DNA of 38,224 nucleotides from positions 1 to 38,224 of the forward strand of contig DAOWME010000003.1 of NCBI GenBank assembly GCA_030643245.1, given 5' to 3'. A program made the position numbers and the translations under genes. The notes under the pieces were generated by a model. That model saw only the letters and a program-made list of their open reading frames with translations. It had not been told where the DNA came from and did no database searches. Position 1 is the stretch's first letter, and every line of letters begins with the position of its first letter. Shown here one piece after another: positions 1 through 38,224 of the stretch. This stretch comes from Deltaproteobacteria bacterium (GTDB lineage: Bacteria > Desulfobacterota > UBA8473).

Positions 1-152
1 GTGCATCTCATCTTCAGGCCATCTTTGCCCGATCTTCAAACACAAAATCCTCAAAATAGTTCGACTATTCCTGCGGTTTTGCGTTTTCAGATCGAACAAA
101 TCTAACCTAAATCTAAGCGCCAACTTGAGGAAGTTATTTCGGCCACGTCCCT
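1..152 (+). repeat. Palindromic repeat family A, copy 1 (left end cut by window start)
   Basis: gtgcatctcatcttcaggccatc...gatcttcaaacacaaaatcctcaaaatagttcgactattcctgcggttttgcgttttcagatc...ttgaggaagttatttcg; near-identical to 28165-28376. Confidence 0.9.
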
Positions 153-592
153 TGTCAGGGTCACGGAAGACGAAGATTTTAACCTCAGGAATACAATGAG
201 TAGTATAAAATCTGAGTCTGACGCAGAGATTACGGAAAAGTACCATTTCTGGATGGGGGCTGGTTAACAACGGGAAACAAGAAACAAACCAGGAGGGGGG
301 GGTAAAAAAGGTTACACGCGTTTGATAATTCCAAAGCTTGGTCTCAGTATCTGTTACTTTTATGTAACCATCCAAGAATGTGACCTAAGTTTTTATAAAC
401 AGGGCAAAATGTCATCTTGGAGGAACAAAGACGATAAAAAGATGTTACATTTTCTTCACGTCTCGGCCATCGAATCACATCCAGTCATCTTAATAAAGTA
501 CCCTGAACATGATCCGCTTTCATCCTTTTAAAAGACCATAACACCTTGATTATTATGGTTTTGGTGAGAATCTCTGCAAACGAGTGAGGCGA

Positions 593-610
593 TGAATGAA
601 GATTCATTCA
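593..610. promoter_or_regulatory. TetR/FadR-like operator candidate TGAATGAAGATTCATTCA
   Basis: Perfect 8-bp arms TGAATGAA/TTCATTCA with 2-nt centre, ~10 bp upstream of a TTGACA hexamer (620-625). Confidence 0.55.
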
Positions 611-619
611 ATTTTTTTA

Positions 620-647
620 TTGACACCGGGCTTGCAACCATGATACA
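620..647 (+). promoter_or_regulatory. Putative sigma70-type promoter (TTGACA ... GATACA)
   Basis: TTGACA at 620-625, GATACA at 642-647, 16-bp spacing; -10 is imperfect. Confidence 0.35.
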
Positions 648-911
648 AAAGCCCGAAATTACGAAATTAGGGCTCACATTAAGCAATAAACACTTGGAAA
701 TTAAGTAAGTTATGGTCCTGAGATTTAAATGATTTCTAGTTGCAGTACATCCCTGGTATTTAGGCCCTTACTTCTACAATTTTAACAAGGGATCTCCTTG
801 CCCGGGTTTATCCCGGCACAACTTTTGCTGATTGTTGCTCATCAAGTGAATGGCCGAGAACATTGTATGGTATGGCTCCGGATGGTTCACAGTATTTATC
901 AGAGTTGGGCA

Positions 912-1130
912 ATGGTCAGCATCTTGATAGACGAAGAAAAGTGCAATTGTTGTGGATTGTGCGTGGGCGTATGCCCGAATGAGATATTGGTAAAAAGATC
1001 GGATGGTTGTTCTCCTCTGGTAACGGATGGAGAATGCTTTGGGTGCGAGAATTGTATAGTGATATGCGAGACTGGGGCCATTAGGATTATTGAAGAAGGT
1101 GAGGACGCCCCAAACGGGACAAAAACGTGA
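912..1130 (+). CDS. 2x[4Fe-4S]-type ferredoxin
   Basis: MVSILIDEEKCNCCGLCVGVCPNEIL...CFGCENCIVICETGAI; two CxxCxxCxxxC motifs. The ORF-track start at 798 is probably too far upstream. Confidence 0.8.
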   Translation: MVSILIDEEKCNCCGLCVGVCPNEILVKRSDGCSPLVTDGECFGCENCIVICETGAIRIIEEGEDAPNGTKT

Positions 1131-1218
1131 CAAAGAGCCCCCGTTTTTGGCGAACTCGGATGGAGCACGGTAAGGGAACTCGGTAACGGATCCAAGAGTT
1201 AGAAAGGGGAGGTATCAG

Positions 1219-1542
1219 ATGGCAGATTATTATGTCAATGTCTTTATGGATGATGAAAAACTGAAGAAGATCGAAGATGCGGGGTTGGCAGGTGAGGTGA
1301 AGGAGATAGATGGCAAGAAATCGGTCCAAGTAGGCCTTAGTAAGAAGGAACATAAAAAGCTTTGCAAGAGTTTTCCGGATATGGCCACAGACGCTTCGAA
1401 TTGCTGTGTGCTTCCGGAAGAGGCAGAGAATACATTACTGGGTTTTGTAACGGACATGAAGACCCTCGATGTCATGAAGGCTGCAATCATGAAGCTCTAC
1501 AACCCCCTTGCAGGCAAGGATATCCGTAGTAGGATGCATTAA
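1219..1542 (+). CDS. Conserved-looking hypothetical protein, 107 aa
   Basis: ORF with good RBS (ggggagg) upstream of ATG, same strand as dsr cluster. Confidence 0.65.
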   Translation: MADYYVNVFMDDEKLKKIEDAGLAGEVKEIDGKKSVQVGLSKKEHKKLCKSFPDMATDASNCCVLPEEAENTLLGFVTDMKTLDVMKAAIMKLYNPLAGKDIRSRMH

Positions 1543-1611
1543 ATGGTGAGAGTTGTTGCAGACCGCCGACATTCATGAAGCAATTGATATTGCTTTTCCT
1601 TCAAAAAAGTA

Positions 1612-1640
1612 TTGACTTCTTCAAGGTGAAGTGCTATTTT
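1612..1640 (+). promoter_or_regulatory. Putative sigma70-type promoter TTGACT-17 bp-TATTTT
   Basis: TTGACT 1612-1617, TATTTT 1635-1640, 17-bp spacer. Confidence 0.5.
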
Positions 1641-1655
1641 TCATCCGTCGGAGGT

Positions 1656-1677
1656 AATGAATGAATATTCATTCATT
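1656..1677. promoter_or_regulatory. 22-bp perfect palindrome, TetR/FadR-like operator candidate AATGAATGAATATTCATTCATT
   Basis: Perfect dyad just downstream of the predicted start site of the 1612-1640 promoter; shares TGAATGAA/TTCATTCA arms with 593-610. Confidence 0.65.
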
Positions 1678-1780
1678 GTACTTCGTTAACTCGGGGGCGG
1701 GGAGATCGCATTTACGTTGGAATATTGATCTATTTGAAGGTAAGTAAAAGTAGTTGTTATCTAAATCGCAGGACGTATAA

Positions 1781-2125
1781 GTGAGCAGACTTTCCCCGGA
1801 AGAAGAGAAGAGGAAGAGAGCCATATTCGACGGTATGGCTGCCAAGAGACAGAATCGGATTCTCGACAAGGGATATGACGAGTGGGATCCTTTTCAGAAG
1901 CCGAAGGATCCCCTCGACATGAGGACCGATAAAAATAGAAATACTGCGGTGAAATTGGTAAAGGAGTTTCTGCAGACATGCAGCCACGAAAAATACAGCA
2001 ATGCTTACGGCCGAGGTGCATGGGACATATGCGTCGGCATTATCGGCAACAGCCAGCGACACATGGCGATGTACGAGTTTTCTTGCTGGTACAGGGACTT
2101 TTTAGGGAATGACAAGGATGAGTGA
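1781..2125 (+). CDS. Hypothetical protein, 114 aa (GTG start)
   Basis: Charged small ORF immediately upstream of and overlapping the TPR ORF. Confidence 0.65.
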   Translation: MSRLSPEEEKRKRAIFDGMAAKRQNRILDKGYDEWDPFQKPKDPLDMRTDKNRNTAVKLVKEFLQTCSHEKYSNAYGRGAWDICVGIIGNSQRHMAMYEFSCWYRDFLGNDKDE

Positions 2126-2738
2126 AGAGATCTCCACCGAAGAGTATATCAGAGACCTGAGACAGAATTTAAGGGAGAACCCAGGGTGCGCCCTTAATCA
2201 TTACAACCTCGCGATCGCACTCGTCAAGCATCATAAATGGGATGAAGCGATATCAGAGTTTAGGGCGGCAATAAATGAGAGCCCTCGTATGGTGGAAGCC
2301 CATGTCAACCTGAGTGGTATATACTTCCAGATGGGAGAGATGGAAAAAGGGATCGAACTCTGTAAGCATGTTATAGAGTTCAGACCCGACTTTGCTCCTC
2401 CATATGGTAATCTGGGGTTCGCTTATTTGGAACAGGGTGAGGTTGAGAAGGCAATAGAGATGCTAAGGAGGGCGGTCAAGAAAGACCCGGAATTTGTCCA
2501 GGCGCTGAGCACGCTTGGGGGCGCGTATCTCATGCAGGGAATGATTGAAGAGAGTATTGAGAACAGCAAGAAGGCAATTGATATCGCTCCAAATTTTGCC
2601 GTGGCACATAATAACCTGTCTATTGCATATCTTGAAAAGGGGGAGTTTAAAAAAGCCATCGAATATTGCGACAAGGCGATATCATTTGGGTTTGAAGTAC
2701 ACCCTGAGTTTTTAAAGGAGTTAGAGGCCTATCGTTAG
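2118..2738 (+). CDS. Tetratricopeptide repeat protein
   Basis: Repeated TPR motifs (NLGFAYLEQGEVEKAIEMLRRAVKKDPEF; NLSIAYLEKGEFKKAIEYCDKAI). Confidence 0.9.
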   Translation: MSEEISTEEYIRDLRQNLRENPGCALNHYNLAIALVKHHKWDEAISEFRAAINESPRMVEAHVNLSGIYFQMGEMEKGIELCKHVIEFRPDFAPPYGNLGFAYLEQGEVEKAIEMLRRAVKKDPEFVQALSTLGGAYLMQGMIEESIENSKKAIDIAPNFAVAHNNLSIAYLEKGEFKKAIEYCDKAISFGFEVHPEFLKELEAYR

Positions 2739-2773
2739 TGAAGTTAAGAGCAGTTTTAGCAAGATAACTTCAC
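2738..2773 (+). other. Stem-loop in TPR-dsrA intergenic leader
   Basis: GTGAAGTTA(2738-2746) / TAACTTCAC(2765-2773), 9-bp perfect arms. Confidence 0.6.
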
Positions 2774-2914
2774 ATTTAGACATATGGTTTTATTTTGTAT
2801 GTGTCTCAGCGACCAACGGTTTGAATGACTCCGAAATCTTTGGGGAGGGGGTGAAGAGAGGGCAGTCCGCAGACAAGGGTTACAATTTACTTAACAACGA
2901 ATGGAGGTATTTTA

Positions 2915-4222
2915 ATGACAAAACGTAAGACTCCTATGTTAGATGAGCTGGAGAAAGGAAGCTGGCCTAGTTTCGTATCTGATATGAAACAGGAGGCCGA
3001 AGCCAGAGAAAAGACGGATGTCGATTTGCAGACCCCGAGGGAATGTGTCGATGATCTGCTCGGTCTTCTTGAACTTACATATGTGGACAAGGTGGTCCAC
3101 TGGAAACACGGTGGAATTGTCGGCGTATTCGGATACGGCGGCGGTGTTATCGGCAGATACTGCGACCAGCCCGAAGAATTTCCGGGTGTGAGAGACTTCC
3201 ATACAATGCGCGTCAATCAACCGTCGAGCAAGTTTTATTCCTCGGAATACTTGAGGCAAGTATGTGAATTATGGGAGAGACGTGGTAGCGGCCTGACCAA
3301 TATGCATGGTTCCACGGGTGATATCATCCTGCTTGGGACCACTACACCGCAGTTGGAAGAGGTCTTCTGGGAACTGACCCATAACCTTGATCAGGATCTC
3401 GGTGGGTCCGGTTCCAACCTGAGAACCCCATCCTGCTGTATAGGGAAGGCCAGATGCGAATTTGCCTGTTACGATACCCAGGCTATCTGCACTGAGTTTA
3501 CTATGGAATATCAGGATGAGTTGCATAGGCCCGCATTTCCTTATAAGTTCAAGTTTAAGTTCGATGGATGTCCTAACGGTTGTGTGGCAGCCATTGCCAG
3601 GGCCGACATGTCGATTATCGGCGCATGGCGAGACGATATACGAATAGACCAGGAAGCTGTCAATGCTTATGTCGGGGGTGAGATCAAACCCAACGGAGGA
3701 GCCCATTCCGGGCGTGACTGGGGGGCCTTCGATATTCAAAAAGAGGTGGTCGACCTTTGTCCCACCGAATGTATGTCATGGGATGGAAAGAAATTGGGGA
3801 TTTACAATAAAGAATGTAACCGTTGTATGCATTGTATAAATGTGATGCCCAGAGCCCTGAGGATAGGAGAGGATACAGGCGCCTCCATTCTCTTTGGAGC
3901 AAAGGCCCCTATCTTGGAGGGCGCTCAGATGTCCACATTGACTATCCCGTTCATGAAGATCGAGGAGCCGTATGAGGAACTAAAGGATATTGTCGAGAAG
4001 GTGTGGGATTATTGGTCTGAAGAGGGTAAGAACAGAGAACGCCTTGGTGAGTTGATACAGAGAGAGGGCTTTCAGAAGTTCCTCGAAGTCTGTGAACTCG
4101 ATGCAGACCCTCGAATGATCCAGGAGCCTCGATCTAACCCTTACATCTTTTGGAAGGAGGAGGATGTTCCGGGTGGATGGGAGAGGGATATCAATGAATT
4201 TAGGAAAAAACACCAGAAATAG
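2915..4222 (+). CDS. dsrA: Dissimilatory sulfite reductase alpha subunit
   Basis: 435 aa; DsrA motifs (HGSTGDIILLGTTTPQLEEVFWELTHNLDQDLGGSGSNLRTPSCCIGKARCEFACYDT) and ferredoxin-like insert (CNRCMHCINVMP). Confidence 0.98.
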   Translation: MTKRKTPMLDELEKGSWPSFVSDMKQEAEAREKTDVDLQTPRECVDDLLGLLELTYVDKVVHWKHGGIVGVFGYGGGVIGRYCDQPEEFPGVRDFHTMRVNQPSSKFYSSEYLRQVCELWERRGSGLTNMHGSTGDIILLGTTTPQLEEVFWELTHNLDQDLGGSGSNLRTPSCCIGKARCEFACYDTQAICTEFTMEYQDELHRPAFPYKFKFKFDGCPNGCVAAIARADMSIIGAWRDDIRIDQEAVNAYVGGEIKPNGGAHSGRDWGAFDIQKEVVDLCPTECMSWDGKKLGIYNKECNRCMHCINVMPRALRIGEDTGASILFGAKAPILEGAQMSTLTIPFMKIEEPYEELKDIVEKVWDYWSEEGKNRERLGELIQREGFQKFLEVCELDADPRMIQEPRSNPYIFWKEEDVPGGWERDINEFRKKHQK

Positions 4223-4234
4223 GAGGTTTTATCA

Positions 4235-5350
4235 ATGGTCTATGATCCAAGTGATCCATTGAAGGATAGGATAACTGATATAGGTCCGAAAAATTACAAG
4301 GAGTTTTTACCTAATGTAATCAAAGAGAATTACGGGAAGTGGCTTTACCATGAGATCCTTGAACCGGGCGTACTTATGCACGTCTCGGAAACGGGAGACA
4401 AGGTTTACACCGTTAGGGTCGGTGGATGCCGCCTCATGAGTGTTACACACATACGTGAGATATGTGAGATCGCAGACAAACACTGTGACGGATACATGAG
4501 GTTCACCACCCGCAATAATATCGAGTTTATGGTCGATGACGAAGCAAAGTTGAAACCCTTGATGGAAGACCTTGATGGCAGAGAGTTTTCGGCAGGGTCC
4601 AAGAAATTCCCGAGGGGCGGTACAGGTGCCGGTCTTACCAACATCGTGCATACCCAGGGCTGGATCCACTGCCATACACCGGCCATCGATGCTTCCGGCG
4701 TTGTAAAGTGCGTGATGGACGAACTGTTCGATGATTTCCAGGGCATGAGATTTCCGGCGCAGGTCAGAATATCCCTCGCCTGCTGTCTCAATATGTGCGG
4801 CGCAGTCCACTGCTCCGACATCGCTATCCTGGGAATCCATCGCAAGCCCCCGATGCTTGACCATGAGAATCTCGACAATATGTGTGAGATCCCGTTGGCA
4901 ATAGCAGCATGCCCAACCGGGGCTATCAAACCGGCTAAGGTTGACGGTAAGAAGAGCGTTGCGGTTAAAAATGAGAGGTGCATGTTCTGCGGCAATTGTT
5001 ATACCATGTGCCCTAGCATGCCGTTGGCTGATGAAGAGGGGAGTGGCGTCGCCCTGCTGGTGGGAGGCAAGATATCGAACAGGATAAGCGAGCCGAAGTT
5101 CTCAAAGGTGGTGGTTCCCTTTATCCCCAATGAGCCCCCGCGTTGGCCGTCAACCGTTGATGCGATCAAGAAGATCCTCTATGCATACGTAGATGACGCA
5201 AAGAAATACGAACGCCTCGGTGATTGGGCCGAGAGGATCGGCTGGGAGAGGTTTTTTGATAAGACCGGCCTGCCTTTCTCGGGACATCTCATCGACGATT
5301 ATCGCTTCGCATATACGACCTGGCGTCAGAGCACACAATTCAAATTCTAA
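4235..5350 (+). CDS. dsrB: Dissimilatory sulfite reductase beta subunit
   Basis: 371 aa; siroheme/Fe-S motif region ([23 protein letters not shown]) and [12 protein letters not shown]. Confidence 0.98.
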
Positions 5351-5361
5351 TGAACGAAATA

Positions 5362-5409
5362 GTTCACAGGGATCAGTACGGTAACAAATCATCTCTGATC
5401 TCTGTGAAC
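5362..5409 (+). other. 15-bp stem hairpin between dsrB and dsrD
   Basis: GTTCACAGGGATCAG(5362-5376)/CTGATCTCTGTGAAC(5395-5409); the single mismatch is a G.U wobble in RNA. Confidence 0.75.
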
Positions 5410-5431
5410 CTTTAATTAAAAGAGGTGTCCA

Positions 5432-5674
5432 ATGGGGCCTGAAGAGGATAGACAGCTTATAGTCGATACACTGAAAAAGAAAAAAGGAAAGACGAAATTC
5501 TACCTGAAAGATTTCAATAAGATCTTTCCAGACAGGAAACCAAGGGAAGTGAAGAAGCTTGTAAATAAGATGGTCACTGAGGGGATCCTTGAGTACTGGT
5601 CAAGCGGGAGCACTACCTTGATCGGGCTGAAAGGCGCCGGTAAGCAGCACGACACTGAGGAAAAGGACGAATAA
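5432..5674 (+). CDS. dsrD: DsrD, winged-helix-like protein
   Basis: 80 aa directly after dsrAB; KKKGKTKFYLKDFNKIFPDRKPREVKKLVNKMVTEGILEYWSSGSTTLIGLKG. Confidence 0.93.
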   Translation: MGPEEDRQLIVDTLKKKKGKTKFYLKDFNKIFPDRKPREVKKLVNKMVTEGILEYWSSGSTTLIGLKGAGKQHDTEEKDE

Positions 5675-5679
5675 AGAGA

Positions 5680-7143
5680 ATGTATATGGACTGTCCCAGG
5701 ATAGCCTTCTCCGCATTGCGAGGAAATTCAGGCAAGACACTCTTGACTGTAGGTGTGGTAGCAAAGCTCCACAGGGATGGAAAGGCCGTCTCTCCTTTCA
5801 AGAAGGGGCCGGATTATATAGATGCGGCCTGGCTGGCCCTTGCGGCTGATCGTTCCTGTTACAACCTCGATGCGTTTTTGATGGAGCGGGAGGCCCTTAT
5901 TTCTTCCTTTACAACCCATGTGAGGCAGTCCGACTGCGCCATAATGGAGGGCAACAGGGGTCTCTTCGATGGAATGGACGCACACGGTAGTTACAGTACT
6001 GCCGAGCTCGCCAAGATGCTTCAGATGCCGGTGGTTCTCATAGTCGACTGCAGTATGGCAACCCGCACGGTCGCCGCAATGGTCCTCGGCTGTCAACACC
6101 TTGACCCTGAGGTGGCCATAAAGGGGGTCATTCTCAATCGGGTTCGGGGAAATCGCCACGAATCAATTGTGCGCCGTGCTGTAGAGGAGAATTGCGGAGT
6201 TTCAATATTGGGGGCCGTCCCCAGGATAAAAGGATCAGTCTTTCCGGAAAGGCATATGGGGCTCGTTCCACCTCAGGAACACCCGGGCGCCCGCAAAGCC
6301 GTGGACAAGGCTGTAGGGATTGTCGAAGAATTCATAGATGTAAAGGAAGTATGGAAGATTGCCTTAGAGGCGCCACCTCTCGACCTGATTGATTCTACTG
6401 AAGATAGATCACAAGAGGGGATGCAATTGATGCCTCGAAAAAGGCCGCGGATCGGATTTATCAGGGATTCTGCCTTCTGGTTTTACTATCCTGATAACCT
6501 GGAGGCCCTTGAAAGACTGGGGGCCGAAATGGTAGAGTGCAACGCCCTCCTGCAGGATGAGCTTCCGAGGTTGGATGCCCTGTACATCGGAGGGGGGTTT
6601 CCTGAGACCCATGCCGAGGCCCTGGCTGCCAACTCAGGTTTCCGAAGGTCTCTGAATGAGGCAGTAGAAGATGGACTTCCCGTGTATGCGGAGTGTGGCG
6701 GGCTGATGTATCTTGGGAGAAACCTGTTAATTGACGGAAGCACTTTCCCCATGACCGGTGTCTTTCCCTTGACTATTGAACTGAAAAGAAGTCCCCAGGG
6801 TCATGGGTACACCATCCTTGAAGTTGATAAACCCAACCCCTATTTCAAAGTAGGGGAGGCCATATGCGGCCATGAGTTTCACTATTCCAGAATCGTGGAT
6901 TTAGCGGAAAAAGAGATGCCCCTGGCATTTAAAGTCAGGAGAGGATGCGGTGTAGATGGGAGAAGGGATGGACTATATTACAGGAATGTCTTGGCAACAT
7001 ACTCTCATCTCCACGTTTTAGGGAAAAAAGAATGGGCTGAGGGTCTCTTTGACCTGGCCATTTCTTATGGTCATAAGCCCGGGAGAAAAAGAGAAGATGT
7101 GCCCTTTAACGAGGGTAATCTCCCCGCTGCCCTGAATTTCTGA
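5680..7143 (+). CDS. dsrN: Cobyrinic acid a,c-diamide synthase-like; DsrN-type (siroheme amidase) by context
   Basis: CbiA/CobB P-loop (NSGKTLLTVGVVAKL) and class I GATase motif (YIGGGFPETHAEALA...YAECGGLMYLG), next to dsrABD. Confidence 0.88.
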   Translation: MYMDCPRIAFSALRGNSGKTLLTVGVVAKLHRDGKAVSPFKKGPDYIDAAWLALAADRSCYNLDAFLMEREALISSFTTHVRQSDCAIMEGNRGLFDGMDAHGSYSTAELAKMLQMPVVLIVDCSMATRTVAAMVLGCQHLDPEVAIKGVILNRVRGNRHESIVRRAVEENCGVSILGAVPRIKGSVFPERHMGLVPPQEHPGARKAVDKAVGIVEEFIDVKEVWKIALEAPPLDLIDSTEDRSQEGMQLMPRKRPRIGFIRDSAFWFYYPDNLEALERLGAEMVECNALLQDELPRLDALYIGGGFPETHAEALAANSGFRRSLNEAVEDGLPVYAECGGLMYLGRNLLIDGSTFPMTGVFPLTIELKRSPQGHGYTILEVDKPNPYFKVGEAICGHEFHYSRIVDLAEKEMPLAFKVRRGCGVDGRRDGLYYRNVLATYSHLHVLGKKEWAEGLFDLAISYGHKPGRKREDVPFNEGNLPAALNF

Positions 7144-7162
7144 TGGAAACGCCAGTGGAAGA

Positions 7163-7990
7163 ATGGAAGATGTACGCGTTGCTGTGGTGGTAATGGAATC
7201 AGTGGTGGGAAGAACATCTGACAACCTGACGCGAATAGAGGCATTTGCCCTGGACGCTGCTGCTCAAGGGGCAGACCTGGTCTGTTTTCCTGAAGCGAGC
7301 ATAACGGGGTACCGTGTTGATGCAACGATTGCAACCTATGCTGAACCCATCCCCGGACCCAGTAGCAACGTTTTAGTTAGTCTATCTAAGTATACCGGTC
7401 TCACAATATTGAGCGGCTTGATAGAGAGAGGAGAAGATGACGACCTCTTTATCAGTCATATCGTCACATCTCCCGATGGATTGGGGGATGTCTACAGGAA
7501 ACTCCACCTTGCCCCGAATGAAGAAAATGTATACAGCCATGGCGACAGGCTACCCACGTATAGATATGGCGAGACGACCTTTGGCGTTGAATTATGCTAT
7601 GACACACATTTTCCGGAACTGACTACTGTCCTGGCTCTCCGGGGGGTAGAAGTCCTTTTTCTGCCTTATGCCTCTCCTAGAGAGACCCCCATGGAGAAAA
7701 GGGAACGATGGATCCGGTACCTTTCAGCACGTGCTTATGATAATAGCATATTTGTGGTGGCGTGCAATCAGGTCGGGCGTTACGATACCGGACTGACATT
7801 TCCGGGAGTGGCCATTATCTTCGACCCGAAAGGTAGGGTTATGACTGAGAGTTGTGGTAAGGGTGAAAGTATGGCGATAACTGATTTGAGGTCCGGTGTT
7901 TTGAAACAGGTTCGAGAAAGTAAAATGGGCTTCTTTTTGAGTCGTCGTCGGCCGGAGGTATATAGGTCGCTTTCAGATTCGTTTAATTAA
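7163..7990 (+). CDS. Carbon-nitrogen hydrolase (nitrilase superfamily)
   Basis: Catalytic E-K-C motifs: FPEASITGY, YRKLHLAPNEENV, GVELCYDTHFPE. Confidence 0.92.
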   Translation: MEDVRVAVVVMESVVGRTSDNLTRIEAFALDAAAQGADLVCFPEASITGYRVDATIATYAEPIPGPSSNVLVSLSKYTGLTILSGLIERGEDDDLFISHIVTSPDGLGDVYRKLHLAPNEENVYSHGDRLPTYRYGETTFGVELCYDTHFPELTTVLALRGVEVLFLPYASPRETPMEKRERWIRYLSARAYDNSIFVVACNQVGRYDTGLTFPGVAIIFDPKGRVMTESCGKGESMAITDLRSGVLKQVRESKMGFFLSRRRPEVYRSLSDSFN

Positions 7991-8028
7991 CAAAAATTGA
8001 CAATAACAAAAAAGAGGAGGTAAAGAAT

Positions 8029-8349
8029 ATGCCAGAATTAGAACTTGGGGGGAACACTTACGAGGTTGACGAGGATGGCTTCTTACAGCAGCTTGATAAG
8101 TGGAACCCGCAATTTGCGCAGGACTATGCGCCCCTGGAAGGCATAGACGGAGAACTCACGGAAGATCATTGGAAGCTTATCAACTATATCAGAGATTATT
8201 ATGAAGAGTACGGCATTGCGCCCATGATCAGGAAACTTTGCAAGGATTGCAAGTTTAAGCTGAAATACATATATGAGATGTTTCCGTCAGGCCCTGCAAA
8301 AGGTGCGTGTAAGCTGGCCGGGTTATCTAAACCTACCGGGTGTGTCTAA
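8029..8349 (+). CDS. dsrC: DsrC sulfur carrier protein
   Basis: 106 aa; C-terminal arm PSGPAKGACKLAGLSKPTGCV with both conserved cysteines. Confidence 0.96.
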   Translation: MPELELGGNTYEVDEDGFLQQLDKWNPQFAQDYAPLEGIDGELTEDHWKLINYIRDYYEEYGIAPMIRKLCKDCKFKLKYIYEMFPSGPAKGACKLAGLSKPTGCV

Positions 8350-8382
8350 AGATAAGTAAGGGAATGAGAAAGGAAGGTCAAG

Positions 8383-8781
8383 ATGGACCTCGTTAATGTC
8401 AAGCATGAAGGGGGGCTTTGTTTTTCCGTCAATGTGCGGAACCACAGATTCTTGGTGGACATGGCAGAGGACGAAGGGGGCTCCGATAAAGGCCCTTCAC
8501 CGGCAGAGATACTCGTCGCGGCTTTTGGTTCATGCGTAGGAGCTCACATTGCAAGGTACTGCCAGACAGCAAAGATCCCCCACGAGGGGATGGAATTGAA
8601 CCTGACTTTCCAGACGACCAAAGAAGGAACCAGGATAAGGATTTCAAGTCTTGTGGGAGAGATATCTCTCCCACAAGACCCCGGTCCCCGTTCGAAGGCT
8701 GTGATGAGTGCGGGTGAAAATTGTATAATCCGGAATACGCTGGCGCAAGGGCCTGAAATTGATCTGGATTTGGATATATGA
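8383..8781 (+). CDS. OsmC family protein
   Basis: GPSPAEILVAAFGSCVGAHIARYC ... GENCIIRNTL, OsmC-like cysteine positions. Confidence 0.85.
   Translation: MDLVNVKHEGGLCFSVNVRNHRFLVDMAEDEGGSDKGPSPAEILVAAFGSCVGAHIARYCQTAKIPHEGMELNLTFQTTKEGTRIRISSLVGEISLPQDPGPRSKAVMSAGENCIIRNTLAQGPEIDLDLDI
8648..8679. repeat. Perfect 32-bp palindrome inside osmC-like CDS
   Basis: GTCTTGTGGGAGAGATATCTCTCCCACAAGAC equals its own reverse complement. Confidence 0.95.
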
Positions 8782-8863
8782 TCGTCCGGTGTTCCATCGG
8801 CCTTGAAGGCTTGAACCATAGAAGAGATTCGTTGTTGAGAGTAGGGTAATAGAGAGCCGGACA

Positions 8864-9430
8864 ATGAAGTTGGAAGATTTGCTGGCACAAAAGATGACCG
8901 CCATCACGAAGGCGTGGTTTCAACTGGTCATGGAGACATATCCTCCCGATGGTTCACGGTTTCTGAAACAAGAAGAGAACCGCTTTGCTAATCCGGTTGG
9001 ATCTACGATCTCTCAGGAGTTAGGGAATATTTTCGAGGAGCTTCTTAATGGCGTGGATTCCGAGAGCATCTCTCCTTTTCTGGACAGAATCATCAGGATC
9101 AGGGCTGTTCAGGATTTTTCTCCCTCCCGGGCCCTTTCGTTTATCTTTGATCTAAAGAAGATTATAAAAAAGGAATTGGGAAGTAAAATCAGGGATAGAG
9201 AGGACTATGATGAGTTGTTGAAGTTTGATTCCAGGATAGACCTACTTGCCATGCTCGCGTTCGACATATATATGAAATGCAGAGAGGAGATCTATAAAAT
9301 CAGGGTGAATGAGGTTAAGAACAGGGCACACCGCCTACTTGAAAGGGCAAAGCTGATATGTGACCTTTCTGATGAGGAACCTGATTTCAAAGACGATAAG
9401 TTAGATGGCAAGGATATGGAATTCGTTTAA
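8864..9430 (+). CDS. RsbRD N-terminal-domain-like protein upstream of dsrMKJOP
   Basis: 188 aa helical protein (WFQLVMETYPPDGSRFLKQEENRFANPVG...ILDRIIRIRAVQDFSPSRALSFIFDLK style). Confidence 0.7.
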   Translation: MKLEDLLAQKMTAITKAWFQLVMETYPPDGSRFLKQEENRFANPVGSTISQELGNIFEELLNGVDSESISPFLDRIIRIRAVQDFSPSRALSFIFDLKKIIKKELGSKIRDREDYDELLKFDSRIDLLAMLAFDIYMKCREEIYKIRVNEVKNRAHRLLERAKLICDLSDEEPDFKDDKLDGKDMEFV

Positions 9431-9528
9431 ATGGTTTAAATGATTAACCTTCTGTGGGAAATCTTAATTAATCTAGCCTTTGGTATGTGAAAATTAACTA
9501 TGTAAATTTATATATGAGGTGGTAAGAA

Positions 9529-10527
9529 ATGGGTGCGTCGTTTTCTCTACTCACAGTTTTAGTATTGGTTTTGCTTGCCTTCATGGGAGTGAGGGTGGCC
9601 GGGTGGGATCCCCTCTTTGGAGTGGTAATCCCGTATACTGCCCTCTTTGTCTTCCTCGTGGGCGTTGTGTATCGTATATGGGATTGGGCAAAGTCACCCG
9701 TGCCTTTCCGCATACCGACCACATGTGGTCAGCACAAGTCTCACCCGTGGATTAAAGGAAATAATATCGAGAATCCGTCCAATATCTTTGGCGTTGTAAT
9801 AAGGATGGCGCTCGAAATTCTTTTTTTCCGTTCCCTATTCCGGAACACCAAAACTGAGTTGAGAGCTGACCCGAGCCCGCGGCTCATCTTCGGAGAAAAC
9901 AAGTGGCTGTGGGCCGCAGGGCTCGCCTTTCACTGGTCCTTTCTCTTTATTGTTGTGAGGCACCTCAGGTTCTTCACTGAACCTATACCGTTCTTTGTGG
10001 GTCTTATTGAGTATATGGATGGGTTGTTCGAGATCGGTGTTCCCACGCTTTACATGACCGACGTGGTTATCCTGGCGGCAGTCACATACCTGTTTTTGAG
10101 AAGGGTTGTGATCCCCCAGGTGCGATACATCTCCATTGCAGCAGACTATTTCCCACTCTTTCTCATCCTGGGGGTGGCCATTTCCGGTGTTCTCATGCGG
10201 CATTTTTATAAGGTGGACATGCTAAGGGTAAAGGAACTGGCCACGGGGTTGTTCAGTTTTCATCCGGTAACTCCGGAGGGTATCGGGGTGTCTTTTTATA
10301 TTCACCTCTTTCTCGTGAGCATCCTGCTGATTTACTTTCCCTTCAGCAAATTGATGCACATGGCCGGAGTCTTCCTCAGCCCCACAAGAAATATGCCGAA
10401 TGATAACCGCAAGCGAAGACACATCAATCCGTGGGATTATCCCGTCAAGGTCCATACGTACGAGGAGTATGAAGACGAATTTAGAGAAAAGATGAAAAAA
10501 TACGGAATTCCCGTGGAAAAGGAGTGA
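9529..10527 (+). CDS. dsrM: DsrM, membrane cytochrome b (NarI-like) subunit
   Basis: 332 aa multi-TM protein, first in the MKJOP order; FHWSFLFIVVRHLRFF, YFPFSKLMHMAGVFLSPTRNMPNDNRKRRH. Confidence 0.95.
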   Translation: MGASFSLLTVLVLVLLAFMGVRVAGWDPLFGVVIPYTALFVFLVGVVYRIWDWAKSPVPFRIPTTCGQHKSHPWIKGNNIENPSNIFGVVIRMALEILFFRSLFRNTKTELRADPSPRLIFGENKWLWAAGLAFHWSFLFIVVRHLRFFTEPIPFFVGLIEYMDGLFEIGVPTLYMTDVVILAAVTYLFLRRVVIPQVRYISIAADYFPLFLILGVAISGVLMRHFYKVDMLRVKELATGLFSFHPVTPEGIGVSFYIHLFLVSILLIYFPFSKLMHMAGVFLSPTRNMPNDNRKRRHINPWDYPVKVHTYEEYEDEFREKMKKYGIPVEKE

Positions 10528-10530
10528 TAT

Positions 10531-12171
10531 ATGTCATCAGAGCTACCACCAGAACTAGCTGATTCCCCAAAACCGAAAGAACTAATGGCCATAGACTACA
10601 GGCCTCCTCAACAGCCCTGGATGGAGACACCCGTTAACTTCAAACCGGGCAACTATTGCTTCCCTACCAAGGCCAAAAACCTTCGTGTCCTTGATATGCC
10701 GAATCCGAGGGAATGGGCGCCGGAAGAAGAAGACTGGAAGCTGCCCGAAAACTGGATGGAGATAATCCGTGAGGGGATGAAGGATCGACTTGACAAATAC
10801 CGTTCCTTCAAGCTATTCATGGATATCTGTGTGAGATGCGGCGCATGCGCGGACAAGTGCCATTTTTTTCTAGGATCTGGGGACCCAAAAAATATGCCCG
10901 TTCTCAGGGCAGAGCTCCTTAGATCGGTGTATCGTGGGGAGTTCACAAAGGCAGGGAAGATCCTGGGAAAGCTTGCCGGGGCCAGGAAACTCACAATAGA
11001 CGTGATCAAGGAGTGGTTCTACTATTTCTACCAGTGTACGGAGTGTCGTCGATGTTCTGTTTTTTGCCCTTACGGCATTGATACGGCTGAAATCACTATG
11101 ATGGGAAGGGAGTTGCTCCATTTACTCGGGTTAGGTATCAACTGGGCCATGGAGCCTGTGGCGAATTGTTTCCGAACAGGGAATCACCTCGGGATTTTGC
11201 CCAATGGATTCAAGGATGCCCTTGATTTCTTCGCAGAAGATGCTGAAGAGATTACGGGTGTCAAGATAGACGTTCCCATAAATAAGAAGGGGGCGGAGAT
11301 ACTCTTTGTGGTGCCGTCCGGTGATTATTTTGGGGATCCCGGCACTTACACCTGCACCGGCTACATAATGCTCTTCCACGAGCTGGGACTCGACTATACA
11401 TGGAGCACATATGCTTCCGAAGGGGGAAATTTTGGTCTCTTTACTTCCCACGAGATGATTAAACGCCTGAATGCCAAGATATACGCGGAGGCCAAAAGAC
11501 TGGGGGTGAAGTGGATCCTCGGAGGAGAGTGCGGTCATATGTGGCGGGTTGTCAACCAGTATATGGATACGATGAACGGACCGGCGGATTTTCTCGAAGA
11601 GCCCGTCTCCCCCATCACGGGAACGAAGTTTGAGAACGCCAACTCCACGAAGATGGTCCATATCATGGAGTTTACCGCTGATCTAATCAGGCACAATAAA
11701 TTAAGGCTTGACCCGAGTAGAAATGACAACCGCATCGTAACATTCCACGACTCATGCAACCCGGCAAGGGCCATGGGAATTCTCGAAGAGCCTCGGTATG
11801 TGATAAAAAATGTCTGTAATAACTTCTACGAGATGCCGGAGAATACGATCAGGGAGCAAACGTTCTGCTGCGGAGGCGGCGCCGGGCTGGGCACGGATGA
11901 AAATATGGATACTAGGTTGAGAGGCGGGCTTCCAAGAGGGAACGCCGTGAGGTATGTACAGGAGAAACATGGTGTGAACAGCCTTGCCTGTATGTGCGCC
12001 ATTGACAGGGCTACCCTCATAACCGTGTGTGACTACTGGGCTCGGGGAGTGGAGGTTACGGGTATTCATGAGATGGTGGCAAACGCGCTGATCATGAGAG
12101 GTGAGAAGGACAGGCAGACCGATCTCCGTGGTGAACCTCTGCCCGGAAAGGAGGATGAAGAGGATGTATAA
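10531..12171 (+). CDS. dsrK: DsrK, HdrD-like Fe-S protein
   Basis: CVRCGACADKCHFF, CTECRRCSVFCPYG, and CCG motifs (FHDSCNPAR, FCCGGGAGLG). Confidence 0.96.
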   Translation: MSSELPPELADSPKPKELMAIDYRPPQQPWMETPVNFKPGNYCFPTKAKNLRVLDMPNPREWAPEEEDWKLPENWMEIIREGMKDRLDKYRSFKLFMDICVRCGACADKCHFFLGSGDPKNMPVLRAELLRSVYRGEFTKAGKILGKLAGARKLTIDVIKEWFYYFYQCTECRRCSVFCPYGIDTAEITMMGRELLHLLGLGINWAMEPVANCFRTGNHLGILPNGFKDALDFFAEDAEEITGVKIDVPINKKGAEILFVVPSGDYFGDPGTYTCTGYIMLFHELGLDYTWSTYASEGGNFGLFTSHEMIKRLNAKIYAEAKRLGVKWILGGECGHMWRVVNQYMDTMNGPADFLEEPVSPITGTKFENANSTKMVHIMEFTADLIRHNKLRLDPSRNDNRIVTFHDSCNPARAMGILEEPRYVIKNVCNNFYEMPENTIREQTFCCGGGAGLGTDENMDTRLRGGLPRGNAVRYVQEKHGVNSLACMCAIDRATLITVCDYWARGVEVTGIHEMVANALIMRGEKDRQTDLRGEPLPGKEDEEDV

Positions 12172-12550
12172 TGGAGGTAAGATATTTGCAGGGCTTATTG
12201 TCTTCATCTGTCTGATAACCTTTCCTGTCTGGTATAATGTGGTTCGCGGGAAAGCAGCGTACAGACCGGAACTGAAAATAGTAACAGAGGAAAAAGAGTG
12301 TGTGGAGTCCTCGGAATACATGAGAAACGAGCATATGCATTTGCTCGATGACTGGCGAAATTCGGTTGTGCGGGAAAACAAGAGAACTTACACGGCATAT
12401 GACGGAAAGGAGCATGAGATGAGTCTTTCCAATACATGCTTGAAATGTCATTCCAATAAGGCTGACTTTTGCGACCAGTGTCACAATTATCTTGAGGTAA
12501 CGCCAACCTGCTGGGATTGCCATGTTATTCCCGAGGAGAAGAAGTTATGA
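12155..12550 (+). CDS. dsrJ: DsrJ, triheme cytochrome c
   Basis: Three CxxCH motifs (CLKCH, CDQCH, CWDCH) and N-terminal TM segment. The ORF-track start at 12101 is probably too early. Confidence 0.93.
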   Translation: MKRMYNGGKIFAGLIVFICLITFPVWYNVVRGKAAYRPELKIVTEEKECVESSEYMRNEHMHLLDDWRNSVVRENKRTYTAYDGKEHEMSLSNTCLKCHSNKADFCDQCHNYLEVTPTCWDCHVIPEEKKL

Positions 12551-13335
12551 AGATCGATAGAAGAGATTTTTTGAAGATCGGCGGACTCGGCGCACTTGGT
12601 ATTGCAGCCAAGCCGGTCATTAATGTGCTTTCAAAAGGCGAGTCGGCGGAGGCCTCGCACGGAGGGGGGGCCGTAGGAGGCAAAAGACTGGCCATGGTTG
12701 TAGACCTTAAGAAGTGCAAGGAAGGATGCACGGATTGCATTGATGCTTGTCATAAGGCCCATAACGTGCCGGATTTTCACAACCCGAAGGATGAGGTCAA
12801 GTGGCTCTGGAACGAGCCATATGAAAAGGCATTTCCGGAACAAGAACACGAATGGGTCGGGGGGGGGATGAAAGGCGGTCCCGTCATGGTCCTCTGCAAT
12901 CACTGCGATAACCCGCCCTGTGTGCGGGTCTGTCCTACAAAGGCTACATTCAGGAGAGAAGACGGGATCGTTATGATGGACTATCATCGTTGCATTGGGT
13001 GCAGATTTTGCATGGCAGCCTGTCCGTATGGATCGAGGAGCTTCAACTGGCGTAACCCCAGGGGATGTGACGCATCGGGCAATACCTTCATCGAAAAGCA
13101 GAATCCAGGCTTTCCCACCAGGACCACAGGGGTCGTAGAAAAATGCAATTTTTGCGCAGAGAGGCTCGCAAAGGGCCTGATCCCTGCCTGTGCCGAGGCC
13201 TGCAAGGAAAATGCGATTGTTTTCGGAGACCTGGAAGAAGCGGACTCAGAGGTGAGAGAAGTCCTTCATTCAAATTACACCATTCGACGTAAACCCGGCC
13301 TTGGAACAAGGCCTCAAATCTATTACATAGTGTGA
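12547..13335 (+). CDS. dsrO: DsrO, periplasmic Fe-S protein with Tat signal
   Basis: MKIDRRDFLKIGGLGALGI Tat motif; multiple 4Fe-4S motifs. Confidence 0.95.
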   Translation: MKIDRRDFLKIGGLGALGIAAKPVINVLSKGESAEASHGGGAVGGKRLAMVVDLKKCKEGCTDCIDACHKAHNVPDFHNPKDEVKWLWNEPYEKAFPEQEHEWVGGGMKGGPVMVLCNHCDNPPCVRVCPTKATFRREDGIVMMDYHRCIGCRFCMAACPYGSRSFNWRNPRGCDASGNTFIEKQNPGFPTRTTGVVEKCNFCAERLAKGLIPACAEACKENAIVFGDLEEADSEVREVLHSNYTIRRKPGLGTRPQIYYIV

Positions 13336-13341
13336 GGAGTT

Positions 13342-14499
13342 ATGATTGAAAAGGCTTTGGTCGGTAGTAAGAAATACTGGGGACTGTTGATTGTTCTGCT
13401 CGCTATTATGGGAGTGGGCGGGATTTGTTATCTCTTTCAGTGGAATTACGGCTTGGGTATAACAGGGATGAGCAGGGACGTTTCATGGGGTCTATATATC
13501 GCCCAATTCACTTTCCTTGTAGGTGTCGCAGCTTCGGCGGTTATGGTTGTCCTGCCCTACTATTTGCATAATTATAAAGCATTCGGGAGGATTACAATCC
13601 TGGGAGAATTTGTGGCCGTGCCCTCGGTTATCATGTGTCTTGCGTTCATTATTGCAGACCTCGGTCAACCGACAAGGGCGCTCAATATAGTATTCCACCC
13701 GACTCTAAATTCTATACTCTTCTGGGATATGATAGTCCTAAACGGCTACCTTCTCCTCAATATCCTCATCGGGTGGAATGTGTTGGCTTCCGAGAGGAAG
13801 TCCGTGCCGCCGCCGCGTTGGTTAAAGCCTTTGATCTATCTATCTATCCCCTGGGCTGTCAGCATTCACACGGTTACTGCTTTCATTTACGCAGGCCTGC
13901 CGGGAAGGGGCTTTTGGCTTACGGCCATTATGGCCCCCCGTTTTTTGGCGTCGGCTTTCGCGGCAGGACCAGCCCTTCTCATTTTGCTCGCTCTTGTTGT
14001 TAGAAAATTCACAAAGTTTGATCCGGGAAAGGACGCGATACAGACATTAGGAAAAATTGTTACATATGCGATGTCAGTGAGTGTCTTTTTCGTCCTCCTT
14101 GAACTCTTTACTGTCTTCTACAGTCAGATACCCGAGCACATGCATCACTTCGACTATATTTTTGCGGGACTCGAAGGGCATGGAAAGCTTGTGCCGTGGA
14201 TGTGGAGTTCCGTTGTGCTTGCCGTCTTGGCGCTTATCCTTCTTTTAAACCCCGCTACCCGAAAAAATGAAAACATTTTGGCCATCGCTTGCGTTATCGT
14301 CTTCTTTTCCCTTTGGATAGAGAAGGGGTTCGTTTTAGTTGTAGCGGGTTTTATCCCCTCATCTCTTGGCAAGGTGTTTGAGTATTCGCCCACGGTACCT
14401 GAAATTTTAATCACCCTTGGGATCTGGGCGATGGGATTTTTCATACTCACCATCCTTTACAAAATGGCCATCATGGTTAAGGAAGAGATAGCAAGTTGA
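13342..14499 (+). CDS. dsrP: DsrP, NrfD-family membrane subunit
   Basis: 385 aa multi-TM NrfD-like protein following dsrO. Confidence 0.95.
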   Translation: MIEKALVGSKKYWGLLIVLLAIMGVGGICYLFQWNYGLGITGMSRDVSWGLYIAQFTFLVGVAASAVMVVLPYYLHNYKAFGRITILGEFVAVPSVIMCLAFIIADLGQPTRALNIVFHPTLNSILFWDMIVLNGYLLLNILIGWNVLASERKSVPPPRWLKPLIYLSIPWAVSIHTVTAFIYAGLPGRGFWLTAIMAPRFLASAFAAGPALLILLALVVRKFTKFDPGKDAIQTLGKIVTYAMSVSVFFVLLELFTVFYSQIPEHMHHFDYIFAGLEGHGKLVPWMWSSVVLAVLALILLLNPATRKNENILAIACVIVFFSLWIEKGFVLVVAGFIPSSLGKVFEYSPTVPEILITLGIWAMGFFILTILYKMAIMVKEEIAS

Positions 14500-14592
14500 G
14501 ACCCGCGTGCGCGCGGTAAAGTACAGGCCAGATCATTGGGATAGGTTTATCGATAAACAGTTAGGAAAATTATACAAGGAGGTGATTAAGAA

Positions 14593-14784
14593 ATGTCTTG
14601 GATTGTAACGGTGGATAAAGATAAGTGTGACGGGGACGGAGCATGTGTGGAGAACTGCCCCGTTGAAGTTCTTGAGTTGGATGCCGATGGAAAGGCGGAC
14701 CCGGTTAATATGGAGGAATGCCTTGGCTGTGAAACCTGCATGGAAGTGTGTGAAACCGGAGCCATAAACGTAGAGGAGGAGTAA
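14593..14784 (+). CDS. Ferredoxin with CxxDxxC cluster motif
   Basis: CDGDGACVENCPVE ... CLGCETCMEVCETGAI; Asp replaces the second Cys of cluster I. Confidence 0.92.
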   Translation: MSWIVTVDKDKCDGDGACVENCPVEVLELDADGKADPVNMEECLGCETCMEVCETGAINVEEE

Positions 14785-15245
14785 GAAGCTCTTCATCCTC
14801 TGCCGGTATTTGATGAGAACATGGAAACAGGGGAGCGAGTTAAATAATTTCAAAAACATCGATAATGGTTTTTTCCTCCCAAAGCACGATTTAATTTAAT
14901 CAGAACCGGATGTTTAAAGCTGCTTCTAAAGGATAAGAAACACAGGAGACCCCACTTGATGCCTTGAAAAAAAGAACGGATGTTACTGAAGACTTCTTGA
15001 AACAACAGGTGTGAAAGGGCGAGGACCTGAACAAAAATATGTTTCTGACAAAGATCATGACCAAAAAAATCAAGATGTTAAGGGAGATCTAATCTTCAAG
15101 TCTAAGGTCGGATAAAAGGTGGGGAAGTTTGGCACGGTACATTGAGAGGAGGTGATGGAGCGGGAACGAGCTAAAGAGATGTATATGTGTATATCTTAAA
15201 ACACGTTTTAGTAGGTAGTAAAATTTATTGAAGGAGGTAAGACAT

Positions 15246-15689
15246 ATGCCAAGTTATGTCATTATGGAGAAATGTGACGGCTGTAAAGGTCAGGACAAGA
15301 CCGCTTGCATGCATATATGCCCGAACGATCTCATGGTGTTGAACAAAGAGACGATGAAGGCTTACAACAGGGCACCTGAGATGTGTTGGGAATGCTACAA
15401 CTGCGTTAAGATCTGTGCGCAGGATGCCATGGACGTGAGGGGTTACGCTGATTTTGTACCTATGGGCGCATCCTGTGTGCCGATGAGGGGTTCAGAGGAT
15501 ATTATGTGGACGGTCAAATTCAGGGATGGGAGCCTCAAACGGTTCAAGTTCCCCATCAGGACAACACCCGAAGGTTCGGCTGTGCCCGATGGCGGATGGG
15601 AGACCGGAACGGATGACCTCAAGAGTCCGTTACTATTCACAGAGCCCGGATCACTGGGACTTCCTGAATTAACCACACTAAAAAAATAG
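15246..15689 (+). CDS. aprB: Adenylylsulfate reductase beta subunit
   Basis: MPSYVIMEKCDGCKGQDKTACMHICPNDLMVL..., CWECYNCVKICAQ. Confidence 0.97.
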   Translation: MPSYVIMEKCDGCKGQDKTACMHICPNDLMVLNKETMKAYNRAPEMCWECYNCVKICAQDAMDVRGYADFVPMGASCVPMRGSEDIMWTVKFRDGSLKRFKFPIRTTPEGSAVPDGGWETGTDDLKSPLLFTEPGSLGLPELTTLKK

Positions 15690-15708
15690 TACAGGAGGTA
15701 AATTAGAT

Positions 15709-17592
15709 ATGGCACAGTATGAAACTGTCGAGGTAACGACCGATCTCCTTATACTCGGTGGCGGGATGGCTGCTTGCGGAGCAGCGGTGGAGGCGGCGTA
15801 TTGGGCGAAGAAGAACGGTCTGAAGGTAACTATTGTGGATAAGGCCGCGATGGACAGAAGCGGAGCAGTTGCCATGGGTCTTTCAGCCCTCAATATGTAC
15901 GTTGGTATCAAAGACGGAGAGAATACCCCTGAGGATTATGTCCACTATGTGAGACAGGACCTTATGGGCATATCAAGGGAAGATCTGGTCTATGATATTG
16001 CAAGACATATAGACAGTACAGTCCATCTCCTTGAGAAATGGGGACTCCCCATCTGGAAGGATGAGAATGGAGCCTATGTTCATGAAGGTAGATGGCAGCT
16101 CATGATCAACGGCGAATCCTACAAGGTGATCGTTGCAGAGGCTGCAAAGAATGCTTTGACAACCATGGGCGATGATGCTGAGATCTATGAGAGGGTCTTC
16201 ATAGTTGACCCCCTGATGGATGGCGACAGGGTTGCAGGTGCGGTCGGATTTAGTATTAGGGATGAGAAGTTTTACGTGTTCAAGGCAAAGGCGGTTATGG
16301 CCGCCATGGGCGGCGCCGTACACGTCTTCAAGCCAAGGTCAACCGGTGAGGGACTGGGAAGGTCATGGTATCCTCCGTTTAACTCAGGTTCAAGCGCATA
16401 CTTTACATTGAAGGCCGGCGCTGAGATGACCTGTCAGGAAGTACGGTTTATCCCGGTCAGGTTCAAGGATGCTTACGGACCGGTGGGAGCATGGTTCCTA
16501 CTCTTCAAATCGAGGGCAACAAACGCCCTTGGTGGGGAGTACATGGTCGAGAGGAAAGAGGAGCTCAATAACTGGAAACCTTATGGTCTGGCAAAACCGA
16601 TTCCTGCTAACCTTCGAAACTACTTGGGAATGCTCGATCTCAATGAAGGCAAAGGCCCATTGTACATGAGAACCGACGAGGCCATGAAGGCTATCATCGA
16701 GTCGGTTCCTGAGGGAAAAGAAAGGAAGAAAAAGATAAAAGAGGTTGAGGCCGAGGCATGGGAAGACTTCCTCGACATGACCATCTCCCAGGCCATTCTG
16801 TGGGCCGGCAGCAACATCTATCCGGAGAAAAAAGCTTCGGAAATCGCTCCATGTGAGCCTTATTTCATAGGGTCCCATTCGGGCGCGTCAGGCGCATGGG
16901 TCAGTGGTCCTGAGGATCTTTCTCCGAAAGAGTACTTCTGGGGTTATAATAGGATGGCTACGGTCAAGGGTCTGTTCTGCGCAGGGGATGCCTCCGGGGC
17001 ATCGTCTCATAAGTTCTCCGATGGTTCTCACGTGGAAGGAAGGATGGCTGCCAAAGGCGCATTGGCCTTCATCATAGACAACAACACACAGCCCAATGTG
17101 GATATGGCACAGGTGGAAGAGATGAAGAAGACTATCCTGAAACCATTGGATATCTATGAAGAGCATAAGGCGTTCGCTGACGGAGAAGTAAACCCCAACT
17201 TCATCAAGCCTATGCAGTTCATGTTCAGGATGCAGAAGATCATGGACGAGTATGTGGGCGGTGTATCGAGCGCGTTCACGACCAATACGCCTTCTCTGGA
17301 GAGGGCTCTGGAATTACTGGAATTCCTGAAAGAGGATTCAGAGAAACTCGCAGCTGAGGACGTACACGAACTCATGAGATGCTGGGAGAACGTACAGAGA
17401 ATGTGGCAGGCTGAGGCACATACGAGAACGGTCCTCTTCCGCGAGGAGACAAGATGGCCCGGTTATTACTTCAGGGCGGATATGCCGAAGATGGATGAGG
17501 ACAACTGGAAGTGCTTCGTCAACTGCAAGGTTGATCCGAGTACGGGTGAATGGGAGATGACCAAGAAGGATGTAATTCCTTTGATTGATTGA
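15709..17592 (+). CDS. aprA: Adenylylsulfate reductase alpha subunit
   Basis: 627 aa FAD protein with AprA motifs (TTDLLILGGGMAACGAAVEAAYW; RSTGEGLGRSWYPPFNSGSSAY). Confidence 0.98.
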   Translation: MAQYETVEVTTDLLILGGGMAACGAAVEAAYWAKKNGLKVTIVDKAAMDRSGAVAMGLSALNMYVGIKDGENTPEDYVHYVRQDLMGISREDLVYDIARHIDSTVHLLEKWGLPIWKDENGAYVHEGRWQLMINGESYKVIVAEAAKNALTTMGDDAEIYERVFIVDPLMDGDRVAGAVGFSIRDEKFYVFKAKAVMAAMGGAVHVFKPRSTGEGLGRSWYPPFNSGSSAYFTLKAGAEMTCQEVRFIPVRFKDAYGPVGAWFLLFKSRATNALGGEYMVERKEELNNWKPYGLAKPIPANLRNYLGMLDLNEGKGPLYMRTDEAMKAIIESVPEGKERKKKIKEVEAEAWEDFLDMTISQAILWAGSNIYPEKKASEIAPCEPYFIGSHSGASGAWVSGPEDLSPKEYFWGYNRMATVKGLFCAGDASGASSHKFSDGSHVEGRMAAKGALAFIIDNNTQPNVDMAQVEEMKKTILKPLDIYEEHKAFADGEVNPNFIKPMQFMFRMQKIMDEYVGGVSSAFTTNTPSLERALELLEFLKEDSEKLAAEDVHELMRCWENVQRMWQAEAHTRTVLFREETRWPGYYFRADMPKMDEDNWKCFVNCKVDPSTGEWEMTKKDVIPLID

Positions 17593-17601
17593 TGATCTCG
17601 G

Positions 17602-17655
17602 GGCGGGTTTCAAATCCGCCATACGAGTGTGGGGTGGGCTTCAAGCCCACCCCAC
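17602..17655 (+). terminator. Two tandem hairpins after aprA
   Basis: GGCGGGTTT-C-AAATCCGCC (17602-17620) and GTGGGGTGGGCTT-C-AAGCCCACCCCAC (17629-17655). No U-tract. Confidence 0.6.
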
Positions 17656-17784
17656 TTATATAGCTCTTATATAGGTTTTGAGATATTAAATTTCAAAAGA
17701 CCTGAGAGACGAACCCGAATAAGTGGTACATTTTGAGTGATACGTCGTGGGTTATGACCGGTAACGGAGTGAAGTTTGATGGTC

Positions 17785-17903
17785 TCGTAAAAAGTCAAAA
17801 AATACTATTTCCCGTCATTCCGGCGAAAGCCGGAATCCTGTGTTTTCAGGCAGTTGCGGATCATCTGGACTCCGGTTTTCACCGGAGTGACGACTTTTTA
17901 CGA
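17785..17903. repeat. REP/MITE-like element with TCGTAAAAAGTC inverted ends
   Basis: TCGTAAAAAGTC (17785-17796)/GACTTTTTACGA (17892-17903) enclosing CGTCATTCCGGCGAAAGCCGGAAT and ACTCCGGTTTTCACCGGAGTGACG. Confidence 0.8.
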
Positions 17904-17917
17904 ATTCATCAAGTTTG

Positions 17918-18002
17918 ATATATCATAAATTTTGAAACTCATTTGAATTATGCATTTCAGCCATTTATAGCTCATAATTGAGTTTCAAAATTTCTGATAT
18001 AT
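17918..18002. repeat. 85-bp inverted-repeat hairpin upstream of YkgJ-type gene
   Basis: ATATATCATAAATTTTGAAACTCA (17918-17941) vs TGAGTTTCAAAATTTCTGATATAT (17979-18002): 24-bp arms, one mismatch. Confidence 0.85.
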
Positions 18003-18032
18003 TGAAATCTAGAAGAAAAGGCGGCTTTTGTA

Positions 18033-18857
18033 GTGGACATCGATGCGCTCGATAAATGGAAAGAGACCATATTAAAGGACTATCCCAAACTCTCGTTGGA
18101 CGATAGGATAAGGTTTGCATGTCATAAGGGCCTCGAATGTTTTAATCAGTGTTGCGCTGACGTCAATATCTTCCTCACACCCTATGATATCCTTCGCATG
18201 AAGAGGCGGTTGCATATGACCTCCGATGAATTCCTTTCGAGATACACCTATGCCATTACCCTCGACAACAAGGGGCTTCCGGCTGTCGTATTGAAGATGG
18301 AGGAAGATGAGAGAAAGACGTGTCCATTTGTAAGCGCCGACGGGTGCACGATATACGATGACAGACCCTGGTCGTGCAGGATGTACCCCATAGGCATAGC
18401 ATCACCTGACAAAAATGCCAGGGGAAATCGAGAAGAGTTCTATTTTGTGGTAGATCAGGAATTGCCATGTCACGGGTTCAGGGAAGAGAAAGAATGGACA
18501 ATAAGAGAATGGAAGGAGAACCAGGGCGCGGATATTTATGATTCTAAAGGGGAAATCTATAAGGAAGTAACCCTACATGAATTCTTTCTGAGAGGGAACG
18601 CCCTGACCCCTGAAAAGAGAAAGATGTTTTATATGGCCTGTTATAATCTCGATAAGTTTAGAAGGTTCCTCTTTGAAAGCAGTTTCTCCCGTATTTTTGA
18701 TATCGATAAGGAGACTATGGATAGGCTTGGAACCGACGACGACGATCTTCTAGACTTCGCCTTTAGATGGATTCGATTCAGTATCTTCGGAGAGGGTGTC
18801 CTCAAAGTCAAAGAGAGGGTTCTTGAGGAAAAGAGGACTGAATTAGGTTTACAATAA
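18033..18857 (+). CDS. YkgJ-family cysteine cluster protein
   Basis: CHKGLECFNQCC ... CPFVSADGCTIYDDRPWSCRMYP; GTG start. Confidence 0.85.
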   Translation: MDIDALDKWKETILKDYPKLSLDDRIRFACHKGLECFNQCCADVNIFLTPYDILRMKRRLHMTSDEFLSRYTYAITLDNKGLPAVVLKMEEDERKTCPFVSADGCTIYDDRPWSCRMYPIGIASPDKNARGNREEFYFVVDQELPCHGFREEKEWTIREWKENQGADIYDSKGEIYKEVTLHEFFLRGNALTPEKRKMFYMACYNLDKFRRFLFESSFSRIFDIDKETMDRLGTDDDDLLDFAFRWIRFSIFGEGVLKVKERVLEEKRTELGLQ

Positions 18858-19009
18858 AAAATTGCTCATTTCTGAATTGGAAACCAACTCGTGCCCTTTT
18901 CTCAAGAAGTCCATTTATGGATGGGCACTAGGTAGTCTGAGGATGTATAAATGAGCATGTTCGATGAATAATATCCTACATTCTATGTAATGGGAGACAA
19001 GGAGGAAAC

Positions 19010-20278
19010 ATGGCGGATACTAACATTTCTGGTGAAAAGCCCATACTCGTCATTGGAGGGGGTATGAGCGGCTTGACAACGGCCCTCGAGGCTGCGGAAG
19101 CAGGCGCTAAAGTCGTCATCGTGGAAAAAGAGCCTTTTCTCGGCGGAAGGGTGGCCAGGATCAACAAATACTACACCAAACTTTGCCCCCCGAGCTGTGG
19201 ACTGGAGATCAACTTCAGGAGGATGAAGAAAAATCCAAATATCAATTGCTATACTTTGGCGGAGGTAGAATCGGTTTCCGGTGCGGAAGGGGATTACGAT
19301 GTGTCCATAAAGGTGAACCCCAGGTACGTGAATGAGAAATGCACGGCCTGCGGAAAATGCGCAGAGGTATGTGTCACTGAGGTCACGAATGACTTCAACC
19401 TCGGCATGAATAAGACGAAAGCCGCTTACCTTCCTCATTATATGGCATTCCCCATGAGGTATGTCCTCGCCCCTGAGATCATCGGAACGGATGACGCAAA
19501 GAGGTGTCTGGATGCGTGCGCATACGACGCCATCGACCTCGATATGCAACCGGAGACTGTGAGAGTAAAGGTAGGGGCCATAGTTGTGGCCACAGGCTGG
19601 GAGCCTTACGACGCCGCAAAGATAGACAACCTCGGTTTCGGAACATGTGAAAACGTTATAACCAATGTCATGATGGAGCGGCTGGCGGCTCCCAACGGGC
19701 CCACGGAAGGGAAAATATTGCGGCCATCTGATGGAAAAGAGGTGAAGAAGGTTATTTTCGCCCAGTGTGCGGGTTCGAGGGATGAAAATCATCTCCCGTA
19801 TTGTTCCGGCGTATGCTGTCTCGCATCCCTGAAACAGGCCACGTATGTAAGAGACCAATATCCTGAATCCGAGGCTACGATTTTTTATATAGATGTGAGG
19901 GCCCTCGGGAGGTATGAAGATTTCTATCAACAGGTGGAGAGTGATGACAAGGTGTCCCTTATCAAGGGAAAGGTGGCAAAGGTAGAAGAAGACCCCGGCA
20001 CCAAGGACCCCATAGTGGAGGTGGAAGACACGCTGTTAGGTGAGAAGATCAAGGCCCAGGCAGATCTCGTTGTTTTGGCGACGGGGATAGTCCCCAATAC
20101 GCTGGGAAATAAGATCCCCGTGGACATAACCTGTGATGATTTTGGCTTTATGGTTTCTGATCCGGAGAAGCCGGGTGTATATGCAGCCGGGTGCGCCAAG
20201 AGACCTACAGGGGTTGCAGACTCGGTTCAGGATGCAACAGGAGCAGCCCTTAAGGCCATTCAAAGTATAAGGAGGTAA
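19010..20278 (+). CDS. qmoA: QmoA, HdrA-like flavoprotein
   Basis: HdrA-type FAD motif (ILVIGGGMSGLTTALEAAEAG), order before qmoB. Confidence 0.95.
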   Translation: MADTNISGEKPILVIGGGMSGLTTALEAAEAGAKVVIVEKEPFLGGRVARINKYYTKLCPPSCGLEINFRRMKKNPNINCYTLAEVESVSGAEGDYDVSIKVNPRYVNEKCTACGKCAEVCVTEVTNDFNLGMNKTKAAYLPHYMAFPMRYVLAPEIIGTDDAKRCLDACAYDAIDLDMQPETVRVKVGAIVVATGWEPYDAAKIDNLGFGTCENVITNVMMERLAAPNGPTEGKILRPSDGKEVKKVIFAQCAGSRDENHLPYCSGVCCLASLKQATYVRDQYPESEATIFYIDVRALGRYEDFYQQVESDDKVSLIKGKVAKVEEDPGTKDPIVEVEDTLLGEKIKAQADLVVLATGIVPNTLGNKIPVDITCDDFGFMVSDPEKPGVYAAGCAKRPTGVADSVQDATGAALKAIQSIRR

Positions 20279-20280
20279 CC

Positions 20281-22518
20281 ATGGACAAAAAGATCGGGGT
20301 TTATATATGTAGTGGTTGTGGAATAGGCGAGGCCCTCGACATCGATGCTCTGGCCGAAGTGGCCACTTCCGAATACAGCGTTCCCATATGCAAAAATCAC
20401 ACTGCGTTGTGCGGGAAAGAAGGGGCCGCCCTTATAGAAGGCGACATGAAAAAAGAAGGGGTGAATACCGTGGTCATTGCCGCGTGTTCGCCCAGGGAGA
20501 AGACCGAGGTCTTCTCATACGACCCTACTACAATCTCCATGGAAAGGGTAAATCTGAGGGAGCACGTCATATGGTGCCACCCTCCGAATGATGAAGATAC
20601 ACAGATGCTTGCAGAAGACTACATGCGGATGGGGCTTGTTAAGGCAGAAAAGATGGAGCCTCTTGAGCCTTTCAGCGAGGAGATAGACAGGACCATTCTC
20701 GTGGTGGGTGGCGGAATAACGGGGATAACATCAGCCCTCGATGCTGCAAAGGCAGGATCCGATGTGGTTCTGGTTGAGAAAAAGCAAGAGCTTGGCGGCT
20801 GGATGGCCAAGCTTTGGAAGGAGTATCCGAAAACGCCGCCTTATACGGATATACAGGAGACAGGCATAGATTCCATGATCAATGAGGTGAAATCCAACAC
20901 AAAGATCAAGGTCTATACCGGCGCCAAGATAGAGAAGACAGAAGGCAGCCCTGGTATGTTTGATGTCACCATAAGCCAAAACGGTAGCTCCGATACAGTG
21001 CGGGTGGGGGCCATAGTGGAGGCTGCGGGCTGGCAGCCCTACGATGCCACAAAACTCGGACACCTCGGTTTTGGGAAGTCTCCGAATGTGGTAACGAATA
21101 TCATGGTGGAAGAGATGGCATCGAATGGGAAGTTTGCCAGGCCCTCCGACGGGAAAGAGGCGAAGAGTGTGGTGTTTATCCAGTGCGCAGGGTCGAGGGA
21201 TAAGGACCACTTGCCCTACTGCTCTTCTTATTGCTGTCTCACTTCACTTAAGCAGGCCAAATATATAAGAGACCACGATAGTGATGCAAAGGTCTACATC
21301 ATTTATAAAGATATGAGAACCCTCGGTCAGAATGAGATCTTTTACAAGAAGGTACAGGAAGATGAGGGTATCTTTCTGACAAAGGGCGAGGTTGTGAGCG
21401 TGTCCGAAGATCCCGGAAATAACCTTGTCATAGATGTGGATAATACCCTTCTTGGAGAGAAGATCCAGGTGAAGGCCGAGATGGTGGTCCTGGCAACGGG
21501 CATGGTCCCCTCGGTTGGTATAAAGGTTGAGGGTGCGATTGTAGGAGAACCCGAGGAAGCCGCCGAGGAAAAAAAGAAAGAAGATGAAGAGGAGCCAACG
21601 GATATCATAATACCGTCCGACACCTTAAACCTAACCTACAGACAGGGGCCCGAACTACCCGCGTTGAAGTATGGGTTTCCTGACTCTCACTATATATGCT
21701 TTCCTTATGAGACGCGAAGGACAGGCATCTATGCCGCCGGGTGCGGCAGACAGCCCATGGACAGCGCTGCGTGTATCGATGATGCGGCCGGAGCCACGCT
21801 CAAGGCCATACAGTGCCTTGAATTGACTGCCCAGGGCAAGGCGGTCCATCCGAGGTCCTGGGATATGAGTTATCCGGATCTATACATGTCGCGGTGCACT
21901 CAGTGTAAGAGGTGCACGGAAGAATGCCCGTTCGGCATGTATAATGAGGATGAGAAGGGCAACCCGCTACCGAACCCCACGAGGTGTCGAAGGTGCGGCA
22001 TATGCATGGGCTCATGCCCGGAGAGGATAATATCCTTCAAGGATTACTCAGTCGATATTATAGGCTCAATGGTAAAGGCCATAGAGGTGCCCGAAGAAGA
22101 TGAGGAAAAACCGAGGGTTGTAGCGTTCCTCTGTGAAAATGATGCCTATCCGTCAATGGATATAGTGGGTCGAAAACGTATTTCCTATAATCCTTACATA
22201 AGGGTAATCCCCCTAAGGTGTTTAGGGAACGTTAATCTCGTGTGGGTCGCCGATGCTCTTTCAAAGGGTATCGATGGGATTCTTCTCGTCGGGTGCAAGT
22301 ACGGCGACGATTATCAGTGTCACTATATTAAAGGCAGCGAACTGGCGAATTACAGGCTGGAAAAGATAAAGGAGACCCTCGACAGGCTTGTGCTCGAGTC
22401 TGAGAGGGTGCGGGTCCTCGAATTGTCCATCGATGAATACGACAAGTTGCCGGGGATTTTTGATGATTTCATGGAGACAATAGAAGAGGTGGGTCCAAAC
22501 CCGTATAAGGGTTTCTAA
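20281..22518 (+). CDS. qmoB: QmoB, HdrA/MvhD-like flavoprotein
   Basis: 745 aa; FAD domain, two 4Fe-4S motifs (CTQCKRCTEECPFG; CRRCGICMGSCPE), C-terminal MvhD-like region. Confidence 0.95.
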   Translation: MDKKIGVYICSGCGIGEALDIDALAEVATSEYSVPICKNHTALCGKEGAALIEGDMKKEGVNTVVIAACSPREKTEVFSYDPTTISMERVNLREHVIWCHPPNDEDTQMLAEDYMRMGLVKAEKMEPLEPFSEEIDRTILVVGGGITGITSALDAAKAGSDVVLVEKKQELGGWMAKLWKEYPKTPPYTDIQETGIDSMINEVKSNTKIKVYTGAKIEKTEGSPGMFDVTISQNGSSDTVRVGAIVEAAGWQPYDATKLGHLGFGKSPNVVTNIMVEEMASNGKFARPSDGKEAKSVVFIQCAGSRDKDHLPYCSSYCCLTSLKQAKYIRDHDSDAKVYIIYKDMRTLGQNEIFYKKVQEDEGIFLTKGEVVSVSEDPGNNLVIDVDNTLLGEKIQVKAEMVVLATGMVPSVGIKVEGAIVGEPEEAAEEKKKEDEEEPTDIIIPSDTLNLTYRQGPELPALKYGFPDSHYICFPYETRRTGIYAAGCGRQPMDSAACIDDAAGATLKAIQCLELTAQGKAVHPRSWDMSYPDLYMSRCTQCKRCTEECPFGMYNEDEKGNPLPNPTRCRRCGICMGSCPERIISFKDYSVDIIGSMVKAIEVPEEDEEKPRVVAFLCENDAYPSMDIVGRKRISYNPYIRVIPLRCLGNVNLVWVADALSKGIDGILLVGCKYGDDYQCHYIKGSELANYRLEKIKETLDRLVLESERVRVLELSIDEYDKLPGIFDDFMETIEEVGPNPYKGF

Positions 22519-22545
22519 GTGTAAACCGACGATACCTCACGGGGT

Positions 22546-22679
22546 CATAATCTGTCGCAATTTCAGCGAGTAATGAGCATGGAGCGCAAGGCGCGAAAGT
22601 GTGTAATCTCCGGTCCATATTGAAAGCCCGCACAACACAGCATTTGGCGCTCAGGGCCGATGAAAACGCGCAACTTATG
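22546..22679. repeat. Imperfect inverted-repeat element between qmoB and qmoC
   Basis: CATAATCTGTCGCAATTTCA vs (revcomp of right end) CATAAGTTGCGCGTTTTCA. Confidence 0.5.
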
Positions 22680-22717
22680 GCCGTATAAGGTATAAACTTT
22701 ACATTGAGGTGAAAAAA

Positions 22718-23854
22718 ATGGCGGACAGACAGCTCATAGAACCAGACATGAATTTTGTCAAGAAGATAGAAGACTTTGGCGGAGATACGCTGAAGAAGTG
22801 TTTTCAGTGCGCCACATGTTCTGTCGTGTGTAAGCTATCCCCTGAAAATAATCCGTTCCCCAGAAAAGAGATGTTATGGGCGGGCTGGGGGTTGAAGGAC
22901 AGGCTGGTAACTGACCCGGATATATGGCTCTGCCACCAGTGCAACGATTGTTCTGCATATTGTCCAAGAGGCGCAAAACCAGGGGACGTTCTGGCCGCCG
23001 TCAGAAATTACAGTTTTATGCACTACGCCTTTCCGAGCATTCTTGGCAAGGCACTGAGCGATTCAAAGTTTCTTCCCATTCTCCTCGGCATCCCGGTGGT
23101 TATCCTCCTCTTTCTTATGGGGATTGCGGGCCATCTCAATATACCTCAGGGAGAAATCGTATTTGAGAAATTTGTCCCTCATTATATCGTTGACCCCCTC
23201 TTTATCACGGTCTCCATATTGATGTTCATATCGCTCATTGTGGGGGTTACCAGGTTCTGGAATGGCATGAAGCAGGGTGTTCATCCCAGTGTATCTAAAA
23301 AAGTACCTGTAGGGGATTTCGTAAAGCTACACGTGATCCCAACCCTTGTTGATATCTTTAAGCACTCGAAATTTATGAAGTGCGACAGGAATCGATGGCG
23401 GTACATTGCCCACCTGCTTATCTTTTATTCGTTCATAGCTCTCGCGATGGTGACGGGGATTGTCTTTCTGGGTTTATACTTTCTCGGATTTGAACACATG
23501 CTGCCCCTTGCCCAGTGGAACCCCGTAAAACTCCTGGCAAATGCGGGCGCTATTGCTCTATTCGTGGGCTGCACCATCGTCATTTCCAACAGACTCAAGG
23601 AGGAAGAAAAGAAGAGCAAAAGCACATACTTTGACTGGGTATTCATAATGGTGGTCTATTTCATAGCCATCTCAGGGATACTCACCGAACTCACCAGGTT
23701 GGCCCATCTGGCCGGGCTGGCCTACTCGTTATATTTTGTTCACCTTGTCCTGGTATTTTATCTCCTGGCCTACCTGCCGTTCTCCAAATTTGCTCACATG
23801 ATTTATCGAACCGTGGCCCTGGTCTATTCGAGCTATTCCGGGAGAGAAGGTTAA
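22718..23854 (+). CDS. qmoC: QmoC, HdrC/HdrE-like membrane subunit
   Basis: CFQCATCSVVCK, CHQCNDCSAYCPRG then multi-TM cytochrome b region. Confidence 0.95.
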   Translation: MADRQLIEPDMNFVKKIEDFGGDTLKKCFQCATCSVVCKLSPENNPFPRKEMLWAGWGLKDRLVTDPDIWLCHQCNDCSAYCPRGAKPGDVLAAVRNYSFMHYAFPSILGKALSDSKFLPILLGIPVVILLFLMGIAGHLNIPQGEIVFEKFVPHYIVDPLFITVSILMFISLIVGVTRFWNGMKQGVHPSVSKKVPVGDFVKLHVIPTLVDIFKHSKFMKCDRNRWRYIAHLLIFYSFIALAMVTGIVFLGLYFLGFEHMLPLAQWNPVKLLANAGAIALFVGCTIVISNRLKEEEKKSKSTYFDWVFIMVVYFIAISGILTELTRLAHLAGLAYSLYFVHLVLVFYLLAYLPFSKFAHMIYRTVALVYSSYSGREG

Positions 23855-23965
23855 AGGAGTATAAGAGGGAAAGCAAAGAATAAATAGAAAAGCAAGGTCT
23901 TGTATAAAACAAGTCCGTGAGAATAATAATTCTTAACAACGAAGTGTAGAAAAAGGAGGAGTGTG

Positions 23966-25147
23966 ATGATTAAGCCGTTCGGATCCGACAAACTAAACCC
24001 GTTGTATGTTTCTGATGATGCAAAACGCGAAGCGCTGATCAAGGAGGCTGAAGGATTACCTTCTGTAGTAATGTCTTCCGCTGCAGCCGGAAACGCCGTC
24101 ATGTTGGGTTCCGGTTACTTTAACCCCCTGACGGGATACATGAACCTCGCCGATTCCAAAAGCGTTGCAGAGAAGATGCAGACCACTTCCGGTTTGCTCT
24201 GGCCGGCGCCTATCGTGAATGTACTAAAAGATGTATCCGCTATCAAAGGCGCCAAACGCATTGCCCTTCGTGATCCCAATGTTGAAGGGAACCCGGTTTT
24301 GGCCATCCAGGACGTGGAAGCTATCGAAGAGGCGAGCGCAGATGATATGAAGATGATAACAGAGAAGGTTTTCCTTACCACGGATGAGAATCATCCCGGG
24401 GTTGCAGCCTTCAATTCAGTTGGCAATTTTTTCGTTTCCGGTCCTATCCAGGTATTGAGCTATTCTTATTTCAAGACTGACTTCCCCGAGACATTTAATA
24501 CCGCAGTAGAACTCCGGGACCACATTGAGAAGCATGGGTGGAAAGAGGTTTGTGCCTTCCAGACCCGTAACCCGATGCACAGGGCACATGAAGAGCTGGT
24601 CAAGATGGCCATGAAGGAGTATAATGCGGATGGCGCTATCATTCACATGCTGCTTGGGAAACTGAAACCGGGTGACATCCCTGCCGATGTTCGGGATGCC
24701 GCTATACGAAAGATGGCGGAACTCTACTTCGAGCCCAATTCACTGGAGATATCGGGCTACGGTTTTGACATGCTCTACGCAGGTCCCCGCGAGGCTGTGC
24801 TACACGCAATATTCCGGCAAAATATGGGCGCTACCGTGCTGATCGTTGGACGTGACCACGCAGGTGTGGGGGACTATTATGGCGGATTTGACGCACAGGC
24901 CATATTTGACGAGGTTCCTGAGGGGGCCCTCGATATAAAGATATTCAAGGGCGATCACACAGTGTGGTGCAAAAAGTGTAAAAATGTCGTGATGATGCGT
25001 GATTGTCCCCATGGCAAGGACGACTACATCATGCTTTCAGGAACAAAGGTTCGCGAAATGCTGGCCGCCGGTCAAGAGCTGCCTCCGGAATTCTCACATC
25101 CGGAAGTGGCACATATACTCATGGGCTATTATAAGAATAGCGACTAA
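23966..25147 (+). CDS. sat: Sulfate adenylyltransferase
   Basis: 393-394 aa; QTRNPMHRAHEEL and GRDHAGVGDYYGGFDAQ motifs. Confidence 0.98.
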   Translation: MIKPFGSDKLNPLYVSDDAKREALIKEAEGLPSVVMSSAAAGNAVMLGSGYFNPLTGYMNLADSKSVAEKMQTTSGLLWPAPIVNVLKDVSAIKGAKRIALRDPNVEGNPVLAIQDVEAIEEASADDMKMITEKVFLTTDENHPGVAAFNSVGNFFVSGPIQVLSYSYFKTDFPETFNTAVELRDHIEKHGWKEVCAFQTRNPMHRAHEELVKMAMKEYNADGAIIHMLLGKLKPGDIPADVRDAAIRKMAELYFEPNSLEISGYGFDMLYAGPREAVLHAIFRQNMGATVLIVGRDHAGVGDYYGGFDAQAIFDEVPEGALDIKIFKGDHTVWCKKCKNVVMMRDCPHGKDDYIMLSGTKVREMLAAGQELPPEFSHPEVAHILMGYYKNSD

Positions 25148-25170
25148 AACCCGCGGCCTCTATAAACTGG

Positions 25171-25217
25171 AACGCCCTGAGAATACCTTAACGGTCATGT
25201 CTTAGGGCGTTTTTGTT
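25171..25217 (+). terminator. Rho-independent terminator after sat
   Basis: AACGCCCTGAGA...TCTTAGGGCGTTTTTGTTT. Confidence 0.8.
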
Positions 25218-25294
25218 TCGACGTCTGGATTAAATACCCTTCAGCCGTTCCACAGTAAGACGTTCTTATCGCATTTAGGTTACGGAGTTTGGGA

Positions 25295-25819
25295 TCAATC
25301 GTGTAAGAGCTTAATGGCCTCTTGGAGCTTGTCATTACTTGCAGTCATTAGCCTGTCTTTAAGCTTTGCCCTCAGATCCTCAGTTTTACCCTCCTCCACT
25401 TGTTCAAGTCCCAGGGCTTTCTGTATCTTTCCTATATATTCTGAAGGCACCACCGGTTTTTCAATATAGGAATGGGGACCCACAAGGGCCTTTTCAGCCT
25501 TGAGTTTCATGAAATCTTCTTTTCCCAGCTCGTCATGGGCGTGAGCCGTAACAACAATAAAGGGGATGTTTGACCATTCCGGGTTTTTTTGCAAATAGGA
25601 GAGTAATTTAAGCCCTCCCATTTTGGGCATCACAAGATCGAGAGAAATCAGGTCGGGTTTGGAATCACTAATCCTCTCCAGGGCGTGCTTCCCGTTGTTT
25701 GCGGTTATGACATTGAACCCGGAATCCTCCAGTACGGTTTTCAGGAATAATTGGATATCAGGTTCATCGTCTACAACAAGGATTGTCTTATTCTTTATAT
25801 CATCCATTTGGCCCTCCAC
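25295..25819 (-). CDS. Single-domain response regulator (REC) with short C-terminal tail
   Basis: KTILVVDDEPDIQLFLKTVLED...DLISLDLVMPKMGG...VVTA...IEKP. Confidence 0.92.
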   Translation of the reverse strand: MEGQMDDIKNKTILVVDDEPDIQLFLKTVLEDSGFNVITANNGKHALERISDSKPDLISLDLVMPKMGGLKLLSYLQKNPEWSNIPFIVVTAHAHDELGKEDFMKLKAEKALVGPHSYIEKPVVPSEYIGKIQKALGLEQVEEGKTEDLRAKLKDRLMTASNDKLQEAIKLLHD

Positions 25820-25867
25820 AAAACATAAAAGGTTAGATGCTCTGTTAACTCAACAGAGTGTAACTTC

Positions 25868-27688
25868 TTAAGAACGATCTTTCTCTTCAATTGGAGATGG
25901 CAAACGGTTCCTGGGAAATTCCAGCGCAAAGACCGATCCTTTCCCGAGTGTTGATTTGAAGGATACCTTCCCCCCATGTGCATTGACCATCTTCCTCGTC
26001 ACGAGCAGACCCAAGCCCGTACCCTGTCCGGAACCCTTTGTTGTAAAAAAGCTGGTGAAGACCTTTTTCTTGACCTCATAATCCATGCCGCATCCATTGT
26101 CCTTTATTTCATAACAGATAGTATCGTTTTTTTCAAACAAAGAAAAGGTTATCTTGGGCTTTTTTCTAGTGCTCATAAGACAGGCGTCAATAGCATTAGA
26201 AACCAGGTTGGCAAGACATGTGTGTATACCGTGGGGGTCCATGGGGGCCTCCGCTATATCTTCCTGTAATTCTGTAGAGAATACTATCCCCGATCGTTCG
26301 ATGGTATCTTTATAAAGGTCAACAATATCAGTTGCCATGAAATATGGGCGCGTCAATTCCACCTTGAGGGCGGTTCCCCTTGAAAAACTCAGGAACTCTT
26401 TTACAAAAGAGGAGATTTTTTCGATATTATTTTCGAGCATGCCCCAGCCTTGTTTGACCAATTCATTGTTGTCCCTCTTCATACCGGAGTTAACAACATA
26501 CATACCACCTTCAAGCCCCATGAGAACGTTTTTTATGCCATGGGCAAGCCCGGCCACGGTTTGTCCGACAGCAGCCAGACGTTCCGCCTCAAGCATTTCG
26601 TTTTCCAGTTGCTTTATCTTGCTGAGGTCTTGAAAAAACATTACCTTACCAACATCCTGATCATCCTTTCTCAACCGTGTGCCTGAAAATACTATCGGGA
26701 TACTATTTCCTTTGCGGTCCGTTATTTCACCCTCTCTCAGCATTACAGCGCCATCATTTCGTTCAAGTTCCTTCAAGAATTCACTGGGATATATCTCTTT
26801 CTCAGACATTTTCCCGAGAACTTTTGTTTTGGGATACTTAATCAGGTTTTTCGCTGAAGGGTTATAGATATTTATTATTCCATCTCTATTGCTGGCGATA
26901 ATGCCATCGATGGCATTGTCAATTGTAATTTGTTGAAATTCCAAGGTTTCCTTTAAGCGATCCTCCAACAGGAAGGTCTCTGTTATGTCAATGGCCATTT
27001 CGATCACATAATTTACCTGCCGATCTTCTTTAGAATATGGCGTTGTAGTGACCATATAGATAACTTTATGTCCTTTTTTGTCGTAACCCTCCTGCAGGGA
27101 ATGGTGGGTTCTTCCATCTTTGAAGACCATCTTGGCCGGACATTTTTCACAGATTTCTTTCCTCTTCTTATAGATGTCAAAACAATATTTCCCGGCATCT
27201 TTTCCAAAGGTATTTTGGAAATGCCTGTTGCTGTTTACCACTTCAAAATTCCGGTTAATTACAGTTATATAACACGGAACATTGTCGAAGATTGTCCTGT
27301 ATTCCTTTTGAATCCGCGCCCTCTCAGTAACATCTGTTGACATCTCAATGATATGAGTTATTTCTCCACTCGAATCCCGATAAGGAGATATGTGAACGAG
27401 ACTATACCGAAGGTTGCCTTCCAAATCTCGCCTTTCCTCTTCAGAAACCCTGGTCTTTCCGTCAATAAATGTCTTGGAGGCAAAACAATGTGGGCATTTT
27501 CTTTTTCTATGCTTGTATACCTCAAAGCATCTTTTTCCTTCCCAGGCTCCAAATGTCTCAACAAATTTCTTGTTTGCGTCGACAATCATGTATTTTTTGT
27601 CGATGACAGCAATACTTGTGGGAACTTGATTAAATAAGTCAAAATCCGTCCATTTCTTGGAGTTGATCTCTTTCATACTTATTGACAC
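25868..27688 (-). CDS. PAS-domain sensor histidine kinase
   Basis: Three PAS-like segments, H-box GLAHGIKNVL, HATPase (NAIDACL, DNGCGMD, GTGLGLLV). Confidence 0.93.
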   Translation of the reverse strand: MSISMKEINSKKWTDFDLFNQVPTSIAVIDKKYMIVDANKKFVETFGAWEGKRCFEVYKHRKRKCPHCFASKTFIDGKTRVSEEERRDLEGNLRYSLVHISPYRDSSGEITHIIEMSTDVTERARIQKEYRTIFDNVPCYITVINRNFEVVNSNRHFQNTFGKDAGKYCFDIYKKRKEICEKCPAKMVFKDGRTHHSLQEGYDKKGHKVIYMVTTTPYSKEDRQVNYVIEMAIDITETFLLEDRLKETLEFQQITIDNAIDGIIASNRDGIINIYNPSAKNLIKYPKTKVLGKMSEKEIYPSEFLKELERNDGAVMLREGEITDRKGNSIPIVFSGTRLRKDDQDVGKVMFFQDLSKIKQLENEMLEAERLAAVGQTVAGLAHGIKNVLMGLEGGMYVVNSGMKRDNNELVKQGWGMLENNIEKISSFVKEFLSFSRGTALKVELTRPYFMATDIVDLYKDTIERSGIVFSTELQEDIAEAPMDPHGIHTCLANLVSNAIDACLMSTRKKPKITFSLFEKNDTICYEIKDNGCGMDYEVKKKVFTSFFTTKGSGQGTGLGLLVTRKMVNAHGGKVSFKSTLGKGSVFALEFPRNRLPSPIEEKDRS

Positions 27689-28095
27689 CCATTGATCGGT
27701 TCCTGTCGTTTCGTCACCAATGATTTAACCGGCAGGAAGACAGGACATGACCGGCAGAATTCCATCTTTTCCCCCCAATTTTTGTGGGCTATTCCCTGAC
27801 AAATCGTTCCGTTAATGAACCAGCATAAATGCCCAGAGTGAAATTCCCAGGCAGGACATTTTCTTTTCTTCTCAGGAGGACAATTTTCTACTTCCCAACA
27901 CAACCTCAATGGTGTTTCCTTTGCATGCTTCATGACAAGTAGATATAGTATCTGACGTTCTATATTGCTGGGGATCTTACGCCATCCCTGTTCAAAGCTC
28001 TGGACTGACCTCAGCGACACCCCCATAAGTTCAGCCATCTGTTTTTGGGTTTTATCCAGGTTCGAGCGTATGGTCAAGAATTCCTTGCTATCCAT
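27679..28095 (-). CDS. XRE-type HTH regulator with Cys/Trp-rich C-terminal domain
   Basis: MDSKEFLTIRSNLDKTQKQMAELMGVSLRSVQSFEQGWRKIPS (HTH) then CWEVENCPPEKKRKCPAWEF...CWFINGTICQG...FCRSCPVF. The longer ORF-track start lies in repeat A. Confidence 0.85.
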   Translation of the reverse strand: MDSKEFLTIRSNLDKTQKQMAELMGVSLRSVQSFEQGWRKIPSNIERQILYLLVMKHAKETPLRLCWEVENCPPEKKRKCPAWEFHSGHLCWFINGTICQGIAHKNWGEKMEFCRSCPVFLPVKSLVTKRQEPINGCQ

Positions 28096-28164
28096 AATCA
28101 ACCGGTAAGGGAGATTAGTTTGCGTCCGCAAATTCTTTATACATCTGTGGGCTTTTCTCTTCGA

Positions 28165-28376
28165 CTTAAGGACGGGGACGAAATAACTTCCCCATTTGTG
28201 CATCTCATCTTCAGGCCATCCCCCGATCGGGGTCGAGGACAGGCTTTGCCCGATCTTCAAACACAAAATCCTCAAAATAGTTCGACTATTCCTGCGGTTT
28301 TGCGTTTTCAGATCAAACAAATCTAACCTAAATCTGAGCGCCAACTTGAGGAAGTTACTTCGTCCCCGTCCCTAAG
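28165..28376 (+). repeat. Palindromic repeat family A, copy 2 (complete)
   Basis: Ends CTTAAGGACGGGGACGAAATAACTTCC / GGAAGTTACTTCGTCCCCGTCCCTAAG (27-bp TIRs, 2 mismatches). Confidence 0.93.
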
Positions 28377-28406
28377 GCTTTCAATACTTTTTCCCAGGGG
28401 GAACAT

Positions 28407-28991
28407 ATGTTTACCATTACCCTTTCCCAATACCTTATTCCACCGGTAATAGGCGGCATAATCGGCTGGTCAACAAACAAGCTGGCCATATGGATGCTCT
28501 TCAACCCGAAAAAGGAAAGAAGGGTTTTTGGCATTCGTATTCCGTTTACTCCCGGGTTGATACCCAGAGATCAAATGAGGATAGCGAGAAGCTTGGGAAG
28601 ACTCGTTGAAGAAAAGCTTATAGACTCGCAGGAGATACATGACAGGATTACAAGGGAAACTGTCAGCGGAAAGATTGAGGAGCTGATGGACAGAGCAGTG
28701 GAAAAGAATATGGGGAAACTCTACTTTCTTATCCCCGAGGCTGCCATGTGCCACGTAAAAAAGCTTGTGGCGCCAAAGATTTCTAGCTTGGTAAGGGATG
28801 AATTGCTGGGCTTCATAGATCTTATAAATTTCAGAGAGCTTGTCGAGGATAGAGTGACTAATTTTCCTTTGGCAGAGCTGGAAGAGGCGATTAGGGGCGT
28901 GGTCAAGAGGCATCTCACGCATATAACACTTCTTGGCGGTGTGTTGGGGGTTATGATTGGACTCGTACAGGTGGCGGTGAGTTTCATATGA
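28407..28991 (+). CDS. DUF445-like membrane-associated protein
   Basis: IPPVIGGIIGWSTNKLAIWMLFNPKKERRVFGIRIPFTPGLIPRDQMRIARSLG ... C-terminal hydrophobic helix. Confidence 0.88.
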   Translation: MFTITLSQYLIPPVIGGIIGWSTNKLAIWMLFNPKKERRVFGIRIPFTPGLIPRDQMRIARSLGRLVEEKLIDSQEIHDRITRETVSGKIEELMDRAVEKNMGKLYFLIPEAAMCHVKKLVAPKISSLVRDELLGFIDLINFRELVEDRVTNFPLAELEEAIRGVVKRHLTHITLLGGVLGVMIGLVQVAVSFI

Positions 28992-29011
28992 ATTTCGTCC
29001 CCGCCCCTTAA
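28991..29011. repeat. Solo end of repeat family A after DUF445 stop codon
   Basis: AATTTCGTCCCCGCCCCTTAA resembles the right terminal repeat TATTTCGTCCCCGTCCCTAA. Confidence 0.6.
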
Positions 29012-29036
29012 CTTTAAAACCAATAGGGGAATCCTG

Positions 29037-30890
29037 ATGATAACAGTTGGGGTACTGACGATTAGTGATAAGGGAGCACGGGGAGAGAGGGAAGATAAGA
29101 GTGGTTTAGGGATAAGAAAGTTGGTAAAGAAACTGCCGGCAAGGGTAGATGCCTATGAAGTGATCCCCGATGAGAGGAATATCATAGCCAACAGGCTAAT
29201 CGATTATGTAGATAACAGGAAACTGGACCTCATTGTTACCACCGGTGGTACCGGGGTAGCCCCCAGGGATGTGACCCCCGACGCTACGTTGAGTATAATA
29301 GAGAAGGAAGTACCGGGGATGGCTGAGGCTATGAGACTGGAGGGGCTTAAGAAGACGTCCCATGCCATGATATCGAGGGCTGTAGTAGGAATTCGGAAGA
29401 GTTCACTTATCGTCAACCTTCCGGGTAGTCCAAAAGCTGTATCAGAAAATCTTAACGCAATCCTGGCCTCACTACCCCATGCAATCGCCAAGATAAAGGG
29501 AGACAACACCGAATGTGGCCCACGACAAGGCATGGAGGGGAAACGCGTTATGCCTGAAGGAAAGTCAAAGAAGAACATTAGAGAGATCTTTGAAAGTGCT
29601 GTTGCTGCAGTGAGGCCTAAGAAGGTCGTTAGTAGAAACGTTCAGTTAATGGATAGCCTGTCAGGAGTTAAACTGTTAATAGGCGGCACGGAATATGACC
29701 TTTCAGAATATCATAGGATACACGTGGTAGGTGCCGGAAAGGCAGCGTCTTCCATGGCCCTGTCAATGGAGGGGATCCTGGGAGAGAGGATCAGTGGGGG
29801 AACGGTTACCGTTAAATACGGGCACCTGGAAGAGTTAGACATAGTACATATCAATGAAGCAGGTCACCCGATTCCTGATGAGGCAGGGATAAAAGGCACC
29901 AGGGATATCCTTGAATTGGTAAAGGGGCTCACCAGCCATGATCTGGTAGTATGCCTGATCTCCGGAGGGGGGTCAGCCTTGATGCCACTACCCTGTGAAG
30001 GGATAAGCCTTGGAGAAAAACAGGATACAACCAGACTGCTTCTGGAATGCGGGGCAACAATAAACGAAATAAACGCCATAAGAAAACATATATCTCAGAT
30101 AAAAGGTGGCAAGCTTGCCGGATATGTATATCCCGCCACCTTGGTTTCCCTGATACTCTCCGATGTTATTGGTGACAGGTTAGACGTCATCGCTTCAGGG
30201 CCAACAGTCCCGGATGAAAGCACCTTCGAAGACTGCCTTAGGATCATAGAAAGATACGGGATCGAGAAGGAGATACCCAAATCAGTCCTGACACATCTCA
30301 CAGATGGATCAAAAGGGATCGTAGAAGAGACTCCAAAGCCAGGTGATGAGATCTTCAGCAAAACCAAAAACTTCGTTATTGGAAGTAACCTTCTGGCCAT
30401 TAATGAAGCAAGAATTCAATCGGAACGGATGGGGTATAATACCCTTATCCTCTCCACTTCCATTGAAGGGGAAACCAAGGATGTGGCCAAGGTACACGCA
30501 GCGATAGCAAGAGAGGTCTTGAACTCCGGGAATCCGTTGAAAAGGCCGGCATGTATCATATCCGGTGGGGAAACTACCGTCACCATCCAGGGCAAAGGCT
30601 TAGGAGGGAGAAACCAGGAGTTTGTGTTAGCTGCCGCTATGGAGATCGACGGATTAGAGGGTGTAACCATTTTAAGCGGGGGGACGGATGGTACTGATGG
30701 CCCAACAGATGCGGCCGGGGCTATTGCCGATGCCCATACCATCGAAAGGGCAAAAAAAGCGAAGATGGATCCCTATTTATACCTTAGAAACAACGATTCC
30801 TATCACTTTTTTCAGAAATTGGACGATCTACTCCTCACAGGTCCCACCAATACAAATGTAATGGATCTCCGATTAATGATAGTGGAGTGA
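29037..30890 (+). CDS. Fusion: MogA/MoaB molybdopterin adenylyltransferase + glycerate 2-kinase (DUF4147/MOFRL)
   Basis: N-term TVGVLTISDKGARGEREDKSG...VTTGGTGVAPRDVTPDAT; C-term VVGAGKAASSMA...LISGGGSALMPLP...GTDGTDGPTDAAGA. Confidence 0.92.
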   Translation: MITVGVLTISDKGARGEREDKSGLGIRKLVKKLPARVDAYEVIPDERNIIANRLIDYVDNRKLDLIVTTGGTGVAPRDVTPDATLSIIEKEVPGMAEAMRLEGLKKTSHAMISRAVVGIRKSSLIVNLPGSPKAVSENLNAILASLPHAIAKIKGDNTECGPRQGMEGKRVMPEGKSKKNIREIFESAVAAVRPKKVVSRNVQLMDSLSGVKLLIGGTEYDLSEYHRIHVVGAGKAASSMALSMEGILGERISGGTVTVKYGHLEELDIVHINEAGHPIPDEAGIKGTRDILELVKGLTSHDLVVCLISGGGSALMPLPCEGISLGEKQDTTRLLLECGATINEINAIRKHISQIKGGKLAGYVYPATLVSLILSDVIGDRLDVIASGPTVPDESTFEDCLRIIERYGIEKEIPKSVLTHLTDGSKGIVEETPKPGDEIFSKTKNFVIGSNLLAINEARIQSERMGYNTLILSTSIEGETKDVAKVHAAIAREVLNSGNPLKRPACIISGGETTVTIQGKGLGGRNQEFVLAAAMEIDGLEGVTILSGGTDGTDGPTDAAGAIADAHTIERAKKAKMDPYLYLRNNDSYHFFQKLDDLLLTGPTNTNVMDLRLMIVE

Positions 30891-31031
30891 TATAGGCCGG
30901 ATGGGATACCCTCTTTAGCGGGGATAGAGCGGGGATAGTAGAGCAGGATAGGGGACGTCCGGAAAGCGCCGGGATAAACAGGCATAGAGTATGGGATGAA
31001 AGAGCCCTACATGAAAGGAGTAGCTGAACCA

Positions 31032-31292
31032 TCATGGCCCCGAGCTATGCGTCGATGACAAGTAATGACATGGCGAAGCGTAACGGTTGACGCACGGGTA
31101 CCGCTTTGAATCCGGCTTACCCTGTTCATCTGTATTGAACTCCCACACAGAAAGGGTAAAATAGTCATTTTCTTCCCATCCGTCTTGCCCTATAAGACCG
31201 GCTGTTGATGTCCCCACAAAAAAAAGCGCGGCCAGGCACAGGACAAGAGAAGCGGAATGTTTTTTTATAAGGTAGCCTCTTCTATTTCTCAT
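31032..31292 (-). CDS. Small exported protein downstream of CobN
   Basis: MRNRRGYLIKKHSASLVLCLAALFFVGTSTAG signal peptide; start overlaps cobN end. Confidence 0.6.
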   Translation of the reverse strand: MRNRRGYLIKKHSASLVLCLAALFFVGTSTAGLIGQDGWEENDYFTLSVWEFNTDEQGKPDSKRYPCVNRYASPCHYLSSTHSSGP

Positions 31293-34200
31293 CGCTTCTC
31301 TCTTCAAGGATACCTTCTACCTCAAGGTATGCATCCAATAACCTCTCTCTTTCTTCATCGTTTGGTTGCCAATAACCCCTCTTGTCTGTCTCCCAAAGCC
31401 TTTTAATGATCTGTGAGGTTGCAAACGGGTTGTTTTCCAGGAGGCGTTTCCGCATCTCCTCATCAAATATGTATCGTTTTGCGATGTCACTGAAGACCCA
31501 GCTTTCAACCTTACCGGTGGTTGCTGCAAGGCCAAGGATATACTCAACTCTGTCGGATATCTTCTGTGCACCATGAAACTTATGCTCCAGCATCCCGTCT
31601 ATCCATTTTGGGTTCAGTATCCTCGCCCTCATGGATTTCTCTATGGGCTTCTTTATATCTTCCACCTGTATAAGCTCTTTGGTGGTATCGGCGATCAACA
31701 TCCGGGGCTTTTCGCCCTTCACCGATTCTATGGATTTGGCCAACCCTCCGAAGAACTCATAGTAGTGATCGAGCTCGGTTATCTCTAATTCATGCGTATC
31801 CCTCACCTGGGTGATGAGATCGACCCTCGATAGGAGGGTCTCAAAGACCTCCTTTGCAGATTCGGCATTCACATTCTCCCCGTAACCGTACTGCATGCTG
31901 TCAAGATAGGATCGAGAAAGTTCACTCTCATCCTCCCAGCGGGAGGTTTCAATAAGGGTCGTCATGGAAGTGGCATATTCACCCCTGCCAGGCCCGAAGA
32001 TGCGCAAGTAAGAAAGGTCTTTATCCTCCTTGGGACTTAGTTTTGCGGCTATCTCTTGAGAGTGTTTCTTAACCATGTTAATCTCAGGCGGTTCCTGGAG
32101 GGACGAAACGAGTTTGAACGCCTCACTCAGGAAGTCGATCAGGTTGGGCAGGGTGTCGCGGAATATACCACAGATGGTCACGACCACATCTATCCTCGGT
32201 CTTTTTAGTATGTCCAGGGGGATGACCTCCAAACCTGTGAACCATGGGCCGCTCTTTCTTACTGCCTTAAGCCCGAGGTATTGCAGGATCTGACCTATGG
32301 TTTCGCCCCTGGTCTTCACGGTTTCGAAACCCCAAAGCACCACGCTAACTGTCTCAGGATATCTGCCTTCGGTCTTCATGTATTCGGCGATAGAGGCTTC
32401 AGCGATCTCTGCCCCGCGCCTGCATGCGGCGCTGCTTGGAATCAGCCGGGGATCGAACTGGTACATGTTACATCCCGTTGGAAATACCTCCGGTGTCCTT
32501 ATGGGGTCTCCGCCGATATTCGGCAGAGTATACCTGGAGGAAAGGGCGCTCAAAAAAGCCTCTATCTCCTTGCTGTTCTTTATATTCGTATAAAGATCAC
32601 CAATATAGTCAAATACTGTCTTAACCCTTTTTCTGAAACTCCTGGGGACTGTCAGCAGCAGTTGCTCATCCGCATGGCCTTCCACCTTCTTTCCAACCAG
32701 TTCTTTCACCTGGTCTTCTATCTCCGCCAGAATCTCGTCGTGGCATCCGCCTTCTTTAACTTCACCGGGGTTTTGAAGCAATTCCTCATAAGTGAACCCC
32801 CTTGCTTCAGCCACTATCCGGTGTAGAGATTCCACCTCTCTGTCGTATCTCAAGATGAAGGTGATCAACTCGATAAGCTCTTCTTTCGAGTAAGCCTCTC
32901 CCAGAATATGGAGTCCTCTTGGGATGATAGATCTCTTTACCTCAAAGAGTGTGCCCTGGATCTCCTCTATGGAAGTATCTTCCATGTTGAGGTCTTTTGC
33001 TTTTCCACGAATCTCTTCTGATACCCTGTCCGCCCTCACGGGATCCTGGACTCTCGCTTCGTAGTATTCATGGATGAGTTCTTCTAAGTATACGAGTTCT
33101 TCATAGAGGCCTGAAGTTGTAAATGAAGGGGTCTGGTGGTTTACAATGGTGGCGTAGCTCCTTCTTTTTGCGATCGTTGCTTCGGAAGAGTTGGTGACCC
33201 AGTAGACATATATATGGGGCATATCCCCTATCAGGATATCGGGCAGGCAAGACGACGATAGACCAACCTCTTTTCCCCTAGTAAATTCAAGGGTTCCATG
33301 GGTACCCACATGAACAAGGGCATCGGCCTGGAACTCCCTGTCGATCCAGCGATAGAACGCAAGATACTGATGATGGGGGGGGAGATCGCGGTCATGGTAG
33401 GATCTTCCTTCGTCTTCATGTACCCCCCTGGAAGGTTGAATGCCGATGAAGATATTCCCCAGGATGATACCCGGGATCAAAATACCGTGCCTATCGGTCA
33501 TTATCTCCCCGGGCGGGTCACCCCATTTCTCAACCATCTCATCCTGTATACCTTCAGGAAGATCATTAAACCATTTCACATACTTCTTGACCGGTACCCT
33601 TAACCCACGTCCTGCTTCCTCCGAACACCACTGGGGGGAGTTGACGATCCCTTTCTCCAAAAGGAGATCGCTCATATCTCCCTCGGGGATTTCCACAAGA
33701 TACCCCTCGCTTTTCAATGCAGAAAGGATCTTCCTCAAACTTGAAAAGACATCGAGATAGCTGGCGTTGCCGAGGTTGTGTTCTCCAGGTGGGTAGTCGT
33801 AGATGATCAAGGCTATCCTCTTCTCCCTGTTTTCCTTCTCTTGCAAAGAAAGCCTGTTCTTTAGGCGGTTGCAAAACCTCTCCAAGCGATTGTCTATGGA
33901 AGAGGGTGTCTTCACCTCACTTTGAATATCCTCGCTGAACCCGGCATTCATAAGTCCGCTCAAGACCATAGGCTCGATACAGCCATCAAGCTCCCTGAGG
34001 GCCACGGCTATGACCACCTCGATGGGGGAGAGGCCTATCTCTGATTCTTTCCATCTCTCTATCTCGCTTTGATACATGTGGACCGGTCCGAATACGGGAC
34101 AATTCAAGCCTCTCAACATCTCAAGGGTGGGCATGGGGTCTCCGCCGAGCGGCCCGCCATTGATTCTGAAGTACTGAAGGTTTATAACGGCATCTACGAA

Positions 34201-35061
34201 GGGTTTGCCATCTTTGAAGAAGAAAGAGTCTATTGCTTCCAGGTTTGTCATGACATCAGAAAAAACAGGTACAGTGGCGACCTCTGGCTCGAGTTTTTTT
34301 ATCAAGGCATTGACCACTGGAAGGCAATCATCGAAGTGCATCCCGCCATAGAAGAATATGCCCACCTTAGGTTTGCTGTCAAGCAAATCATGGATTTGCT
34401 CAAATTCATCGATCTTTGAAAAAAACCTGTCGTACCTGGGATGATAGATCCCCGCCTTTGGTGGGATCACTGGCGGATCAAACTTGATCCTTTTCTTTCC
34501 GCCATACTCCCTGGCTAAAAGAAGGAGGAGGTTCTTGAGGTTCTGTTTGCCTCCATACTGCCAGTAATCGATGGCAAAGGCCCAGTTTCGCGCGTGTCTT
34601 ATGGTCCCAAAAGGAAGGATCTTGCCTGTCTTCTTGATCAATTCCATAATCTTCAGACCCGTGGATATGTCTATCCTGTCCACGTCAAAACCTATATCAG
34701 GTTGTCTCTCGAATATCTTACGGGCGTTGAAACTCCCCATCTTCGTGAGAGAGAGGATTTCCGTGGTCCCCCCACAGAGTGTCAAAATGGTTTTATCATT
34801 CCGGGTCAGGGATTCCATAGCCATCTTTGCCCCGCGGGTTTGTCCCCTCATGTCGAGAAGGACGATATCCGCCGCGTTAAGGTCTTCTTTCAACCGGTCT
34901 TCATCGACAAGTCCCGTATCCAACTCGTGGAGGTAGTAGTTTCTTAAGGCCACGATATCCCCATGGTCAGCCCTTATCTCCTCCAAGGCCGAGGCCAGGG
35001 AGCCTGTAGTGCACATGGTCGTTATGAGTACGATTCTGGTCTCTCTCTCTTTATTATTCAT
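31282..35061 (-). CDS. cobN: CobN/BchH-family chelatase large subunit
   Basis: 1259 aa; CobN-type motifs (HVGTHGTLEFTRGKEVGLS, NIGGDPIRTPEVFPTGCNMYQFDPR). Confidence 0.93.
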   Translation of the reverse strand: MNNKERETRIVLITTMCTTGSLASALEEIRADHGDIVALRNYYLHELDTGLVDEDRLKEDLNAADIVLLDMRGQTRGAKMAMESLTRNDKTILTLCGGTTEILSLTKMGSFNARKIFERQPDIGFDVDRIDISTGLKIMELIKKTGKILPFGTIRHARNWAFAIDYWQYGGKQNLKNLLLLLAREYGGKKRIKFDPPVIPPKAGIYHPRYDRFFSKIDEFEQIHDLLDSKPKVGIFFYGGMHFDDCLPVVNALIKKLEPEVATVPVFSDVMTNLEAIDSFFFKDGKPFVDAVINLQYFRINGGPLGGDPMPTLEMLRGLNCPVFGPVHMYQSEIERWKESEIGLSPIEVVIAVALRELDGCIEPMVLSGLMNAGFSEDIQSEVKTPSSIDNRLERFCNRLKNRLSLQEKENREKRIALIIYDYPPGEHNLGNASYLDVFSSLRKILSALKSEGYLVEIPEGDMSDLLLEKGIVNSPQWCSEEAGRGLRVPVKKYVKWFNDLPEGIQDEMVEKWGDPPGEIMTDRHGILIPGIILGNIFIGIQPSRGVHEDEGRSYHDRDLPPHHQYLAFYRWIDREFQADALVHVGTHGTLEFTRGKEVGLSSSCLPDILIGDMPHIYVYWVTNSSEATIAKRRSYATIVNHQTPSFTTSGLYEELVYLEELIHEYYEARVQDPVRADRVSEEIRGKAKDLNMEDTSIEEIQGTLFEVKRSIIPRGLHILGEAYSKEELIELITFILRYDREVESLHRIVAEARGFTYEELLQNPGEVKEGGCHDEILAEIEDQVKELVGKKVEGHADEQLLLTVPRSFRKRVKTVFDYIGDLYTNIKNSKEIEAFLSALSSRYTLPNIGGDPIRTPEVFPTGCNMYQFDPRLIPSSAACRRGAEIAEASIAEYMKTEGRYPETVSVVLWGFETVKTRGETIGQILQYLGLKAVRKSGPWFTGLEVIPLDILKRPRIDVVVTICGIFRDTLPNLIDFLSEAFKLVSSLQEPPEINMVKKHSQEIAAKLSPKEDKDLSYLRIFGPGRGEYATSMTTLIETSRWEDESELSRSYLDSMQYGYGENVNAESAKEVFETLLSRVDLITQVRDTHELEITELDHYYEFFGGLAKSIESVKGEKPRMLIADTTKELIQVEDIKKPIEKSMRARILNPKWIDGMLEHKFHGAQKISDRVEYILGLAATTGKVESWVFSDIAKRYIFDEEMRKRLLENNPFATSQIIKRLWETDKRGYWQPNDEERERLLDAYLEVEGILEERSDEK

Positions 35062-35093
35062 CTTCTCTCTTCTCTCTTCTCAGAACTCGTCCT

Positions 35094-37406
35094 TTACATC
35101 TTAAGATTCAGGCTGAACACAAAGTTTCTCCCCGGTTGAATAAAAGAGTCATCCCATCCGTACATACAGGTCATCGGAAATGATCTGTATTTCTGATTCG
35201 TAAGGTTCTTCACTGCAAATGTCAGGCTGACATCTTGAAAGATCATAAATGACTGACACTTTAACCCCGTTCTGAAGTCATAGACCTCGAAGGCCGGGGT
35301 CTTTGATCTCTCTGTCCAGTCATCCGGGATTCTGTGCTGCCTGTCATAGATCCTTGAGCATAGTTCCGCCCAAAGTCTGCCGTCCAGAGGTCTTATGTCC
35401 TCGGTTTCATACCTGATGCCGAGAATTGTTTTGAGCGGCGGTATCCCTTCCAGAGGATCTTTTTGTATCTTGTCCTTGCCCCTGGCATAACTTATGGTGG
35501 AAAAAGCAGACCAGTTTGTCGAAACCTGGAAATCAAGGGTTGCTTCTATCCCCCGGATCTCTACCTCTCCTATGTTGTCAAAGGTGAGTACTGCCGTTTG
35601 ATCGGTCGGAACCATTAGTATGTAATCATCTATTTTATTAACGAAGCCTGTAATGCTTGCAGAGAAATCAGGATACAACATCTTGATGCCTGCCTCGTAA
35701 TTAATGCTCTCTTCTGAGTTTATCTCAGGGTTGCCCCTCAATTGGGCGCCTCCAGGCACGGCTCCAACGTAGAACCTCTCTTCCAGTGAGGGAGCCCTGA
35801 ACCCTTTTGAGAATGATCCCGTAAGGTTAATCCCGTCAGAAAGAGAGAACAGGAGGCCGATTCCGCCGGTTACGGAATCGTCTTCACTCTCTTCTTTGAT
35901 CAAATTATCCTTTGTGCGGTAGTGGTCATACCTCCCGCCGAGGGTTATCCATAAGCCATCAAATACCTCTATCTCATCTTGAACGTAAAACGCTGTGTTG
36001 TCGAAACTCCCGTCCACAAGGTCGCCTTGCGTATGTATCTCGGAGAACTGAGGAGGTAGATCCAGTCCCATGGATCCAGCAAACTGGATTACGTCTTCAA
36101 GTAGGGGTCGGGGAATGGTAAATCCCATGATTGAAATATCAACGTTCATCTCAGACGGGGCCTTGGCCTCGTCTCTGTAATATTCCATGCCGACCGTCAA
36201 CACTTGAAGGCGGATAAAATCCAACGTTGAGAGGCCTCTCGCCTGGGCGCTGTAGGTATCTGTTTCGAGATTGCCTTGAAGTACGACATTTATGTTTCCC
36301 GGCATAAGATGAGGAAAGATTGTGGTCGTATTGATATACTCCATCCTCTCCTTCTGAAAATGGGCGCTAAAATCTAATGAATCCAGCCAGAAAAAAGGAT
36401 CCCTGAACTCATAATTGAGGGTGTATGTTTCGCGATCAGCACGAGGTATATCAAAGATGCAATCAACGTCTGTTACAAGCGTCATGCCGAACATCTCCTC
36501 TTCGACATCTTTCATCTTGGTCAGGGGGGTCTCCATCTCCCCCTTAAAACTATTCACGGAAACCGCAATCGATTGCTGATCATTTATAAGATAACTGGTG
36601 TGAAGATCAATGCTGGTGTCTTTATAACTACTATGATCAAGTATTCCTTCTGGGGTTTTTACATCCCCGGACTCCTTTCTTGTTACGCCTACAAGCGAAT
36701 TGAATCCTTTTCCTCCAAACTCGAATTCTATTCTGCCGGATCTCAGGTCATTTACGCCTGCATATTTTGTGGAAAGGTTAGTGTCAAAATAGGCATGCTC
36801 GCCCTTTTGCGATTTCTTTGTGATTATGTTGATAACACCGCCCATGGCTCCGGAGCCGTAGAGAACAGTCGCTGGTCCGTGAAGCACCTCTATCCTCTCT
36901 ATCTGGCTGACATCGATCTCATTAAGATAGACTCCCCCTGTTAGAGAACTCACATGGGAATTCCACCGCTTTCCGTCAAGCAGCACAAGCACCCTGTTAG
37001 CGGAAAGTCCTCTGATTCTGGCTTTGGTGATTCCAGGTGTACCATCATGATGAATTTCAACACCGGCAACAGTCTTCAGTAGATCTCCAATATTCGCGGG
37101 GGATGTCCTCTCTATCTCTTCTCTGTCGATAACGGTGACAGACATGGGTGTATCGAATGTCGACTTTTCATATTTTGTGGCTGTTACAACTATATCATCA
37201 AGTTTGAGCGCCTTTGTCTTATTTGGCTCCTCTTTTGCTGCGTCCGGGGTCGAGGAACCTTCCATATGGGTACCATCTTTTGTGCCCGGCGCCTCAAGCA
37301 CTTCCGCGGCTGAGACCGAGAAGCTGAGTATAAGGAATACAAGTGTGGCCATCACGAAGTCTGTTATTGGTCTTCTTGTCAATTCAATCTCCTCTAAATA
37401 GGTCAT
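35094..37406 (-). CDS. TonB-dependent outer membrane receptor (BtuB/CirA-like)
   Basis: Plug domain (DDIVVTATKYEKSTFDTPMSVTVIDREEIER...GGVINIITKK), terminal beta-strand NFVFSLNLKM. The start may be 37352; the ORF-track start at 37442 lies in repeat A. Confidence 0.92.
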   Translation of the reverse strand: MTYLEEIELTRRPITDFVMATLVFLILSFSVSAAEVLEAPGTKDGTHMEGSSTPDAAKEEPNKTKALKLDDIVVTATKYEKSTFDTPMSVTVIDREEIERTSPANIGDLLKTVAGVEIHHDGTPGITKARIRGLSANRVLVLLDGKRWNSHVSSLTGGVYLNEIDVSQIERIEVLHGPATVLYGSGAMGGVINIITKKSQKGEHAYFDTNLSTKYAGVNDLRSGRIEFEFGGKGFNSLVGVTRKESGDVKTPEGILDHSSYKDTSIDLHTSYLINDQQSIAVSVNSFKGEMETPLTKMKDVEEEMFGMTLVTDVDCIFDIPRADRETYTLNYEFRDPFFWLDSLDFSAHFQKERMEYINTTTIFPHLMPGNINVVLQGNLETDTYSAQARGLSTLDFIRLQVLTVGMEYYRDEAKAPSEMNVDISIMGFTIPRPLLEDVIQFAGSMGLDLPPQFSEIHTQGDLVDGSFDNTAFYVQDEIEVFDGLWITLGGRYDHYRTKDNLIKEESEDDSVTGGIGLLFSLSDGINLTGSFSKGFRAPSLEERFYVGAVPGGAQLRGNPEINSEESINYEAGIKMLYPDFSASITGFVNKIDDYILMVPTDQTAVLTFDNIGEVEIRGIEATLDFQVSTNWSAFSTISYARGKDKIQKDPLEGIPPLKTILGIRYETEDIRPLDGRLWAELCSRIYDRQHRIPDDWTERSKTPAFEVYDFRTGLKCQSFMIFQDVSLTFAVKNLTNQKYRSFPMTCMYGWDDSFIQPGRNFVFSLNLKM

Positions 37407-37411
37407 TCCGT

Positions 37412-37721
37412 CTAAGGGGCGAGGCCGAAATAACTTCCTCATTTGTACATCTCATCTTCAGGCCATCTTTGAACGATCTTCAAACACAAAATCCTCGAAA
37501 TAGGTAAGACTATTCGGCATCCTTCATACATCGGTTTACACTTTTTAAATTATGGCTGCTGAATCTATGCCGAGACCGTTTTTTTATTCGAAAGAGTAAA
37601 CTACTTTATAGCTTTTATGAAGGATGCCGACTATTCCTGTGGTTTTGTATTTTCAGATCGAACAAATCTGACCTAAATCTGAGCGCCAACTTGAGGAAGT
37701 TATTTCGTCCCCGTCCCTAAT
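37412..37721 (+). repeat. Palindromic repeat family A, copy 3, interrupted by a MITE-like insert
   Basis: CTAAGGGGCGAGGCCGAAATAACTTCC ... GGAAGTTATTTCGTCCCCGTCCCTAA with internal insert 37516-37636. Confidence 0.9.
37516..37628. mobile_element. 113-bp MITE-like element nested in repeat A copy 3
   Basis: TIR GGCATCCTTCATA / TATGAAGGATGCC; flanking GACTATTC (37508-37515 and 37629-37636); sister copies have a single GACTATTC. Confidence 0.88.
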
Positions 37722-37727
37722 CTAGTG

Positions 37728-37870
37728 CCCCGATTTCAATCGGGACTGAAGACCTTCGTGGCCTTGGATACTAAATCATAAGGCCCTTAGATGGAGCAAA
37801 GTGCACAAATAAAAAGGCCACAAAGTTCTCTTTCCCCGATTTCAATCAGGATTAAAGACCTTCGTGGCCT
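37728..37870. repeat. Pair of 37-bp direct repeats
   Basis: CCCCGATTTCAATCGGGACTGAAGACCTTCGTGGCCT (37728-37764) and CCCCGATTTCAATCAGGATTAAAGACCTTCGTGGCCT (37834-37870). Confidence 0.8.
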
Positions 37871-38110
37871 GTTAGTTTTTTACCTTGTTTAAAAAGCAGT
37901 GGCCTATCTATTCACTCAAACTTCTTGCATTCATGCAAAGAATCTTCCGGTCCTTCAGAACCGTCTTTTCTTAAGCCACCAGTTTGTATTATTATAACCT
38001 TCCCGGCTGCCATGTCAAGGATTTATTTTTTGCAAGATAGTAAGAAATATTTTTCTGTGTTATAAAGGGTGTTAAAATAATATAGTAAAACATCATAAAA
38101 ATCAATTGAT

Positions 38111-38224
38111 TAAGGAGCGAGGCCGAAATAACTTCCCCATTTGTACATCTCATCTTCAGGCCATCCCCCGATCGGGGTCGAGGACAGGCTTTGACCGATC
38201 TTCAAACACAAAATCCTCGAAATA
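38111..38224 (+). repeat. Palindromic repeat family A, copy 4 (cut by window end)
   Basis: taaggagcgaggccgaaataacttccccatttgtacatctcatcttcaggccatcccccgatcggggtcgaggacaggctttgaccgatcttcaaacacaaaatcctcgaaata. Confidence 0.9.

Follow-up and report, generated by a model that had tools for sequence, protein, structure and literature searches.

Fusions of MogA-type domains to other enzymes are known from gephyrin and Cnx1, where the partner is a MoeA-type E domain and the two units act at consecutive steps of the molybdenum cofactor pathway. In gephyrin, for which a full-length chain has been solved (9s3f), the G domain is N-terminal and is known to tolerate a partner attached on its C-terminal side. 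Among bacterial proteins, the bifunctional MoaC/MoaB (NCBIfam PRK03604) also contains a MoaB/MogA domain, and its partner is again a cofactor-synthesis enzyme. Class II glycerate 2-kinases (GckA/TtuD/MOFRL), with TM1585 of T. maritima (2b8n) as a solved member, form the other family relevant here.

The window analyzed here, a stretch of 38,224 nucleotides from a genus of uncultured sulfate-reducing bacteria (genome G000), encodes a protein that brings these two families together. Like gephyrin and Cnx1 it fuses a MogA-type domain to a further enzyme, and as in gephyrin that domain, which aligns to the gephyrin G domain, is N-terminal; unlike in either, the partner stands outside the cofactor pathway. 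Against PRK03604 the protein scores 150, over the MoaB half only and below the cut-off of 285. Its second half resembles TM1585 in having complete DUF4147 and MOFRL domains, the Lys and Arg positions and the consensus motif, and differs from it in being preceded by a MogA-type domain. What is new is thus a combination of two known enzymes, and not a new enzyme or pathway. The relevant features are as follows:

28407..28991, + strand: DUF445 gene (PF04286), 45 bp upstream of the fusion
29037..30890, + strand: fused MogA-type domain and class II glycerate 2-kinase, 617 aa, with the same join in a second species of the genus (G001, locus L031)
29037..29519, + strand: MogA/MoaB-type (MoCF_biosynth) domain, residues 1-161 (PF00994, 1.6e-28; PDB 2is8, 3.3e-46)
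29520..29549, + strand: linker, codons 162-171 (PRQGMEGKRV), about 10 residues without a counterpart in the family's free MogA and kinase proteins
29534..29540, + strand: internal Shine-Dalgarno-like GGAGGGG, 9 nt before the ATG at 29550
29550..30890, + strand: class II glycerate 2-kinase, residues 172-617 (446 aa), starting at the internal ATG, with K235 and R525 conserved

The fused frame and its two halves

The frame begins with ATG, ends with TGA at 30888-30890 and is open throughout. Its three Pfam matches, all full length and far above their gathering cut-offs, are MoCF_biosynth (residues 5-145), DUF4147 (residues 181-421, 1.2e-88) and MOFRL (residues 505-610, 9.6e-43). The in-frame fusion, the complete DUF4147/MOFRL kinase and the motifs reported in the earlier note are all present. 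The same join recurs in the second species (G001:C42, JAUXHQ010000152.1, a Deltaproteobacteria MAG), whose protein is 96% identical in amino acids over residues 1-557, the whole of the comparison, as the G001 contig stops there, inside the kinase. Over these 557 codons the two genes differ by 64 nucleotide substitutions that change the amino acid in 23 codons, without any indel or stop. As a second species carries the join with substitutions but without indels, it is genuine and goes beyond a frameshift in a single assembly; an assembly artefact is rejected in that it would have been needed twice at one place. Both sequences do come from draft assemblies, and coverage of the G001 contig, which ends inside the kinase, is low (7.0); even so, an error masking a stop codon or frameshift is extremely improbable, given two species-level assemblies that are separated by 64 differences and yet have a common frame, linker length and linker pattern.

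The first half contains TTGGTG...PRDVTPDAT, with the GGTG and PRDVTP motifs in TTGGTGVAPRDVTPDAT, along with D45 and D78, which correspond to the active-site Asp pair known from work on E. coli MogA and Cnx1G. Its closest solved relative is the MoaB structure 2is8, followed by the G domains of gephyrin (3e-39) and Cnx1; it aligns end to end with the solved MoaB and gephyrin-G chains 2is8 and 1jlj, and the PDB alignments reach residue 153-156. It scores 99.6 bits against PF00994 (cut-off 26.6) and 117.7 against TIGR00177 (cut-off 85.35), narrowly misses the NCBIfam MogA equivalog PRK09417 (146.2 against 158) and falls below the MoaB equivalog TIGR02667 (89 against 222.4). Because these equivalog cut-offs were missed, we call the half MogA-type rather than proven MogA, a label that follows from family membership. 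Of the "intact MPT-adenylyltransferase domain" described previously, the intact MoCF_biosynth domain stands, whereas the enzyme name is a family assignment with PRK09417 narrowly missed.

In the second half DUF4147 and MOFRL reach 297 bits (cut-off 23) and 145.2 bits (cut-off 28.3). The nearest solved proteins are the glycerate kinases 2b8n (3.5e-109) and 1x3l (2e-99), with almost end-to-end alignments; the cut-offs of the NCBIfam archaeal-type equivalogs were not reached. K235 and R525 of the fusion align with the catalytic Lys and Arg positions in 2b8n, K47 and R325 of the T. maritima enzyme. The segment DGTDGPTDAAG fits the class II consensus D-X(0,2)-G-X(0,1)-D-[GP]-X(4)-[APS]-[ACDGST] (PMC2063504).

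Both halves appear to be under similar constraint, with dN/dS between the two species of ~0.16 in the MogA part and ~0.18 in the kinase part; the value for the 12-codon linker is ~0.58, derived from just three substitutions. Linker codons 162-171 appear to be the former intergenic spacer. The kinase part begins at the aligned Met of the free kinase of a sister genus (G003) and has the same length, 446 aa. Ahead of this Met the window has the purine run GGAGGGG and G001 has GGGAGGAG, with duplex energies to the standard anti-Shine-Dalgarno sequence of -9.8 and -10.9 kcal/mol respectively; the run is partly coding sequence, and of 277 further internal ATGs that are in frame within the ORFs of the window, 3 score as well. 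That it is kept while the linker residues around it differ (GMEGKRV in the window, GREEKRV in G001) suggests that the ribosome-binding site of the kinase is still in use inside the fusion. Since this site and the start codon both survive within the frame, the cell probably has the 446-aa kinase on its own as well, translated from the internal start, but no MogA on its own.

Gene order and distribution

The order lgt-DUF445-mogA is kept in the family (neighborhoods L031, L035, L050, L051, L053 and L055). In G003, a sister genus of the same family, the same two genes follow one another in the same order and direction, and the kinase is equally long and of the same clade (76% and 74% identity); the difference is that mogA (163 aa) has its own TAA stop and the kinase gene (446 aa) starts 324 bp later, so that two proteins are made. 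An open frame of 723 aa listed for G003, where 454 aa is also listed for the same kinase, had to be considered as a further fusion and is ruled out by the TAA after mogA. About 255 bp of the gap belong to a MITE-like inverted-repeat element of ~250 bp (L050:7046-7300, G003:C22), so the older distance would have been ~70 bp. This element occurs dozens of times in G003, for the most part at 77-94% identity, and the window genome has dozens of related copies (~72-75% identity). In G001 a different, short inverted repeat (ATTCCCGTGAAGGCGGGAAT ... CCCGTTTTCACGGGAATGAC) separates the fusion from DUF445 (L031:3620-3820); it is absent from that place in the window. Downstream of the fusion, on the - strand at 31282-37442, a CobN/Mg-chelatase large subunit gene adjoins one for a TonB-dependent receptor.

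In a third genus of the family (G002, G004, G005 and G007) the kinase and mogA are at different loci. In three of the four genomes the kinase gene is flanked by genes for a carboxyltransferase and for pyruvate kinase, the latter named from its N-terminal sequence, while mogA, where it is on an assembled contig, is preceded by lspA-lgt-DUF445 and has its own stop shortly after ECGSS. In the kinase tree the window, G001 and G003 proteins group with full support and the third-genus kinases fall in a different clade, whereas in a small MogA tree all members of the family stay in one, moderately supported group. From the conserved position of mogA and these tree placements, mogA looks vertically inherited, and the kinase seems to be the newcomer, acquired or relocated to the position behind mogA in the lineage of the window genus and G003 before the stop was lost in the former. 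Fission in the sister genus through insertion of the repeat is a less simple account than fusion in the window genus, as the G003 mogA stop precedes the element and the third-genus MogA ends at about the same place; the ancestral state, be it adjacency, fusion or fission, is read tentatively from three genera.

Among the matches listed from 395 genomes across the phylum, a search in which full-length matches (residues 1-617) are expected to rank first, only two genomes, G000 and G001, had a match over both halves. None of 496 plasmid records with a match had a single place covering 80% of the query. The 19 loci of a species-level genome scan, which used exact peptide patterns and reaches near relatives only, contained no other fused match. 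In a 59-genome sample, among the genomes with hits to both halves, the two genes were close together outside the fused genus only in G003. In the open literature searched, none of the papers that combine "glycerate kinase" with terms for MogA reports a fusion of this kind. The possibility raised in the earlier note, that the architecture is already widespread, is not borne out, with no fused match outside the genus among those listed from the 395 genomes or in the 496 plasmid records: across the phylum, the plasmids and the near relatives searched, the architecture is very rare and found only in the window genus.

Metabolic setting and origin of the join

PF00994 finds three domains in G000, that of the fusion and two in frames of 448 and 417 aa that are MoeA-like in size; DUF4147 finds the fusion alone. 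On present data the fusion is hence the only source of both functions in this genome, which is ~85% complete, such that a second mogA or kinase copy could be missing. Besides MoeA-like genes, G000 encodes MoaC of the cofactor pathway, five PF00384 matches and two AFOR-family proteins; the presence of MoaC and of these potential client enzymes indicates that the cell needs Mo/W cofactor. In most of the family's genomes, the molybdopterin oxidoreductase gene found here at G000:C102:836-2113 contains a single in-frame TGA; this gene and its orthologs probably encode a selenocysteine formate dehydrogenase. Elsewhere in the window (2915-5350, 15228-17592 and 23963-25147) are genes of dissimilatory sulfate reduction, namely a dsrAB-like NIR_SIR pair, aprBA-like genes and ATP sulfurylase, accompanied by Nitrate_red_gam/NrfD membrane proteins and Hdr-like/FlpD proteins; judging by these genes, the energy cluster of a sulfate reducer lies beside the fusion.

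Where sugars are broken down by the non-phosphorylative route, glycerate, the substrate of the kinase, is produced by an aldehyde oxidoreductase that depends on ferredoxin or molybdate (PMC2063504). A route from cofactor to AFOR to glycerate to kinase would thus be an indirect metabolic link, which does not speak for channeling. The earlier statement that no functional link is known and that the architecture is unexpected was right in that the architecture is real and rare, but slightly too strong in view of this indirect route and the two AFOR-family genes. The functional oddity it implied is further weakened by the unfused neighboring pair of the sister genus and by the start and ribosome-binding site that the kinase has retained.

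The join looks like the loss of a stop between chance neighbors, because the genes are adjacent but unfused in the sister genus and apart in other genomes; that is, it resembles a recent, local run-on rather than a designed two-step enzyme. In the ancestor of the window genus, the mogA stop codon and a short spacer would have been lost between neighbors sitting in the lgt-DUF445-mogA operon, joining the genes in frame. Most likely each half keeps its ordinary activity, the MogA-type half adenylylating molybdopterin toward the Mo/W cofactor and the kinase half converting glycerate to 2-phosphoglycerate with ATP. Dual translation would give the 617-aa fusion together with a free 446-aa kinase from the internal start, and functional coupling between the halves would be absent. 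To this reading, that stop loss between operon neighbors produced a bifunctional protein and probably a free kinase without functional coupling, we assign a probability of roughly 0.78; the maintenance of the fusion is judged from two species, one of them followed to residue 557.

A functional fusion, in which one polypeptide sets both capacities and couples Mo/W cofactor supply to glycerate use, would find a rationale in a Mo/W aldehyde oxidoreductase that makes glycerate from glyceraldehyde for the kinase to consume, and is in keeping with the two AFOR-family genes and with the retention of the fusion in two species. We nevertheless regard it as quite unlikely: outside the fused genus the genes are adjacent in a single genome of the 59-genome sample, from the same family, the third-genus kinase sits beside pyruvate kinase, and MogA serves all Mo/W enzymes, the five PF00384 matches among them. 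That a bifunctional enzyme was selected as such to tie cofactor supply to glycerate kinase, with the internal product setting a kinase:MogA ratio above 1, is very unlikely. The open frame might instead be biologically irrelevant, with the kinase made mainly from its internal start, the MogA extension tolerated and one half possibly decaying. The strong internal Shine-Dalgarno sequence in both species and the relaxed linker would fit this, as would a like case in G274, but any MogA made must carry the kinase, there being no translation stop in mogA before it, and the similar purifying selection on both halves argues against decay; such irrelevance is unlikely. Stop loss between operon neighbors remains the preferred account.

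The G274 case (L058:2519-4861, G274:C304), a 780-aa protein, likewise has an unrelated upstream gene in frame with a class II glycerate kinase and a strong Shine-Dalgarno-like AAAGGAGG before an internal ATG (codons 329/332). It differs in having a radical SAM partner and in belonging to a different family of the phylum, and is a separate event. It supports the view that run-ons into class II glycerate kinase can occur without a pathway reason.

The window protein adds to the known MogA fusions and is the first found with a partner outside cofactor synthesis. It is also a caution for "Rosetta stone" logic, in which fused proteins are taken to be functionally linked, as this can mislead when operon neighbors run together. 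As a rare, recent and lineage-specific domain combination the finding is of modest interest; within the family, the three genera present its separate stages, with the genes apart, adjacent, and fused with an internal ribosome-binding site in place.
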